Shown: positions 1 to 64,000 of the stretch, piece after piece | How positions within the stretch are numbered: the first letter of the stretch is position 1 | Layout of the letters: each line of letters opens with the position of its first letter | Assembly (NCBI RefSeq): GCF_008727735.1 | Contig: NZ_CP044227.1 | Coordinates: forward strand, 1,995,001 to 2,059,000 | DNA length: 64,000 nt | From: Flintibacter sp. KGMB00164 | GTDB taxonomy: Bacteria > Bacillota > Clostridia > Oscillospirales > Oscillospiraceae | Reading direction: 5' to 3' | Notes under the pieces: model-generated | Seen by the model: the letters and a program-made list of their open reading frames with translations, nothing else | Told to the model about the DNA's origin: nothing | The model's database searches: none | Made by a program: the position numbers and the translations under genes

Positions 1-466
1 GCACCAGGATGACCGCCAGCAGGCCGATTTTGGCCGGCTCCACCGAGAGGATATCACCGATGAGCAGGGCGTTGAATTTGGTAAAGGAGCGCCCGCCCAG
101 GGTAGAGATAAAGATACCCAGAGCGACGGCGGTAGAGGAGAATACTCCGATCACGGTATCGCTGGCGAGGGCAGAACGGCGGCGCACCCAGTTAAAGAGC
201 AACGCAAACACCACCGCAAAGGCCACGGCCGCCCAGGTAGGCTCGTTAAAGCCGCAGATGGCGCCGATCGCCATTCCGGTGAAGGCAGAGTGGCCCAGGG
301 CGTCAGAGAAGAAGGACATGCGGCTGTGTACCACCATAGTGGAGAGGATACCGAAGAGCGGAGAAATGACCAGCACCGCCAGCAGGGCGTTTTTCATAAA
401 GTACATCCCGCCGCTTTGGGCCCAGTCAAAGGGCAGCAGCTCTACGATGGAATACCAAAGCTCCAT
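1..466 (-). CDS. Zinc/metal ABC transporter permease, ZnuB type (3' end outside window)
   Basis: Membrane permease that would pass Zn2+ (or Mn2+) across the cytoplasmic membrane for the ABC importer encoded by the two genes just upstream. About 155 N-terminal residues are visible. They form several hydrophobic helices and contain the segment SFFSDALGHSAFTG followed by GxxxGxxxG-like spacing, as in ABC-3 family permeases; the usual length is about 270, so roughly 40 percent is cut off by the window edge. The start ATG overlaps the stop of the ATPase gene by one base (TGATG), which implies translational coupling. Which metal is carried rests on the binding protein, not on this gene. Confidence 0.9.
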   Translation of the reverse strand, partial: MELWYSIVELLPFDWAQSGGMYFMKNALLAVLVISPLFGILSTMVVHSRMSFFSDALGHSAFTGMAIGAICGFNEPTWAAVAFAVVFALLFNWVRRRSALASDTVIGVFSSTAVALGIFISTLGGRSFTKFNALLIGDILSVEPAKIGLLAVILV

Positions 467-1269
467 CAGTTCTCCCCTCCCTTCCCCACCCGCAGGTGGA
501 ACGTCTCATAAAACTCCGGCGAGGAGAGGATTTCCTCCGGAGGCCCAGATTTGAGCACCTTTTTATTGAGCAGGATCACCTTATCGGCAAACTGCCCCAG
601 GGTGGCAAAGTCATGGGTTGACAAAAGGATGGACAGGTCGTACTTGGTGCGCAGCTCATCCAGCATCTCCAGCAGCTGGTGCTCCCCTTCAATGTCCACA
701 CCGGACAGGGGCTCATCCAGAATAAGAATATGGGGCACCGGTTCCAGAGCCAGAGCCAACAGCACACGCTGGAGCTGTCCGCCCGACAGGGCCCCCATGG
801 CCCGGTCCAGCAGATCCTCTCCGTGGACCCGTGCCAAACTGCTGCGGCACCGCTCCCGGTATTTTTCCGGGATAGGAAGCCAAACCGGCCAGCGGGCGGT
901 GGCGGCGGTGAAAAAGTCCAGTACACTTACCGGGTCGCCCCGGTCAAAGCTGGGGGACTGAGGCACATAGCCGATCAAAGGCCGGCTGCCTCCAGTTACA
1001 GCACCGTCCGCCAGGCGAATGGCAGGCCCACCTGCCGGGGAGAAGGTAATATTCCCCCCGTAAGGCAATTGCCCCAGGATACTGCGGAACAGAGTAGACT
1101 TGCCCGCGCCGTTGGGGCCGATCAGAGCTGCAATCTCGCCGCAGTGGAGGTGGAAGGACACATCCTCCAGGATCTCCTCCCCCTCCAGACGGACGTTAAG
1201 CCCCTCCAGCTTCAAACAGCAGGCATCCGAGCAGCCTCCCGCCATTTTTCCATGCTTGATCTTTCTCAT
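466..1269 (-). CDS. Metal ABC transporter ATP-binding protein, ZnuC type
   Basis: ATPase that powers the metal importer. With the start at 1269 the protein has 267 residues. It shows Walker A GPNGAGKST at 51-59, a Q-loop near VPQS at 102-105, the signature LSGGQLQR at 161-168, Walker B ILILDEP at 181-187 and the switch histidine in STHD at about 219. The frame stays open upstream to 1398, but the ATG at 1269 makes a four-base ATGA overlap with the stop of the binding-protein gene. That overlap and the family length decide the start. The gene lies between the binding protein and the permease in one transcript. Zinc is the likeliest substrate; manganese cannot be excluded. Confidence 0.92.
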   Translation of the reverse strand: MRKIKHGKMAGGCSDACCLKLEGLNVRLEGEEILEDVSFHLHCGEIAALIGPNGAGKSTLFRSILGQLPYGGNITFSPAGGPAIRLADGAVTGGSRPLIGYVPQSPSFDRGDPVSVLDFFTAATARWPVWLPIPEKYRERCRSSLARVHGEDLLDRAMGALSGGQLQRVLLALALEPVPHILILDEPLSGVDIEGEHQLLEMLDELRTKYDLSILLSTHDFATLGQFADKVILLNKKVLKSGPPEEILSSPEFYETFHLRVGKGGEN

Positions 1270-2231
1270 CCAATGACCTCTTCCCCGGCAAAGCCGTTGA
1301 CGATCGTCTTTACATTTGAGGACAGTCCGTCCAGATAGTTGCTCAGCTTCCCATCGTTGGGGCCATCCATCAGCATAGTGAGCTGGCCCACCTGACACCC
1401 GGTCTCCCGGGCAATGGCCTGGGCAGTGGCGTCAGAACCGTTGATTTCCGTAAAGATGATAGGAATATTATTTTCTTTCACCAGAGAGACCGTCTCATTA
1501 ATGACCTGAGCGCTGGCCTCGCTGCCTTCCTCCTCTTCGATGGCAGCCAGAAGAGGCAGGTCAAATGCCTTGGCAAAATACTGGAAGCCGTCGTGGAAGG
1601 TAATGAGACCAGAAATCGTGACGCCGCCCTCCTGCTCTGCCTCCTGGATCATCTCCTGGAGGTTGCTGTCCCAACTGTTCAGCAGCGCCAGAGCCTCTGT
1701 TAGATTATCAGAGTAGGTCTGCGCATGGTCCGGATCTGCCTGGGACAGGCCTTTCTGGATGTTTTCCGCCATAATCATGGCATTTTCCGGGTCCATCCAG
1801 ATATGGGGGTCATAGTGCTCCCCATCTTCCTCGTCCCCGTCGTGGTGGTCATGGCCCACCATCTCCAGCATCTGAACTCCCTGGGAGCAGTCGATCACGG
1901 CTCCCTGAGCCTGGCTGAGGGCGTCATCCATAAAGTCCTCCAGCCTCGCTCCGTTCATGGCGATGACATCGGCGCTTTCAATGAGCTTCATGTCGCTCAC
2001 CGTCAGCGTGTAGTCGTGCAGACAGCTCACCTCGCCGGTGTTCAGCCGCTCCACCACAACGCCATCCACGTTCTCCGCTACGGCGCTGGCCAGCAGATAG
2101 ACCGGATAGGTGGTGGCCACCACCGTCAGCCGTGCTTCCGACTGACTCTCCTGGCCCTCTTTGCTGCTGCCGCAGGCGGTCAGCAGAAGGGCGGTGGCTA
2201 AACCAAGGGCCAAAATGGCTCGTTTCTTCAT
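1266..2231 (-). CDS. Zinc-type ABC transporter substrate-binding lipoprotein, ZnuA type
   Basis: Extracellular lipoprotein that captures metal for the importer, 321 residues. The signal peptide ends in the lipobox LTAC, giving lipidated Cys20. Candidate metal ligands are His72, His143 (in DPHIWMDP), His213 (in FHDG) and an acidic residue near 262 (TEINGSD). A His/Asp/Glu-rich loop at 127-139 precedes DPHIW, as in zinc-specific members of the family. An in-frame ATG lies three codons upstream at 2240, but the AGAAAGGA ribosome-binding site directly touches it; the second ATG at 2231 has proper spacing and is preferred. First gene of the operon. I see no certain Zur box. Confidence 0.93.
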   Translation of the reverse strand: MKKRAILALGLATALLLTACGSSKEGQESQSEARLTVVATTYPVYLLASAVAENVDGVVVERLNTGEVSCLHDYTLTVSDMKLIESADVIAMNGARLEDFMDDALSQAQGAVIDCSQGVQMLEMVGHDHHDGDEEDGEHYDPHIWMDPENAMIMAENIQKGLSQADPDHAQTYSDNLTEALALLNSWDSNLQEMIQEAEQEGGVTISGLITFHDGFQYFAKAFDLPLLAAIEEEEGSEASAQVINETVSLVKENNIPIIFTEINGSDATAQAIARETGCQVGQLTMLMDGPNDGKLSNYLDGLSSNVKTIVNGFAGEEVIG

Positions 2232-2275
2232 ATATTGCATTCCTTTCTATGGTCTGCTTCTTTCCCAACGTGCAT

Positions 2276-2304
2276 AGTATAGCTTCTTCTTGGAAATTTG
2301 TAAA
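2276..2304 (-). promoter_or_regulatory. Sigma-A promoter of the zinc importer operon
   Basis: Read on the minus strand: TTTACA (2304-2299), a 17-bp spacer, then TATACT (2281-2276). It lies about 45 bp upstream of the binding-protein start, with an AGAAAGGA ribosome-binding site between. Confidence 0.8.
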
Positions 2305-2322
2305 TAAAATTTCCCCGCAGCA

Positions 2323-2355
2323 AACAGGCCGGTCCCATTCCGGGACCGGCCTGTT
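2323..2355 (-). terminator. Hairpin terminator after the cell-wall polymer operon
   Basis: Perfect 14-bp inverted repeat (arm AACAGGCCGGTCCC, 5-base loop), 10 bp past the stop of the CsaB-fusion gene. The U-run after it is weak on this strand, but the position between that stop and the next promoter supports termination. Confidence 0.75.
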
Positions 2356-2365
2356 AATACCTGAT

Positions 2366-4579
2366 TTACTTCTTTGTTTTCTTCTCCAGCAGCTCCAGCA
2401 GCAGTTCTTCATTATGAAGGGCCGCCTTGGCCAAAGCCTGAGACTTCTCCTGAAGCCGGTCCAGATTTTCCTGGTAGTGGGCCATCATCTCATCGGTGCA
2501 GGCCACCGCCTGCTGGAGATCAAAGTGCTCCACATGGCCTGCCGAGGGCATGTCCAGCTCCTGAAGATAGCTCTCCACCTTGGGGTCATAGACCAGTCCA
2601 ATGCAGGGCACCGCCATACGGGCGGCGAAGATCAGGGTGTGCAGCCGCATGGCAACACACAGCTTGGCCCGGCCCAGCACCGCCATCAGTTCCCGCGGCG
2701 TACAGGCGGTATCCAGCAGATAGGAGGGCTCCTCCATCAGTTCCCGCACCTGATTGGTGGTGGCCCGGTCGTGGCCGGGCTGCATCAGCAGGAACAAAAT
2801 CTCCATCCCATAGGTCCGCCGCAGATGGTCGCACAGACCGGCCAGCTGTTTGGGGAAATCCCCGGTTCCAGGCCAGTTGCGCACCGAGATGGCAGCAAAG
2901 GGAGTATTCTCGGGCAGCTGTGCAGAGCGCAGCAGCTCCTCTCCCCGCTCCTGAGGGGCAGGAGGCAGATTAAATACCGGGTCGGCAGTGACATAGAGGT
3001 CGGGGCGCTTTACCCCCATCTCCCGCAGCTCGTTGGCGGAGCTGCGGTCCCGCAGGGTGACCAGAGCCGCCCGCTCCACCGCCCGCTTTACCCGGCGGCG
3101 GTTTTCCGGCTTACGCACGGGACCGATGCCGTTGGCGTAGAGCATCACCGGCTTGCCAAAGAGCTCCGCTCCCCGGATGATAGACAGGTAGTACATCAAA
3201 GACCGGGTGGAGGTGCGGTCCTGCAGCAGGCTTCCACCGCCAGAGAGCAGGGCGTCGCAGCTGCGCAGCGCGCCCAGCACCTTCCAAAAGCGGAACCGGG
3301 GCACGGCCTCCAGGCCGCACAGGTTCCAGGTGAGCTGGGGATCGTTGGAGAGTACCGTCACCGAAATATCCTTGCTGGCCGCCAGGATTCCCTCGTGGAT
3401 GGACTGAAGGATGGCGTCGTCGCCAGCATTGGAAAAACCGTAGTATCCGCTCATGACCACCCGGTACTTGCGCCGCCGCACCTGTTCGTACACATCCAGG
3501 CAATCCTGGGCCATACGCTGTACCGAATAGTAGGTCTGCACCGTCTGACGACCATAGGCCCCCAACCGCTGCTTCTCCTCCTCTGGAAGGTCCAGCGCCT
3601 GGGTCACAGCCCGGTACAGCGTCTTCTCGTCGGCCACCGGGTCTGTGCGGCAGCAGAAGTTGGTGTCAATGGCCTTCTGCAGCAGCTCCGGACAGAAGAG
3701 TCCGGTATGCCCCTGGGCGCCAGACAGCACCACCGGTTTTTCCTCCGCCATGGCCTCCAGAGCCGAGCGGGACACACCCACAAACACCTGGCAGGCGGCG
3801 GCAATGGCGTTGACGTCGGTACGGGGACCGGTGAGCACCACACAGGTACGGCCCAGGTCCCGGTTCACTTGCTCCGCGCGCTCCTTGAGCTGCTCAAAGC
3901 TGTCGCCGCCGCCGGTAATCAGGATGTGGATGCCGGGGTAGGCTCCATCCAGCTTGGGAGCCAGATCAATGAGCTGCCGAGCCGTGTGGCAGGCCGCCTG
4001 ATCCAGTCGGCTGACGTGGCCGATCACCACGCCGTCCCCCAGATCAAACTCCTTCCGCACCGCTTCCCCGGACACGTCCGGAGAGAATTTATTGGTATCG
4101 ATCCCGTTGATGGTGAGGGTAATGTGCTCAGCCGGCACACCATACTCCCGCACCAGATAGTCCCGGATGTCTTCGCTCACTGCCAGGGTACGTTCGCCCC
4201 AGTTGGACAGCAGCTTGAGCACGCCGCTGACCTCAAAGACGCCGTGGCAGGATGTGACAAAGGGAAACTTCAAACTGCCCTGCAGGGTACCGCACAAAAA
4301 GGCGGGGATGCGGGCATGGGCATGGACGATATCCGGCTTCTCCTTGCGCAGGATGTCCTTAAGCAGAGCGCGGGAGCGCATCATGTTCTTCACACTGCGC
4401 CGGTTCATGGGCACGCTGTAGTGCCGGATCCCCGCGGCAGTCACCTCCGGGACATACACTCCCCCGTTGGAGGCGATCACCACCTCATGTCCTCTGGCCT
4501 TCAGTTCCTTGGACAGCTCCACGATATGGGTCTCGGCTCCGCCGATATCCAGCCCCATGGTCGCCATGAAAATTTTCAT
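2366..4579 (-). CDS. csaB: Glycosyltransferase (GT4) fused to polysaccharide pyruvyl transferase CsaB
   Basis: A 737-residue two-domain enzyme. Residues 1 to about 365 are a GT-B glycosyltransferase with the N-terminal GGAETH motif, a VHAHARIP segment and EAMAEEKPVV in the donor site. From about 373 a CsaB pyruvyl transferase domain begins with SGYYGFSNAGDDA; it contains LLSGGGSLLQD and YANGIGPV. CsaB adds a pyruvate ketal to the secondary cell-wall polymer, which then binds SLH domains. The glycosyltransferase half may add the sugar that is pyruvylated (inference). The ribosome-binding site GGAAGGAGT is well spaced. Last gene of the operon read from 9833; a divergent SLH-protein gene lies at 10020. 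Free-standing CsaB is about 360 residues, so the length doubling is the fusion. Confidence 0.88.
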   Translation of the reverse strand: MKIFMATMGLDIGGAETHIVELSKELKARGHEVVIASNGGVYVPEVTAAGIRHYSVPMNRRSVKNMMRSRALLKDILRKEKPDIVHAHARIPAFLCGTLQGSLKFPFVTSCHGVFEVSGVLKLLSNWGERTLAVSEDIRDYLVREYGVPAEHITLTINGIDTNKFSPDVSGEAVRKEFDLGDGVVIGHVSRLDQAACHTARQLIDLAPKLDGAYPGIHILITGGGDSFEQLKERAEQVNRDLGRTCVVLTGPRTDVNAIAAACQVFVGVSRSALEAMAEEKPVVLSGAQGHTGLFCPELLQKAIDTNFCCRTDPVADEKTLYRAVTQALDLPEEEKQRLGAYGRQTVQTYYSVQRMAQDCLDVYEQVRRRKYRVVMSGYYGFSNAGDDAILQSIHEGILAASKDISVTVLSNDPQLTWNLCGLEAVPRFRFWKVLGALRSCDALLSGGGSLLQDRTSTRSLMYYLSIIRGAELFGKPVMLYANGIGPVRKPENRRRVKRAVERAALVTLRDRSSANELREMGVKRPDLYVTADPVFNLPPAPQERGEELLRSAQLPENTPFAAISVRNWPGTGDFPKQLAGLCDHLRRTYGMEILFLLMQPGHDRATTNQVRELMEEPSYLLDTACTPRELMAVLGRAKLCVAMRLHTLIFAARMAVPCIGLVYDPKVESYLQELDMPSAGHVEHFDLQQAVACTDEMMAHYQENLDRLQEKSQALAKAALHNEELLLELLEKKTKK

Positions 4580-4601
4580 GGGCAGTTACTCCTTCCCGGC
4601 C

Positions 4602-5114
4602 TCAGCCCTCCGGCTGGGCCGCTTCAATGCTGACAATGCGGCCCAGGAAGAGGCCGTATTTGTTGTTGAACTCCCGGCTGGAATTGACTCCCAGGTTATA
4701 CACCCGGTTGAGCAGGTAGTTCCCGTTCTCGTCGATCAGGCCCTGGCCCTCAATGGTGAGCAGCAGGTTGTAGCGTCCCTGAGCGGGCACGATCTCATAG
4801 GTGCCGTCGTCCAGCTTGGCCTCATAGGTACCGTCGCTGACCTGAATGTCGGTGATGGTACCCAGAGAGCCTCCGGTGCTGCGCTCTTTATCATAGATCT
4901 GATCGCCCACCTGGATGGCGTCCAGCATGTACTCCGGCTGGTTTTCCACCGACATCTGATACACAATGGTGGTGGTCGCCACATTGCTGCCGGTCTGAGG
5001 CTTGTGGGTCTTAACATAGATGGCCGCGGCCATAACAATGACCGCCAGGATGACGATCACGTCGATCACACTGATTTTACCAAACAGGCGTCCGTTCCGG
5101 TCAATGATCTTCAT
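4602..5114 (-). CDS. DUF4330-type single-pass membrane protein
   Basis: 170 residues. It opens with the family-typical IDRNGRLFGKISVIDVIVI, which runs into one transmembrane helix (about 14-34), followed by an extracellular beta-rich domain with GDQIYDKE and a C-terminal GLFLGRIVSIE. DUF4330 proteins are widespread in Clostridia and Cyanobacteria beside polysaccharide genes; their biochemical role is unknown. The start overlaps the stop of the upstream paralogue by four bases (ATGA), so the two are probably made together. A role as a scaffold or export accessory for the wall polymer is inference from context only. Confidence 0.8.
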   Translation of the reverse strand: MKIIDRNGRLFGKISVIDVIVILAVIVMAAAIYVKTHKPQTGSNVATTTIVYQMSVENQPEYMLDAIQVGDQIYDKERSTGGSLGTITDIQVSDGTYEAKLDDGTYEIVPAQGRYNLLLTIEGQGLIDENGNYLLNRVYNLGVNSSREFNNKYGLFLGRIVSIEAAQPEG

Positions 5115-5614
5115 CCCTCATTCCCCCTCTCAATGGCAGTCACAGGTCCGCTGCCCATGTAGCCCGGTCCCCGGACATAGGCAGTCTGGCCCACCCGGAA
5201 ATCATAGCCGCCGCCCAGCAGCAGCGTCTCTCCGTTGTCGGTGCAGGCACTCTCCACCGTCACGTATACATCTTCATAGCCCGCCAGCTCCGCATCCACA
5301 TAGCAGCGCTCCTCCTGATCGAGGATCTGAGTCACAGCGGGCTTGGTCTCCACCGACACCACGGTGCCGATGCTGTAATTCTTCACGGCATCCTCCAGCT
5401 TGTCCCCAGCCTGGATGAGCTGGCTGTCACCCTTGGCCATCTTCTGGAAAACCACGGTATAACGGACCGTCTGGGAGGTAGCAGCGGTGCCGCTGCTGTC
5501 ACCGCTGCGCAGGCTCAGCCAGGCAAAGGCGGCGCCGGCCAGCAGCACAACAATAAGCACAATGGCGTCAAACAAGTTCAGCCGAATGCGAAACTTATGC
5601 GCGTTTTGTTCCAT
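5111..5614 (-). CDS. DUF4330-like single-pass membrane protein, paralogue of the next gene
   Basis: 167 residues with the same plan as its neighbour at 4602: a short charged N-terminus, RIRLNLFDAIVLIVVLLAG leading into one transmembrane helix, then a soluble domain of similar length with GDKLEDAVKNYSIG matching the neighbour's GDQIYDKERSTGGSLG. This suggests tandem duplication followed by divergence. The first 20 bp overlap the end of the glycosyltransferase gene, and the stop overlaps the next gene by four bases. Function unknown. It could form a heteromeric complex with the neighbour (inference). Confidence 0.75.
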   Translation of the reverse strand: MEQNAHKFRIRLNLFDAIVLIVVLLAGAAFAWLSLRSGDSSGTAATSQTVRYTVVFQKMAKGDSQLIQAGDKLEDAVKNYSIGTVVSVETKPAVTQILDQEERCYVDAELAGYEDVYVTVESACTDNGETLLLGGGYDFRVGQTAYVRGPGYMGSGPVTAIERGNEG

Positions 5615-6734
5615 GGGATACTCCTTTCAAGGTCTCCAAATAGACCTGTTCCACTTTTTTGGCAAAGATCTCGCCGGTAAACTGAGACTGATAGACCTTT
5701 TTTGCGCCCCGGCTCAGCTTCTCCCGCAGCTGGGGCTGGTCAATCATCCGGGCCATGGCATCGGCCAGAGCCTGGCTGTCCTTGGTGGGGAAGAGCAGGC
5801 CGTTCTCCCCGTCCTGGATGACCCAGGGGTTGCCGCCGTAGTCGCTGGCAATGGAGGGCAGTCCCAGGCTCATTCCCTCCAGCAGGGCCATGGAGGTAGC
5901 CTCGGTACCATAGGAGGCGTTGAGCTGTACATCCAGAATGTTGAGTAGCTCCTTTACATCGGAGCGGAAGCCCAGCATCTGCACCACGTCGTCCACGCCC
6001 ATCTCCACTACCGCCCGGCGCACCTCTTCCTCAAAGGCGCCGGTACCGGCCACCAGGACACGGAAGTTCTGATATCCCCGGTCCTTGAGCTGTTTGGCAG
6101 CATAGACCAGGTACAGATGCCCCTTGTAGTCCTCGATCCGTGCCAGGATACCAAAGACTACGGTCCCCTCCGGGATGTTCAGCTCTTCCCGCAGGGCGGC
6201 ACGCTGGGCCGGAGAGGTCTCCTCCACCGCGGCCACTCCATTCATGACCAGGGTGATCTTTTTCTTGGAGATACCTCCGTCGGTGAGGTTCTCCGCTGTG
6301 GCAGGGCTGACGGCAATGATGCGGTCAGCGTAGTGCTCGTTGACCAGCTTGTTCACCCAGCGGCCCGGGGGACGGCGCAGCTTTGCCGGTACCGGGAACG
6401 CAGAGTGGCGGCTGTAAATGACGGGCACATGGCAGCGCTTGGCCGCGATCCGTCCGGACAGGGCGCCGTGGGTGTGGACCAGGTCGGGCTTCACCGACCG
6501 GATCACCTTCTGGAGCACTTTCACGTCGTCCTTATGATAGGAGCGGTCGGCCATGCCGTCCACTTCCACCACCTTGGCGCCCGCCTGCTCCAAAGGCTCC
6601 TTCAGCAGGCTTCCCCGGGGGATAGCCGCCAAGGTCTCAAACTTGCTCTTGTCTGCAAAGCGCAGATAGTTGAGAATCACCCGTCCCGCTCCGCCGATGT
6701 TGGTATCACTGATGATGTTCAACACGCGAATCAT
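5595..6734 (-). CDS. GT4 family glycosyltransferase
   Basis: 379-residue GT-B enzyme that transfers a sugar from a nucleotide donor to a lipid-linked or polymer acceptor at the cytoplasmic face. Features are the N-terminal glycine loop SDTNIGGAGRV, VHTHGALS, the SRHSAFP segment, VLVAGTG at the start of the second Rossmann fold, and the retaining-GT4 motif EATSMALLEGMSLGLP at about 275-290. The ribosome-binding site GGAAGGAGG is strong. Its start overlaps the preceding O-antigen-ligase-like gene by four bases (ATGA), and its end overlaps the DUF4330-like gene by 20 bp. Sugar specificity cannot be read from sequence. Confidence 0.88.
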   Translation of the reverse strand: MIRVLNIISDTNIGGAGRVILNYLRFADKSKFETLAAIPRGSLLKEPLEQAGAKVVEVDGMADRSYHKDDVKVLQKVIRSVKPDLVHTHGALSGRIAAKRCHVPVIYSRHSAFPVPAKLRRPPGRWVNKLVNEHYADRIIAVSPATAENLTDGGISKKKITLVMNGVAAVEETSPAQRAALREELNIPEGTVVFGILARIEDYKGHLYLVYAAKQLKDRGYQNFRVLVAGTGAFEEEVRRAVVEMGVDDVVQMLGFRSDVKELLNILDVQLNASYGTEATSMALLEGMSLGLPSIASDYGGNPWVIQDGENGLLFPTKDSQALADAMARMIDQPQLREKLSRGAKKVYQSQFTGEIFAKKVEQVYLETLKGVSHGTKRA

Positions 6735-8179
6735 GCTGTTTTTCCTCCTTCCGGCAGGGACATGCGCCGGGAAATCAGCGCTCCCACCCCAAGATAGGCC
6801 CAGAACAGGAACATGACCCGGTAATTATAGAAGGAGTAATCGGTCATGGCCTGGACCAGGAAGCCGGCGATGCCGGCCCCCACCGCTACGATGTGCAGAC
6901 GGGTAAACCAGTCTTTCTCCCGGCAGAACGAGGCACACATATCCCGGAAGAAGCGGTAGAGCAGCAGCACAAAAATCACCAGTGCAACAATACCCGCGTC
7001 ACACACGATCTGCAGATACAGGTTGTGGGCGTGGGGAGCCACAATCCCGCTGTAACTGTATTTCGGATAGACCAGATTGAAGGCCGCATCCCCTGGGCCG
7101 ATGCCGCACAGCCAGTAGTCCTTCAGCATGGCCAGGGTGCCGATCCAAATGTACACGCGGTACGAGGTGGAGCTGTCTCCCAAATCACCGATGCTGGAGA
7201 AGCGGTTGATAATGGTATCCGGCAGTACAAAATACAGGGCCACCAGGGCAATGGGGGCCAGCAGCAGCAGCCGGGGCTGCAAAAACAGGACAAAGAGGAA
7301 GCCGGCAAACAGCAGGCCCAGCCAGGCGCCCCGGGACAGGGTAAGCAGCATACATACGCACATGATGCCGCAGCAGATGAAGTACCACACCCGCTGCGCC
7401 CAGTCCTTGGCAGACAACAGGCCCGCACCGCCCAGAGGGATGGCCAGAATCAGGTACTGGCCCAGCATGTTGGGGTTCTCCAGGGTGGAGGGTACCCGGA
7501 AGCTGTCGCCAAACATGTCGGTGTCCACCCAAGCCGTGGACTGATAGCCCCAGCCGAACAGATATTGGAGGATACCGTACAGGGCTACCGCCGTTCCGGC
7601 CAGCACCATCATGGCGATGAGCACATCCAGCTGCCGCCGGGTGGTGACAGCGTTTTCCAGCATAATGGTAAACAGCACAAAGGCCACGGTGAGCATGCCG
7701 CCCAGCAGGCTTCCTTTCAGGTTCACCGAGAAGAAGGTCCCTACCAGATAGATACCGGCATACAGCCAGATATAGCGGTTCATGGGGACATAGAACAGGT
7801 CCCGCTGCCGGTCCCGCATCAGGTTGAGCAGCACGGAGAAGCTGCCCACCATCGCCAGCCCCAACACCGCCATGGTAGGCAAAATGGGGGCCAAAACCAC
7901 TGCCGCGCCGCACCACAGCCAGCTTTTCAGAAAAATACTTCCTGCAAACAGCTTCTCCAGGCACAGCATCCGCCAAAGCCAGTTCAAAAACTGGTGGATC
8001 TTATCCCACAGACGGTAAAAGACACTGCTTTTTGACTCCGCCTGTTCCAGGGCCAGGGGCGGGTGGATGAACCACTGGATCACGCCGCTTCGCTGCCACT
8101 GACCGCTGAACCACAGGCAAATCGCCGCCAGCACACGATAAAGCACGCTGGCTTGTATTATGGTTCGCATTTGTTCCAT
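6731..8179 (-). CDS. O-antigen ligase / Wzy family membrane protein
   Basis: 482 residues with ten or more hydrophobic segments and a large extracytoplasmic loop. The C-terminal half has the Wzy_C/WaaL hallmark pattern: LTLSRGAWLGLL, then GIGPGDAAFNLVYPKYSYSG and the conserved PHAHNLYLQIVCDAGI with its catalytic-type histidines. In Gram-positives these proteins polymerise lipid-linked repeat units or ligate glycans outside the membrane. It sits between the MurJ-family flippase and a glycosyltransferase, as expected for a wall-polymer assembly operon. The start ATG is preceded by a weak, rather distant CGAGG, so translation may be coupled to the upstream gene 7 bp away. Confidence 0.85.
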   Translation of the reverse strand: MEQMRTIIQASVLYRVLAAICLWFSGQWQRSGVIQWFIHPPLALEQAESKSSVFYRLWDKIHQFLNWLWRMLCLEKLFAGSIFLKSWLWCGAAVVLAPILPTMAVLGLAMVGSFSVLLNLMRDRQRDLFYVPMNRYIWLYAGIYLVGTFFSVNLKGSLLGGMLTVAFVLFTIMLENAVTTRRQLDVLIAMMVLAGTAVALYGILQYLFGWGYQSTAWVDTDMFGDSFRVPSTLENPNMLGQYLILAIPLGGAGLLSAKDWAQRVWYFICCGIMCVCMLLTLSRGAWLGLLFAGFLFVLFLQPRLLLLAPIALVALYFVLPDTIINRFSSIGDLGDSSTSYRVYIWIGTLAMLKDYWLCGIGPGDAAFNLVYPKYSYSGIVAPHAHNLYLQIVCDAGIVALVIFVLLLYRFFRDMCASFCREKDWFTRLHIVAVGAGIAGFLVQAMTDYSFYNYRVMFLFWAYLGVGALISRRMSLPEGGKTA

Positions 8180-8186
8180 ATGTTCT

Positions 8187-9752
8187 TTAACCTCGTTTCC
8201 GCACTCGTTTCACCATATCCCGGACCATATTCGCTTCATCCAGTCCGGTCAGGGTAGCCAACAGGAAATACACCGCCACGCCGATCAGGGCGCAGATTCC
8301 CAGCAGCACCAGCTCCCCTACCTTTCCCTGGGGCAGCAGGTTCTCCAGGCCGTACCGCACCGCAAGCACCACCGCAGCCATGCCCACCGTGGACACCAGC
8401 ATCTTGCCTGCGTCCTTGCCAAAGCCGGCATTGAACACGCCTCCGCCCTGTTTTTGCAGAGGGATCAGCAGCAGCAGAGCGTACAGAGTGGAAGAGATCG
8501 AGGAGGAGATGGCCAGACCGGCCACGCCCAAAGGCTCGGTGAGCAGCATACAGCCCACAACATTGGCCAGAATGGAGATCCCGCCGGCAATCAGAGGGGT
8601 GCGTCCGTTCTGCTGGGCAAAATAGGCTCGGCTGAGAATATTCTGCAGGCCGTAGCCCACCATGCCCAGGGACACCCACACCAGAGCCTGGGAGGTGATA
8701 TTCACCGAGAATTCGTCAAAGGCTCCGCCTCCGTAGAGGAAGGAGACCATGGGCCGGGCCAGAGTCATCATTCCCGCCGCCATGGGCATGACGAAAAACA
8801 GACTGCTGTGCACCGTCTGACGGATGGTATCCCGGAAAGCATCCTCCTGGTGCTCCGCCGTCAGCCGGGAGAGCTTGGGGAAGATCACATTGGTGATGGA
8901 GAGGATAAACACGCCCGCCACCACCAGATACAGGTTGGTGGAGTATTCCATGGCCGACACGCCCGCTCCATCGTAGAGGTGGGAGCCGAACTTGGTATTG
9001 ATGGTCAGGTTGATGGGCTGCACCCAGGTGGAGATCATCACCGGTCCCATCAGAGAGAAGGCTTTTCGCATCCCCTCCGAACGGAAGGAGAAGTCCGGGT
9101 GGTAATGAAAGTCCAGCCGCCGCAGCGTGGGCACCTGGATGAGAGCCTGGAGAAGCCAGCCCACCAGATAGGCCGCCGCCAGTCCGTATACGCCGAACCG
9201 GTCATCCAGGAAAAAGAAGTAGCCGATGATGACCAAATTGGACACAGTGCTGATGAGAGCCGGGATATTGAAGCGGTCCATGGACTGCAAAATACCCACA
9301 AAGGAGAAGGCTACTCCGGTAAACAGCACCGTGGGGAACATGGCCCGGGTGAGGGATGCGGCCAGGGCCGCAGTCTCGGCATCGTAACCGTCGGCAAACA
9401 AAGTGACCAGCGGCTGGGCAAATACCATACCCAGCACGGTGAGCACAGCGGTGAGCAGCGCCATCACCGACAGGAAGTTGCCGCCAAAACGAAAGGCCTC
9501 TTTCTTCCCTTTCTTGGTCAGGTACTCACTGAACACGGGAATAAAGCAGGCCGCAATCGCGGAGGCAAACACCACGTCAAAAAAGACCCGGGGAATACGG
9601 CTGGCGATATAAAACGCCTTGGCCTCCATCCCGGTGGTTCCGTAGTGCACCGCCATCAGATGATCCCGGTATAATCCCAGCACCTTGCCCAGCAAGGTGA
9701 TCGCCATAACCATACTGATGGTTTTTGTAGCATTTTCGTTGTTTTTTGCCAA
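8187..9752 (-). CDS. murJ: MurJ/MviN family lipid-linked glycan flippase
   Basis: 521 residues, about 14 transmembrane helices, MOP superfamily. Recognisable family segments are TLLGKVLGLYRD near the N-terminus, FASAIAACFIPVFSEY, and GGGAFDEFSVN with a following AYFAQQNGRTPL. MurJ flips lipid II for peptidoglycan; here, as first gene of a wall-polymer operon, it could equally flip the polymer's repeat unit. The frame is open to 10037 with ATGs upstream, but none has a ribosome-binding site or homologous N-terminus. A TTG at 9752 follows AAAGGAGAGGAAAGC and gives the family length, so TTG is chosen. Confidence 0.87.
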   Translation of the reverse strand: MAKNNENATKTISMVMAITLLGKVLGLYRDHLMAVHYGTTGMEAKAFYIASRIPRVFFDVVFASAIAACFIPVFSEYLTKKGKKEAFRFGGNFLSVMALLTAVLTVLGMVFAQPLVTLFADGYDAETAALAASLTRAMFPTVLFTGVAFSFVGILQSMDRFNIPALISTVSNLVIIGYFFFLDDRFGVYGLAAAYLVGWLLQALIQVPTLRRLDFHYHPDFSFRSEGMRKAFSLMGPVMISTWVQPINLTINTKFGSHLYDGAGVSAMEYSTNLYLVVAGVFILSITNVIFPKLSRLTAEHQEDAFRDTIRQTVHSSLFFVMPMAAGMMTLARPMVSFLYGGGAFDEFSVNITSQALVWVSLGMVGYGLQNILSRAYFAQQNGRTPLIAGGISILANVVGCMLLTEPLGVAGLAISSSISSTLYALLLLIPLQKQGGGVFNAGFGKDAGKMLVSTVGMAAVVLAVRYGLENLLPQGKVGELVLLGICALIGVAVYFLLATLTGLDEANMVRDMVKRVRKRG

Positions 9753-9804
9753 GCTTTCCTCTCCTTTCCCGGACCGCAGTCCGTACCATGGAAATAATCG
9801 CTTT

Positions 9805-9833
9805 ATTCTACACCAAGGTTTTTTCTTTTTCAA
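9805..9833 (-). promoter_or_regulatory. Sigma-A promoter of the cell-wall polymer operon
   Basis: Minus strand TTGAAA (9833-9828), 17-bp spacer, TAGAAT (9810-9805), about 50 bp upstream of the TTG start of the flippase. It would drive the six-gene operon down to the hairpin at 2323-2355. Confidence 0.8.
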
Positions 9834-9920
9834 CTGTTCTTGCGCCGGATTCACGGCTTGTTCATAACTTCCTCTTGGTCGTTTCTCCCATTCCGCGGTT
9901 TTTTTGCCTGGTTTCTCCCA

Positions 9921-9949
9921 TTGAATCCCAGAAGCTTTCCTGCTATAAT
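9921..9949 (+). promoter_or_regulatory. Sigma-A promoter of the SLH-protein gene
   Basis: TTGAAT, 17-bp spacer, TATAAT, with a ribosome-binding site AAAGGAG just before the start at 10020. It is divergent from the wall-polymer operon promoter about 90 bp away, so the anchor-polymer genes and the anchored protein share one control region. Confidence 0.82.
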
Positions 9950-10019
9950 GTATTATGTTCGCCTTTTCACAGGCGCCTTTCGGCCCTATCCACATTATTA
10001 TTACAGCAAAGGAGTTCCC

Positions 10020-12821
10020 ATGAAACACGCAGTCCAATCTCTGTCAAAACGAGCTGCGGCAGTGCTTCTGGCCGCAGCGCTCGCTCTTCCAACCGCCTAT
10101 GCCTCGGCTGGGACCCGTTGGCTGACCTCCTCTCAGACCCTCACCGATGGTCTGACTTATGTCAACACCATAACCCAGCATTCCTCCGCCGGGCGGGTGG
10201 AGAGTTACTCCTTCCAGCTCAGCCCCGACAGCGATGTCTACCCCATCATGGTCCAGTCCTCGGGCACAGCCTACGGCGCGGCCACCATTAACAAGGCCAT
10301 CAGCTACGCGGAAAGTATGGGCTATAACGTCATCGGCGGCATCAACAGTGACTTTTTCGGAAACGGCGGCGTTCCTCTTGGCATCTCCATCGAGGACGGC
10401 ATCTACAAGTCCAGCCCCGAGGGCAACAACGCCGTGGCCACCGTCAACGGACAGGTCTCCCTGTCTGTCTCTCCCCAGGTATACATCACCCTCACCAACC
10501 AGCGGGACAACAGCACCGTGGAGCTGACCCATTTTAATAAGTGGCGTAACTCTTCCGGCGGCCTTTACCTTTATAATGAAGATTTTTCCACTATCTCCAC
10601 CCAGACCAATGCGGCCGGCGGCCGTATGGTCCGCTTTGAAGTGGTTGACAACGGCAAAAGCACCGACCTTACCGTCAACAGCACCCTGACCCTGGAAGTG
10701 GTCGACGTCTTTGAGACCTCCGACGCCGTCCCCATCGGAGAAGATAACTACATTCTCACCGCGGCCTATGAGTCGGGCTTTTATGAGGTCTTTGCCAGCT
10801 ACCATGTGGGCGACCGGGTCACCCTGACCACCTCCTGCTCTGACTCGGTCCTCTCCAATGCCCAGTGGGCCAGCGGCGCGGGCGACATCATCGTACGCAA
10901 CGGCGCCATTACCGACAGCTCCCAGTGGGTCTACGGCAAGGATGGCCGCAACCCCCGCACCGCCCTGGGCGTCAAGGCAGACGGCACTCTGGTGCTGTAC
11001 GAGGTAGACGGCCGTCAGTCCGGCTACTCCGGCGGTCTGAGTGAAAAGGATCTGGCCGACGAGCTGCTTCAGCAGGGCTGCCAGTGGGCGGTCAACCTGG
11101 ACGGCGGCGGCTCCTCCATCCTCAGCGCCCGTCTGCCCGGCTCGGACAGCGTGGACGTTCAAAACTCCCCCTCCGGCGGATACCCCCGCAGCTGCGCCAC
11201 CTTTATCCTTCTGGTCACCGACGACCCCGGCACCGGACCTGCCACCCGGCTGGCTTTGAAGGAGGACGGTCTGGTGGTGCTGGCTGGCTCCAGTGTCACC
11301 TTGGGCGACGTGGTCTCCATCAATGACGGAGTCAAAACCGTCAATTCCCGGGTCTCCGACGCACAGTTCACCTCGAAGAATGGTCTGGGCTCCTTTAACG
11401 GCTCGGTCTATACCGCCGGCGCCAAGGGCGGCACCGACACCATTGAGATCTACTCCCCCTCTCTGGGCCTCTACGGCACCGCCCAGATCCACGTGGTCAC
11501 CGCCCTGTCCCAGCTCAACGTCACCAAGGCGGGCAGTTCCAGCTCCCTGACCTCCCTGTCCATGAAGGCAGGCGACTCGGTACAGCTCTCCGCCACCGGA
11601 ACCTATTGGTCCCGTGACGCCCTGCGCAGCGGCTCTGCCGCCAGCGTGACCTGGTCGGTAAGCGGCGGCGTGGGCACCATCACCAAGGACGGCCTGTTTA
11701 CCGCCAACGGCACCAGCAACAGCGGCACTATCACCGTCAAAGCGGGCGGTGTCACCAAGAACATCTCGGTCTCTCTGAGCAATGTCCACACCGACGTCAC
11801 CCCTGACCACTGGTCCTACACCGCGGTGGAGTACTGCTATGAGCACGGCATCGTCAGCGGCATTTCCCCCACTGAGTTTGGCCGGGATTACTCCATCTCC
11901 CGGGGCGACTTTGTCCTGATGCTTTACAGCGCCCTGGGCCGTCCCGCCGTAACCGGACAGCCCACCAATTTCACTGATGTTGCCTCCACAGATTACTATG
12001 CCACCGCCATTGCCTGGGCCAGCGCCAACGGTCTGGTCTCCGGCATCTCCGCCACGGAGTTTGGTCCCAAGACCTTGGTCACCCGGGAGCAGGCCTTCAC
12101 CATTCTGCACCAGGCCATGCCTCTTCTGGGCATCACCTCCCCCACCCCTGATCTGAGCGTACTGGATCAGTTCTCCGACAAGGATCTGATCGCTGACTAC
12201 GCCAAGCCCCATATGGCCGCTCTGGTCTCTCAGGGCGTGGCCAGCGGCGCTGGCGATACCATCAATCCCCGTGGCAATCTGACCCGTGCGGAAATGGCCG
12301 CTCTGCTGTACCGCCTGCTCACCTATGATGAGACGGAGCAGCCCGAGCAGCCCACTGTGGACCCGGACGCCACCCTCACCCTGGACCCCACCCAGTCCCA
12401 GCTGGCCTCGGCCCAATCTCTCCAGATCCAGGCCGTGCTCACCGGAGCTCAGGGAACGGTCTCCTGGCGCTCCAGTGATCCTACCATCGCCGCCGTCTCT
12501 TCCGATGGCACCGTGACCAATGTGTACACCGGCAGCGGCACCGCCCAGGTCACCATCACCGCCACGCTGGGCTCCCTGTCCGCCAGCGCCGTGTTCACCT
12601 GCGAAAGCGCGGAGCAGGTGGGTCAAGTGACCGCCGAACCCAGCCTGAATGTGCGCTCCGGTCCCGGCACCACTTACTCCATCATCTCCAGCCTCACCTA
12701 TGGACGCAGAGTGGTCATTCTGGACGACAGCACGGACGGCTGGTATCAGGTCCTCTTCTCCAACGGCTCCGGCCAGGCAGTCACCGGCTATGTCTCCGCT
12801 GACTATCTTACTGTGACCTGA
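10020..12821 (+). CDS. Secreted SLH-domain phosphodiester glycosidase-like protein (NAGPA domain) with SH3 domain
   Basis: 933-residue modular surface protein. A signal peptide covers about 1-29. Residues about 90-400 form a NAGPA-type phosphodiester glycosidase domain with GINSDFFGNGG near 112-122 and the hallmark NLDGGGSS near 358-365; relatives cleave sugar phosphodiesters and some act on wall glycopolymers. Then come a Big_2-like Ig domain (about 500-590), three S-layer homology repeats (about 593-645, 650-705, 715-765; each ends in a GxxxxRxE/RG-type motif such as NLTRAEMAALLY), a second Big-like domain and a C-terminal bacterial SH3 domain (about 867-930). SLH repeats bind pyruvylated wall polymer, which the divergent csaB operon would supply. 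Start ATG 10020 follows AAAGGAG; the earlier in-frame ATG lacks a signal peptide. Confidence 0.88.
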   Translation: MKHAVQSLSKRAAAVLLAAALALPTAYASAGTRWLTSSQTLTDGLTYVNTITQHSSAGRVESYSFQLSPDSDVYPIMVQSSGTAYGAATINKAISYAESMGYNVIGGINSDFFGNGGVPLGISIEDGIYKSSPEGNNAVATVNGQVSLSVSPQVYITLTNQRDNSTVELTHFNKWRNSSGGLYLYNEDFSTISTQTNAAGGRMVRFEVVDNGKSTDLTVNSTLTLEVVDVFETSDAVPIGEDNYILTAAYESGFYEVFASYHVGDRVTLTTSCSDSVLSNAQWASGAGDIIVRNGAITDSSQWVYGKDGRNPRTALGVKADGTLVLYEVDGRQSGYSGGLSEKDLADELLQQGCQWAVNLDGGGSSILSARLPGSDSVDVQNSPSGGYPRSCATFILLVTDDPGTGPATRLALKEDGLVVLAGSSVTLGDVVSINDGVKTVNSRVSDAQFTSKNGLGSFNGSVYTAGAKGGTDTIEIYSPSLGLYGTAQIHVVTALSQLNVTKAGSSSSLTSLSMKAGDSVQLSATGTYWSRDALRSGSAASVTWSVSGGVGTITKDGLFTANGTSNSGTITVKAGGVTKNISVSLSNVHTDVTPDHWSYTAVEYCYEHGIVSGISPTEFGRDYSISRGDFVLMLYSALGRPAVTGQPTNFTDVASTDYYATAIAWASANGLVSGISATEFGPKTLVTREQAFTILHQAMPLLGITSPTPDLSVLDQFSDKDLIADYAKPHMAALVSQGVASGAGDTINPRGNLTRAEMAALLYRLLTYDETEQPEQPTVDPDATLTLDPTQSQLASAQSLQIQAVLTGAQGTVSWRSSDPTIAAVSSDGTVTNVYTGSGTAQVTITATLGSLSASAVFTCESAEQVGQVTAEPSLNVRSGPGTTYSIISSLTYGRRVVILDDSTDGWYQVLFSNGSGQAVTGYVSADYLTVT

Positions 12822-12833
12822 CTGAACGCATAA

Positions 12834-12868
12834 AAATGGACCCGCTGCAGCATGCAGCGGGTCCATTT
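12834..12868. terminator. Bidirectional terminator between SLH-protein and PAP2 genes
   Basis: 16-bp perfect stem (arm AAATGGACCCGCTGCA, 3-base loop) between two convergent genes, with A/T tracts on both flanks. Confidence 0.85.
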
Positions 12869-12872
12869 CATA

Positions 12873-13430
12873 TTATTGAAGGTTATGCTCCTGTCGTCTT
12901 TGCCAGATCCGGCCAATATATAGGGCCAGCATAGCGCACACGGTACCCACCAGAGCGCCGCCCAGCACGTCGCTGGGGTAGTGTACCCCCACATACAGCC
13001 GGGAGAGCCCCATCAGCACCGCCTGGATTACCGCCGTGCGGCGCATCCAGGTTTTGGGAAGGGTCCTGGCCCACACCAGTCCTGCGGAAAAGGCGGCACA
13101 GGTGTGCCCGGAGGGGAAGGAGTTGGGGTCGCCGGAGGTAAGCAGCGGGATCAGACCCTCCACCACCGTATAGGGTCTTGGCCGGGTAAAGATCAGCTTC
13201 AGCCCCAGGTTGGTAAACAGCAGACTGAAGATGAGCGCACAGCCCGCCAGCAGTCCTGCCTTCCGGGTGGGACGCCAGAACAGCATAGCCACAGAAAGCA
13301 CGATCCACAATATCCCCGCGTTGCCCAGCGTGGTAAAGGCCTTCACCACCGGGTCCAGCCACGCCTGCCGCACCGCCTCCTGGATCCACAGCAGCACCGC
13401 TTCGTCTATTCCCTGTATCGCCAGCGGCAT
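12873..13430 (-). CDS. PAP2 family membrane phosphatase
   Basis: 185 residues, about five transmembrane helices. All three PAP2 motifs are present: K78 with RPRP at about 83-86, PSGH at 106-109, and SRLYVGVHYPSD at 143-154 containing catalytic His150 and Asp154. Bacterial relatives (BcrC type) dephosphorylate undecaprenyl pyrophosphate to recycle the lipid carrier on the outer face of the membrane, which would suit the wall-polymer neighbourhood. Others act on phosphatidylglycerol phosphate or other lipids, so substrate is uncertain. A GGAGGAAAAAAT ribosome-binding site precedes the ATG. Confidence 0.88.
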   Translation of the reverse strand: MPLAIQGIDEAVLLWIQEAVRQAWLDPVVKAFTTLGNAGILWIVLSVAMLFWRPTRKAGLLAGCALIFSLLFTNLGLKLIFTRPRPYTVVEGLIPLLTSGDPNSFPSGHTCAAFSAGLVWARTLPKTWMRRTAVIQAVLMGLSRLYVGVHYPSDVLGGALVGTVCAMLALYIGRIWQRRQEHNLQ

Positions 13431-13451
13431 ATTTTTTCCTCCTATCCGTCC

Positions 13452-13480
13452 TTGACCGGCCCTCTCAGGACCGATATAAT
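13452..13480 (+). promoter_or_regulatory. Sigma-A promoter of the TuaH-like glycosyltransferase gene
   Basis: TTGACC, 17-bp spacer, TATAAT. Transcription would begin near 13487 and leave a leader of about 110 nt. Confidence 0.75.
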
Positions 13481-13596
13481 GGTCTTGTCCCTGCCCGTTC
13501 CCCTTGTGCGGAACCGGCAGGCAGTTATGGTATTATACCCGCTTTTTCTCCGCTGCGCAAGGGCGGCGGAGCCCTGTTTGCAGGAGGTCTGTCCCG

Positions 13597-14688
13597 TTGA
13601 AGCAAATCATCTGCCTCTCCAATGAACCCTGGAGTGCCTCCCCCGGCCGGACTCAGCAGCTGCTCTCCCGGCTCAAGGACACCCAGATCCTATATTTTTC
13701 CCCTGCCGCCCGCTGGAATGACCCCAGCTTTCACGCCAAAGGTCGGCAGGTCAAACAGAATATCACCGTCTATACGCTCCCTCCCCTTCTGCTCCCCATG
13801 GACGAGCGCTTTGGCCATTTCTTCCGTCTGGGGCAGCAGAAGCTCAGCAGGTTCATTGCCGCCAAAGCCGCCCGCGCCCGGTTCTCCGCCCCTCTCTTGT
13901 GGACCACCTGCCCGGAGCACGTCCACCTACTGGACCGGCTGGACTACGACGGACTGGTTTACGACTGCGACCGGGAGTGGGACGATCTGCCTCTGGCCTG
14001 GGAGGGCGCACTGGCCGGCGCGGCCGATGTGGTGTTTGCCGCCTCTTCCGATCTGATGGACCGCCTGTCCCCCTGCAGCAGCAACATCGCTCTGCTTCCC
14101 AACGGCGGGACCTACCCGCTCTTTGCCAAGGCCACCGCTCCCGACCGGGTACGTCCCAGTTCCCCCTTCCAGGGTCCTGTGCTGGGCTATGCAGGCACCA
14201 TCCACTATGATTTGGACCTGTCCCCCCTGCTCTACGCCGCCCAGGCCCGGCCCGACTGGACGTTTCTGCTCTTGGGCCGGCGAGAGCACAACCCCTTCCT
14301 GCGCCGGCTTTCCCGTCTGCCCAACGTGGTACTGCGCCCCTCCTGTCCCCTGATGGAGGTACCGGAACATCTGGCTCAGTGTCAGGTACTGCTCAATTTC
14401 CTCCGGGACGATCAGCCCGACTGCGACGTGATCCCCACTCGAATTTATGAGTATCTGTCTACCGGACTGCCCATTGTCACCATGGTCTGGCCCGATCAGG
14501 TGGAGCCCTATCCCGACGTGATCTACGCCGCTCACTCCCCCCAGGAGTTTCTTACCGTCTGCCAGCACGCTCTGGAGGAGATCCCATCCTGGACCGCTCC
14601 CCGCCGCCGTTCCCACGGCGCCGCAGGCGCCTGGTCTGTGCGCGCCGGCGAGGTCTCCCATATTTTAAGCGTGTCCGGACTGCTGTAA
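13597..14688 (+). CDS. GT-B glycosyltransferase, TuaH-like
   Basis: 363 residues. The N-terminus (KQIICLSNEPW) and the segment LVYDCDREWDDL followed by ADVVFAASSDLMD resemble teichuronic-acid TuaH-type glycosyltransferases. The C-terminal Rossmann half has LGYAGTIHYDLDL, FLLLGRREHNPF and the donor-site acidic stretch TRIYEYLSTGLPIVTM. An upstream in-frame ATG exists at 13504, but a TTG at 13597 preceded by CAGGAGG with 9-nt spacing matches the homologous N-terminus, so TTG is taken as start. Single gene with its own promoter. Probable role in a wall or surface glycan; acceptor unknown. Confidence 0.8.
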   Translation: MKQIICLSNEPWSASPGRTQQLLSRLKDTQILYFSPAARWNDPSFHAKGRQVKQNITVYTLPPLLLPMDERFGHFFRLGQQKLSRFIAAKAARARFSAPLLWTTCPEHVHLLDRLDYDGLVYDCDREWDDLPLAWEGALAGAADVVFAASSDLMDRLSPCSSNIALLPNGGTYPLFAKATAPDRVRPSSPFQGPVLGYAGTIHYDLDLSPLLYAAQARPDWTFLLLGRREHNPFLRRLSRLPNVVLRPSCPLMEVPEHLAQCQVLLNFLRDDQPDCDVIPTRIYEYLSTGLPIVTMVWPDQVEPYPDVIYAAHSPQEFLTVCQHALEEIPSWTAPRRRSHGAAGAWSVRAGEVSHILSVSGLL

Positions 14689-14774
14689 TCCCTGTCCGCT
14701 CTCCACCCCTGTACAACTCCCCCCTGACTTTTCCCCGTCTTCCTTGTACAAGCCTACGAATTTCCCAGGGCCTC

Positions 14775-14803
14775 TTGCAAATTCTCCAAGGATTCGATAA
14801 AAT
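14775..14803 (+). promoter_or_regulatory. Sigma-A promoter of the purine operon leader
   Basis: TTGCAA, 17-bp spacer, TAAAAT. Transcription would start near 14811 and give a leader of about 218 nt before purE, holding the small reading frame and terminator listed next. No purine G-box, PRPP or T-box aptamer signature is recognisable in this leader. Confidence 0.75.
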
Positions 14804-14837
14804 GGAACTCTGATTGATGGGACAAGGAGGTTCTTCC

Positions 14838-14921
14838 ATGGTTTGCGGATTTTTCCATTCCGTTTTTCACCTGGATTGTATTTTCCACGGTCCCAATCTG
14901 TCCAAATATCCAAAAGCATAA
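14838..14921 (+). CDS. 27-residue leader peptide in the purE leader (candidate attenuation uORF)
   Basis: Short frame starting with ATG 14838 behind ACAAGGAGG with 7-nt spacing, which is as strong as any ribosome-binding site in the window. The peptide begins MVCGFFHSVFHLDC and ends NLSKYPKA; four Phe and three His fall in the first 17 residues. Its TAA stop is 7 nt before the first base of an intrinsic terminator stem, so a ribosome paused on the last codons or the stop would cover the 5' arm and block termination. That geometry is seen directly; the regulatory role is inferred. I do not recognise the peptide. It could also be an accidental frame, but the combination of promoter, ribosome-binding site, stop and terminator argues against that. 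Confidence 0.6.
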   Translation: MVCGFFHSVFHLDCIFHGPNLSKYPKA

Positions 14922-14928
14922 GAGATGA

Positions 14929-14970
14929 TCAGGCTGTCTGTGCGCGCAGATGGCCTGACTTTTTTCTTTT
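14929..14970 (+). terminator. Leader terminator (attenuator) upstream of purE
   Basis: Stem of TCAGGC (14929-14934) with GCCTGA (14953-14958), extended inward by TCTG/CAGA and G-U pairs to a four-base loop, followed by CTTTTTTCTTTT. It lies between the purine promoter and purE, so it must be read through for the operon to be expressed. Confidence 0.8.
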
Positions 14971-15028
14971 CCAAAAACAAGAAACCTTATGGCGTTTGGA
15001 TCGGACCATCTGAAAGGAGAGAGCATCT

Positions 15029-15523
15029 ATGAGCAAAAAAGTGGCTGTGATCATGGGCTCGGATAGCGACTGGCCGGTAGTAAAGGGTGCCTGTACCCAG
15101 TTGGAGGAGTTCGGCATTCCCTTTGAGGCCCACATTCTCAGCGCCCACCGCACCCCTGCCGCCGCCGCGGAATTTGCCCGGTCCGCCCGGGCCAATGGCT
15201 TTGGCGTGCTGATCTGTGCCGCGGGCATGGCCGCCCACCTGGCCGGCGCCTTCGCGGGCAACTCCACCCTCCCCGTCATCGGCATCCCCATGAAGGGCGG
15301 CGCCATGGACGGACTGGACGCCCTGCTGGCTACCGTCCAGATGCCCAGCGGTATCCCTGTAGCCACCGTGGCTATCAACGGCGCAAAAAATGCTGCCGTG
15401 CTGGCCGCCCAGATTCTGGCTGTCTCGGATGACGAGCTGGCCGCCAAGCTGGACGCCGCCCGGGAGAAGATGGCCGATCAGATCGCTCAGAAGGAGCAGA
15501 AGCTTCAGGCCGAGCTGGCCTGA
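15029..15523 (+). CDS. purE: N5-carboxyaminoimidazole ribonucleotide mutase PurE
   Basis: 164-residue cytoplasmic enzyme interconverting carboxyaminoimidazole ribonucleotides to give CAIR. Signature segments are GSDSDW at about 10-15, SAHRTP at 38-43 and the glycine-rich [11 protein letters not shown] near 73-83, all as in PurE. No purK lies beside it, so it may depend on a distant PurK or act as the class II carboxylase; the sequence seen here does not settle this. First structural gene after the attenuated leader, with ribosome-binding site AAAGGAGAG. Confidence 0.95.
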
Positions 15524-15602
15524 CCCCCGCGTTCCCGCCCATTTGCAAGATCCACTTTTCAACATATCGTTTGAAACAACATCAGGAAGGAAGGATTTCA
15601 TT

Positions 15603-16313
15603 ATGAACAAACTGGAGCAGCTGTACGAGGGCAAGGCCAAGAAGGTCTATTCCACCGAGGACCCCAATGTTGTTATCGTCTCCTACAAGGACGACGCCAC
15701 CGCCTTTGACGGCGCCAAGAAGGGCACCATCACCGGCAAGGGCGCCATCAACAACCAGATGACCAACTACCTCATGCAGCAGCTGGAGAAGGCTGGCGTG
15801 CCCACCCACTTTGTGGAGGAGCTCAGCGAGCGTGAGACCGCGGTGAAGAAGGTCTCCATTGTCCCCCTGGAGGTCATCGTCCGCAATATCTCTGCCGGCC
15901 ACTTTGCCAGCAACTACGGCGTGAAGGAGGGCATTGTGTTTGACGAGCCCACCATCGAGTTCTCCTACAAGAACGATGATCTTCACGATCCCCTCATCAA
16001 CGATTACCATGCGGTCGCTCTGAAGCTGGCCACCTGGGACGAGATCGACCTCATCAAGAAGTATGCCTTCCAGGTCAACGACTTCCTGAAGAAGACCCTG
16101 GCCGAGTGCGGCGTCACCCTGGTTGACTTCAAGCTGGAGTTCGGCAAGACCGCCGACGGCACCATCGTCCTGGCCGACGAGATCAGCCCCGACACCTGCC
16201 GTTTCTGGGACTCCAAGACCGGAGAGAAGCTGGATAAGGACCGCTTCCGCCGGGATCTGGGCAACGTGGAGGGTGCCTATCAGGAGATGGCCCGCCGTCT
16301 GCTGGGTAAGTAA
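15603..16313 (+). CDS. purC: SAICAR synthase PurC
   Basis: 236 residues. It joins aspartate to CAIR with ATP to form SAICAR. It shows the family opening [12 protein letters not shown], the [14 protein letters not shown] region and [14 protein letters not shown] near the C-terminus. ATG 15603 follows GGAAGGA; the frame is open further upstream into purE but without a suitable start. Second gene in the purine operon, 80 bp after purE. Confidence 0.95.
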
Positions 16314-16346
16314 GATTGATCAAGACTAACTTAGGGAGGCACTAAC

Positions 16347-17771
16347 ATGGGAGGCTTTTTTGGCGCGGTGGCGCACCAGGACGTGACCCTGGATATCTTC
16401 TTCGGAGTGGACTACCACTCTCACCTGGGCACCCGCCGGGGCGGTATGCTGATCTACGACGAGCAGGACGGATTTCAACGCCAGATCCACTCCATTGAAA
16501 ATACCCCTTTCCGCACCAAGTTCGAGAAGGACCTGAGCGAGTTCCACGGCAACTGCGGCATCGGCTGTATCAGTGACACGGACCCCCAGCCCCTGCTGGT
16601 GCGGTCCCACCTGGGGCTGTACGCCATCACTACGGTGGGTATCATCAACAACTCGGAGGAGCTGATCCAGCGCTATTTCTCCGACCACGGCCACCAGTTC
16701 ATGGCCATGAGTTCGGGCAAGGTCAACGCCACCGAGCTGGCCGCCGCCCTTATCAACCAGAAGGATGATCTGGTCAGCGGTATTCTCCACGCTCAGGAGG
16801 AGATCCAGGGCTCTCTCACCCTGCTGATCCTCACCGAAAAGGGCGAGATCATCGCGGCTCGTGATCGGGTAGGCCGTCTGCCCGTGCTGGTGGGCAAGAA
16901 GGAGGGAGCACACTGCGTCTCCTTTGAGTCCTTCGCTTACCACAAGCTGGGCTACCAGGACGCCTACGAGCTGGGTCCCCGTGAGATCGTGCGTATCACC
17001 GCCGACGAGTGTGAGACCCTCTCCCCCGCCGGCGAGGAGATGAAGATCTGCGCCTTCCTGTGGACCTACTATGGCTACCCCAACTCCAACTATCAGGGCA
17101 TCAACGTGGAGGTCATGCGCTACCGCAACGGTGAGATCATGGCCCGGGACGAGGTGTCCCGTGGCGCGCTGCCCAAGGTAGACTATGTGGCTGGCGTGCC
17201 CGACTCCGGTCTGCCCCACGCCATCGGCTTTGCCAACCGCAGCGGCAAGCCCTTTGCCCGTCCCTTCGTAAAATACACTCCCACCTGGCCCCGCTCCTTT
17301 ATGCCTGCCAATCAGGAGGTGCGCAACCAGGTGGCCAAGATGAAGCAGATCCCCGTGCCCGAGCTCATCGAGGGCAAGAAGCTGCTGTTCGTGGACGACT
17401 CCATCGTCCGGGGCACCCAGCTGCGGGAGACGGTGGAATTTCTCTATGAGTCCGGCGCGGAAGAGGTCCACATGCGTTCCGCCTGCCCCCCCATCATGTA
17501 CAGCTGCAAATACCTCAACTTCTCCCGCGGCAATTCCGACATGGACCTGCTGGCCCGCCGTACCATCCAGGAGCTGGAGGGCGACGAGGGACAGCAGCAC
17601 CTGGAGGAGTACGCCGACGGCACCACCCAGCGCGGTCAGTGCATGCTGAAGACCATCTGCGAGAAGTTCGGCTTCACCTCCCTGGGCTACCAGTCCCTGG
17701 AGGGCCTGCTTGAGGCCATCGGCCTCGACCGGGATAAGGTGTGCACCTATTGCTGGAACGGAAAAGGTTAA
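16347..17771 (+). CDS. purF: Amidophosphoribosyltransferase PurF, variant lacking the N-terminal catalytic Cys
   Basis: 474 residues. PurF makes phosphoribosylamine from PRPP and glutamine or ammonia. The PRPP loop LLFVDDSIVRGTQ (about 350-362) is intact. Cysteines in KICAFLW, ACPPIMYSCKY and the C-terminal CTYCW fit the four ligands of the Fe-S cluster known in Bacillus PurF. The N-terminus reads MGGFFGAVA: where active enzymes have Met-Cys-Gly, with Cys as glutaminase nucleophile, this protein has Gly, and no alternative start supplies a Cys. The other N-terminal domain landmarks (LGTRRGG, GNCGIG) remain. It is therefore either ammonia-dependent or supplied by another glutaminase. It is the only purF in this operon. 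Confidence 0.9.
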   Translation: MGGFFGAVAHQDVTLDIFFGVDYHSHLGTRRGGMLIYDEQDGFQRQIHSIENTPFRTKFEKDLSEFHGNCGIGCISDTDPQPLLVRSHLGLYAITTVGIINNSEELIQRYFSDHGHQFMAMSSGKVNATELAAALINQKDDLVSGILHAQEEIQGSLTLLILTEKGEIIAARDRVGRLPVLVGKKEGAHCVSFESFAYHKLGYQDAYELGPREIVRITADECETLSPAGEEMKICAFLWTYYGYPNSNYQGINVEVMRYRNGEIMARDEVSRGALPKVDYVAGVPDSGLPHAIGFANRSGKPFARPFVKYTPTWPRSFMPANQEVRNQVAKMKQIPVPELIEGKKLLFVDDSIVRGTQLRETVEFLYESGAEEVHMRSACPPIMYSCKYLNFSRGNSDMDLLARRTIQELEGDEGQQHLEEYADGTTQRGQCMLKTICEKFGFTSLGYQSLEGLLEAIGLDRDKVCTYCWNGKG

Positions 17772-17786
17772 CGGAGGTTTTCTCGT

Positions 17787-18830
17787 ATGAAAAATTCTCA
17801 TTCTGAGTCCTACGCCGCTGCCGGCGTGGATGTTACCGCCGGCTACGAGTCGGTGGAGCGCATCAAGCCCATGGTGGAGTCTACCTACATTCCCGGCGTG
17901 CTGGGCACTTTGGGCGGCTTCGGCGGCATGTTTGCCCCCGATATGGCTGGGATGAAAAAGCCGGTGCTGGTCTCCGGCACCGACGGCGTGGGCACCAAGC
18001 TGCGCCTGGCCCAGCTGATGAACAAGCACGACACCATCGGCATCGACTGCGTGGCCATGTGCGTCAACGATATCATCTGCGGCGGCGCCGCTCCCCTGTT
18101 CTTCCTGGACTACATCGCCTGCGGCAAGAACGACCCCGTGCGCATCGCCGAGATCGTCACCGGCATCACTGAGGGCTGCCGTCAGTCTGAGTGCGCCCTG
18201 GTGGGCGGCGAGACCGCCGAGCACCCCGGCCTCATGCCCGACGAGGACTACGACGTGGCCGGCTTCTCCGTGGGTATCGTGGACGAGGAGAAGATCATCG
18301 ACGGCAAGCATCTGGCTGAGGGCGATGTACTCATCGGCCTGGCTTCCACCGGTGTCCACTCCAACGGCTTCTCCCTGGTGCGCAAGGTCTTTGACGTGGA
18401 GCACGCCGACCTCACCTCCCCCATGGAGGAGCTGGGCGGCAAGAGCCTGGGCGAGACCCTGCTCACCCCCACCCGCATCTATGTCAAGGCTGTCAAGGCC
18501 CTGCTGAAGGAGGGTGTGGACATCCACGCCATCAGCCACATCACCGGCGGCGGCTTCTATGAGAACGTGCCCCGCATGATGACCGAGGGCCTCACCGCCC
18601 AGATCAAGCTGGACTCCTTCCCCCGCCTGCCCATTTTCGACCTCATCGAGAAGAAGGGCGGCATCCCCGAGCGGGATATGTACAACACCTTCAACATGGG
18701 CATCGGCATGATCCTGGCCCTTCCCGCCCAGCAGGCCACCCAGGCCCTGGAGATCCTGAAGGCCGCCGGCGAGCAGGCCTACCAGATCGGCCAGGTGGTC
18801 TCTGGCGAGGCTGGGGTGGAGCTGGTCTGA
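17787..18830 (+). CDS. purM: AIR synthase PurM
   Basis: 347 residues. ATP-dependent ring closure of FGAM to aminoimidazole ribonucleotide. It shows SYAAAGVDV near the N-terminus, VSGTDGVGTKLRLA at about 55-68, DCVAMCVNDIICGGAAPLFFLDY, GGETAEHPG and the C-terminal ISHITGGGFYENVPR with MYNTFNMGIGM, all hallmark PurM motifs. The gap after purF is 15 bp, so the two are co-translated or nearly so. Confidence 0.96.
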   Translation: MKNSHSESYAAAGVDVTAGYESVERIKPMVESTYIPGVLGTLGGFGGMFAPDMAGMKKPVLVSGTDGVGTKLRLAQLMNKHDTIGIDCVAMCVNDIICGGAAPLFFLDYIACGKNDPVRIAEIVTGITEGCRQSECALVGGETAEHPGLMPDEDYDVAGFSVGIVDEEKIIDGKHLAEGDVLIGLASTGVHSNGFSLVRKVFDVEHADLTSPMEELGGKSLGETLLTPTRIYVKAVKALLKEGVDIHAISHITGGGFYENVPRMMTEGLTAQIKLDSFPRLPIFDLIEKKGGIPERDMYNTFNMGIGMILALPAQQATQALEILKAAGEQAYQIGQVVSGEAGVELV

Positions 18831-18842
18831 GGAGGTGCGCCC

Positions 18843-19472
18843 ATGGCAAAGCGCATTGCCGTGCTGGTCTCCGGCGGCGGCACCAACCTTCAGGCTCTGA
18901 TTGACGCCCAGGCCCGGGGCGAGATCGTGAACGGCGAGATTGCCGCTGTCATCGCCTCCAACCCCGACGCCTACGCCCTGGAGCGTGCCAAGAAGGCGGG
19001 CATCCCCACCTATGTGGTGGCCCGGAAGTCCTATCCCTCCAGCCAGGCAATGACCGTGGCTCTGGTGGGGCAGCTCCAGGCGCTGCACATCGACCTGGTG
19101 GTGCTGGCCGGTTTTATGGTCATCCTCACCAGCGAGATGGTACAGGCCTTCCCCAATGCCATTTTGAACGTCCACCCCGCCCTGATCCCCTCCTTTGCCG
19201 GTCCCGGCTGCTACGGACTTCATGTCCACGAGAAGGCCCTGGAATACGGCGTGAAACTGTCGGGCGCCACGGTGCATTTTGTCTCCGAGGAGTGCGACGG
19301 TGGCCCCATCGTCGCCCAAAAGGCGGTGGAGGTACTGCCCGACGACACCCCCGAGGTGCTGCAGCGGCGGATCATGGAGAACTGCGAGTGGAAGCTGCTG
19401 CCCCAGGCCGTATCCCTGTTCTGCCAGGGACGGCTGAAGGTAGAGGGCCGGACTGTCCGGATTCTGGACTGA
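18843..19472 (+). CDS. purN: GAR formyltransferase PurN
   Basis: 209 residues. It transfers a formyl group from 10-formyl-THF to GAR. It has the N-terminal VLVSGGGTNLQALID, LAGFMVIL, the catalytic region NVHPALIPSF with Asn and His, and VHFVSEECDGGPIV containing the catalytic Asp. Twelve bp after purM, with ribosome-binding site GAGGAGG. It is the last gene before the ZTP riboswitch. Confidence 0.95.
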   Translation: MAKRIAVLVSGGGTNLQALIDAQARGEIVNGEIAAVIASNPDAYALERAKKAGIPTYVVARKSYPSSQAMTVALVGQLQALHIDLVVLAGFMVILTSEMVQAFPNAILNVHPALIPSFAGPGCYGLHVHEKALEYGVKLSGATVHFVSEECDGGPIVAQKAVEVLPDDTPEVLQRRIMENCEWKLLPQAVSLFCQGRLKVEGRTVRILD

Positions 19473-19510
19473 TCCCCCTTTTCGGTGCGCCCGCCCCTTT
19501 ACAATGTAAT

Positions 19511-19580
19511 CAAGCGGCATGACTGACGGAAGTGGAGTGACCACGGGGAGTGCCGCCTCTGAGAGCCGACCGTCTGGGCG
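19511..19580 (+). promoter_or_regulatory. ZTP/ZMP riboswitch (pfl motif)
   Basis: Aptamer read directly: P1 GCGGCA (19514-19519) with TGCCGC (19551-19556); conserved GACTGACGG; P2 GTGG (19532-19535) with CCAC (19541-19544); CGGGGAG; and the 3' part CCGTCTGGGC. The pseudoknot GACGG (19525-19529) pairs with CCGTC (19570-19574). This matches the pfl consensus. It senses AICAR mono/triphosphate, the substrate pool of the genes downstream. Ligand binding would hold the 3' GGGC and prevent the overlapping terminator, so this should be an ON switch. Confidence 0.92.
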
Positions 19581-19618
19581 CACCCGTTTGCACAAACGTG
19601 GTGCGCCCATTTGCTTAT
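19576..19618 (+). terminator. Terminator forming the expression platform of the ZTP riboswitch
   Basis: GGGCGCACC (19576-19584) pairs with GGTGCGCCC (19600-19608), with an inner CGTTTG/CAAACG stem and a U-rich tail. The 5' arm shares GGGC with the aptamer. An identical copy of the 3' arm, GGTGCGCCC at 19484-19492, lies before the aptamer and could compete for the 5' arm. Confidence 0.85.
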
Positions 19619-19640
19619 TTTGTGAAAAGGAGCTTACGTT

Positions 19641-20348
19641 ATGGAACTTCTGAATTTTAACGACCTGCTGCGCAGCCACCCCTACCCCGGCCGTGGCATC
19701 ATGCTGGGCAAGTCCGCCGACGGCGCCAAGGCCGTGGTAGTCTACTTCATCATGGGCCGCAGCGAGAACAGCCGCAACCGCATCTTTGAGGCCACCGAGG
19801 ACGGCATCCGCACCCGAGCCTTTGACGAGAGCAAGATGGTGGACCCCTCCCTCATCATCTACCACCCCGTGCGCAAGGTGGGCGACACCCTGGTGGTCAC
19901 CAACGGTGACCAGACCGACACCATCCGGGACGGCCTGCTGGAGGGCAAGAGCTACATCGAGGCCCTCCGCACCCGCTGCTACGAGCCCGACGGCCCCAAC
20001 TACACCCCCCGCATCTCTGGCGTGGTGGAGAAGGACGGTGCCTTCTGCCTGTCCATCCTGAAGAGCGCCGACGGCGACCCCAGCTGCAACCACCGCTACT
20101 TCTACGAGTACGACGCCCCCCTGTCCGGTGAGGGCCGCTTCATCCACACCTACCAAGAAAACCTGGACCCCCTGCCCTCCTTTGAGGGCGAGCCCCGCCG
20201 GGTGGCCATCTCTGCTCCCGACGCTCAGGCTCTGGCCAAGGAGATTTGGGAGAACCTGAACGAGGACAACAAGGTCTCCCTGTATGTCAGCTACATCGAC
20301 CTCTCCTCCGGCCAGGCGGACACTGTGATCATCAACAAGCACCAGTAA
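19641..20348 (+). CDS. purO: IMP cyclohydrolase, PurO-like family
   Basis: 235 residues. It matches the stand-alone IMP cyclohydrolase family (archaeal PurO and bacterial relatives) that closes FAICAR to IMP, rather than the N-terminal half of bifunctional PurH. Recognisable parts are YPGRGIMLGKS, the GRSENSRNR segment and the NYTPRISGVV stretch. It lies directly behind the ZTP riboswitch, with ribosome-binding site AAAAGGAG, and upstream of a lone AICAR transformylase, so the pair replaces bifunctional PurH. The family assignment is from motif memory; the context makes the activity likely. Confidence 0.82.
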   Translation: MELLNFNDLLRSHPYPGRGIMLGKSADGAKAVVVYFIMGRSENSRNRIFEATEDGIRTRAFDESKMVDPSLIIYHPVRKVGDTLVVTNGDQTDTIRDGLLEGKSYIEALRTRCYEPDGPNYTPRISGVVEKDGAFCLSILKSADGDPSCNHRYFYEYDAPLSGEGRFIHTYQENLDPLPSFEGEPRRVAISAPDAQALAKEIWENLNEDNKVSLYVSYIDLSSGQADTVIINKHQ

Positions 20349-20361
20349 GAAGGAGGCCCCC

Positions 20362-21459
20362 ATGCCCTTGACCGACCCCATTTTGGAATTTCAGCGTGCC
20401 CGAGCCGCCGCTGCCTTCCAGCCCCCGGTGCTCTGCTCCTCCAAGGCCTTTCCCCTGCTGCTGGCCGGGGTACCCGCCCTGCGGAAAACGCCGGGCCTGG
20501 CCACCATGGAGGACGCCGGAGAGGAGTACTTCACCTCCATCCCCTTCTGCCTGAGCAAGGAAGATCAGCAGGCCGCCCGCACTCATCTGTCTGAGGTGTT
20601 CGGCATCACCGATAAGAACAGCCTGATCGCTTTCTGCCAGAACACGGTGCACATCCACCAGGAATATCTGGATTTTGAGTCCTTCTGGGAGGACCGCCCC
20701 AATTTCTCTCTGGATGAGCTGACCCCTCAGGCCCTGTCCGGCTTCCAGCGCCTGTCCGACTTTGCCCGGCAGTTCCAGCCCATTGTGGGCCGCCGAGGCT
20801 TCCTGGCCTGGGACATCAGCGAGACCCTGGGCTATCTCCGCTCCGCCTGTGCCTGTGAGCTCATCACCATGGAGGAGTACCAGGAGCTGTCCCAGTACTG
20901 GGTAGACCAGGCCGCCGCTTTCCACAGCTGGGATGAGTACGCTGTGGACCTGGTATGCGGCGCCGCCTACTGGGCCTTCCGCATCGGCGGCGAGCAGGAC
21001 GCCATCTCCTACCGGGATCTGAACCTGCGCCTGGTGCGTGACCTGCTGGGCAGCAAGCAGGCCTGGTGCGGCCGTATGTGGCCCCGTCCTACGGGAAAGA
21101 GCTATAAACTTTCCGAGCCGGAAATGCGGCCTCTCCTGAAGAATTGGGACGGCCCTGCCGCCTGCCTGGCTACCGACGAGATCACTGTCTCCGGCAAACC
21201 GGTAGGCTACTGCTACCGGGAAAAGCCGGAACGGGAGGGTCAGGACAGCGGCTGGCGCTTCTTTGCCGCTGTGGAGAGCGAAGAGTACCTCAGCGACCCC
21301 TCCCACATCGGAGTCTACTCCCTCAATACCCTCTGCAATTACGACTCCGACCTGATCCCCCTGCTCAGCGCTCCCTACGGCAGTGCTTTTGCCCGGGGTG
21401 AGGACGGAGCCTTCCACTATGAACCCCTCAATCCCCAAGATTCCGATCAGAAAGGATGA
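20362..21459 (+). CDS. DUF1266 plus DUF2185 domain protein inside the purine operon
   Basis: 365 residues, no signal peptide or membrane segment. The middle (about 85-215) matches DUF1266, with WDISETLGYLRSACACELI followed by a Trp-rich helical region ending DLVCGAAYWAFR. The C-terminal part (about 265-350) matches DUF2185 (Imm33-like), with CLATDEITVSGKPVGYCYRE, SGWRFFA and the end DSDLIPLLSAPYGSAF. Neither domain has an assigned biochemical role; both are known from hypothetical and polymorphic-toxin immunity-type proteins. It sits 13 bp after the purO-like gene and 6 bp before the transformylase, so it is surely co-transcribed. A role in purine synthesis or regulation is possible but unproven. 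Confidence 0.75.
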   Translation: MPLTDPILEFQRARAAAAFQPPVLCSSKAFPLLLAGVPALRKTPGLATMEDAGEEYFTSIPFCLSKEDQQAARTHLSEVFGITDKNSLIAFCQNTVHIHQEYLDFESFWEDRPNFSLDELTPQALSGFQRLSDFARQFQPIVGRRGFLAWDISETLGYLRSACACELITMEEYQELSQYWVDQAAAFHSWDEYAVDLVCGAAYWAFRIGGEQDAISYRDLNLRLVRDLLGSKQAWCGRMWPRPTGKSYKLSEPEMRPLLKNWDGPAACLATDEITVSGKPVGYCYREKPEREGQDSGWRFFAAVESEEYLSDPSHIGVYSLNTLCNYDSDLIPLLSAPYGSAFARGEDGAFHYEPLNPQDSDQKG

Positions 21460-21465
21460 AATACG

Positions 21466-22638
21466 ATGACCGAACTGGAACTGAAATACGGCTGTAACCC
21501 CAACCAGAAGCCCGCCCGCATCTTCATGGAGGAGGGCGAGCTGCCTCTGAAGGTGCTCAACGGAAAGCCCGGCTACATCAACTTTATGGACGCCCTCAAC
21601 TCCTGGCAGCTGGTCAAGGCCCTGAAGAAGGCCACCGGCCTGCCTGCTGCCGCCTCCTTTAAGCACGTCTCCCCCGCCGGTGCCGCCCTGGGCCTGCCCC
21701 TCACCGACGTGGAGCGCCACATCTACTTCGCCCCCGAGGGAGAGCTCTCCCCCGTCGCCTGCGCCTACATCCGCGCCCGGGGTGCTGACCGCCTGTGCTC
21801 CTTTGGTGACTGGGCCGCTCTCAGCGACGTGTGCGATGCCGATACCGCCCGCTTCCTGGCCGCCGAGGTATCCGACGGCATCATTGCCCCCGGTTACACC
21901 GAGGCGGCTCTGGAGATCCTGAAGACCAAGCGCAAGGGCGGCTACAACGTGGTGGAGATCGATCCCAACTACACTCCCGCTCCTGTTGAGCGCCGCAACA
22001 TCTTCGGCATCACCTTTGAGCAGGGCTACAACGACCTGGACATCAACGAGGAGATGCTCCAGAATATCGTCACCGCTAACAAGGACCTGCCCCAGCAGGC
22101 CAAGCACGATATGCTCCTCTCCCTCATCACCCTGAAGTACACCCAGTCTAACTCCGTGTGCTACGTGAAAAACGGCATGACCATCGGCGTGGGCGCCGGC
22201 CAGCAGAGCCGCATCCACTGCACCCGTCTGGCCGGCAACAAGGCCGACATCTGGTGGCTGCGTCAGCATCCGAAGGTCCTGGGCCTGCAGTTTGTGGACA
22301 ACATCCGCCGTCCCGACCGGGATAACGCCATTGACATCTACATTTCCGATGAGCACGATGACATTCTGGCCGACGGTGTGTGGCAGAACACCTTCAAGGT
22401 AAAGCCTGAGGTGCTCACCGACGAGGAGAAGCAGGCCTGGATCGCTCAGATGTCCGGCGTGACCGTGGGCTCTGACGCCTTCTTCCCCTTCGGCGACAAC
22501 GTGGAGCGCGCCCGCAAGTCCGGCGTGCAGTACATTGCCCAGCCCGGCGGCTCCATCCGTGACCAGCAGGTCATCGACACCGCCGACAAGTACGGCATGG
22601 TGATGGCCTTTACCGGCATCCGGCTGTTCCATCATTAA
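21466..22638 (+). CDS. purH: AICAR transformylase (PurH C-terminal domain as a separate protein)
   Basis: 390 residues. It formylates AICAR to FAICAR with 10-formyl-THF. It begins LKYGCNPNQKPAR, the typical start of the transformylase domain, and contains AAASFKHVSPAGAA with the catalytic Lys-His pair near residues 66-67 and the C-terminal SDAFFPFGDN with AQPGGSIRDQ. The IMP cyclohydrolase domain (about 200 residues) present in bifunctional PurH is missing and is supplied by the purO-like gene two positions upstream. It would be controlled by the ZTP riboswitch. Confidence 0.92.
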   Translation: MTELELKYGCNPNQKPARIFMEEGELPLKVLNGKPGYINFMDALNSWQLVKALKKATGLPAAASFKHVSPAGAALGLPLTDVERHIYFAPEGELSPVACAYIRARGADRLCSFGDWAALSDVCDADTARFLAAEVSDGIIAPGYTEAALEILKTKRKGGYNVVEIDPNYTPAPVERRNIFGITFEQGYNDLDINEEMLQNIVTANKDLPQQAKHDMLLSLITLKYTQSNSVCYVKNGMTIGVGAGQQSRIHCTRLAGNKADIWWLRQHPKVLGLQFVDNIRRPDRDNAIDIYISDEHDDILADGVWQNTFKVKPEVLTDEEKQAWIAQMSGVTVGSDAFFPFGDNVERARKSGVQYIAQPGGSIRDQQVIDTADKYGMVMAFTGIRLFHH

Positions 22639-22746
22639 AACATTTTCAGGAGGGTGTTGTCCCTCCAAGATACGGCGAAATGAATTCGCCTGCGGACCAT
22701 TTTAAATTCTTTCCGCCTCCGGCGGAACTGTATGAGGTAACACGAT
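22639..22746 (+). other. Intercistronic region with three short hairpins before purD
   Basis: 108 nt with inverted repeats GGAGGG/CCCTCC (22651-22668), GGCGAA/TTCGCC (22675-22691) and CCGCC/GGCGG (22711-22723). None has a U-run, so they look like transcript-stabilising or processing structures rather than terminators. No aptamer signature is seen. Confidence 0.45.
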
Positions 22747-24003
22747 ATGAAAGTATTAGTTGTTGGCGGCGGCGGCCGTGAGCATGCCATCTGCTGGAAG
22801 CTGGCTCAAAGCCCCAAGGTAACCGAGCTCTACTGCGCCCCCGGAAACGGCGGCATCGCCCAGGTAGCCACCTGTGTTCCCATCAAAGCCACCGATGTAG
22901 ACGCCATGGTATCCTGGGCCAAGGAAAATGCCATGGACTTTGTCATGGTGGCTCCCGACGATCCTCTGGCTCTTGGTATGGTGGACGCCCTGGAGGCCGC
23001 CGGCATTCCCGCCTTCGGCCCTCGTGCCAACGCTGCCATCATTGAGGCCAGCAAGGCGTTCTCCAAAGAGCTGATGAAGAAGTACCACATCCCCACCGCC
23101 AAGTATGAGACCTTCACTGAGATGGACAAGGCTCTGGCCTACATCGACGAGCAGGGCGCCCCCATTGTAGTCAAGGCCGACGGCCTGGCTCTGGGCAAGG
23201 GTGTGGTGGTGGCCTCCACTGTGGACGAGGCCAAGACCGCCGTCCGTGAGATGATGGAGGACCATAAGTTTGGCCAGAGCGGCTCCACCGTGGTCATTGA
23301 GGAATGCATGGTTGGCCCCGAGGTCACCGTGCTGGCCTTCTGCGACGGCGAGCACCTGGTCCCCATGCTGTCCTCTCAGGACCACAAGCGCGCCTATGAC
23401 GGCAACCTTGGCCCCAACACCGGCGGCATGGGCGCCTTCTGCCCCTCCCCCAAATACACCCCCGAAATTGCCAAGGAGTGCATGGAGAAGATCTTCCTAC
23501 CCACCGTGGCCGCTCTGAAGGCGGAAGGCCGTCCCTTCAAGGGTGTCATCTACTTCGGCCTGATGCTCACCAAGGACGGTCCCAAGGTGGTAGAGTACAA
23601 CGCCCGCTTCGGCGACCCTGAGACCCAGCCCCTGCTGTCCATGCTGGACAGCGACCTCATGGACATCTTTGAGGCCTGCGTGAACGGCACCCTGGACCAG
23701 GTGGAGGTCAAGTGGAAGGACGGCGCTGCCTGCTGCATCGTGCTGGCTTCCGGCGGCTATCCGGTGAAGTACCAGAGCGGCTATCCCATCTCCGGTCTGG
23801 AGGAGGCGGGTAAGTCCGCCACCGTGTTCCACGCCGGTACCAAGCGCCAGGAGGACGGCACCATCGTCACCGCTGGCGGCCGTGTGCTGGGTGTGACTGC
23901 CCTGGGCGCTGACCTGGACGAGGCCATCTCCAACGCCTATGCCGCCTGTGCCCCCATCTCCTTCCAGGATATGCACATGCGCAAGGACATCGGTAAGGTA
24001 TGA
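22747..24003 (+). CDS. purD: Phosphoribosylamine-glycine ligase PurD
   Basis: 418 residues, ATP-grasp enzyme joining glycine to phosphoribosylamine. It shows VLVVGGGGREHAICWKL at the N-terminus, the ATP-binding stretch PIVVKADGLALGKGV near 140-155, PNTGGMGAF, and GVIYFGLMLTKDGPKVVEYNARFGDPE with metal ligands. The stop overlaps the ATG of the HAD gene by four bases. PurD consumes the unstable product of PurF, so both belong to the same pathway segment despite their distance in the operon. Confidence 0.96.
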   Translation: MKVLVVGGGGREHAICWKLAQSPKVTELYCAPGNGGIAQVATCVPIKATDVDAMVSWAKENAMDFVMVAPDDPLALGMVDALEAAGIPAFGPRANAAIIEASKAFSKELMKKYHIPTAKYETFTEMDKALAYIDEQGAPIVVKADGLALGKGVVVASTVDEAKTAVREMMEDHKFGQSGSTVVIEECMVGPEVTVLAFCDGEHLVPMLSSQDHKRAYDGNLGPNTGGMGAFCPSPKYTPEIAKECMEKIFLPTVAALKAEGRPFKGVIYFGLMLTKDGPKVVEYNARFGDPETQPLLSMLDSDLMDIFEACVNGTLDQVEVKWKDGAACCIVLASGGYPVKYQSGYPISGLEEAGKSATVFHAGTKRQEDGTIVTAGGRVLGVTALGADLDEAISNAYAACAPISFQDMHMRKDIGKV

Positions 24004-24671
24004 GTCAGCTTGCTCTCCAGGGCGTTGTCTTCGACGTGGACGGCGTTCTCTTTGATACGGAACGACTGACCAACCAGACCTGGTTGGCCGTAGGAAAGGA
24101 ACTTGGCTGGCCCCAGATCGGCGAGTATTATCTGGAATTTGTGGGACAAAACCGCACGGATATTCATCAGAAAATGCTGGACCTCTTTGGCCCAGAGTTC
24201 CCAAAAGAGGAGTTTATGAAGACCTGCTCTGCCTATTCTCAGGCCAGAATGGAGCGGGAAGGCGTTCCCATGAAGCCGGGAGTACGGGAAATCCTGGACT
24301 TTCTGAAGGCCCGGAATATCCCCATCGCTCTGGCCACCTCCACCGGTCGGGAACGTACTTTGCGCCGCATGGAGCTAACCGGCCTCGGTCCCTACTTCTC
24401 CGCCATCATTACCGGCGATCAGGTAGTCCACAGCAAGCCTGACCCGGAGATCTACCAGCTGGCCTGCCGGGCACTGGGCACGGATCCCGCCCAGACAATT
24501 GCTGTGGAGGACTCCCGCAACGGGATTCTCTCCGCCTCTCAGGCGGGAATGAAGGTCATTATGGTTCCCGACATGATCCCCCCTACTCCGGAACTGGATG
24601 CGCTGCTCTTTCGCCGCTGCACCAGTTTGCTGGAGGTACGGGACTTTTTGACTCAGCAGCTGGATTCTTGA
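24000..24671 (+). CDS. HAD superfamily hydrolase, beta-phosphoglucomutase/phosphatase-like
   Basis: 223 residues. HAD motif I is FDVDGVLFDTE (nucleophile Asp near 11, acid-base Asp at +2), motif II is LATSTG near 103, Lys of motif III is in HSKPDPEIY near 143, and motif IV is VEDSRNG near 165. A helical cap lies between motifs I and II, as in subfamily IA. The ATGA overlap with purD makes it the last gene of the purine operon; a nucleotide or sugar-phosphate phosphatase role there is plausible, but substrates of these enzymes are not predictable. Confidence 0.85.
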   Translation: MSQLALQGVVFDVDGVLFDTERLTNQTWLAVGKELGWPQIGEYYLEFVGQNRTDIHQKMLDLFGPEFPKEEFMKTCSAYSQARMEREGVPMKPGVREILDFLKARNIPIALATSTGRERTLRRMELTGLGPYFSAIITGDQVVHSKPDPEIYQLACRALGTDPAQTIAVEDSRNGILSASQAGMKVIMVPDMIPPTPELDALLFRRCTSLLEVRDFLTQQLDS

Positions 24672-24676
24672 TTCTT

Positions 24677-24716
24677 AAAACAGAGGACCGACCCCATCGG
24701 GTCGGTCCTCTGTTTT
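24677..24716. terminator. Bidirectional terminator ending the purine operon and the phosphatase gene
   Basis: 18-bp stem (arms 24677-24694 and 24699-24716, core GAGGACCGACCC) with a four-base loop, a T-run on the plus side and A-run on the other, between convergent genes. Confidence 0.9.
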
Positions 24717-25175
24717 TTAAAGTCCTTTTTTTAATTCCTCCAGCAAGCCCTGACACCCCTCCAGCACATCCTGGTACGTAGTCTCAAAATCTCCGGTGTA
24801 CCAAGGGTCGGCCACCTGGCCGGGACGATCCGTATAATCCATCAGCAGATGGATCTTTCCCTCCGGGTCCCCCCCACAGATTCGGGTCATATTGCGCAGA
24901 TTGGCCTGATCCATACCAATCAGCAGATCATAGTCGGAATAGTCGGCCTTTTTCATCTGCTTGGCCGCATGCCCTTGGCATCCGATCCCATACTCGGCCA
25001 GCTTTCGCCGTGCCGGAGGATAAACTGGGTTTCCGATCTCCTCTGTGCTGGTGGCGGCAGAGTCTACCTTGATTCGCTCCTCCAATCCCGCTTTCTTCAC
25101 CAAATCTTCCATGATAAAGCGAGCCATTGGACTTCTGCAAATATTGCCGTGACAAACAAAAAGTATTTTCGTCAT
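24717..25175 (-). CDS. Low-molecular-weight protein tyrosine phosphatase
   Basis: 152 residues. The phosphate-binding loop CHGNICRS with nucleophile Cys8 and Arg14 stands at the N-terminus, and the general acid Asp is in ADPWYTGDFE near 122, the two diagnostic sites of the family. Bacterial members dephosphorylate tyrosine kinases that govern capsule or wall polymer synthesis, or protein-arginine phosphate (YwlE type). Residues after the P-loop do not let me choose. Single gene with its own promoter; an ATGACG start follows a weak ribosome-binding site. Confidence 0.9.
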   Translation of the reverse strand: MTKILFVCHGNICRSPMARFIMEDLVKKAGLEERIKVDSAATSTEEIGNPVYPPARRKLAEYGIGCQGHAAKQMKKADYSDYDLLIGMDQANLRNMTRICGGDPEGKIHLLMDYTDRPGQVADPWYTGDFETTYQDVLEGCQGLLEELKKGL

Positions 25176-25283
25176 TTCAGTTATATCCCTTCATAAGCCT
25201 GCAAGCCATTGTTATGACTGGCTTTTCGGCAAGTTCTGTTTTAAGTTGCTTCTGAATTTTTCTAATCAACTTCCTATTTGGTT

Positions 25284-25313
25284 AGTATAGCATCTCAAAA
25301 AAATAGGAGTCAA
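25284..25313 (-). promoter_or_regulatory. Sigma-A promoter of the tyrosine phosphatase gene
   Basis: Minus strand TTGACT (25313-25308), 18-bp spacer, TATACT (25289-25284), leaving a leader of about 100 nt. Confidence 0.75.
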
Positions 25314-25401
25314 TAAAAACAGCACCAAGCCCGGAAAATCACCTTTCTCTCCCAAGCAGGGCTCGTTTTCTCTACCGGAACAAGCAATCCATGAAATATT
25401 T

Positions 25402-26376
25402 CTACTTATGTTCCAATGTGCTGGGGATCGCTCTTAGCAGGCTGTGATTCCACATAAAATCAAGAAGCTTCTGCTGCACCGGATTCGTGTGCTGTTTTAA
25501 AGAAGATAAGTAAATGGCACGTGTTGCAATGGGATCATCCAGCTGATAAAAAATGATACTCTCCGTGGGGGCCACATACTCCGGAATCGTAGAGCGCAGA
25601 AAAGACACACCTTGACCTTCACACACCAGATAAAAAGCGGTCATCATCTGCGTGAGGAAAACTGAAACTTTGGGGGTAAAACCTGCGTGCTCACATAGCT
25701 GCATACTGCGCTGATAGCTGTCGTTTCCCGTTTGCAGGAGAAGAAATGGCTCATCCCGGAAGGCCGCTAAAGGAACGGCAGGCTTCTTTTGACCGGGCTC
25801 ATTGCGTTTGAGCAGTTCATCAAAGGAATAACCGTATTGACTTAACTGTTTATTGATGGGAAATCGAGCCGGTACCGCCAGGACAATTTCTTCCATACAC
25901 CATGCCACAGATTGAATCTTTTCATTTGTTTGCAGAGGCTCTGCCTCCAGAAAGAAATCCAGTTTATGACTGAGTAATTTTTCAGCCATGGACGCACTGC
26001 CGCCTTCCGTCAGTGTCAAGGTAATTTGGGGATTTTCCTCCCGGAATTCCTGAAACAGCCGTGGAAGCACATACGTACAGAAGAACATGGAGCTTCCAAT
26101 ATGCAGTTTCGTTTCCTGGCTGTTGAGCTGGGCGAAGTGGGCACGCATATCCTCTTCAATATTCATTACCTTCTCCACCTGCTGGATATAGTACTGCCCG
26201 GCAGGCGTAAGAGAGATGGGCGTGGTGCTCCGGTCAAAAATCGGAGTCTTGATCTCCTGCTCCACCTTCTTTACCACAGAGCTGAGCCACGGCTGGGAGA
26301 CATATAGTTTTTGCGCAGCTTTTGAGAAGCTACCCTCTTGATAAACGGCGTAAATATATTCCTTGTAGTTCAGCAT
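25402..26376 (-). CDS. LysR family transcriptional regulator
   Basis: 324 residues. An N-terminal winged helix-turn-helix (about 1-60) contains EGSFSKAAQKLYVSQPWLSSVVKKVE; a periplasmic-binding-like effector domain follows from about 90 (LHIGSSMFF, then a hinge near 160 and 265). The ATG at 26376 follows GGAGAGATAGAC and gives the normal length; the frame is open to 26499 but that extension has no homology. It is divergent from the FAH-family gene at 26664 across 287 bp, the usual arrangement of a LysR regulator with its target. The effector is unknown. Confidence 0.9.
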   Translation of the reverse strand: MLNYKEYIYAVYQEGSFSKAAQKLYVSQPWLSSVVKKVEQEIKTPIFDRSTTPISLTPAGQYYIQQVEKVMNIEEDMRAHFAQLNSQETKLHIGSSMFFCTYVLPRLFQEFREENPQITLTLTEGGSASMAEKLLSHKLDFFLEAEPLQTNEKIQSVAWCMEEIVLAVPARFPINKQLSQYGYSFDELLKRNEPGQKKPAVPLAAFRDEPFLLLQTGNDSYQRSMQLCEHAGFTPKVSVFLTQMMTAFYLVCEGQGVSFLRSTIPEYVAPTESIIFYQLDDPIATRAIYLSSLKQHTNPVQQKLLDFMWNHSLLRAIPSTLEHK

Positions 26377-26424
26377 GTCTATCTCTCCATCTGAAAAACT
26401 GCATCCGCTCACTTCTGTATTTCG

Positions 26425-26453
26425 ATTATACCAAAAGGGAACCGCAGCAACAA
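26425..26453 (-). promoter_or_regulatory. Promoter of the LysR regulator gene
   Basis: Minus strand TTGTTG (26453-26448), 17-bp spacer, TATAAT (26430-26425), about 50 bp before the start. Confidence 0.7.
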
Positions 26454-26554
26454 GGCACTTACACATAAGCAAGTATTTCCCTCCGGATAACCGGAGCACA
26501 ATGGTCCCCCTTTGCCTATACGAAAAAACATATAGCGCTTAAAGTAATACCAAT

Positions 26555-26583
26555 TTTACAAAAAACAGCGGCACATATAAAAT
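26555..26583 (+). promoter_or_regulatory. Promoter of the FAH-family operon
   Basis: TTTACA, 17-bp spacer, TAAAAT, about 80 bp upstream of the gene and about 100 bp from the divergent LysR promoter, so a bound LysR protein could act on both. Confidence 0.65.
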
Positions 26584-26663
26584 TGAACCAGAACAAGAAA
26601 TAACGCTAAAGCGGCTATAAAAAGTTCGATAAAGATGTCTCAGCTAAAAAAGGAGTAGATTTT

Positions 26664-27590
26664 ATGCGTCTAGCAACCATAAAATACAACGGCAAGGAAC
26701 TGGCCGGAATTGTAGTTGATAAAGGTATCCTCCCCATTGCAGCTTTGAACACAGCCAAAGGTACCGCCTGGAAGGAAGAAATGTACGCGCTCATCTGTGC
26801 TCAGCAGGTGCCTGTTCTCACCCACTGGTATAACCAGGGCGGCAAGGAGGAGCTGGAATCCATCCCTGGGCTGGTACCAGCGGATCAGGTCGTCTACGCT
26901 CCTCTCTACCGTAATCCCCGTCGAATCTTCGGCATCGGATTGAACTACGCGGAACACGCCGGAGACATCGGTTCCGCTGCCCCCACCGGGTTCCCTGGCA
27001 GCTTTTTTAAGATGGTGGATACACTCATCGGTCCCGGGGATACGATTAAACTCCCTGCTCTGAAAGAGGCTCAGAAAACCACCGCGGAAGCGGAGTTGGG
27101 TGTGATTATGGGCAAGGACTGCCGGGATGTATCAGAGGAAGACTGGGAGAGTGCTATCGTAGGCTACACCACCGTGCTGGACATGACTGAGGAGTCCATT
27201 TTGAAAGGCAATGACTATGTCAGCGGAAACCCCCGCTATCTCTGCATTGTTAAAAATTTCCCCACCTTCTTCTCCTTCGGACCCCAGTTGGTCACCCCCG
27301 ACGAGGTGCCCGATGTACTGAAGCTAGAGGTTCAATCGGTTCATAACGGTGACGTCTACGCCAAAAACACTGTGGACCATATGACCCACAAGCCCGCCCG
27401 CCTGGTGTCTCTCCACAGCCAGATTCAGGGCTGGTATGCCGGAGATATTCTTTCCACCGGCACCCCCCGTGCCTTTCATATTCAGGACGGCGATGTGGCT
27501 GAGTGCCGGATCTACGGCCCAAACGGCTTTGAGATGGCTCCCCTGCGCAATCCCGTCATCGACCTGAAGAAACACCCCGACCAGAAATAA
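26664..27590 (+). CDS. Fumarylacetoacetate hydrolase (FAH) family protein
   Basis: 308 residues. The C-terminal catalytic fold begins near RIFGIGLNYAEHAGD (about 89-103), with metal-ligand acidic residues in TAEAELGVIMGKDCRDV (about 137-153) and the segments GYTTVLDMTEE and GWYAGDILSTGTPRA. The family includes hydrolases, decarboxylases and isomerases acting on beta-dicarbonyl acids in aromatic or sugar-acid catabolism. First gene of a two-gene operon divergent from a LysR regulator; ribosome-binding site AAAGGAG. The substrate cannot be assigned, and its partner gene is unrecognised. Confidence 0.85.
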   Translation: MRLATIKYNGKELAGIVVDKGILPIAALNTAKGTAWKEEMYALICAQQVPVLTHWYNQGGKEELESIPGLVPADQVVYAPLYRNPRRIFGIGLNYAEHAGDIGSAAPTGFPGSFFKMVDTLIGPGDTIKLPALKEAQKTTAEAELGVIMGKDCRDVSEEDWESAIVGYTTVLDMTEESILKGNDYVSGNPRYLCIVKNFPTFFSFGPQLVTPDEVPDVLKLEVQSVHNGDVYAKNTVDHMTHKPARLVSLHSQIQGWYAGDILSTGTPRAFHIQDGDVAECRIYGPNGFEMAPLRNPVIDLKKHPDQK

Positions 27591-27616
27591 ATTACCGCTC
27601 CAAGGAGGAATACACT

Positions 27617-28447
27617 ATGAAAGCTACCTTTGTTTTAACTCCCGCAGAAGCCCGCCGTCTGATTGCCAAAGCGGTCATCCAGACTCCTGAGTTCCAGAAA
27701 GCATGGAAAGATGCCTATGTGCTGCTGGCCGGCGGCACCACCAACGCTTTTATCGCCCAGGAGCTTGGCTACGATGTAGAGCCGGGGCAGTGTACCGTCG
27801 GCATCAGCTGTGCGGGTTTGCTGTGTGTCACCGAACCTTCCAGCCGCAAGAGCTTCCCAAACGTGTTCTATAAGGGCCAGCCAGTGGACAAGAAGATTGA
27901 CGAGGCCCTGCAGGATTACCATGCGGACACGGTCATTATCAAGGGCGCCAACGCCTTCGACCTGGAGGGACATGTGGGCGTGATCACCTCCGGCTTCAAC
28001 GGAGGCACGATTCCCAATTTTATCGGCTACATGACCAGCAAGGGGTTGAAATTTATCTGCCCGGTGGGTTATGAGAAGCTGGTGCCCAATGTGCCCGCCG
28101 CCAGCAGGGCTTTGGGCGGAGCCAGCCATATCGATATCTCTATGGGTGCAGATCCCGGCATGTACTGCCTGAGCAGTGCCGATATCATTACCGAAGTGGA
28201 AGCCATCAAGCAGATGTTCCGCTGTGACGCCAAGGTGGTGTGCGCCGGCGGCATCGGCGGCAACGAGGGCGCCCACTACTGGGCGGTGGACGGCAAGGAG
28301 AGCGACGTGAAGGCTATGGTGGAATACCTGGAAAAGAATATCAAGGGCGAGCCTCCCGTCAAGGGCAACCGGGGCAAGTGCGACAATTGCCGCTATCCTG
28401 GCTGCCGGTATCACGGGAAGGGAAATCCCGCCTGGATCAAGGACTGA
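27617..28447 (+). CDS. Conserved-looking protein of unknown function with Cys-rich C-terminus
   Basis: 276 residues, not recognised. No signal peptide or membrane helix. The first 200 residues contain LLAGGTTNAFIAQELGYD, VGISCAGLLCVTEPSSRKSFP and a glycine-rich CAGGIGGNEGAHY near 211-223, suggesting an alpha/beta fold with a phosphate- or cofactor-binding loop. The tail KCDNCRYPGCRYHGKG (about 254-269) could bind zinc or an Fe-S cluster. It follows the FAH-family gene by 26 bp with an excellent AAGGAGG ribosome-binding site and precedes a terminator, so the two likely serve one catabolic step controlled by the LysR protein. That link is inference. Confidence 0.8.
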   Translation: MKATFVLTPAEARRLIAKAVIQTPEFQKAWKDAYVLLAGGTTNAFIAQELGYDVEPGQCTVGISCAGLLCVTEPSSRKSFPNVFYKGQPVDKKIDEALQDYHADTVIIKGANAFDLEGHVGVITSGFNGGTIPNFIGYMTSKGLKFICPVGYEKLVPNVPAASRALGGASHIDISMGADPGMYCLSSADIITEVEAIKQMFRCDAKVVCAGGIGGNEGAHYWAVDGKESDVKAMVEYLEKNIKGEPPVKGNRGKCDNCRYPGCRYHGKGNPAWIKD

Positions 28448-28508
28448 GGCAATAATTACATTTCTGAGACGTTCCTTTCTTTGACTACATATGATTGCTA
28501 AAAAAATT

Positions 28509-28547
28509 AAAAGACACACCAGCTTGTTAGCTGATGTGTCTTTTATC
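28509..28547 (+). terminator. Terminator of the FAH-family operon
   Basis: Stem AAAAGACACACCAGCT (28509-28524) with AGCTGATGTGTCTTTT (28529-28544), one mismatch, 4-nt loop, followed by TATCTTG. Confidence 0.75.
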
Positions 28548-28846
28548 TTGTCGAACACTTTAGCTGCCGCTGCCGGGTTTTCAAACAGCCCGCCGCGAGT
28601 GCGGCATAAATTCAAAGCGAAGTGGAAAATTGTGCAGGATGGCCTTGCCCGCCGGAAACCAAAAAGAAACACCAGCCTGTCGGCTGGTGTTTCTTTTTGG
28701 CTTGTCCGCAAAGTATAGATGCCGGACAAGACCGGGGCCCCGCACGGCGGGGCGGCGCGTTTGCGCCGTACAAGCGTTTTGCCGCAGTCAAAACCTTGGC
28801 GCAGGAGCAATTCACTTGCCCCGAGCATTTAAAATATCCCAGGATT
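28548..28846. other. Noncoding, repeat-like stretch without a supportable gene
   Basis: About 300 nt between the operon terminator and the tRNA terminator. It contains one further strong hairpin (28659-28700) and GC-rich tracts around 28736-28760. Open frames exist on both strands, but they cross the hairpins, lack ribosome-binding sites and resemble no protein. It may be a dispersed intergenic repeat. Confidence 0.4.
28659..28700. repeat. 19-bp perfect inverted repeat resembling the upstream terminator
   Basis: Arms 28659-28677 and 28682-28700, core AAAGAAACACCAGCC, loop TGTC, followed by CTTGTC. The terminator at 28509-28547 has a related core (AAAGACACACCAGC) and is also followed by CTTGTC, so the two look like diverged copies of one element. 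Confidence 0.65.
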
Positions 28847-28890
28847 CCATAAAAAATAACCACACCTAATGGTGTGGTTATTTTTTATGG
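28847..28890 (-). terminator. Terminator of the tRNA operon, overlapping the tRNA-Cys CCA end
   Basis: Perfect 20-bp stem: arm 28871-28890 pairs with 28847-28866, loop of four. On the minus strand the first arm starts with the CCA of tRNA-Cys and the second arm ends in a T-rich tract. Confidence 0.88.
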
Positions 28891-28962
28891 AGGTGCCACC
28901 CAGATTTGAACTGGGGAGTGGAGCTTTTGCAGAGCTCTGCCTTACCACTTGGCTATGGCACC
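28888..28962 (-). tRNA. tRNA-Cys (GCA)
   Basis: Acceptor GGTGCCA pairs with TGGCACC; the anticodon loop CTGCAAA between GAGCT and AGCTC gives anticodon GCA; T-loop GTTCAAATC; encoded CCA. Last of five tRNA genes in one transcript. Confidence 0.95.
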
Positions 28963-28989
28963 ATCTGGAGCGGAACCGCTCCAAAAAAT

Positions 28990-29065
28990 TGGAGCGAGTG
29001 ACGAGGCTCGAACTCGCTACCTCCACCTTGGCAAGGTGGCGCTCTACCAGATGAGCTACACTCGC
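28990..29065 (-). tRNA. tRNA-Gly (GCC)
   Basis: Acceptor GCGAGTG with CACTCGC; anticodon stem CCACC/GGTGG with loop TTGCCAA gives GCC; T-loop GTTCGAGCC; encoded CCA. 27 bp from tRNA-Cys. Confidence 0.95.
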
Positions 29066-29108
29066 ATGTTGCCTGGAGAGGGGAACCCTCTCCAGGGCTT
29101 TGTTCACT

Positions 29109-29184
29109 TGGTGCCTCCGGCCGGAATCGAACCAGCGACACGGGGATTTTCAGTCCCCTGCTCTACCAACTGAGCTACAGAGGC
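29109..29184 (-). tRNA. tRNA-Phe (GAA)
   Basis: Acceptor GCCTCTG with CGGAGGC (one G-U pair); anticodon stem GGGGA/TCCCC with loop CTGAAAA gives GAA; T-loop GTTCGATTC; encoded ACCA end. Confidence 0.95.
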
Positions 29185-29187
29185 AAG

Positions 29188-29264
<77 letters not shown>

Positions 29265-29284
29265 AGGTAGTCATGGGGGGGAAG

Positions 29285-29360
29285 TGGTGGGAACAACAGG
29301 GCTCGAACCTGTGACCCCATGCTTGTAAGGCATGTGCTCTACCAGCTGAGCTATGCTCCC
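29285..29360 (-). tRNA. tRNA-Val (TAC)
   Basis: Acceptor GGGAGCA with TGTTCCC; anticodon stem CATGC/GCATG with loop CTTACAA gives TAC; T-loop GTTCGAGCC; encoded ACCA end. First gene of the tRNA operon. Confidence 0.95.
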
Positions 29361-29392
29361 GAGTTGTGCGCCTCACTTGCGACGGCTTCGCT

Positions 29393-29421
29393 AGTATACT
29401 AGATTTTCGGCCCATTGTCAA
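29393..29421 (-). promoter_or_regulatory. Strong sigma-A promoter of the tRNA operon
   Basis: Minus strand TTGACA (29421-29416), 17-bp spacer, TATACT (29398-29393), about 33 bp upstream of tRNA-Val. Consensus -35 box, as expected of a stable-RNA promoter. Confidence 0.88.
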
Positions 29422-29534
29422 CAGGTAAATTGAAATTTTTTAAAAGTTTTTTTCGAGCCTCTGTTTTATCCTGAAAATGGATAGACTATCTGTTTCTACT
29501 CTATGAAATAATGAAAGAAAGCGCCGGGATATTC

Positions 29535-29564
29535 TTGACACAAAGCCGTGTACAGTGACATAAT
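29535..29564 (+). promoter_or_regulatory. Probable promoter of pfkA
   Basis: TTGACA, 18-bp spacer, CATAAT, about 108 bp before the pfkA start. The rest of 29361-29671 is AT-rich spacer carrying this promoter and the divergent tRNA promoter; nothing else is seen in it. Confidence 0.65.
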
Positions 29565-29671
29565 TAAGACGATTGTAAGCGCCTTGATATCCGCCAACTT
29601 TTACACTACGAAACAATTAGCAGCAATGCTGAGAACATGTTGGCCACGGCCAGACGAAGGAGGAGCTCCAA

Positions 29672-30682
29672 ATGGAGAATAAGGTGAAGCGTATTGGTGT
29701 TCTGACCAGCGGCGGCGACGCTCCTGGCATGAATGCAGCTGTCCGTGCGGTCGTCCGTACCGCAGTAAGCCACGGGATCCAGTGTGTGGGTATCCGCAGA
29801 GGCTGGAACGGTCTTATTAACAGCGATTTTGTCCAGCTTGATGGCTCCAGCGTCAGCCATATCATCAATAAGGGCGGCACCATGCTCTACACCGCCCGCA
29901 GCATGGAATTCATGAATCCTGAGGGCCGTGCTAAGGCTCTGAATACCTGCAAGCTGCTGGGTCTGGACGGTATTGTGGCCATCGGCGGCGACGGCACCTT
30001 CCGCGGCGCACTGGCTCTCTCCCGCCAGGCTGCTGAGGCGGGCAGCCACATCAGCGTGGTGGGCATCCCTGCCACCATCGATAACGATATCGGCTGCTCC
30101 CACTATACCATCGGCTTTGACACCGCCTGCAACACCGCCATTGAGTGTATCGATAAACTGCGCGACACCATGCAGTCCCATGAGCGCTGCTCCGTGGTTG
30201 AGGTCATGGGCCGTCACGCCGGCTATCTAGCCCTGTATGTGGGCATTGCTGTGGGCGCTACGGCCGTGCTGATCCCCGAGCGTGAAGTCGACTTCCAGGA
30301 GGACGTGGTGGAAAAGATCCGCCGTGCCCGTCTGGCCGGTTCCACCCACTACATGGTGGTAGTGGCTGAGGGCGCAGGCAGCGCCTTTGAGATCGGCAAG
30401 CGCATCCACGACGAGGTGGGTATCGATCCCCGTGTCACCGTGCTGGGCCACATTCAGCGCGGCGGCTCCCCCACCGCCCGTGACCGTGAGACTGCCAGCC
30501 GCATGGGCTACGAGGCCGTGCTGACCCTGCTGAGCAACCGGGGCAACCGCATTATTGCCACCCGGGACGGCCACATCGTGGACCTGGATATGGAGGAAGC
30601 TCTGGCCATGACCAAGCAGTTCCAGATGGACCGCTATCAGGTGCTGGAGGCTCTGACTAACAACGGCGGCACACTGCTTTGA
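29672..30682 (+). CDS. pfkA: ATP-dependent 6-phosphofructokinase
   Basis: 336 residues, cytoplasmic glycolytic enzyme phosphorylating fructose 6-phosphate. Markers are LTSGGDAPGMNAA at the N-terminus, GGDGTFRG near 105 and PATIDNDI near 128 (catalytic Asp). Gly in GGDGT and Ala in PATID, instead of the Asp and Lys seen in pyrophosphate-dependent enzymes, indicate ATP as donor. GRHAGYLAL and GHIQRGGSPTARDR complete the fructose-phosphate site. Monocistronic; ribosome-binding site AGGAGG. Pyruvate kinase is not adjacent as it is in some Firmicutes. Confidence 0.96.
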   Translation: MENKVKRIGVLTSGGDAPGMNAAVRAVVRTAVSHGIQCVGIRRGWNGLINSDFVQLDGSSVSHIINKGGTMLYTARSMEFMNPEGRAKALNTCKLLGLDGIVAIGGDGTFRGALALSRQAAEAGSHISVVGIPATIDNDIGCSHYTIGFDTACNTAIECIDKLRDTMQSHERCSVVEVMGRHAGYLALYVGIAVGATAVLIPEREVDFQEDVVEKIRRARLAGSTHYMVVVAEGAGSAFEIGKRIHDEVGIDPRVTVLGHIQRGGSPTARDRETASRMGYEAVLTLLSNRGNRIIATRDGHIVDLDMEEALAMTKQFQMDRYQVLEALTNNGGTLL

Positions 30683-30728
30683 TCTTTCCGTTTTTTCCAT
30701 TTTAAAACCACATCTCAATTGATACAAA

Positions 30729-30763
30729 AAAAACTCCGCGCTCGCAATGAGCGCGGAGTTTTT
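30729..30763. terminator. Bidirectional terminator between pfkA and guaB
   Basis: 15-bp stem (core ACTCCGCGCTC, 5-base loop) with A-tract before and T-tract after, between convergent genes. Confidence 0.92.
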
Positions 30764-30778
30764 CGTTCATGAACGGAA

Positions 30779-32257
<1,479 letters not shown>

Positions 32258-32328
32258 CTACAACTCCTTTTCCTTTCGTTCACCCCAAAAAGGGGCAAAT
32301 CGGCTCAAAAAACACCTGTAATAGATTT

Positions 32329-32357
32329 ATTGTACCTGTCCTTGAATTCCTTGTCAA
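32329..32357 (-). promoter_or_regulatory. Strong sigma-A promoter of guaB
   Basis: Minus strand TTGACA (32357-32352), 17-bp spacer, TACAAT (32334-32329). The -35 box overlaps the stop of the upstream thioesterase gene. The leader is about 70 nt; I see no G-box riboswitch in it. Confidence 0.85.
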
Positions 32358-33097
32358 GGAAGCACTTCACCAAAAATCACCGAGGCCTCAAAGCGGGATT
32401 TGCCCTCCTCGTCCATACCCTGGACAAAGTGCATATCTCCCTCCTGCCCCAACCGCATTTCCAGCTCATCCCCCGGACGGCACTCCGCCAGGTAGCCGAT
32501 CTGCAGCTGGGAGAGGAACTTGTCCTCCTCCAGATTCTGCATCTCCATGGCGTCACAGACAAAGTCGGCGTAGCGGCAGTTGTTCACATGGCCGTTAATA
32601 TCGGTGTCACTGTACTGCATCCGGCGATGGCAGACCGGCTCCATCTCCTGGGGCAGACGCAGCTTGGTCAGCTTTTTTGTCTTGCACAGCTCTCCTCCAC
32701 CGGTGTTCTGCAGCTCTTCCACGCTCTCCAGCCGCAAAATCTTCCGGTCGCTGGCCCGTACCAGCACCCAGATGGATACGCACTCCCCTACCGGCTCGCC
32801 GTCCACCAGCAGGTCGTAGTCCCGGTACATGGTAGCCGCCCGGCCTCCCCGGTGCCAGGTACGGATGGTGAGATTTTCTCCCCAGTGCAGGGGCCGCTCC
32901 AGACGGTACCACACCCGGGTAAGCATCCAGAACGCACCGTAGCGCTTCACAATGATTTCCCGGGTAAACCCGCCGTGTTCTGCGGCCTGGGTAGCCGCCT
33001 CCTGCAGGTGTCCCAGCAGAGGTCCCGCCTTGCAGTATCCCCTTCCATCCACATCCCGGGAGTCGATGGGCAGGGTCATCTCATAAAACTGGCTCAT
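32354..33097 (-). CDS. Acyl-ACP thioesterase family protein
   Basis: 247 residues, two hotdog folds. The first half has GRGYCKAGPLLGHLQEAATQ and the FWMLTRVWYRLERPL strand that lines the acyl pocket; the second half has the catalytic-type SDTDINGHVNNCRYADF (about 162-178, with Asn and His). It would hydrolyse acyl-ACP to release free fatty acid in the cytoplasm. The start overlaps the stop of the Cys-rich protein gene by four bases (ATGA). Similar to bacterial FatA/FatB-like thioesterases; chain length unknown. Confidence 0.87.
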   Translation of the reverse strand: MSQFYEMTLPIDSRDVDGRGYCKAGPLLGHLQEAATQAAEHGGFTREIIVKRYGAFWMLTRVWYRLERPLHWGENLTIRTWHRGGRAATMYRDYDLLVDGEPVGECVSIWVLVRASDRKILRLESVEELQNTGGGELCKTKKLTKLRLPQEMEPVCHRRMQYSDTDINGHVNNCRYADFVCDAMEMQNLEEDKFLSQLQIGYLAECRPGDELEMRLGQEGDMHFVQGMDEEGKSRFEASVIFGEVLP

Positions 33098-33708
33098 TGG
33101 TTCTCCTTTCCACGGATCAGCAGCCGCGTTTTGCAGCAGATATCGTCAATATCGTCGGCAGTGCCGGCAGGAATGCGCATCTGGGCTCCGCACTCCTTGC
33201 AGATGAGGTCCACCGAGCTGTAATTGACCTGGAAGGTCCAGCTGTGACTGCCGCAGGTGCAGGAGATGCCGTCCCGGGCGGCGATATCCCGGATCTCGGA
33301 GAGGACCTCCTCCATGACCATCTCATCCAGGAATACACCCCGCTCCCCGCCTTCGTCCTCCAGCTTATCCAGCGCCTGCTCCAGGCGGGCCGTGGCGGCG
33401 TACACCGGCCCTTCCTCGCCCACATAGCAGCAGTCCACCCCCGACTGGGCACAGGAGAAGGCCAGCGCTTTCTCCCTCAGGAAGGCGGTGGACGAACAGG
33501 ACACCAGATGCTCCCGGCCGCAGTACAGGCAGGGCACCTTCAGCCGCACCCGCTGGGGCAGAAACTCCACGTCCAGCTCAGAGTGGCCGCAGGGACACTG
33601 GATGCGGGTGGGCGAGGCGGCCAGCGCGAACACGTCCTTCTCCACGATCACCGACTGGCGGCAGCGGGGACAAATATAGGATAAAAAGCGGGTCTTTTCC
33701 TGACTCAT
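33094..33708 (-). CDS. Cysteine-rich zinc-ribbon-like protein of unknown function
   Basis: 204 residues with at least a dozen Cys, many as CxxC-type pairs: C13-C16, C37/C39, C59-C62, C70, then SCTCGSHS and CKECGAQM near the C-terminus. This suggests several zinc ribbons. A mostly helical acidic stretch (about 105-150) lies between the clusters. No signal peptide or membrane helix. First gene of a two-gene unit with the acyl-ACP thioesterase, ribosome-binding site ACGGAGG. I do not recognise a family; the pairing may point to a fatty-acid or spore-related role, but that is speculative. Confidence 0.7.
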   Translation of the reverse strand: MSQEKTRFLSYICPRCRQSVIVEKDVFALAASPTRIQCPCGHSELDVEFLPQRVRLKVPCLYCGREHLVSCSSTAFLREKALAFSCAQSGVDCCYVGEEGPVYAATARLEQALDKLEDEGGERGVFLDEMVMEEVLSEIRDIAARDGISCTCGSHSWTFQVNYSSVDLICKECGAQMRIPAGTADDIDDICCKTRLLIRGKENQ

Positions 33709-33749
33709 ACTGGAGTTCCTCCGTTTATCTTCAAATGCTTAATTATTGT

Positions 33750-33778
33750 ATTATACTCCACCTTGTTTTCTTTTTCCA
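33750..33778 (-). promoter_or_regulatory. Probable promoter of the Cys-rich protein/thioesterase operon
   Basis: Minus strand TGGAAA (33778-33773), 17-bp spacer, TATAAT (33755-33750). The -10 is perfect; the -35 is weak. Confidence 0.5.
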
Positions 33779-33843
33779 GGGGCAGAGCATAACTTTTCCC
33801 ATTCTGGAAATCCTAGCACCATCCTTGTTGCGAGGTGGCATCT

Positions 33844-34872
33844 ATGAGCAAGAAAAAGCTGGGACAGCAGACCGTGGCTCTCTCCCATCCTCCCTCTTTT
33901 CTGACCTGCGCCAATGTGGTGGGACAGCTGGAGGGACAGGGTCCTCTGGGAAAGACCTTTGATCTCATTGACAGCGACGATACCTTTGGGGAGTCCACCT
34001 GGGAAAAGTCGGAGAGCGCCATGCAGAAAAAGGCGCTCACCCTGGCGCTGGACAAGCTGGGACAGGGGGCCTCCACTCTGGACTGGCTGTTTGCCGGGGA
34101 CCTGCTGAACCAGTGTATCGGGTCCTCCTTTGCCGCCCGGGAGCAGCACATCCCCTTCTTTGGCCTGTACGGGGCCTGCTCCACCATGGGTGAAGGACTG
34201 ATTTTGGCCTCTATGGCTCTGGACGGAGACTTTGGCCGCCGGGCGGGAGTCATGGCCTCCTCCCACTTCTGTACGGCAGAGCGGCAGTACCGCACCCCTC
34301 TGGAGTACGGCAGCCAGCGCACCCCAACGGCCCAGTGGACCGTGACCGGGGCTGGAGCGGTGATTTTGGACCAGGAAGGTCCCGGGCCCTATATTACCCA
34401 TGTGACGCCAGGTCAAATTGTGGACAAGGGGGTCACCGACACCAACAACATGGGAGCCGCCATGACGCCCGCCGCCTACTCGACCATTTCCGCCCACCTG
34501 CGGGACACCGGCCGCTCCCCTGACTTCTACGATCTCATCGTCACCGGCGACCTGGGGGAGCTGGGCCGCACGCTGCTGCTGGAGCTGTTCCAGCGGGATG
34601 GGATCGACCTGTCCGACCGCCACACCGACTGCGGCCTGCTTATTTTCGACCGGGTACGCCAGGACGTCCACGCCGGCGGCTCGGGCTGCGGCTGCTGTGC
34701 CAGCGTGCTCACCGGCTATCTGGTAGAGGGGCTGCGCAGCGGCAAGTGGCAAAACATCCTCTTCTGCCCCACCGGAGCCCTCCACTCCCCTACCTCCTCC
34801 CTTCAGGGGGAGTCGGTACCGGGGATCTGCCACGCCGTGGCCTTGTCGGCCCAGCGTCCAAACACCAATTGA
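33844..34872 (+). CDS. spoVAD: Stage V sporulation protein AD
   Basis: 342 residues, thiolase-like fold. SpoVA proteins form the channel that moves dipicolinic acid into the forespore and out during germination. Family segments include LFAGDLLNQCIGSSFAARE, GLYGACSTMGEGL and NMGAAMTPAAYSTI, with a Cys-rich GSGCGCCASV near 284. The ATG at 33844 is preferred over an in-frame GTG three codons earlier because GAGGTGG lies 5 nt before it and overlaps the GTG. spoVAC, normally just upstream, is absent; a reverse-strand gene stands there. No clear sigma-G promoter was found. Confidence 0.92.
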   Translation: MSKKKLGQQTVALSHPPSFLTCANVVGQLEGQGPLGKTFDLIDSDDTFGESTWEKSESAMQKKALTLALDKLGQGASTLDWLFAGDLLNQCIGSSFAAREQHIPFFGLYGACSTMGEGLILASMALDGDFGRRAGVMASSHFCTAERQYRTPLEYGSQRTPTAQWTVTGAGAVILDQEGPGPYITHVTPGQIVDKGVTDTNNMGAAMTPAAYSTISAHLRDTGRSPDFYDLIVTGDLGELGRTLLLELFQRDGIDLSDRHTDCGLLIFDRVRQDVHAGGSGCGCCASVLTGYLVEGLRSGKWQNILFCPTGALHSPTSSLQGESVPGICHAVALSAQRPNTN

Positions 34873-34885
34873 GAGGTGACCTTCC

Positions 34886-35242
34886 ATGGAATACTTCAAT
34901 GCCTTTTTGTGCGGCGGGCTGCTGTGCGCTCTGGGTCAGATCCTCATCGACCGCACGAAACTGACCCCCGCCAAAATTCTGGTCTGCTATGTCACCGCCG
35001 GAGTGATTTTAGGTGGCTCCGGCCTCTATCAGTACTTGGTAGATTGGGCGGGAGCTGGTGCCACCGTTCCCCTCACCGGGTTTGGCTATACCCTGGCAAA
35101 AGGGGCTCGGGAGGCGGTACAGCAGCACGGCCTGCTGGGGGCTTTTATCGGGGGAGCCGCCGCCACGGCAGGCGGTGTGGCGGCCGCCATCTTCTTCGGC
35201 TTTCTGGCCGCCCTGCTGTTCAAAGCCCGGCCAAAACACTAA
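34886..35242 (+). CDS. spoVAE: Stage V sporulation protein AE
   Basis: 118 residues, integral membrane protein with three to four helices. It has the typical GGLLCALGQILIDRTKLTPAK at residues 10-30 and TGFGYTLAKGAREAV near 64-78. It partners SpoVAC and SpoVAD in the dipicolinate channel of the spore inner membrane. It follows spoVAD by 13 bp (ribosome-binding site GAGAGGTGA) and ends in a terminator, so this locus encodes only AD and AE. Confidence 0.92.
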   Translation: MEYFNAFLCGGLLCALGQILIDRTKLTPAKILVCYVTAGVILGGSGLYQYLVDWAGAGATVPLTGFGYTLAKGAREAVQQHGLLGAFIGGAAATAGGVAAAIFFGFLAALLFKARPKH

Positions 35243-35280
35243 AAAAATCGGTGGAGTTTTTCAAAACTCCACCGATTTTT
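35243..35280. terminator. Bidirectional terminator between spoVAE and the DUF2812 gene
   Basis: 18-bp arms (35243-35260 and 35263-35280) with core ATCGGTGGAGTTTT; A-tract and T-tract at the two outer ends. Confidence 0.88.
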
Positions 35281-35285
35281 CTTAC

Positions 35286-36638
35286 TTATGCGTTTACCAG
35301 CTTCTCCCCGGCCACGGCCATCTGTTCCGTCGTCAGGTCCCAGTCCGCTCCCAACTGGACGATCCGGTCCTTCCAGCACAGAATGTACTCCTGCTGAAAC
35401 TCCCCGGCCAAATTGAGCTGATAGGCCTCCTCGGCTCCCCATGGGGTTGGATCTACCATCTGATACTGGGCATGGACGATGCTCCCATCCACATAGGTGG
35501 CTATCCGCTTCTCTTTCTCCCGGCACAGTTCCTGGAAACAGGCATCATACAAAATGGGGATATGGATTTCCACCAAGGTGTAGTTCATCCGCGGCACTTC
35601 TGTCATCTGTTCAAATCCTGTCCGGCACCGCACCTCCTTTCGGTCCAGGAACAGGGACATGTCCGTGCTGACCGTGGTGAGATACTTTTCTTCGTCCACT
35701 CCGGTCAGGTCGCTGGCAGAGAGAGGCGCGCTAATCTCTTGCTCCACAGAAATTGCCCCGCTTTGAAGTCCCCGGATAAAGAGAAACATCACCGTACCGA
35801 CCAAAACCACGGACAAGATCACATCTAAACTGAGGGTTATCGCACGGTTTACTCCAGCAGACGCCTTCCTGCGCTTCAAGGTTCGTTTGGTACCATTTAC
35901 GGACAAGAAAACAACCACATAGGCCAGCAGTATCCCGCCCGTTACCAAACGCATACCTGGTCTGCGTTCGGTGGCAAGCCAATACATCAATCCCAAAACG
36001 ATCATTCCCAGCACCACATACATGAGCTTGTGGCATCCCCGGGTAGGCAAAAACTCTCCCCGCTGGGCGGCGGCCAACGCCTGGCGCCGCCAGACAAAGT
36101 AGGTGATCAAATCGGTGATGCTATAAACGAACAAGCCCAGCCAACACAGCCCCATAAAGGTGGAGCCGGGAGTCGTCAGCAGTTTGATGGGTGTGTGGAT
36201 CAGCGAGTAACACCAAGAACCTCCCACAAAAAAGCCCAGCACCAGGAGGATCAGGTAGGCAGGCACCATCCGTCGGGCCAGCTTGCCCACCATCCGCACC
36301 TCCATCTCCGGGTCAGTCTGGATGGGCAGTGGGTCCTCCTCCTCGTTGTAAAAGACCTGCATCTTCCCCGAGGCCGCGGCCAACTTCCACCCCGAACGCT
36401 GGCAAAACTCCTGAAAGGTATACTGCTCCTCCGTGGGCTCTGGTTCAAATTCCGAGGCCCGGGTATCGAAGGAAACCGAAAAGTGCAGCTTCTGGGGCTG
36501 GATTTCCCGGTATTTCCAACCGAAACTGGTCAGCTCCTCCAGCATCCACCCTTTTTGTGCCATCTTCTCCAGATGCTTCTCCATTCCCGTGTGGTCATAG
36601 AACGAAAACGGGATCCAATCTCTTCGAGTTCTCTTCAT
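35286..36638 (-). CDS. DUF2812 domain membrane protein
   Basis: 450 residues. The N-terminal cytoplasmic domain (about 1-115) has the DUF2812 pattern: YDHTGMEKHLEKMAQKGWML, then SFGWKYREIQP and a FCQRSGWKLAA repeat. It is followed by five or six transmembrane helices (about 125-310) and a C-terminal extracytoplasmic domain of about 140 residues. DUF2812 proteins are regularly encoded next to PadR repressors and are suspected membrane stress or antimicrobial-response proteins, but their activity is unknown. The start overlaps the PadR stop by four bases (ATGA). Confidence 0.85.
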   Translation of the reverse strand: MKRTRRDWIPFSFYDHTGMEKHLEKMAQKGWMLEELTSFGWKYREIQPQKLHFSVSFDTRASEFEPEPTEEQYTFQEFCQRSGWKLAAASGKMQVFYNEEEDPLPIQTDPEMEVRMVGKLARRMVPAYLILLVLGFFVGGSWCYSLIHTPIKLLTTPGSTFMGLCWLGLFVYSITDLITYFVWRRQALAAAQRGEFLPTRGCHKLMYVVLGMIVLGLMYWLATERRPGMRLVTGGILLAYVVVFLSVNGTKRTLKRRKASAGVNRAITLSLDVILSVVLVGTVMFLFIRGLQSGAISVEQEISAPLSASDLTGVDEEKYLTTVSTDMSLFLDRKEVRCRTGFEQMTEVPRMNYTLVEIHIPILYDACFQELCREKEKRIATYVDGSIVHAQYQMVDPTPWGAEEAYQLNLAGEFQQEYILCWKDRIVQLGADWDLTTEQMAVAGEKLVNA

Positions 36639-36958
36639 GGTGCACCCTCCTCTCGGAACATGGCCTCATAGTCCTTCTGCTGCTGGCAGATGCGGCGGTA
36701 CTCCTCGTCCAGCCGCGCCCGCCCCTTCTCCGTTAAAATATAGCTGCGGCGGCGGCCCTCACAGCGGGTCTCCCGGATCATCTCTGCCTCCACAAACTGC
36801 TCCAACAGGTTGTAGAGGGTGCCCGGTCCCACCCGGACACGCCCTCCGGTCATGGCGGGGATCTGGTCCATCACATCCATACCGCAGTTTTCCCGGCTCA
36901 GGCACAGGAGAATGTAGTACATCTGCTCGGTCAAGGTCTGAAATTTCGCCCGCGGCAC
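36635..36958 (-). CDS. PadR family transcriptional repressor
   Basis: 107 residues. The winged helix contains LTEQMYYILLCLSRENCGMD, the recognition region VRVGPGTLYNLLEQFVE and the wing segment RRRSYILTEKGRARL, with a short C-terminal dimerisation helix. The start is a GTG at 36958 behind GGGGGTGA; the frame is open far upstream, but that part has no PadR homology. Overlap with the DUF2812 gene and the two repeats in its promoter indicate an autoregulated two-gene unit. Confidence 0.9.
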   Translation of the reverse strand: MPRAKFQTLTEQMYYILLCLSRENCGMDVMDQIPAMTGGRVRVGPGTLYNLLEQFVEAEMIRETRCEGRRRSYILTEKGRARLDEEYRRICQQQKDYEAMFREEGAP

Positions 36959-36976
36959 CGCCCTCACCCCCTTTAT

Positions 36977-37030
36977 ATCGAATATCGTTATTTTCGCATT
37001 CAGTATATAATCGAATATCGATATTGTCAA
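36977..37030 (-). promoter_or_regulatory. PadR promoter with two 11-bp operator-like repeats
   Basis: Minus strand TTGACA (37030-37025), 17-bp spacer, TATACT (37007-37002). The 11-mer ATCGAATATCG (plus strand) occurs at 37010-37020, inside the spacer, and again at 36977-36987, just past the start site, 33 bp apart. A PadR dimer on both would block RNA polymerase. Confidence 0.75.
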
Positions 37031-37067
37031 GAGAAAAGCCAAAGAAGGTGCAAGTTTTTCCCTTGTG

Positions 37068-37076
37068 TGGTATACT
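37068..37076 (+). promoter_or_regulatory. Extended -10 promoter of the alcohol dehydrogenase gene
   Basis: TGG directly followed by TATACT, with a poor -35 (GTGCAA). It is about 40 bp from the divergent PadR promoter, so PadR binding could affect both. Confidence 0.5.
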
Positions 37077-37135
37077 GGTCTCAAATACGACGGCGGCCAG
37101 AAGGCCGCCTCCATTCTGCAAGGAGGAATCCCGCC

Positions 37136-38170
37136 ATGCTGGCCTATACCTACATAAAACAAGGTACCTTTGCCCTGATGGAGAAGCCCAAGCCCACCTT
37201 GCAGGATGACCGGGACGCCATCGTCCGGGTCACCCTGTCCAGCATCTGCACCAGCGACCTGCACATCAAGCACGGCTCGGTACCCCGGGCGGTGCCCGGC
37301 ATCACGGTGGGCCACGAGATGGTGGGCGTGGTAGAGCAGGTGGGCTCCGCCGTCACCACCGTGCGCCCCGGAGACCGGGTGACCGTCAACGTGGAGACCT
37401 TCTGCGGCGAGTGCTTCTTCTGCCAGCACGGCTGGGTCAACAACTGCACCGACCCCAACGGCGGCTGGGCTCTGGGCTGCCGTATCGACGGAGGCCAGGC
37501 CGAGTATGTCCGGGTCCCTTACGCGGACCAGGGACTGAATAAAATCCCCGACGGAGTCACCGACCAGCAGGCCCTCTTTGTGGGAGACATCTTGGCCACC
37601 GGCTACTGGGCCGCTGACATTGCCCAGATTGGCCACGAAGATACGGTGCTGGTCATCGGAGCGGGTCCTACCGGCCTGTGCACCCTCCAGTGTGTGCTAC
37701 TGAAAGAGCCAAAACAGGTCATTGTCTGCGAAAAGGACCCCCAGCGCCGCTCTTTTGTCCAGGAGCACCACCCCCAGGTGCTGACCGTGGAGCCGGAGCA
37801 GGCCGCCGACTTTGTCCGTGCCCACAGTGCCCACGGAGGTGCCGACCGGGTGCTGGAGGTGGCCGGAAGCCAGGACACCTTCACTCTTGCCTGGTCCTGT
37901 GCCCGTCCCAACGCCATTGTCACCGTGGTAGCCCTGTACGACGCGCCCCAGGTGCTCCCGCTCCCGGACATGTACGGAAAAAACCTCACCTTCCAGACCG
38001 GCGGGGTGGACGGCTGCCGCTGTGGAGAGATTCTCTCCCTCATCGCCCAGGGCAAGCTGGACACCACGCCCCTCATCACCCACACCTACCCACTCAAAGA
38101 CATTGCCGCGGCCTACGACCTGTTCGAACACCGCCGGGACAACGTCATCAAAGTGGCCATTGCCCCATAA
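37136..38170 (+). CDS. Zinc-dependent alcohol dehydrogenase family protein (MDR)
   Basis: 344 residues. Catalytic zinc ligands are Cys in SSICTSDLH near 38 and the His/Glu pair GHEM near 60; the structural-zinc loop has ETFCGECFFCQHG and a fourth Cys in NNC. The Rossmann NAD(P) site is VLVIGAGPTGLC near 171-182. It resembles medium-chain enzymes acting on secondary alcohols, sorbitol or 2,3-butanediol; substrate unassigned. The ATG at 37136 follows AAGGAGG. Monocistronic, ending in a terminator. Confidence 0.9.
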   Translation: MLAYTYIKQGTFALMEKPKPTLQDDRDAIVRVTLSSICTSDLHIKHGSVPRAVPGITVGHEMVGVVEQVGSAVTTVRPGDRVTVNVETFCGECFFCQHGWVNNCTDPNGGWALGCRIDGGQAEYVRVPYADQGLNKIPDGVTDQQALFVGDILATGYWAADIAQIGHEDTVLVIGAGPTGLCTLQCVLLKEPKQVIVCEKDPQRRSFVQEHHPQVLTVEPEQAADFVRAHSAHGGADRVLEVAGSQDTFTLAWSCARPNAIVTVVALYDAPQVLPLPDMYGKNLTFQTGGVDGCRCGEILSLIAQGKLDTTPLITHTYPLKDIAAAYDLFEHRRDNVIKVAIAP

Positions 38171-38181
38171 GTTTTTATTTC

Positions 38182-38208
38182 CCGGGAGGGCGCTGCCCTC
38201 CCGGTTTT
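38182..38208 (+). terminator. Terminator after the alcohol dehydrogenase gene
   Basis: Stem CCGGGAGGGC with GCCCTCCCGG, 3-nt loop, then TTTT. It lies just before the ribosome-binding site of the helicase gene, so helicase expression may depend on read-through. Confidence 0.75.
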
Positions 38209-38220
38209 CAGGAGATCCTC

Positions 38221-40320
38221 ATGACCTTTGCTCAGTTTAAAACCCAATACCACTTAAATCTTAACCCCCAGCAGGAGGAGGCCGTCCAGGCCCTCTCCGG
38301 ACCGGTTCTGCTGCTGGCGGTACCGGGCAGCGGCAAGACCACGGTGCTGGTCTCCCGCATCGGCTATCTGATTGCCCAGGGCGTGCCGCCGGAGAATATC
38401 CTCACCATGACCTACACCGTCTCCGCCGCCCGGGACATGTCCCGGCGCTTCGCCGCCTTCTTCGGCCAACCTCTGGCCGACCGGCTGGAGTTTCGCACCA
38501 TCAACGGAGTGTGCAGCCGAATCATTCGGGCCTATGAGCGTACCCAGGGCCGCCAGGCCTTTCAGCTGCTGGAGGACACTGGACGCCAGGCGGCCATCAT
38601 TGGAGAAATCTGCCGGCGGCAGAGTGGGGAGTTTGCCTCAGAGAGCACCGTCAAGGCGGTGCAGACCGCCATTACCTATGTAAAAAACAGCATGATCTTC
38701 GGCGAGGATCTGGAGCAGGTCGAGGTGGAGGGGGTGGAGTTTCCTCCCATCTACCAGGAGTACTGCCGCCTGCTGCGCACCCACCAGCTCATGGACTACG
38801 ACGACCAGATGATCTATGCCCACCGAATTTTAAAGCAGTTTCCTCAGCTTTTGGAGCAGTTCCGCCGCCGCTACCCCTACCTCTGTGTGGACGAGGCCCA
38901 GGACACCTCCAAAATCCAGCACGCGATTCTCCGACTGCTGGCGGGACAAAACGGCAACCTCTTTCTGGTGGGCGACGAGGACCAGAGCATCTACGGTTTT
39001 CGGGCCGCCTACCCTCAGGCTCTCACCCAGTTTGAATCCATCTATCCCGGTGCAAAGGTACTCTATCTGGAGCAGAACTACCGCTCCACTCGTCCCATTG
39101 TGGCCGCCGCCCAGAAATTCATTGAGCAGAACAAAAACCGCCGCCCCAAACACATGAAGGCGGTGCGTGGAGAGGGGCCGGCCCTGAAAGAGATCTGGGT
39201 CCAGGACCGCAGCGCCCAGTACCGCTATCTGGCCCAGGTGGCCCAGGACTGCAAAGAGGAGACTGCGATCCTCTACCGGGACAACGACAGTGCCCTGCCC
39301 CTCATCGATCTGCTGGAACGTCAGGGCATCCCCTACCGCTGCCGCCAGGTAGACAGCGGTTTCTTTACCCACCGGGTGGTGCGGGATATTGTGGATATCC
39401 TCACTCTGGCCCAGGACCCCTGGGACGGAGACGCTTTCCTGCGGGTCTACTACAAGCTGGGGGCAGGGATCAGCCGGGCGGCAGCCGAACAGGCGGCGGC
39501 CCAGTGCGGTCCGGATACCTCTCCCATTCTGGAGCTGGTTGCTTCGCTCCCCGGTACATCTCCCTGGACCCGCCGCCAGTGCAAGGCCCTCCAGACCCAC
39601 ATGGCCAACCTGCTCACCCAGCGGGCTGACCGGGGCGTGTACCGCATCGTCCACTTTATGGGATACGGGGACTATCTGGAGCAGCGAGGCATGGATCAGA
39701 GCAAAACGCAAATTCTAGAGGCTCTGGGAGCCAATGAGCCCACTCCCGGCGGCCTGCTGGAGCGTCTGGAAGTACTGCGGGAGTTGGTACGGGCTGGATC
39801 GTCTCAACATGACTGTCCCTTCATTCTCTCCACCATCCACTCCAGTAAGGGTCTGGAGTACAAACGGGTCATTTTAATGGACGTGGCCGACGGCCTGCTG
39901 CCCAAAACGCTCCCCGGTCCCGACGCCTCCTCCCAGGAACTGGACGCCTACGAGGAGGAGCGGCGGCTCTTCTATGTGGGCATGACCCGGGCCAAGGAAG
40001 AGCTTTGGGTCATGCGTTTCCGCCGCAGCGAGCTCACCAGCCGTTTTGCCTCCTCTCTCTTCCCAAAATCCAAGGATGAGGCCAAAAAGACCGTTCCCCT
40101 CTCTCCCCGGGCGGTGCCGGACCTGGTAGCCATAGAACAGACTTCCCGCCGCTGCGTCCCCGGCGCGGCCCTGTGCCACCGAAGCTTCGGTCCGGGTCAG
40201 GTCGTCTCCCGCTCCGGAGACATCGTCGCGGTACGCTTTGCTGATGGCGTCGAGCGGCGCTTCTCCCTGTCCGCTGCCCTGCGTCTGGGGCAGTTCCAGC
40301 TGGCGGATTCGGAGGAATAA
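38221..40320 (+). CDS. UvrD/Rep family ATP-dependent DNA helicase
   Basis: 699 residues, superfamily 1A helicase. Motifs are in order: Q-motif NPQQEEAV, Walker A AVPGSGKTT (about 33-41), Ia MTYTVSAAR, II VDEAQDT near 223, III LVGDEDQSIYGFR, IV QNYRST, V STIHSSKGLEY near 542 and VI VGMTRAKEEL. It has a C-terminal Tudor-like segment (GQVVSRSGDIVAVRF). It is closer to the short UvrD-like helicases of Clostridia than to PcrA (about 740) or AddA. Role probably DNA repair or replication-conflict resolution. ATG 38221 is behind CAGGAG. Confidence 0.9.
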   Translation: MTFAQFKTQYHLNLNPQQEEAVQALSGPVLLLAVPGSGKTTVLVSRIGYLIAQGVPPENILTMTYTVSAARDMSRRFAAFFGQPLADRLEFRTINGVCSRIIRAYERTQGRQAFQLLEDTGRQAAIIGEICRRQSGEFASESTVKAVQTAITYVKNSMIFGEDLEQVEVEGVEFPPIYQEYCRLLRTHQLMDYDDQMIYAHRILKQFPQLLEQFRRRYPYLCVDEAQDTSKIQHAILRLLAGQNGNLFLVGDEDQSIYGFRAAYPQALTQFESIYPGAKVLYLEQNYRSTRPIVAAAQKFIEQNKNRRPKHMKAVRGEGPALKEIWVQDRSAQYRYLAQVAQDCKEETAILYRDNDSALPLIDLLERQGIPYRCRQVDSGFFTHRVVRDIVDILTLAQDPWDGDAFLRVYYKLGAGISRAAAEQAAAQCGPDTSPILELVASLPGTSPWTRRQCKALQTHMANLLTQRADRGVYRIVHFMGYGDYLEQRGMDQSKTQILEALGANEPTPGGLLERLEVLRELVRAGSSQHDCPFILSTIHSSKGLEYKRVILMDVADGLLPKTLPGPDASSQELDAYEEERRLFYVGMTRAKEELWVMRFRRSELTSRFASSLFPKSKDEAKKTVPLSPRAVPDLVAIEQTSRRCVPGAALCHRSFGPGQVVSRSGDIVAVRFADGVERRFSLSAALRLGQFQLADSEE

Positions 40321-40411
40321 AAATTTTTCTCCGGTGAATGGATCCGCCCTCCTCAGTCGTATTGCTTATGAGGGGCAAAGAGAGCCCCAGTTTGATTGGG
40401 GAGGTTTTTGT

Positions 40412-40690
40412 ATGAAAAAGATGATTACCATTTTGCTGGTCAGCGCCCTAGCGCTGGGCCTGCTTGTCACCGGGACTTTGGCCGCAGGCCACTTTGGACA
40501 TGGTACCGGGATCTGCCAGAACTCCGAAACCTGTTATCAGGACGTCGATGGCGACGGGATCTGTGACTACCACGGCAGCAACTGCGCCTATGGGGACACC
40601 GACGGCGACGGTGTGTGCGACAATCTGGGCCAAAACTGCGGGCAGGGCCACCACGGCGGTGGCCACCACAGGGGAGGCCGCTGGAATTAA
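40412..40690 (+). CDS. Small secreted protein with two Cys-flanked DxDGDG repeats and His-Gly tail
   Basis: 92 residues. A signal peptide (about 1-25, cleavage after TLAA) precedes two repeats, DVDGDGICD and DTDGDGVCD, each flanked by further Cys (ETC...SNC and AYG...QNC). The DxDGDGxCD pattern is the Ca2+-binding thrombospondin type 3-like motif. The tail is GHHGGGHHRGG, a likely metal-binding stretch. Ribosome-binding site GGGGAGG. It lies 20 bp upstream of an ECF sigma gene whose anti-sigma partner ends in a similar tail, so it may be the surface partner or signal of that system (inference). Confidence 0.75.
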   Translation: MKKMITILLVSALALGLLVTGTLAAGHFGHGTGICQNSETCYQDVDGDGICDYHGSNCAYGDTDGDGVCDNLGQNCGQGHHGGGHHRGGRWN

Positions 40691-40710
40691 CGAAGTAAAA
40701 GGGTGAGGAC

Positions 40711-41205
40711 ATGCGCAGCGAAGAGGAGGCCAACCGCGCCATCGACCGCTATGCCGACATGGTGCGGCGGCTCTGTATGGTGCACCTGAAAAATCCGGCC
40801 GACACGGAGGATATCTTTCAGACCGTGTTTCTGAAATATATCCTCAGCTCCGCTGTGTTTGAAAGCCCCGAGCACGAGAAGGCCTGGTTCATTCGGGTCA
40901 CGCTCAACGCCTGCCGGGATCTTCTGAAACGGTTTTTTCGCAGCCGCACCGTCTCCCTGGACGAGCTGGCCGATCAGCCCGACCAGCTGTCTCAGGAGCA
41001 CCGGGAGGTACTGGAGGCCGTCCTCTCTCTGCCCGCAAAATACCGGGATGTGGTGTATCTGCACTACTATGAAGGTTACACCGCCAAAGAGATTGGTGCG
41101 ATCCTGCACAAGAACACCAATACCGTCTACACTCTGCTGACCCGGGCCAGGGAACAGCTGCGTACCGTACTGGGAGGTGAACACATTGAACCGACCGATC
41201 CATGA
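40711..41205 (+). CDS. ECF-type RNA polymerase sigma factor
   Basis: 164 residues. Region 2 (about 5-75) includes NPADTEDIFQTVFLKYI; region 4 (about 105-155) includes LPAKYRDVVYLHYYEGYTAKEIGAIL and the helix NTNTVYTLLTRARE. There is no sigma-1.1 or region 3, as in extracytoplasmic-function factors. The stop lies within the first codons of the anti-sigma gene, giving a 20-bp overlap and balanced synthesis. No target promoter could be recognised within the window. Confidence 0.9.
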   Translation: MRSEEEANRAIDRYADMVRRLCMVHLKNPADTEDIFQTVFLKYILSSAVFESPEHEKAWFIRVTLNACRDLLKRFFRSRTVSLDELADQPDQLSQEHREVLEAVLSLPAKYRDVVYLHYYEGYTAKEIGAILHKNTNTVYTLLTRAREQLRTVLGGEHIEPTDP

Positions 41206-41938
41206 CGCCTTTCAGGCCGTCCAGGCCAGTCCGGAGCTGAAGGAGCGCACACGTGCCTATCTCCACGCACGGCGCACTCCCGCCCGTCCCCGCTATCGCA
41301 GCCTGCTGGCGGCGGCCGCCTGTCTACTGGTCGTTTTTCTGGGGGCAGGCGGTGCATTGGCCTGGTTCACTCCGGTGTCCGCCGTCAGCGTGGAGGCAGG
41401 TCCTTCTTTGGAGTTGACGCTGAACCGATTTGACCGGGTACTCCAGGTCCAGGGAGACAGCGTCCAGGACCAGGAGCTGGCCGACAAGCTGGAGCTGACC
41501 TACCTCAGCTACACCGATGCCCTGGAGGCCATTCTGGGCAGCCAGGAGGTATCCCAGGCTCTGGACAGCGGTACGGAGCTGGCAGTTACCGTAGCGGGAC
41601 AAAACCAGCAGCACTGCCAGGACCTGATGGAAGATACGCAGTCCTGTGCGGGACACGGGAGCTGTTCCAGCGCCGACTGGTCTCAGGTCACTGCGGCCCA
41701 GAAGGAGGGGCTGTCTCTGAGCAAATATCAGATGCTGCTCCAGCTTCAGACCTTGGATCCCTCCATCACGGCAGAACAGGTAAGCGGATGCTCCATGCAC
41801 CAGCTGCGCCAGTGGCTGTCCGACCTGTCATCCGGCCAGGACGCCAGCAGTTCCTCTGACTATGGACAGAATACCGGCAGTGGTCAGGGCTATTCCGGCG
41901 GTCACCATGGAAGTGAAGGCCATCACGGAGCCAGGTAA
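41186..41938 (+). CDS. RsgI-like membrane anti-sigma factor with His-Gly C-terminal tail
   Basis: 250 residues. A short cytoplasmic N-terminus (about 1-37) would bind the sigma factor; one transmembrane helix lies at about 38-58 (LLAAAACLLVVFLGAGGA). The next segment, VEAGPSLELTLNRFDRVLQV, matches the conserved extracytoplasmic region of RsgI-type anti-sigma factors. Further out are a Cys-containing stretch (HCQDLMEDTQSC), a helical region and a Ser/Gly/His tail with GGHHGSEGHHG. A TTG at 41186 lies 5 nt after GGGAGGTGA and is a better start than the GTG at 41177, which lies inside that ribosome-binding site. Confidence 0.78.
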   Translation: MNRPIHDAFQAVQASPELKERTRAYLHARRTPARPRYRSLLAAAACLLVVFLGAGGALAWFTPVSAVSVEAGPSLELTLNRFDRVLQVQGDSVQDQELADKLELTYLSYTDALEAILGSQEVSQALDSGTELAVTVAGQNQQHCQDLMEDTQSCAGHGSCSSADWSQVTAAQKEGLSLSKYQMLLQLQTLDPSITAEQVSGCSMHQLRQWLSDLSSGQDASSSSDYGQNTGSGQGYSGGHHGSEGHHGAR

Positions 41939-42012
41939 TCCCACTTTCGCCCCAATTTGGCATATGTCTCAACTTCCGATTTCCTTCTCCCCAAAAATCT
42001 GCGAATTTTCCC

Positions 42013-42041
42013 TTGCCTTTTTTATTTCCCTGTGATATAGT
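42013..42041 (+). promoter_or_regulatory. Promoter of the Mn2+-riboswitch-controlled ATPase gene
   Basis: TTGCCT, 17-bp spacer, TATAGT. The predicted start near 42049 places the riboswitch at the very 5' end of the transcript. Confidence 0.75.
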
Positions 42042-42052
42042 ACTTCTCGCGT

Positions 42053-42151
42053 GAAAAGGGAGTAGTTGCAAGCCGCCTTGTCAACATCTCGATTGTCTTC
42101 GGATAATCTGGCAGGGTGGGCCCCCATATTTTGGTGGTAACAAGACTTTTC
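42053..42151 (+). promoter_or_regulatory. yybP-ykoY Mn2+ riboswitch
   Basis: The 5' strand GAAAAGGGAGTAG (from 42053), the internal GTCAACA, the GGGTGGGCC region and the 3' strand AACAAGACTTTTC (to 42151) are the conserved parts of the yybP-ykoY aptamer; P1 forms from GAAAAG and CTTTTC. Mn2+ binding docks the two loop regions and stabilises P1. The 3' P1 strand is also the start of the terminator, so Mn2+ should switch expression on. Confidence 0.88.
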
Positions 42152-42188
42152 GGCAGTATTTCCATACTGCCGGAAGGTCTTTTTTGTT
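42143..42188 (+). terminator. Terminator of the Mn2+ riboswitch expression platform
   Basis: 17-bp stem with two G-U pairs (arms 42143-42159 and 42164-42180), loop TTCC, then a run of T. The first arm starts with AGACTTTTC, shared with P1 of the aptamer. Confidence 0.9.
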
Positions 42189-42238
42189 TCTTCCGGCACA
42201 AACTATTCCTCACAACAGAGAAAGAAAGGCGACGTGTT

Positions 42239-44851
42239 ATGGATCAAAACTTCTTCCAAAAGACACCCAAGCAGACCTTGGAGCACCTCCAGGTCACCTC
42301 AGACGGTCTCACCAGTGCCCAGGCCGCCCAACGCCTGGCTCAGTACGGTCACAACCAGCTGGCCGAGGGCAAGAAAAAGAGCGTGCTGGCTGTCTTTGCC
42401 GAGCAGTTCAAAGACCTGCTGGTGGCTATTCTGATTGCAGCCGCCCTCATCTCCATGTTCTCCGGCAACATGGAAAGTACCCTGGTTATTTTCGCCGTGC
42501 TCATTATGAACGCCATTCTGGGCACCGTACAGTATTTTAAGGCTGAAAAGTCCCTGGAAAGCCTGAAAGCGATGAGCGCCCCCTCCGCCAAAGTGCTGCG
42601 TGACGGCCAACGCCTGGAGATTCCCAGCGATCAGGTCGTCCCCGGCGATATCATCGAGCTGGAGGCCGGCGACCTTGTGGTGGCCGACGGCCGTCTGCTG
42701 AACTGCTGGTCTCTCAAGGTAAACGAGAGCTCCCTCACCGGTGAGAGCGAAGCGGTGGAAAAGACCAACGAAGCCATTGAGGGCGAGAAGGTCGCCCTGG
42801 GTGACCAGAAGAACATGGTCTTCTCCGGCTCTCTGGTCACCTACGGCCGTGCTGTCATGGTGGTTACCGCCACCGGCATGGACACCCAGCTGGGCCGCAT
42901 CGCCACCCTGATGAATCAGACTCAGCAGCGCAAGACTCCTCTGCAGAAGAACCTGGACGACTTCTCCAGCAAGCTGGCCATGGTCATCATGATCATCTGC
43001 GCTGGCGTCTTCCTCCTGTCTGTCTTCCGCAGCCACATGACCATCCTGGACTCTCTCATGTTCGCCGTGGCTCTGGCCGTTGCCGCCATCCCTGAGGCCC
43101 TCAGCTCCATCGTCACTATCGTGCTGGCCATGGGCACCCAGAAGATGGCCCGTCAGAACGCCATTATCAAGGAGCTGAAAGCGGTGGAGAGCCTGGGCTC
43201 CGTCCAGGTCATCTGCTCCGATAAGACCGGCACCCTCACCCAGAACCGCATGACGGTCCAGAACATCTGGGCCGACGGCGTCCTCACCCGCGGCACCGAC
43301 CTGGAGCTGGCCAACGACGCCCAGCGCACTCTGCTGAAGATCGCTCTGCTGGACAGCGACGCCACCATGGACCACGAGACCGGCGCCTCCGTGGGCGATC
43401 CCACCGAGGTAGCCCTGGTTCAGCTGGGCGGACGCTTCGGTGTAGAGGAGCGTGCCTACCGCACCCAGCACCCCCGTCTGGCCGAGCTGGCCTTTGACTC
43501 CGACCGCAAGCTGATGAGCACCCTGCACAACACCGACGACGGTCCCACCCTGTACACCAAGGGCGCCATCGATGTGCTGCTGGATCGCTCCACCCGGCTG
43601 CTCACCGCCAACGGCCCTGTCCCCATGACTCCCGAGCTCCGCGCCCAGATCCAGCAGGTCAACCGCCAGCAGTCGGAAAATGGTCTGCGGGTGCTGGCTT
43701 TTGCCCTGCGTCCCATGAAGGAGGCCCGTCTGCTCACCCTGGAAGACGAGACCGACTACACCTTCGTGGGCCTCATCTCCATGATTGACCCGCCCCGGCC
43801 TGAGAGCATCCAGGCTGTGGCTGACGCCAAAAAGGCCGGTATCCGTACCGTCATGATCACCGGCGACCACAAGGTCACCGCCACCGCCATTGCCAAGCAG
43901 ATCGGCATCTTCGGTGAGGGCGATATGTCCCTGGACGGCGTGGAGCTGGATTCCATGAGCGACGAGGAGTTGGATCAGAAGCTCCCCCACATCGCTGTCT
44001 ACGCCCGCGTCTCTCCCGAGCATAAGATCCGCATCGTCACCGCCTGGCAGCGCCGGGGCTGCATCGCCGCCATGACCGGTGACGGCGTCAACGACGCCCC
44101 CGCCCTGAAGAAGGCTGACGTGGGTGTGGCCATGGGCATCACCGGCACCGAGGTAAGTAAGGATGCCGCCGCCATGATTCTGGCCGACGACAACTTTGCC
44201 ACCATCGTGAAAGCGGTGCTCAACGGCCGCAGCGTCTATGCCAACATCCGCAACGCCATTCAGTTCCTGCTCTCGGGCAACATGGGCGCCATTCTGGCCG
44301 TCATCTACGCCTCCATTGCCGGGCTGAGCGTCCCCTTCCAGCCGGTACACCTGCTGTTTATCAACCTGCTCACCGACAGTCTGCCCGCCATCGCCCTGGG
44401 CATGGAGCCCGCGCGTCCCGGTCTGATGGACCAGCCTCCCCGCGACCCCAATGCTTCCATGATGGATAAGCCCATGCTCACCCGGGTGTTTGGTCAGGGC
44501 CTGATGATCGGCATCGCCTCCATGGTCGCCTTCTATATCGGTCTGAACCAGTCCGGCCCCGCTCTGGCCAGTACCATGGCCTTTGCCACCCTCACCCTGG
44601 CCCGCCTGTTCCACGGCTTTAACTGCCGCGGCAAGGAGTCCATCATCAAGCTGGGCCTGGGCAGCAACGTGTACTCCCTCATGGCCTTCGGCGTGGGTAT
44701 CCTGCTGCTGGCTCTGGTGCTGTTTGTTCCCGCGATGGAGAGCCTGTTCCTGGTCTCTCCCCTCAACGGCTTTGACCTTCTGTGTGTGCTGGGCCTGGCC
44801 TTTGCTCCTACCCTGCTCATTCAGCTCACCCGCATCTTCCAAGGCCGATAA
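42239..44851 (+). CDS. P-type cation-transporting ATPase (Ca2+/Mn2+ type, P2)
   Basis: 870 residues. It has an actuator motif TGES near 166, phosphorylation motif DKTGTLTQN near 328, TGDGVNDAPAL near 615 and about ten transmembrane helices. In M4 the ion-site Glu is in AAIPEAL, and M6 has NLLTDSLP with Asn and Asp. M5 reads SGNMGAI where SERCA has a Glu, so only one cation site remains, as in SPCA pumps that carry Ca2+ and Mn2+. With the Mn2+ riboswitch upstream, Mn2+ efflux is the likeliest role. Start ATG 42239 has a modest AAAGG ribosome-binding site. Confidence 0.9.
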   Translation: MDQNFFQKTPKQTLEHLQVTSDGLTSAQAAQRLAQYGHNQLAEGKKKSVLAVFAEQFKDLLVAILIAAALISMFSGNMESTLVIFAVLIMNAILGTVQYFKAEKSLESLKAMSAPSAKVLRDGQRLEIPSDQVVPGDIIELEAGDLVVADGRLLNCWSLKVNESSLTGESEAVEKTNEAIEGEKVALGDQKNMVFSGSLVTYGRAVMVVTATGMDTQLGRIATLMNQTQQRKTPLQKNLDDFSSKLAMVIMIICAGVFLLSVFRSHMTILDSLMFAVALAVAAIPEALSSIVTIVLAMGTQKMARQNAIIKELKAVESLGSVQVICSDKTGTLTQNRMTVQNIWADGVLTRGTDLELANDAQRTLLKIALLDSDATMDHETGASVGDPTEVALVQLGGRFGVEERAYRTQHPRLAELAFDSDRKLMSTLHNTDDGPTLYTKGAIDVLLDRSTRLLTANGPVPMTPELRAQIQQVNRQQSENGLRVLAFALRPMKEARLLTLEDETDYTFVGLISMIDPPRPESIQAVADAKKAGIRTVMITGDHKVTATAIAKQIGIFGEGDMSLDGVELDSMSDEELDQKLPHIAVYARVSPEHKIRIVTAWQRRGCIAAMTGDGVNDAPALKKADVGVAMGITGTEVSKDAAAMILADDNFATIVKAVLNGRSVYANIRNAIQFLLSGNMGAILAVIYASIAGLSVPFQPVHLLFINLLTDSLPAIALGMEPARPGLMDQPPRDPNASMMDKPMLTRVFGQGLMIGIASMVAFYIGLNQSGPALASTMAFATLTLARLFHGFNCRGKESIIKLGLGSNVYSLMAFGVGILLLALVLFVPAMESLFLVSPLNGFDLLCVLGLAFAPTLLIQLTRIFQGR

Positions 44852-44927
44852 AATCCAATAGAATAAATGGTTCCCCAATTCTGACCTTTCTCATAGGTCA
44901 CTCTTTAAAAGCCATTGAATGATTAGG

Positions 44928-44970
44928 AAAACAGGCGGACAGCTTTGCGCTGTCCGCCTGTTTTATTTTA
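44928..44970. terminator. Terminator after the P-type ATPase gene
   Basis: 16-bp stem (arms 44928-44943 and 44949-44964, core CAGGCGGACAGC) followed by TTTTATTTTA. It also lies directly behind the reverse-strand remnant that ends at 44968. Confidence 0.88.
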
Positions 44971-45158
44971 TGCCGGGTGGCCTTTGCCCCCCATATCGAG
45001 ACCACTGAGGTTGTCCTCCTCCAGCTTTGCGATAAGCCGCAGCATCGGGATGGGGGTGTCTGTATCCAAGCAGTCCTGCGCTTCCTTATTGTCACACCTG
45101 GTCCATAGGCAATCCTTCTTTTTCAAACCGGCCGTTATCCCTGGAGGATGGAAACGTT
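44968..45158 (-). pseudogene. Possible 3' remnant of a decayed gene
   Basis: On the minus strand a protein-like C-terminus (DTDTPIPMLRLIAKLEED, then LSGLDMGGKGHPA) runs to a TAA at 44968, right before a strong terminator. Upstream, protein-like sequence (NGRFEKEGLPMDQV) continues in another frame, with a stop and frameshift near 45100, and no start or ribosome-binding site follows. This fits a gene that lost its 5' part, but the pieces are short and I cannot name the family. Confidence 0.35.
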
Positions 45159-45255
45159 CATTTTTTGTTCACGAAAAACACTGCCGTAATTAAGCTTCAA
45201 TTATGTTTTGGTTTTTACACTGGTTTTACGATATCCAAACAAGGAGGCCTCGCCT

Positions 45256-45972
45256 GTGAAGAACCAAATGACCTTTCAACGATATGAATTCAAATATTTG
45301 ATGGATTACCGTCAGCTGAAAGCCGTACTGACTGCTATGGATCCCCATATGGTGCCCGACGAGTACAGCCACAGCTCGATCCGGAATCTTTATCTGGATA
45401 CACCGAATTACCGGCTTATTCGCCGCAGTCTGGAGAAACCCATCTACAAAGAAAAACTCCGTGTGCGCAGTTACGGTCAGGCTGGAGAACACGATCCGGT
45501 GTTTATGGAACTGAAAAAGAAGTATCTCTCGGTAGTGTATAAACGTCGCATCTCCATTCCACAGGATCAGGCGATGGCATGTATCGACGGGAGACGGCCC
45601 TGGCAGAATAGTCAAATCGGCAGAGAGCTGTCCTATACCATGGACTTTTATCAGGCCCTGCGTCCGGCGGTGTTCCTCTCCTATGAGCGGGACTCTTTCC
45701 GCGGGATAGAGGACGAGGATCTTCGGATAACCTTTGACAGCGAAATCCGATACCGTCAGGAGGAGCTGACGCTGGATTCCGATACATGGGGGATACCCAT
45801 CCTGCCGCCTGGCCAGGTACTCATGGAATTGAAGGTGGCCGGAGGCCTGCCCCTGTGGATGGCACACGTTCTTTCGGAGCAAGGGATCTTCAAGACCTCT
45901 TTTTCCAAATACGGTGCTGCCTATCAGGACATTATGCTCAACAGACAGAGAGGAGAAAGAAAATATGCTTGA
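45256..45972 (+). CDS. VTC-domain (polyphosphate polymerase-like) protein
   Basis: 238 residues, cytoplasmic. It contains the triphosphate-tunnel residues of the VTC/CYTH fold: RYEFKYLM near the N-terminus, RNLYLDTPNYRLIRRSLEKP, YKEKLRVRSYG, FMELKKKYLSVVYKRR and the late VLMELKV. In yeast Vtc4 this domain makes polyphosphate; bacterial copies beside DUF4956 proteins are uncharacterised. The start is a GTG at 45256, behind AAGGAGG with 8-nt spacing; the upstream ATG at 45208 has no ribosome-binding site. The stop overlaps the next gene by 8 bp. Confidence 0.85.
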   Translation: MKNQMTFQRYEFKYLMDYRQLKAVLTAMDPHMVPDEYSHSSIRNLYLDTPNYRLIRRSLEKPIYKEKLRVRSYGQAGEHDPVFMELKKKYLSVVYKRRISIPQDQAMACIDGRRPWQNSQIGRELSYTMDFYQALRPAVFLSYERDSFRGIEDEDLRITFDSEIRYRQEELTLDSDTWGIPILPPGQVLMELKVAGGLPLWMAHVLSEQGIFKTSFSKYGAAYQDIMLNRQRGERKYA

Positions 45973-46660
45973 TACTGTATTTCGCGGACTGTTTGATACC
46001 GCCCTGACCGATACCATTGCTCCCGGAAACTTTCTTCTCTGTGTGGGCATTTCTCTGATTCTGGGACTGCTGCTGTGCGCCATGACTGGATGGCAGTCCC
46101 GCAGCAGCCGCAGCCTCACAATTACCCTGGCTCTTTTGCCAGCGGTAGTATGCGTGGTCATTATGATGGTCAACGGCAATGTGGGCACCGGCGTAGCGGT
46201 AGCTGGTGCCTTCAGCTTGGTACGTTTCCGTTCTGCCCCTGGCACCGCCCGGGAGATCTCGGCCATCTTTGTGGCCATGGGCACAGGCCTGATCGCCGGC
46301 ATGGGATATCTGGCCTACGCAACTCTGTTTGCTCTGATTCTCGGTGCAGCCACTATGGCATACACCGCTTTCAGCCTTCGTCCCCGGAACAGCGGCCCTG
46401 CCTGCCGCACCCTCCACATTACTGTGCCTGAAGATTTAGACTATATCGGTGTCTTTGAGCCGGTTCTCGACGAATATACCCGGCAATATAACCTCACCCA
46501 GGTGAAAACTACCAACATGGGAAGTCTGTTCAAGCTGACCTACGATGTAACCATGAAAGACACCTGCCTGGAAAAAAGACTGATCGACCAACTTCGTCTG
46601 CGCAACGGCAACCTGGAGATCTCTCTGGGACATCAGGACAATGCCGTAGCCACCCTGTAA
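45965..46660 (+). CDS. DUF4956 domain membrane protein
   Basis: 231 residues. Four transmembrane helices lie in the first 140 residues, with the family-typical GNVGTGVAVAGAFSLVRFRS and GTAREISAIFVAMGTGLIAG; a soluble C-terminal domain follows (about 150-231). DUF4956 proteins are membrane partners of VTC-domain proteins in many Firmicutes, suggesting a channel or translocator for the polymer or a regulator of it (inference). ATG 45965 follows AGAGGAGAAAG within the end of the VTC gene. Confidence 0.85.
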   Translation: MLDTVFRGLFDTALTDTIAPGNFLLCVGISLILGLLLCAMTGWQSRSSRSLTITLALLPAVVCVVIMMVNGNVGTGVAVAGAFSLVRFRSAPGTAREISAIFVAMGTGLIAGMGYLAYATLFALILGAATMAYTAFSLRPRNSGPACRTLHITVPEDLDYIGVFEPVLDEYTRQYNLTQVKTTNMGSLFKLTYDVTMKDTCLEKRLIDQLRLRNGNLEISLGHQDNAVATL

Positions 46661-46675
46661 AAAGGAGATGATACG

Positions 46676-48367
46676 ATGAAACAAACAAAGCGCGGACTTA
46701 CCGCCGTTTTGCTGTGTGGCCTGCTGGTTCTCAGCGGCTGCGGAGCACAGAACACAGCGCAGGACACGTCCAATACAGGAACCGTTTCCTCTGAGGATAT
46801 GACGGCCACCACAGTATCCACCATCGACACAGCCGAAATATTCAGTGACCGGGATCTGGCAGGAACCTATGACGAGAGTGAGGCCATTGACATACAACTG
46901 AATGGAAACACCGCCTCCTGCGATTCCAATTCTGTTGTCATCGACGGCGGTACCATCACCATCACAGCCGAGGGGATCTACCGCATTTCGGGTACTCTTA
47001 CGGATGGACAAATCGTGGTAGATGCCGGCGATACGGAAAAGGTTCAACTGGTGCTGGCGGGAGCAGACATTACCAGCTCCACCTCCGCTGCCATCTACGC
47101 TTTGGAGGCTGACAAGGTCTTCATTACTTCAGCGGAGAACACGGAGAATACCCTGACCAACGGTGGGGAGTATGTTGCTATCGATGACAATAATATCGAT
47201 TCAGTAATCTTTGCCAAAACTGACCTAACCCTCAATGGCTCCGGCAGCCTGACCATCAACGCCCAGGCCGGTCATGGCGTCGTATCCAAGGACGACCTGC
47301 TCATTACCGGCGGAAACTATACCATCACCTCCGCCAGCCACGGCCTGTCAGGCAAAGACTGTGTCGCCATTGCAGACGGTGTTTTGACTATTACCTCTGG
47401 CAAGGACGGTATCCATGCGGAGAACAGCGACGATCTCACTTTAGGATGGCTCTATATCAAGGATGGCAGCTTCACCATCCTCTCTCAGGGAGATGCCGTC
47501 AGTGCCATAGGAGCCCTTCAGATTGACGGCGGCACCTTTAATCTATCTACCGGAGAGGGCAGTGCCAGCGTAGAGATGACCAGCAGTGACCAGTTTGCCG
47601 GCGGCCAGCGGGGCGGCTGGACAAACCAGACCACCGCTCCTGACACCCAGACCACTTCCACCACCCAGACGGAGGAGGATTCCACCAGCCAGAAGGGTAT
47701 TAAAGGTGAGAACACCTATGCCATCAACGGCGGCACTTTCACCATCGACAGCGCAGATGACTGCCTTCATTCGGGAGGAGAAATGGCGATTGCCGCGGGA
47801 GAGTTTACCCTGAGCAGCGGAGATGATGCCATCCACTGCGATGACGCCCTCACCATTCAAAGCGGCACCTTTACCATCTCCTACTGCTATGAAGGCATTG
47901 AAGGTCTGTCTATCACCATTGAGGACGGTGTGTTTGATATCACATCCAATGACGACGGCCTCAATGCCGGCGGTGGGGCAGACAGCTCTGGCTTTAGCGG
48001 ATTTGGCGCCCGACAGCAGGACACCTTTACCGCCAGCTCCAACTGCTTTATTATGATTAACGGCGGTACATTTACCATCGTATCCACCGGTGACTGCGTG
48101 GACTCCAACGGCAGTCTTACCATCAACGGCGGTACACTGGCTCTCACCTGCAACGGCAGCGGAAACACCGCTATTGATTGTGACGGTGCCTATGCCAACA
48201 ACGGCGGCGATATTGCCACCAACGATGGCTCGGAGACCAACCCCGGCCAGATGAGCGGCGGCCGCGGCGGAATGGGCGATCAAGCCGGTACAGATGGCCG
48301 CGGTGGTGTTCGTGGTCAAGATAGTACGGCAGCCTCGGGAGAACTGGGGCAAACATCTGGGACATAA
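46676..48367 (+). CDS. Lipoprotein with Cthe_2159-type carbohydrate-binding beta-helix
   Basis: 563 residues. The signal peptide ends in LSGC (lipidated Cys22). From about 70 to 520 the protein is made of short parallel beta-helix turns such as IDGGTITITAEGIYRISG, ADKVFITSAENTENTLTNGG and repeated INGGTFTI-like turns, the pattern of the Cthe_2159 family that binds acidic polysaccharides such as pectin with Ca2+. A Thr/Gln-rich linker interrupts the repeats near 315-335, and the C-terminus is Gly-rich. Third gene of the VTC-DUF4956 operon; ribosome-binding site AAAGGAG. Confidence 0.85.
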   Translation: MKQTKRGLTAVLLCGLLVLSGCGAQNTAQDTSNTGTVSSEDMTATTVSTIDTAEIFSDRDLAGTYDESEAIDIQLNGNTASCDSNSVVIDGGTITITAEGIYRISGTLTDGQIVVDAGDTEKVQLVLAGADITSSTSAAIYALEADKVFITSAENTENTLTNGGEYVAIDDNNIDSVIFAKTDLTLNGSGSLTINAQAGHGVVSKDDLLITGGNYTITSASHGLSGKDCVAIADGVLTITSGKDGIHAENSDDLTLGWLYIKDGSFTILSQGDAVSAIGALQIDGGTFNLSTGEGSASVEMTSSDQFAGGQRGGWTNQTTAPDTQTTSTTQTEEDSTSQKGIKGENTYAINGGTFTIDSADDCLHSGGEMAIAAGEFTLSSGDDAIHCDDALTIQSGTFTISYCYEGIEGLSITIEDGVFDITSNDDGLNAGGGADSSGFSGFGARQQDTFTASSNCFIMINGGTFTIVSTGDCVDSNGSLTINGGTLALTCNGSGNTAIDCDGAYANNGGDIATNDGSETNPGQMSGGRGGMGDQAGTDGRGGVRGQDSTAASGELGQTSGT

Positions 48368-48453
48368 TTCTGCACAGACTCTATCTGACAAGATGGCCAA
48401 CATTCATACATGTGCTGTCCCGCATGCTTTAATTTCCCTCATACATAGTACTA

Positions 48454-48486
48454 AGCCCCATAGGTTCGCATTGTACCTATGGGGCT
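48454..48486. terminator. Bidirectional terminator between the lipoprotein and macrodomain genes
   Basis: 12-bp stem AGCCCCATAGGT with ACCTATGGGGCT and a 9-nt loop between convergent genes. The U-run is weak on both sides. Confidence 0.65.
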
Positions 48487-48504
48487 ACATATTTGAGATC
48501 TATT

Positions 48505-49014
48505 TTATTTCTGCCAGAGATCGGGATACTTTTCCTGGGCAATTTGGACCACCACACGGTCAAAGAGCACCAGGATCACCTGCATGTCGTGCTCCTGCAA
48601 AAAGGCCTGAATGGTCTCTACTGCCACTTCCAGGGCCTGGTCTTTGGGATATCCATACACCCCAGCAGAGATCAGTGGGAAGGCCACCGAGGCACACCCT
48701 TTCTCCCAGGCCAGCTTCAGGCTGGTACGGTAGCAGGAAACCAGCTTCTCCCGCTCACCCCGCTGCCCGCCATGCCAGATGGGCCCCACGGTGTGGATCA
48801 CATACCGGCAGGGCAGCTGGTAGGCCTGGGTAACTTTGGCCTCTCCCGTCTCACAACCGCCCAAGGTCCGGCACTCCGCCAGCAGCTCCGGCCCGGCGGC
48901 CCGATGAATGGCGCCGTCCACGCCGCCTCCCCCCAGCAGAGAATGGTTGGCGGCATTGACGATGGCATCCACCTTCAACTGGGTAATATCCGCCTTCTGC
49001 ATTTCCAGGGACAT
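48505..49014 (-). CDS. Macrodomain O-acetyl-ADP-ribose deacetylase-like protein
   Basis: 169 residues, single macrodomain. It shows [21 protein letters not shown], the ribose-binding loop [14 protein letters not shown] near 37-50, the TGEAKVT segment and the phosphate loop ISAGVYGYP near 119-127. It is close to the MacroD/YmdB type that hydrolyses O-acetyl-ADP-ribose or mono-ADP-ribose. The ATG at 49014 has AGGAGGTGG before it; an upstream in-frame ATG at 49056 has none. Single gene with its own promoter. Confidence 0.92.
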
Positions 49015-49044
49015 ATCCCCACCTCCTGTTATGATGTTAGGATC

Positions 49045-49073
49045 ATTGTATCCCATTCTCTCTCAAAAGACAA
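49045..49073 (-). promoter_or_regulatory. Promoter of the macrodomain gene
   Basis: Minus strand TTGTCT (49073-49068), 17-bp spacer, TACAAT (49050-49045), about 30 bp before the start. Confidence 0.75.
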
Positions 49074-49083
49074 CCAGCACAAG

Positions 49084-49124
49084 AAAAGGCCGGAGAACTT
49101 CCCCAGGAAGCTCTCCGGCCTTTT
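49084..49124 (-). terminator. Terminator after the 34-residue membrane peptide gene
   Basis: 19-bp arms with one mismatch (core AAAAGGCCGGAGA) closing a 3-nt loop; on the minus strand the second arm ends in TTTTC. Confidence 0.82.
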
Positions 49125-49144
49125 GTTCTTATATCGTTACGTCA

Positions 49145-49249
49145 TTAAGCGTGGTGCTTGACGCCCAGGTTCTCAGACTGGAAAGCCCACAGCATACCAA
49201 CCACGACAACCAGCATCCCAGCAACGCTGAGCACATCATTCAGGACCAT
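49145..49249 (-). CDS. 34-residue single-helix membrane peptide
   Basis: A short gene with every control element: promoter 49280-49308, ribosome-binding site AAGGAG 9 nt before the ATG, and a dedicated terminator at 49084-49124. The product begins MVLNDVLSVAGMLVVVVGML, one transmembrane helix, and has a short polar tail ending VKHHA. No Cys or known toxin motif. It could be a small subunit of a membrane complex, a type I toxin-like peptide or a stress peptide; sequence alone does not decide. The frame extends upstream to 49360, but that part lacks a start with a ribosome-binding site. Confidence 0.65.
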   Translation of the reverse strand: MVLNDVLSVAGMLVVVVGMLWAFQSENLGVKHHA

Positions 49250-49279
49250 TTTGCTCAACTCCTTTCTCCTTATGTCACT

Positions 49280-49308
49280 AGCATAGTCGGAGAGCTGAAA
49301 ACAGTCAA
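49280..49308 (-). promoter_or_regulatory. Promoter of the 34-residue peptide gene
   Basis: Minus strand TTGACT (49308-49303), 17-bp spacer, TATGCT (49285-49280), 30 bp upstream of the start codon. Confidence 0.75.
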
Positions 49309-49309
49309 T

Positions 49310-49515
49310 GTACGATATTACAATCTCTGCCATGGAAAATACAGGCTGTTTTGTGCACATTTTCAGTTATTTTCAATAATGGTATAAATCCAACTATTTT
49401 AATCAATTTATATCACATTTTTAACATTTTCTTAGCGATGAATCATATTTTCCATATATATTCCAATATTGCATGGATCTGTGTTTTTCATATCTTGTAG
49501 GATATGTGACGCATA
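49310..49515. other. AT-rich spacer between the small peptide promoter and the rpoC terminator
   Basis: About 205 nt, much more AT-rich than the surroundings, with no supportable gene, tRNA or aptamer. It may contain further regulatory DNA for the peptide gene. Confidence 0.4.
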
Positions 49516-49519
49516 AAAA

Positions 49520-49548
49520 TCGGGACGCCGCATTCTGCGGCGTCCCGA
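49520..49548 (-). terminator. Terminator of the rpoBC operon
   Basis: 12-bp stem TCGGGACGCCGC with its complement, 5-nt loop, followed on the minus strand by TTTTTATGC; 22 bp past the rpoC stop. Confidence 0.92.
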
Positions 49549-49570
49549 TAAAACAGGGCTTTATTTAAAC

Positions 49571-52500
49571 TTACAGCTCAGGCGCCTGGTCCTCTTCCAC
49601 GGACTCAGACTCCAGTTCCATAGCGCCCTCCTCGAAGAGCAGCTCCTCCCCGGCGTCCTCGCTCTCGGGAGCCTCCAGAGCGTCGGCCACAATGCCGCCG
49701 TCCTGAGCGGTGAGGTTGCCCTCGTCGTCGAAGGTATCAAACTTGCGGTACTGAGTCAGACCGGAACCGGCAGGGATCAGCTTACCGATGATCACGTTCT
49801 CCTTCAGGCCCAGCAGGTGGTCCACCTTACCCTTGATGGCAGCCTCGGTGAGCACCTTGGTGGTCTCCTGGAAGGAGGCGGCGGACAGGAAGGACTCGGT
49901 GGCCAGAGAGGCCTTGGTGATACCCATGAGCAGACGGGTGCAGGTGGGCAGACGCAGCTCCTCGCCCATCTCGTTCTTCTCGCCGGCAGCGATACGGTCC
50001 TTGACCGCCTGCTCGGCATCCAGGAACTCGATGATGTCGATGGTGGAGCCGGACAGCAGATCGGAATCACCGGCGTCCTCCACACGGACCTTCCGCATCA
50101 TCTGACGGACAATAACCTCGATGTGCTTATCGTTGGTGTCAACGCCCTGCTGACGGTACACCTTCTGAACCTCGCGGATCAGATAGTTATGACAGTCGGA
50201 CAGGCCGCGGATACGCAGCACCTCGTGGGGAGACAGAGCGCCCTCGGTGAGCTGGAAGCCCTTCTCCACGGTGTCGCCGTCCTTGACCTTGATACCGGCG
50301 GAGTAAGGCAGAGCGTAGGTCACCACCTCGCCGTCGTTGGCGGTGATGGTCAGGTTGCACATGACATTGCGCTTGGTCTCCTCGATGGTCACGCGGCCGC
50401 CAATCTCGGCCAGCTGGGCCATCTTCTTGGGCTTGCGGGCCTCGAAGAGTTCTTCGACTCGGGGAAGACCCTGGGTGATATCGCCGCCGGCTACGCCGCC
50501 AGTGTGGAAGGTACGCATGGTCAGCTGGGTACCAGGCTCACCGATGGACTGAGCAGCGATGATACCAACGGCCTCGCCGGCGCCCACAGGCTCGCCGATG
50601 GCCAGGTTGATGCCGTAGCACTTGGCGCACACACCGCTGCGGGCGCGGCAGGTGAGTACGGAGCGGATCTTGACGGCATGGATGCCGTGGGCCTCCAGGA
50701 CCTCGGCATTCTCCTTGCGGAGCATGGTGTCCTTGGTGAAGAGCAGCTCGCCGGTCTCAGGATCGACGATATCCGCGGTGGCATAGCGGCCATGGATACG
50801 CTCAGCGAAGGTCTCAATGACCTGGCCGTGCTCTTCGATCTCGCTGACCATGATACCATCGTCGGTACCACAGTCGTCCTCGCGGATGATGACCTCCTGG
50901 GAGACGTCAACCAGACGACGGGTCAGGTAACCAGAGTCGGCGGTACGCAGAGCGGTATCGGCCATACCCTTTCGGGCGCCTCGGGAGGAGATGAAGTACT
51001 CCAGTACGGAAAGGCCTTCACGGAAGTTGGCCTTGATGGGGATCTCGATGGTACGGCCGGAGGTATCGGCCATCAGGCCACGCATACCGGCCAGCTGACG
51101 GATCTGAGCCATACTACCACGGGCACCGGAATCAGCCATCATGAAGATAGGATTGTAGCGGTCCATGGACTCCTGCAGGGCGGTGGTCACGTCGGCGGTG
51201 GTCTTTTCCCAGGCCTGAACAGACAGGCGGTAGCGCTCCTCGTTGGTGATCAGACCGCGGCGGTACTGCCGGTCGATCTTGATGATCTCCTTCTCGGTGT
51301 CGCCGATCAGTTCGTACTTCTTCTGAGGTACAGTCATATCGGCGATGGCGACGGTCAGAGATCCGCGGGTGGAGTAGTGGTAGCCCAGATCCTTGATGGC
51401 GTCCAGCACACCGGCGGAAACGGTGAAGCCGTGCTTGGTAATGCACTTGTCGATGATCTTGCCCAGCTGCTTCTTGCCCACCACGAAGTTGATCTCGGGG
51501 TCGAACATGGTCTCGGGGTTGGTGCGGTCCACAAAGCCCAGATCCTGAGGAATGGCCTCGTTGTAGATCAGACGGCCCACGGTGGTCTCCACCAGCTTGT
51601 GCTCCATAACACCATTGATCTCACGGTACATACGCACCTTGATGGGGGTATGGAGGGTGACGATGCCGGAGTCGTAGGCCAGCATGGCCTCGTCCTTGTC
51701 GGCAAAACAGTGGCCCAGGCCGCCCTCCTCACGGGCATAGGTGAGGTAGTAGGCACCCAGGATCATATCCTGAGAGGGGATGGTAACAGGGCCGCCGTCC
51801 TGGGGACGCAGCAGGTTGTTGGCAGAGAGCATGAGCACCCGGGCCTCGGTCTGAGCCTCGGCAGACAGGGGTACGTGGACAGCCATCTGGTCGCCGTCGA
51901 AGTCGGCGTTAAAGGCGGTACACACCAGGGGGTGCAGCTTGATGGCGCGGCCCTCCACCAGGACAGGCTCGAAGGCCTGGATACCCAGACGGTGCAGGGT
52001 AGGCGCACGGTTGAGCATGACGGGGTGATCCTTGATGACGAACTCCAGGGCGTCCCACACAGCGGCCTCGCCCTTCTCCACCATCTTCTTGGCGGCCTTG
52101 ATGTTGTTGGCCAGACCGTCGTCCACCAGCTTCTTCATCACGAAGGGGCGGAACAGCTCGATGGCCATCTCCTTGGGCAGACCACACTGGTAGATCTTCA
52201 GGGAGGGGCCGACCACGATAACGGAACGGCCGGAGTAGTCGACACGCTTACCCAGCAGGTTCTGACGGAAGCGGCCCTGCTTACCCTTCAGCATGTCGCT
52301 CAGGGACTTCAGAGCGCGGTTGTTGGCGCCGGTGACGGCACGGCCGCGGCGGCCGTTGTCGATCAGGGCGTCCACCGCCTCCTGGAGCATACGCTTCTCG
52401 TTGCGCACGATGATGTCAGGAGCGTTGAGCTGGATCAGGCGCTTGAGTCGGTTGTTGCGGTTGATGACCCGGCGGTAGAGGTCGTTGAGGTCAGAGGAGG

Positions 52501-53245
52501 CGTAGCGGCCGCCGTCCAGGGGAACCATGGGCCGGATCTCGGGGGGAATGACGGGCAGCACGTCAATGATCATCCACTCAGGCTTGTTGCCGGAGATGCG
52601 GAAGGCATCTACCACTTCCAGACGCTTGACGATGCGGGCCTTCTTCTGGCCGGAGGCGTCCTTGAGCTCCTTGCGAAGCTGGTCGGAGAGCTGCTCCAGA
52701 TCGATCTGCTGCAGCAGCTTCTTCACGGCCTCGGCGCCCATGCCGGCGTCAAAGTCATCCTCGTACTTCTCCCGCATGTCCCGGTACTCCTTCTCGGAGA
52801 GGATCTGGTTGCGGGACAGGGGGGTGAAGCCGGGGTCAATCACAATATAGCTGGCGAAGTACAGCACCTTCTCCAGGATGCGGGGGCTGATGTCCAGCAG
52901 CAGGCCCATCCGGGAGGGGATACCCTTGAAGTACCAGATGTGGGAAACAGGGGCAGCCAGCTCGATGTGGCCCATACGCTCACGGCGGACCTTGGAGCGG
53001 GTGATCTCTACGCCGCAGCGGTCACAGATCTTGCCCTTGTAGCGGATCTTCTTATACTTGCCGCAGTTACACTCCCAGTCCTTGGTGGGGCCAAAGATCT
53101 TTTCACAGAACAGGCCGTCCTTCTCGGGCTTCAGAGTGCGGTAGTTGATGGTCTCGGGGCGCTTGACCTCGCCGTAAGACCACTCGCGGATCTTCTCAGG
53201 GGAGGCGATGCCAATCTGGATGGCGTCAAACTCAGCGTAACTCAT
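49571..53245 (-). CDS. rpoC: DNA-directed RNA polymerase subunit beta'
   Basis: 1224 residues. The N-terminal zinc-binding cluster is [20 protein letters not shown] (about 58-80); the active-centre Mg2+ loop is NADFDGDQM near 448-456; the bridge helix and trigger loop lie around [14 protein letters not shown] and [11 protein letters not shown]-like sequence ([14 protein letters not shown]); a second zinc cluster includes [13 protein letters not shown]. The C-terminus carries an acidic extension of about 35 residues after the conserved end. It follows rpoB by 21 bp with ribosome-binding site GGAGG and ends at a strong terminator. Confidence 0.98.
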
Positions 53246-53266
53246 TCTTCAGACTTCCTCCCTTAC

Positions 53267-57145
<3,879 letters not shown>

Positions 57146-57331
57146 GCTTTCCTTTACCATTCTAAAAATCAACTCGCTTTCTTCGTCACTAAACGGGCAG
57201 ATCTACTGTTTTCCGGTGGGTTTGCGGCGAATCCCATCCGTTTCTTTGTGGAGAATCCACAATTTCCCGGATTTCACTTGGTGCCGCACACCCGGGCGCG
57301 TTGTTCGTTTTCTATCGGTTTCTCTTGCCTT

Positions 57332-57360
57332 TTTATATTGGCTATGCTACACTGTCTCAA
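57332..57360 (-). promoter_or_regulatory. Second candidate promoter of rpoBC (P2)
   Basis: Minus strand TTGAGA (57360-57355), 17-bp spacer, TATAAA (57337-57332), about 180 bp upstream of rpoB and downstream of P1. Confidence 0.5.
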
Positions 57361-57407
57361 GAACATGGGGGACCTTGTTCTTTTTGACATGGATATAAAA
57401 GCATTTT

Positions 57408-57437
57408 ATTGTACCATGGTTGGCAGATTTTTGTCAA
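57408..57437 (-). promoter_or_regulatory. Main promoter of rpoBC (P1)
   Basis: Minus strand TTGACA (57437-57432), 18-bp spacer, TACAAT (57413-57408). It gives a leader of about 255 nt before rpoB. I see no L10-type leader or other known motif in that leader; it holds only the weaker P2 promoter. Confidence 0.82.
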
Positions 57438-57468
57438 CCGCTTTTTTATTTTTTCTTGTCCTGTATAA

Positions 57469-57510
57469 CGCCGCAGGGCCGCAGATTTTTACATCTGCGG
57501 CCCTGCGGCG
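57469..57510 (-). terminator. Terminator of the sialic-acid operon
   Basis: Perfect 18-bp GC-rich stem (arms 57469-57486 and 57493-57510, core CCGCAGGGCCGCAGAT), 6-nt loop, 32 bp past the YhcH stop and upstream of the rpoB promoter. Confidence 0.85.
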
Positions 57511-57542
57511 GTTGTTTTTAGAAAGGAATGGTCCTTGCTGAC

Positions 57543-57995
57543 TTATTTAATTTTGATCTTAAAGATCGCCTTTTTAATGGTGGTGGGCTCCCCTACCTTC
57601 ACCGCAGTGCGGTGAGCATCGGCGGGATAGCACAGCAGGAAGTCACCTGCGTTGAGCACCACATGGCTGTTGGGCTCGCCCTCCAGAGGCAGGAAGTCGT
57701 CCTTCTCCACAAACTCCTTCTGCTCCATGTTGTCGATGAAGTTCACATCGATCTGCTCGGGGCCGCGGAGCATGAAGTGCAGGTCCAGATACTGCCGGTG
57801 GGCCTCCCAGAAGCGGTCGGCGGCGTTGGTGGTCTCGTACTCCACGATGTTGACGAACAGGTCGTCCCCGTCGATGGTGTGGCTGCCCTTCTCAAAGCTG
57901 AGCAGATCGTGGGTGTTGGCGTAGTCAAAGCATTTGCCCACCACGTCCTCCAGCCAGGCATAATCTTTGCGATCACGGATGTTGCCGAATACCAT
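57543..57995 (-). CDS. YhcH/YjgK/YiaL family protein
   Basis: 150 residues, cupin-like beta barrel. Recognisable are the HTIDGDDLFVNIVEYET stretch, the motif HRQYLDLHFMLRGPEQID with His ligands near 70-76, DFLPLEG and the C-terminal GDFLLCYPADAHRTAVKVG. Proteins of this family sit in sialic-acid operons (YhcH, now NanQ in E. coli, accelerates sugar anomer conversion of released sialic acids). It is the last gene here, so the same role is likely. Ribosome-binding site AAGGAGG. Confidence 0.88.
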   Translation of the reverse strand: MVFGNIRDRKDYAWLEDVVGKCFDYANTHDLLSFEKGSHTIDGDDLFVNIVEYETTNAADRFWEAHRQYLDLHFMLRGPEQIDVNFIDNMEQKEFVEKDDFLPLEGEPNSHVVLNAGDFLLCYPADAHRTAVKVGEPTTIKKAIFKIKIK

Positions 57996-58020
57996 GGATA
58001 TGGCCTCCTTGTTTTTTGAA

Positions 58021-58043
58021 GGCTCCCGGCCTAGCCGGGAGCC
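58021..58043 (-). other. Intercistronic hairpin in the sialic-acid operon
   Basis: 10-bp perfect stem GGCTCCCGGC with GCCGGGAGCC, 3-nt loop, no U-run after it, between the symporter and YhcH genes. It may protect or process the transcript. Confidence 0.55.
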
Positions 58044-58066
58044 TCAGAGCTCTGTGGAAACAGAGG

Positions 58067-59587
58067 TTAGTTCTTGTAGATGGTGGTATTGGGAGCGGGA
58101 ACGCTCTTGTCACCCTTCACCGCACGCCAAATCATGGAAGCGGGGATACCCACAACCAGGGACACGGCGATGGAGATGATGGAGTAGGACCAGATGGACA
58201 CATCAGCAGCATAGGGGCCGTACTTGATAAAGACCATCACAGCGGAAGCAGCGATGAAAGCCAGGGTGGTACCAAAGGTGTTGGCCACCTTGGTGAAGGC
58301 GCCCAGGATGAAGCTGCCGATCAGGATGCCCAGAACCAGGCCCATGAAGCCGTTGAACCACTCGTAAGCGGACTTGACGCCGCCGTTGGCCAGAACCATG
58401 GCCACCACGATGGAGAAGATACCAACCAGCAGAGAGACGTACTGACCGATCTTGGTCTGGGTCTCAAAGCTCAGCTTCTTCTTGGACAGACGCTCCTGAA
58501 TGTCCAGGGTCCAGCTGGAAGCCACGGAGTTCAGGCCGGTGGACAGGGTGGACTGAGCAGCGGCATAGATGGCAGCCAGCAGCAGGCCGGTGACGCCGAC
58601 AGGCAGCTCAAAGGCAATCCAGGAAGCGAAGATCTGATCCTGCTGAGCAGCGGGGGGCAGGGGGTTGCCCTGGGTCTGATAGAAGGCATACAGGCCGGTG
58701 CCGATGAGGTAGAAGACGGTGGCAATGAAGATGGACAGGCAGCCGTTGGCCAGCATCATCTTGTTGAGCTTCTTGGTGTCGGTGGTGGTGGTGAAGCGCT
58801 GCACGATGTCCTGAGAGGAGACGTAGGAGCCCATGGTGTTGAAGCCGGCGCCCACGATCAGCAGGAACACGCTGTCCTTCAGGATGTTGGCGTCAAAGAT
58901 GGGCTGATCCACAGCCAGGAACTTGTGGTTGTTGGTAAACTCGTTGATGATGGCACCGAAACCGCCATCCAGGTGAGCAATCAGGAAGATGAGACCGAAG
59001 GTAACGCCGATGAGCAGCACGGAACCCTGGATGAAGTCGGTCCACAGCACGCTCTTCAGGCCGCCGGTGTAGGAGTAGATGATGGCGATGATGCCCATGA
59101 TGATGATCAGGATGTTCACGTTGATGCCCATCAGAGAGGACAGCACCATGCAGGGCAGGTACATGATGATGGACATACGGCCCACCTGATAGATGATGAA
59201 CATGACAGCGCCCAGCACGCGCAGGAACTTGCTGTTGAAGCGCAGCTCCAGATAGTGGTAAGCGGTATCAATGTCCAGCTTGCTGTAAATAGGCAGGAAG
59301 AACTTGATGGTCAGAGGAATGGCCAGCAGCATACCCAGCTGGGCAAACCACATGATCCAGGTGCCGGCGTAGGAGTTGCCGGCCAGGGACAGGAAGGAAA
59401 TGGGGCTGAGGAGGGTAGCGAAGATGGACACGGAGGTGACCCACCAAGGCACAGTTCCGTCGCCCTTGAAGTACTCTTTGCCCTTCATCTCTTTCTTGGC
59501 AAAGTGCAGACCAGCAAACAGAACCGCCAGCAGATAGACGATCAGTACTGCCAGGTCAATGTAAGTAAAACCTTGCATGTTAGGCAT
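58067..59587 (-). CDS. Sodium:solute symporter (SSS family), probable sialic-acid transporter
   Basis: 506 residues, about 13 transmembrane helices. SSS family segments are SPISFLSLAGNSYAG in helix 2, LDIDTAYHYLELRFNSKFLR, YSYTGGLKSVLWTDFIQG in helix 5 and GLLLAAIYAAAQSTLSTGLN around the Na2 sodium site in helix 8-9. It lies between nanA and YhcH, so N-acetylneuraminate co-transport with Na+ is the likely role. The first ATG follows GGGAGA with 9-nt spacing and is used; a second in-frame ATG is three codons later. Confidence 0.9.
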   Translation of the reverse strand: MPNMQGFTYIDLAVLIVYLLAVLFAGLHFAKKEMKGKEYFKGDGTVPWWVTSVSIFATLLSPISFLSLAGNSYAGTWIMWFAQLGMLLAIPLTIKFFLPIYSKLDIDTAYHYLELRFNSKFLRVLGAVMFIIYQVGRMSIIMYLPCMVLSSLMGINVNILIIIMGIIAIIYSYTGGLKSVLWTDFIQGSVLLIGVTFGLIFLIAHLDGGFGAIINEFTNNHKFLAVDQPIFDANILKDSVFLLIVGAGFNTMGSYVSSQDIVQRFTTTTDTKKLNKMMLANGCLSIFIATVFYLIGTGLYAFYQTQGNPLPPAAQQDQIFASWIAFELPVGVTGLLLAAIYAAAQSTLSTGLNSVASSWTLDIQERLSKKKLSFETQTKIGQYVSLLVGIFSIVVAMVLANGGVKSAYEWFNGFMGLVLGILIGSFILGAFTKVANTFGTTLAFIAASAVMVFIKYGPYAADVSIWSYSIISIAVSLVVGIPASMIWRAVKGDKSVPAPNTTIYKN

Positions 59588-59617
59588 GTGTTGTTATCTC
59601 CCTTATCTTAAATTCTC

Positions 59618-59650
59618 CCGGACAGGCGGCACCACACTCCGCCTGTCCGG
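59618..59650 (-). other. Intercistronic hairpin between nanA and the symporter gene
   Basis: 12-bp perfect stem CCGGACAGGCGG with CCGCCTGTCCGG, 9-nt loop, no T-run. Confidence 0.5.
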
Positions 59651-59702
59651 CGCGATTGGCTTTGCGGAGGATTGTTATGCGGGGGATCGGTTATACAATA
59701 GA

Positions 59703-60629
59703 TCAGCAGTACTTAGCCTTGGCAGCCATGACCATAGCGGCGGCCTCCTTGGCCACAGCCTTGTCGGCCTCCTGCAGGTTCTCCAGAGGCTCACGCACAC
59801 CGCCCAGATCCAGGTTCTCGTTGATGCGGAGCATCTCCTTGGCCACGGCGTACATGTTGGCGTGGCTGGAGCACATCTTGTAGATGATCTCGTTGATGTC
59901 ATACTGCAGCTCGGTGGCCTTGTCACGCTCGCCGGCAACGATCAGCTCGTTGAGCTTCAGGAACAGCTCGGGCATGACGCCGTAGGTGCCGCCGATGCCG
60001 CCGTCAGCGCCGATGGCGCGGCCGGCCACAAACTGCTCGTCGGGACCGTTGAACACCACGAACTCGCCCTTGGCAGCCTTGCCGGCGGCCTTGAACATCT
60101 GGATGTCCTGGGTGGGCATGGAGGAGTTCTTCACAGCCACAACCTTGGGGTTCTTCATCATCTCAGCAAACAGGCTCATGGTCAGAGCGGTACCGGCCAG
60201 CTGGGGGATGTTGTAGATAACAAAGTCGGTGTTGGGAGCGGCAGCGCTGATGGCATTCCAGTAAGCAGCGATGGAATACTCAGGCAGGCGGAAGTAGATG
60301 GGAGGGATGGAAGCGATGGCGTCCACGCCCACTTCCTCAGAGTGCTTGGCCAGCTCCACGCTGTCCCGGGTGTTGTTGCAGGCCACGTGGTTGATGACGG
60401 TCAGCTTGCCCTTGGCCACGGCCATCACGTTCTCGATGATGATCTTACGCTCAGCGACGCCCTGGTAGATGCACTCGCCGGAGGAGCCGTTGACGTACAC
60501 GCCCTTGACGCCCTTGTCCACATAGTACTGGGTCAGAGCGCGCACCCGCTCGGGGCTGACGTTGCCCTGCTCGTCATAGCAGGCGTAGAATGCAGGAATA
60601 ATGCCCTTATACTTGTCCAGATTGCTCAT
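59703..60629 (-). CDS. nanA: N-acetylneuraminate lyase (DHDPS family)
   Basis: 308 residues, TIM-barrel aldolase cleaving sialic acid to ManNAc and pyruvate. The carboxylate-binding loop is GSSGE at 48-52, the catalytic Tyr is in FVIYNIP (Tyr139) and the Schiff-base Lys is in VAVKNSS (Lys167). GGIGGTYG near 202-209 completes the active site. The position among AGE epimerase, SSS transporter and YhcH genes favours sialic acid over dihydrodipicolinate chemistry. Ribosome-binding site AGGAGGAAAA. Confidence 0.9.
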   Translation of the reverse strand: MSNLDKYKGIIPAFYACYDEQGNVSPERVRALTQYYVDKGVKGVYVNGSSGECIYQGVAERKIIIENVMAVAKGKLTVINHVACNNTRDSVELAKHSEEVGVDAIASIPPIYFRLPEYSIAAYWNAISAAAPNTDFVIYNIPQLAGTALTMSLFAEMMKNPKVVAVKNSSMPTQDIQMFKAAGKAAKGEFVVFNGPDEQFVAGRAIGADGGIGGTYGVMPELFLKLNELIVAGERDKATELQYDINEIIYKMCSSHANMYAVAKEMLRINENLDLGGVREPLENLQEADKAVAKEAAAMVMAAKAKYC

Positions 60630-60655
60630 GATTTTTTCCTCCTCTATATATATGT

Positions 60656-60680
60656 CTCCGGCCTCGCTTCAGGCCCGGAG
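60656..60680 (-). other. Intercistronic hairpin between the AGE epimerase gene and nanA
   Basis: CTCCGG with CCGGAG, plus CCT with AGG and one bulged C. The third stem-loop in the gaps of this operon. Confidence 0.45.
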
Positions 60681-60718
60681 AGGTTTCTCCGCGCACACCG
60701 CGCGGTTAGGGAACATGT

Positions 60719-61924
60719 TCAGTGGGCCAGGATCTCGCCCAGCATGGTATCCACCATAATCAGGCAGCGGGGCACATGGAAGGGACCCTTGAAGGTGCAG
60801 CCCTTGCAGGCAGGCATGGTGGGCTTGCCATCCCGGCGGAGATAGCCGTACCACTCACCGTACTCGTCGTCAGCAAAGTAGGTCTTGCAGTAATCCAGCA
60901 CCTTGAAGAACCAATCCAGGTACTTCTCATCGCCGCTGTCCCGATACATCATCAGGCTGGCGATCAGGGCCTCGTTGTGGGGCCACCACAGCTTCATGTC
61001 GTGCTCATAAGCCTCGGGGGGGAAGCCCTTGCAGTCGATGAAGTACAGGATTCCTCCGTATTCGTTGTCCCAGCCGTTGGCGATGGCCATGTCAAAGACC
61101 TCCATGGCCTTGCGGCGCAGCTCGTCGTCGTTGGTGTACTTGGCCTGCTCCATCAGGAACCAGGAGCACTCAATATCGTGGCCGGGGTTCACAAAGCGGC
61201 CGGCAGAGATGTCGCCCATGAACTCGCCGTTGGGACCCACGGTCTCCAGAGTACACTTGAGTTCGGGCTTGTGGTGATACTTAAAGATGGTCTCCACGCA
61301 CTCCTTGGCCCGCGCGTCGTACAGCTCGCGCTGCTCAGGGTCGCAGCGGCGCAGGACCGAGGTGATGTTCAGGTAGATCATGGGGTCGGCCAGAGCCCGG
61401 CCGGTGCGGGTCTCGGGAATGGTCTTGGGGCCCATGCCGGTGGGGTCCTTGATGAGACCGTTGTTCAGGTTCCAGATCAGCTCGTAGGCGCGGCGGGCAC
61501 GCTCAATGTACTCCTTCTCGCCGGTCAGGCCGTAATACTCGGCGTTGGCCAGAGCGTAGAAGCCCTCGGAGAAGCAGTAGCGGCGCTGACGCAGAGGCTT
61601 GCCATCAGCGGTGACGGTGAAGTACATCCGGTCACCGGCCTCGCGGTTGATGCAGTACTTCTCCATGAAGTCCAGGCAGCTCTTGCTGGCTTGCATCCAC
61701 TCATCCCGCTTGCCGTACACGTGGCACAGGTAGGCGTAGGTCCAGCCGCAGCGGCCCTGCATCCACACGCTCTTGTCGGTGGAGAACAGCCGGCCGGTGC
61801 GGTCGATGCAGGTGTACACGCCGCCGTGCTCCTTGTCCATACCGTACTTCAGCCAGAACTCCGCGCTGCTGGCCAGCTCTTTTTCCACCCACTGTTTGGC
61901 CTGTTCCAGTTTCTTTACATCCAT
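60719..61924 (-). CDS. AGE family N-acylglucosamine 2-epimerase
   Basis: 401 residues, (alpha/alpha)6 barrel. It contains MQGRCGWTYAYLCHVYG, the catalytic-site His in NPGHDIECSWFL near 243 and WWPHNEALIA near 325, and a conserved YFIDCKGFPPE loop. AGE enzymes interconvert ManNAc and GlcNAc (NanE of Bacteroides and renin-binding-protein type), the step after NanA, so this operon uses the AGE enzyme rather than phosphorylating ManNAc first. First gene of the operon; ribosome-binding site AAAGGAAAGG. Confidence 0.88.
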   Translation of the reverse strand: MDVKKLEQAKQWVEKELASSAEFWLKYGMDKEHGGVYTCIDRTGRLFSTDKSVWMQGRCGWTYAYLCHVYGKRDEWMQASKSCLDFMEKYCINREAGDRMYFTVTADGKPLRQRRYCFSEGFYALANAEYYGLTGEKEYIERARRAYELIWNLNNGLIKDPTGMGPKTIPETRTGRALADPMIYLNITSVLRRCDPEQRELYDARAKECVETIFKYHHKPELKCTLETVGPNGEFMGDISAGRFVNPGHDIECSWFLMEQAKYTNDDELRRKAMEVFDMAIANGWDNEYGGILYFIDCKGFPPEAYEHDMKLWWPHNEALIASLMMYRDSGDEKYLDWFFKVLDYCKTYFADDEYGEWYGYLRRDGKPTMPACKGCTFKGPFHVPRCLIMVDTMLGEILAH

Positions 61925-62002
61925 GTTAAGACCAACCTTTCCTTTGTCAGATATCTTTGATATCTGTCCGCTCTGTTTACTTGTTTTCCTTTTGTTGTAA
62001 CC

Positions 62003-62031
62003 ATCATAGCACTTGTGAAAATAATTTTCAA
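62003..62031 (-). promoter_or_regulatory. Promoter of the sialic-acid operon
   Basis: Minus strand TTGAAA (62031-62026), 17-bp spacer, TATGAT (62008-62003). The -35 and spacer are covered by the palindrome at 62016-62030. Confidence 0.8.
62016..62030. promoter_or_regulatory. Operator-like palindrome over the sialic-acid promoter (copy 1)
   Basis: TGAAAATAATTTTCA is a near-perfect dyad sitting on the -35 box and spacer. An identical copy lies at 62167-62181. A repressor such as an RpiR-type NanR bound here would block the promoter; no such regulator gene is in the window. Confidence 0.65.
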
Positions 62032-62166
62032 TTCGTATTAGTGTTTAAAATTTTTTCACAATTTCTGTGTACAATGACAAATGAATGTGAAATTTTCTTG
62101 AAGCATGTGGTTTTTTACCTGTATTTATTCCATTCTTTTCTGACTCACTCCCGCTCCTCCCCGCTT

Positions 62167-62181
62167 TGAAAATAATTTTCA
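62167..62181. promoter_or_regulatory. Operator-like palindrome upstream of the sialic-acid promoter (copy 2)
   Basis: Identical 15-mer TGAAAATAATTTTCA, 151 bp from copy 1 and about 100 bp upstream of the flavodiiron gene promoter. The rest of the gap 61925-62335 is AT-rich, without another gene. Confidence 0.6.
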
Positions 62182-62281
62182 TTCCACTTCCCTTCTCCGA
62201 AGTGTCTCTCCTCTTCTCTTTCTTCCGTCATCTCTCACAGTTTCCGGCGGGAAAAACCCGCTACCAATTTTCTAAGGTGTG

Positions 62282-62290
62282 TGATATGAT
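62282..62290 (+). promoter_or_regulatory. Extended -10 promoter of the flavodiiron gene
   Basis: TGA followed directly by TATGAT, no good -35. Transcription would start near 62297, about 39 nt before the ATG. Confidence 0.45.
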
Positions 62291-62335
62291 AAAGGGCGGT
62301 TTCAAGATACTTTACCAGAAAGAAGGGTTTTCAAT

Positions 62336-63688
62336 ATGCACTGTATCCGTCATGTCACCGAAGATCTGATTTGGATCGGCGGAAACGACCGCCAGCACCC
62401 CCTGTTCGAGAGCACCCATCCGGTTCCCCGTGGGATGTCCTTCAACTCCTACTTGCTGCTGGATGAGAAGACCGTGCTGTTTGACACGGTGGACCGGGCC
62501 GTTCAGACCCAGTTCTTTGAAAATCTGGAGTATGCTCTGGGCGGTCGTAAGCTGGACTATGTCTTTGTCCACCACATGGAGCCCGACCACGCCGCTACTC
62601 TGGGCGATGTGATGCTCCGCCATCCCGAGGCCACCATCGTCTGCAACGGCAAGATCCTGAACATGATCCGCCAGTTCCACTGCACCGATCCCAAGGAAGT
62701 CCATCTGGTCAACGAGGGCGACTCCATCACCACCGGCCGGCACACCTTCACCTTCGTCAACGCCCCCATGGTCCACTGGCCCGAGGTTATGGTGAGCTAC
62801 GACTCCACCGATAAGATTCTCTTCTCCGCCGATGCCTTCGGCACCTTCGGCGCCCTCAACGGCGTACTCTTTGCTGATGAGGTAAACTTTGACCGGGACT
62901 GGCTGGATGAGGCCCGCCGGTATTACACCAACATCGTGGGCAAGTACGGTCCCCAGGTTCAGGCCCTGCTGAAAAAGGCCGCCGGCCTGGATATCCAGAT
63001 GATCTGCCCCCTCCACGGTCCCGTGTGGCGCAAGGATCTGGGCTACATCGTGGACAAGTACGCCAAGTGGGCCGCCTATGAGCCCGAGGTCCAGGGCGTG
63101 CTCATCGCCTTTGCCTCCGTGTACGGCGGCACCGAGACGGCTGCCAACATCCTGGCCTGCCGTCTGGCCGAGATGGGCATCCCTGTGGAGATGTACGACG
63201 TGTCGGTGACCCACTACTCCTACGTTCTCTCCGACGCCTTCAAGTACAGCCACATCGTCTTTGCCTCCACCACCTATAACAACGGCATCTTTGTCTCCAT
63301 GGAGAATCTCCTCCACGACATCGCCCACCACGCCCTGCGCAACCGCAAGGTCGCCCTCATTCAGAACGGTTCCTGGGCTCCCGCCAGCGGCAAGCTGATG
63401 ACCGAAATCATCTCTGGCATGAAGGGCATGGAGATTCTGGAGGCCCCTGTCACCCTGAAGTCCACCCTGGCTCCCGGCCAGGACGCCGAGCTGGAGGCCC
63501 TGGCCAAGGTCCTCGCCGCCAGCGTGAAGGGCGAAGAAGTGGTCGAGGAAGCTCCCGCTCCCCAGGACAAGCCCAAGGGCTTTGTCTGCAAGATCTGCGG
63601 CTTTGTTTACGAGTCGGATACCCTGCCTGACGACTTCATCTGCCCCATCTGCCGCCGTCCCGCCAGTGATTTCGAACCCTTAGCCTGA
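62336..63688 (+). CDS. Flavodiiron protein with C-terminal rubredoxin domain (FprA type)
   Basis: 450 residues. The metallo-beta-lactamase-like domain (about 1-250) carries the diiron ligands HMEPDH at 80-85, His in APMVHWP and Asp in FSADAFG. The flavodoxin domain (about 255-395) has FASVYGGTETAAN for FMN. An acidic, Pro-rich linker leads to a rubredoxin (about 412-448) with CKICG and CPICRR. Such proteins reduce O2 to water or NO to N2O with NADH-derived electrons; the fused rubredoxin is a built-in electron donor. Single gene; the ATG follows a weak GAAGGG. Confidence 0.93.
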   Translation: MHCIRHVTEDLIWIGGNDRQHPLFESTHPVPRGMSFNSYLLLDEKTVLFDTVDRAVQTQFFENLEYALGGRKLDYVFVHHMEPDHAATLGDVMLRHPEATIVCNGKILNMIRQFHCTDPKEVHLVNEGDSITTGRHTFTFVNAPMVHWPEVMVSYDSTDKILFSADAFGTFGALNGVLFADEVNFDRDWLDEARRYYTNIVGKYGPQVQALLKKAAGLDIQMICPLHGPVWRKDLGYIVDKYAKWAAYEPEVQGVLIAFASVYGGTETAANILACRLAEMGIPVEMYDVSVTHYSYVLSDAFKYSHIVFASTTYNNGIFVSMENLLHDIAHHALRNRKVALIQNGSWAPASGKLMTEIISGMKGMEILEAPVTLKSTLAPGQDAELEALAKVLAASVKGEEVVEEAPAPQDKPKGFVCKICGFVYESDTLPDDFICPICRRPASDFEPLA

Positions 63689-63693
63689 ATATC

Positions 63694-63734
63694 AAAATAC
63701 CCCCGTTTCGCTTCATGCGAAACGGGGGTATTTT
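63694..63734. terminator. Terminator after the flavodiiron gene
   Basis: 18-bp stem (core ACCCCCGTTTCGC) with 5-nt loop and T-rich tail, shared with the convergent gene at 63747. Confidence 0.92.
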
Positions 63735-63746
63735 CTTTATCTGAAA

Positions 63747-64000
63747 TCAGGGCATCAGCGCCTGTCGGCTTTTTCCACCAGGCTGAGGCGCCACATTGCG
63801 GGTGTGGCGAATCTCCTCCCAGACTGTGGTCTTTTTAAAGTAGCAGCCCACGGTAATAGGCAGCCAGCTCAGCAGGAACAGCCAGTAGCAGGCAACGCCC
63901 TTCCACAGGCGGCGGTCCCACTTATTCTCCACCGTCACCACCAGCACAGCCGCCGCCGTAGCGCCCAGCGCGCTGATCACCAGATTCAGGGCAAAGGCTC
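63747..64000 (-). CDS. C-terminus of a membrane glycosyltransferase-like protein (5' end outside window)
   Basis: About 83 C-terminal residues, frame open to the window edge. Two hydrophobic helices (NLVISALGATAAAVLVV, then GVACYWLFLLSWLPITVG) precede the segment FKKTTVWEEIRHTRNV and a polar tail. Membrane-bound family 2 glycosyltransferases often end this way (a Trp/Lys/Thr-rich stretch after the last helix), so that is my best guess; another polytopic protein remains possible. Confidence 0.5.
   Translation of the reverse strand, partial: AFALNLVISALGATAAAVLVVTVENKWDRRLWKGVACYWLFLLSWLPITVGCYFKKTTVWEEIRHTRNVAPQPGGKSRQALMP

Follow-up and report, generated by a model that had tools for sequence, protein, structure and literature searches.

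Attenuators of the trp and his type combine a leader open reading frame (ORF), a pause of RNA polymerase (RNAP) and a terminator, a layout that the purE leader described here appears to share. Sensing of a nucleotide through the progress of RNAP with a coupled ribosome is textbook knowledge for the pyrimidines, where pyrBI of E. coli shows UTP-dependent pausing in a U-rich tract and its leader ORF, pyrL, ends inside the attenuator; we know of no purine system that works in this way. The tlrB and vmlR leaders of B. subtilis also combine a NusG-dependent pause with a leader peptide but, unlike the leader considered here, they answer antibiotic-stalled ribosomes, vmlR uses an antiterminator, and their pause motif is TTNTTT. 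For pyrBI, PMC5021804 describes translation of the leader ORF as far as the attenuator, with the coupled ribosome preventing formation of the hairpin, and in the account of PMC13328217 control of de novo purine synthesis is attributed to PurR repressors, (p)ppGpp and riboswitches. A search of the open-licence PMC literature on purine and purE leaders, covering titles and the starts of abstracts, in which 'purE' is indistinguishable from 'pure', showed no translated or pausing purE leader among the papers listed. The main text of PMC11109978 presents eight upstream ORF (uORF) candidates and does not mention purE; its weak riboswitch candidate with an anti-Shine-Dalgarno loop precedes an FGAM synthase (purL-type) operon, which is a different gene.

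The locus lies in a 64,000-nucleotide stretch of Flintibacter sp. KGMB00164 (NZ_CP044227.1, positions 1,995,001 to 2,059,000; hereafter the window), and the features of the leader are all on its forward strand. A sigma-70-type promoter (TTGCAA-17-TAAAAT, 14775-14803), with counterparts before many of the relatives inspected, places the probable transcription start near 14810. It is followed by the 5' strand of a predicted helix, P1 (14812-14823, comprising GAU at 14812-14814 and GAUGGGAC at 14816-14823), which adjoins the Shine-Dalgarno (SD) sequence AAGGAGG (14824-14830) of a leader ORF of 27 codons plus TAA (14838-14921; ATG 14838-14840, MVCGFFHSVFHLDCIFHGPNLSKYPKA, TAA 14919-14921). Towards its 3' end the ORF contains an elemental-pause-like site (14889-14900, reading G-11 G-10 N6 T-3 C-2 T-1 G+1), at which the predicted RNA 3' end is 14899 and the next nucleotide G14900; it is overlapped by the P1 3' strand (14890-14902) and is directly followed by a conserved UCCAAA (14901-14906). 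An intrinsic terminator recovered by a terminator scan (14929-14965) begins 7 nt after the stop codon with a stem of 13 pairs (14929-14958), then CTTTTTTCTT as its U-run, and purE (AIR carboxylase, 15029-15523, ATG at 15029, assigned by Pfam) is the first gene of the pur run behind it. Every element that the earlier note on this DNA had listed, from the promoter and SD sequence to the 27-codon frame, the 7-nt gap and purE, is thus present in the sequence. A single promoter or terminator match is poor evidence by itself (the scan gave three promoter-like sites against 0.7 expected and one terminator-like site against 1.9), and it is comparison across relatives that settles the reality of the layout.

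Upstream regions of purE were collected from 99 genomes (95 with a match), from 200 genomes belonging to the family (161 of them with a match, from which 60 further loci were taken in E-value order among the matches listed), and from named genomes, of whose 580 loci the best 80 were retained. Removal of exact duplicates left 225 regions; among those dropped were L036 and L043, labelled Lawsonibacter, as duplicates of the same-genus L020 and L028. Setting aside 35 regions with a ZTP-like 3' motif and 65 without a qualifying terminator gave 125 (106 cluster representatives), and one further locus lacked enough room, so that ORF and frame counts refer to 124 loci and 105 representatives. The ZTP-like filter was a pattern rather than an Rfam model, and missed at least one leader, L184. 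Pseudoflavonifractor, Gemmiger and Ruminococcus records are among the named loci that carry the leader described here. An RNA model of the leader, R1, run over 60 genomes found it before purE in 35 of 37 genomes of the window's genus (the exceptions being G017 and G025), many of these being the model's own members, and gave no strong match at a purE leader in 23 genomes of the same order. Eighteen weaker R1 matches were inspected by eye: 14 follow an ORF end, one follows a tRNA-like stretch and three (L240, L244 and L255) are ambiguous, L240 standing 14 nt before a 71-codon ORF; behind these 18, by eye only, no pur gene was recognised. In the organism's own genome the pattern GGN6TNYGYYCAAA matched 15 times against five for the reversed control, and the one match that was placed is the purE leader.

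The position of the stop codon relative to the terminator is conserved in these leaders. Of the 105 cluster representatives that have a terminator and lack a ZTP-like motif, 89 possess an SD-started ORF with its stop between -16 and +14 nt of the stem, against 11.2 +/- 3.0 (maximum 22) in 60 dinucleotide shuffles, although with this as with all the shuffle counts given here the shared ancestry of the leaders makes them seem more independent than they are. Restricting the count to a strong SD with ATG left 54 representatives against 0.7; when the interior was shuffled with SD and start retained, 15.6 of the 89 still qualified, and identical starts read in frames +1 and +2 qualified in 14 and 11 of the 89. 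Stops fall at -8 to -3 in 51 of the 89. Because the ORF counts far exceed those of shuffles, interior shuffles and other frames, we conclude that the open frame reaching the terminator is under selection, and translation as far as the terminator is well supported in these leaders. The leader frame and the stop-to-stem spacing, which the earlier note had proposed to check in relatives, are accordingly both kept far above chance.

Departures from this layout also occur. Sixteen of the 105 representatives have no qualifying ORF, including the same-genus L022 and L039; L022 (duplicate L109) keeps a P1-like pairing, the motif and the terminator without a qualifying SD-started ORF. In L039 and L045 the leader ORF runs into the terminator, with its stop inside the 3' arm rather than before the stem. 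The leader of L006 (G023:C49 6727-6808) stands some 300 nt ahead of purE (at 7109), with extra sequence between, and in L020 (duplicate L036), of the same genus, purE stands directly behind an upstream gene across a short gap without a leader.

The substitution pattern of the ORF, examined in 15 sister pairs of equal length, suggests that the encoded peptide matters little. Outside the pause-like motif pS was 0.20 and pN 0.13, with 30, 38 and 39 changes at codon positions 1, 2 and 3, whereas inside the motif pS was 0.05 (4.5 of 84 sites) and pN 0.08, so that synonymous sites are better conserved inside than outside (Fisher p 0.003, on rounded counts). The leader peptide would thus be under at most weak constraint, and, since pS is lower inside the motif and the motif stands in other frames in some leaders, we take the conserved codons to behave as conserved nucleotides and not as residues. 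Of 52 motif-bearing representatives, 41 have the motif in frame 0, seven in frame 1 and four in frame 2. Across the leader peptides no amino acid is present markedly above the expectation from composition; the largest excess is that of Lys (0.82 against 0.72), followed here by Gly (present in 0.93 of peptides against 0.86 expected), and both stem partly from motif codons. These results bear on several proposals of the earlier note. The synonymous bias that it suggested looking for is seen inside the motif, whilst conserved codons in the sense of a conserved peptide were not found. The Phe and His richness of the window's peptide is real and accords with a pyrimidine-rich ORF (37% purine), but finds no support as a set of control codons. 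The placement of ORF and stop and the E. coli precedent for stop codons near terminators support attenuation by a ribosome at the stop codon. The trigger put forward in the note, slow decoding of the final codons or delayed release, finds no support: the peptides diverge widely, no amino acid is markedly enriched, and the motif codons are conserved as nucleotides.

The nucleotide motif itself was enriched without reference to the ORF. In 42 of 106 representatives GGN6TGYR is present in the 75 nt that precede the stem, where 100 shuffles gave 6.4 +/- 2.4, and TGYR alone is not enriched in the same set (85 against 77). Other spacings, each with about 6 in shuffles, gave 18 for N5 and 20 for N7 (about threefold) and 11 for N8 (about twofold), with N4 hardly enriched. 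With Y-1 at 12-36 nt before the stem the motif is present in 28 of 105 representatives against 2.4. Distant representatives, with purE less than 85% identical to that of the window, retain it in 24 of 55 against 3.7 (reached in 0 of 200 shuffles), and at 12-36 nt in 14 of 55 against 1.6; ten of these 24 bearers lie outside 12-36 nt, one of the ten, L184, has a ZTP-type leader, and many have A at +1. The site in the window has C instead of G at -2, and the broader GGN6NNYG, which covers this variant, is found in 46 of 50 near relatives against 15.9 but shows no clear excess among the distant representatives (27 against 22.4). Expectation-maximisation with no preset pattern recovered GG-N6-T[GC]YG-YCCAAAA, and in an alignment (A1) of 40 near relatives, selected from the 124 loci by motif match, G-11, G-10 and G+1 are invariant. 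A scored search looked only at 12-36 nt before the stem and rewarded G or A at +1, which partly predetermines its spacings and base counts. In it Y-1 lies 22-30 nt before the stem in 48 of 59 high-scoring representatives; at +1, 46 of 52 high-scoring leaders have G and six have A, the latter in AT-richer surroundings. The window has 27 further terminator-like hairpins, none of which carries GGN6TGYR, a small sample for which about 1.6 would be expected at the shuffle rate. The YCCAAA that follows is conserved as strongly as the motif, and pausing does not account for it.

This motif resembles the elemental pause of RNAP, whose consensus reportedly extends, following Larson's work of 2014, to G-11 and T-3 G-2. 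The core of that consensus is given as G-10, Y-1 and G+1 (PMC12288461, PMC7797061), and in the experiments reported in PMC6336406 RNAP needs GTP to leave the consensus pause, with bypass falling from 22% at 100 uM to 7% at 10 uM GTP. GG-N6-TGYR matches the consensus, and pausing of RNAP at this position is accordingly putative, resting on the letters of the motif.

A further signal connects the pause segment to the start of the ORF. Duplex and opening tests were made on 70 of the 89 ORF-bearing representatives (motif score of at least 7.5 and enough room), and the 28 nt preceding the start codon pair with the leader's own motif segment at -14.5 kcal/mol, against -12.0 kcal/mol with the segments of other leaders (0 of 3000 permutations, z -7.4), in agreement with the duplex and fold predictions for P1 in the window. 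Leaders without GPN-type peptides retain the signal (z -4.4, n 42), and among other segment pairs only the terminator arms, the positive control, exceed permutation (z -19.4). The predicted cost of opening the ribosome-binding site (RBS) is 8.6 kcal/mol in the paused transcript and 11.3 once the pause segment has emerged, as against 10.0 with a shuffled extension (p 2e-5), and lies above that of a leader's own shuffles in 50 of the 70. The window's own leader does not show this gating of the RBS by P1, its opening cost going from 10.7 to 9.0 kcal/mol after emergence of the segment.

Established purine regulators were also sought. No genome of 60 exceeded the cut-off of TIGR01743 for a Bacillus-type PurR, compared with two of 14 control genomes; weaker matches occur in 58 of the 60, and as all those listed begin at profile position 65 or later we have taken them as phosphoribosyltransferase homology. 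The window's leader has no Rfam match at gathering score to a purine, PRPP or ZTP riboswitch. At a relaxed threshold three sub-threshold matches appeared, for example an L20 leader at 16.2 bits against a cut-off of 58.7, and were discarded. The earlier note's view that a translated purine leader would be new is consistent with the literature listed in the searches, which showed no earlier description. Other genera of the family (L182, L184, L185, L200, L210 and others) carry a ZTP-riboswitch-like leader with a terminator before purE. The ZTP-like motif, recognised by pattern, thus fills the same place before purE, unlike the window's purE leader, which has no match to RF01750, and two apparently unrelated devices would occupy this position, a ZTP-type element in other genera and a translated leader in that of the window. 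The pur run of the window, from purE to purD at 24003, is confirmed by Pfam for purE, purC, IMP cyclohydrolase, an AICAR transformylase type protein and purD; purF has a weak match, which nevertheless fits the run, and purM and purN are presumably the ORFs to which we assign them. A ZTP riboswitch identified by Rfam (19509-19586) lies within the run before the IMP cyclohydrolase gene, with a hairpin-like stretch and a T-rich tail after it, and would give the operon a second control point. An Imm33/DUF1266 protein is encoded at 20362-21459, between the IMP cyclohydrolase and transformylase genes.

Several readings of the purE leader may be weighed against these data. Control-codon attenuation sensing an amino acid would suit a leader ORF followed by a terminator but, unlike the trp and his leaders, this one is without control codons and without an alternative antiterminator: four upstream segments tested against the terminator 5' arm gave z 0.0 (the pause segment), 0.1, 1.4 and -1.6 (the 5' segment, the strongest), none beyond permutation. 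Classical attenuation was rejected on these pairing permutations and the amino-acid presence test, and is very improbable. An arrest peptide, whose C-terminus (GPNxSK in the genus) would stall the ribosome on a purine-related ligand and block the terminator, could explain the in-frame C-terminal GPNxSK-type motif of many same-genus leaders and the single frame common to most motif bearers. We nonetheless think it improbable, for the motif is off-frame in 11 of 52 representatives (several with weakly assigned ORFs, and L016 with a second possible ORF, TTG-started, in the usual frame, but L011, L064 and L072 being clear), the same-genus L011 keeps the nucleotides and loses the peptide, the better conservation inside the motif extends to synonymous sites, and the residue of the nYG codon may be L, P, A, M, T or V. 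The conserved residues near the stall of TnaC- or SpeFL-type attenuators have no counterpart here beyond a partial conservation of frame, mainly within the genus.

It is likewise rather unlikely that P1 and the UGYRYCCAAA strand form an unrecognised aptamer or protein-binding RNA to which the ORF is secondary. Such an element would make sense of the P1 pairing, of the UCCAAA that pausing leaves unexplained and of L022, which retains P1 and motif; against this, the conserved letters of P1 are found on its 3' strand only, the enclosed ORF varies, Rfam matches were absent at gathering score and at chance level below it, and conservation of the ORF would have no explanation. A sensor of initiation capacity, in which the ORF would report formyl-Met-tRNA and 10-formyl-THF or IF2-GTP whilst the pause merely synchronises ribosome and RNAP, fits the same evidence on ORF, stop and P1, and 10-formyl-THF is a substrate of the purine pathway. 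A role for the rate of initiation, by way of methionine and initiator tRNA, was proposed for the streptococcal fthC uORF (PMC11109978). Low GTP or formyl-THF would, however, be expected to cut initiation and turn the operon off at purine shortage, the wrong direction, and this analysis found no tie between leader and folate, so that we consider this sensor unlikely too.

The reading we prefer, at about even chances, is a coupled transcription-translation attenuator of the pyrBI type adapted to purines. As in pyrBI, a nucleotide end product and not a peptide would be sensed through the progress of RNAP. A translated-ORF layout, judged by reading frame only, and the absence of a competing antiterminator in the pairing permutations are both as expected of that type, and the site, whose sequence matches G-10 Y-1 G+1, would be a pause limited by the end-product nucleotide. 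Unlike pyrBI, the operon is a purine operon of Clostridia, the U-rich tract is replaced by an elemental-pause-like site with G or A next, the stop precedes the stem, and a P1 helix with the SD segment is added. RNAP would pass the SD and the pyrimidine-rich ORF and then pause at the conserved site near the ORF 3' end, from which the escape nucleotide would be GTP (ATP in some AT-rich relatives); during the pause the RBS would be exposed and a ribosome able to load. With purine nucleotides plentiful, RNAP would escape quickly, the pause segment would pair with the SD segment to form P1, few ribosomes would load, the terminator would fold and the operon would be off. At low GTP or ATP the pause would be long, and a loaded ribosome would run to the stop 7 nt before the stem and cover the 5' arm, allowing RNAP to proceed into purE. 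That such a ribosome should cover the 5' arm, and that translated should mean on, follows from the effect in E. coli of stop codons near terminators, where moving the stop from 28 to 5 bp before the terminator reduced termination from about 90% to below 10%, an effect lost without translation (PMC4824070). The composition of 50 leaders accords with this scheme, as the ORF ahead of the pause has few purines (A 0.14, G 0.22) and G makes up only 0.11 of the stretch from pause to stem. The purine-NTP level may set the pause length. We propose tentatively, at slightly less than even chances, that RNAP itself is the purine sensor, its pause timing the open RBS and ribosome loading before P1 closure deciding the outcome.

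Coupling of transcription and translation in this clade is putative, the counterpoint being runaway transcription in B. subtilis, whose RNAP outruns ribosomes (PMC9226507) and whose sense-strand purine content of 54% is read in PMC13323073 as a signature of runaway transcription under Rho. The pur genes of the window have a sense-strand purine content of 48.6%, which is weak support for coupling, as loss of Rho would also lower purine and the value is that of a single operon. A sensor of the kind proposed would need no aptamer, repressor or conserved peptide, and would extend from the window's genus to Clostridia further away. If the proposal is correct, it would supply a regulator for gut bacteria in which the search gave no Bacillus-type PurR, it would be a case of a generic pause sequence conserved for metabolic sensing, and it would imply working transcription-translation coupling in these Clostridia, against the runaway transcription of B. 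subtilis.
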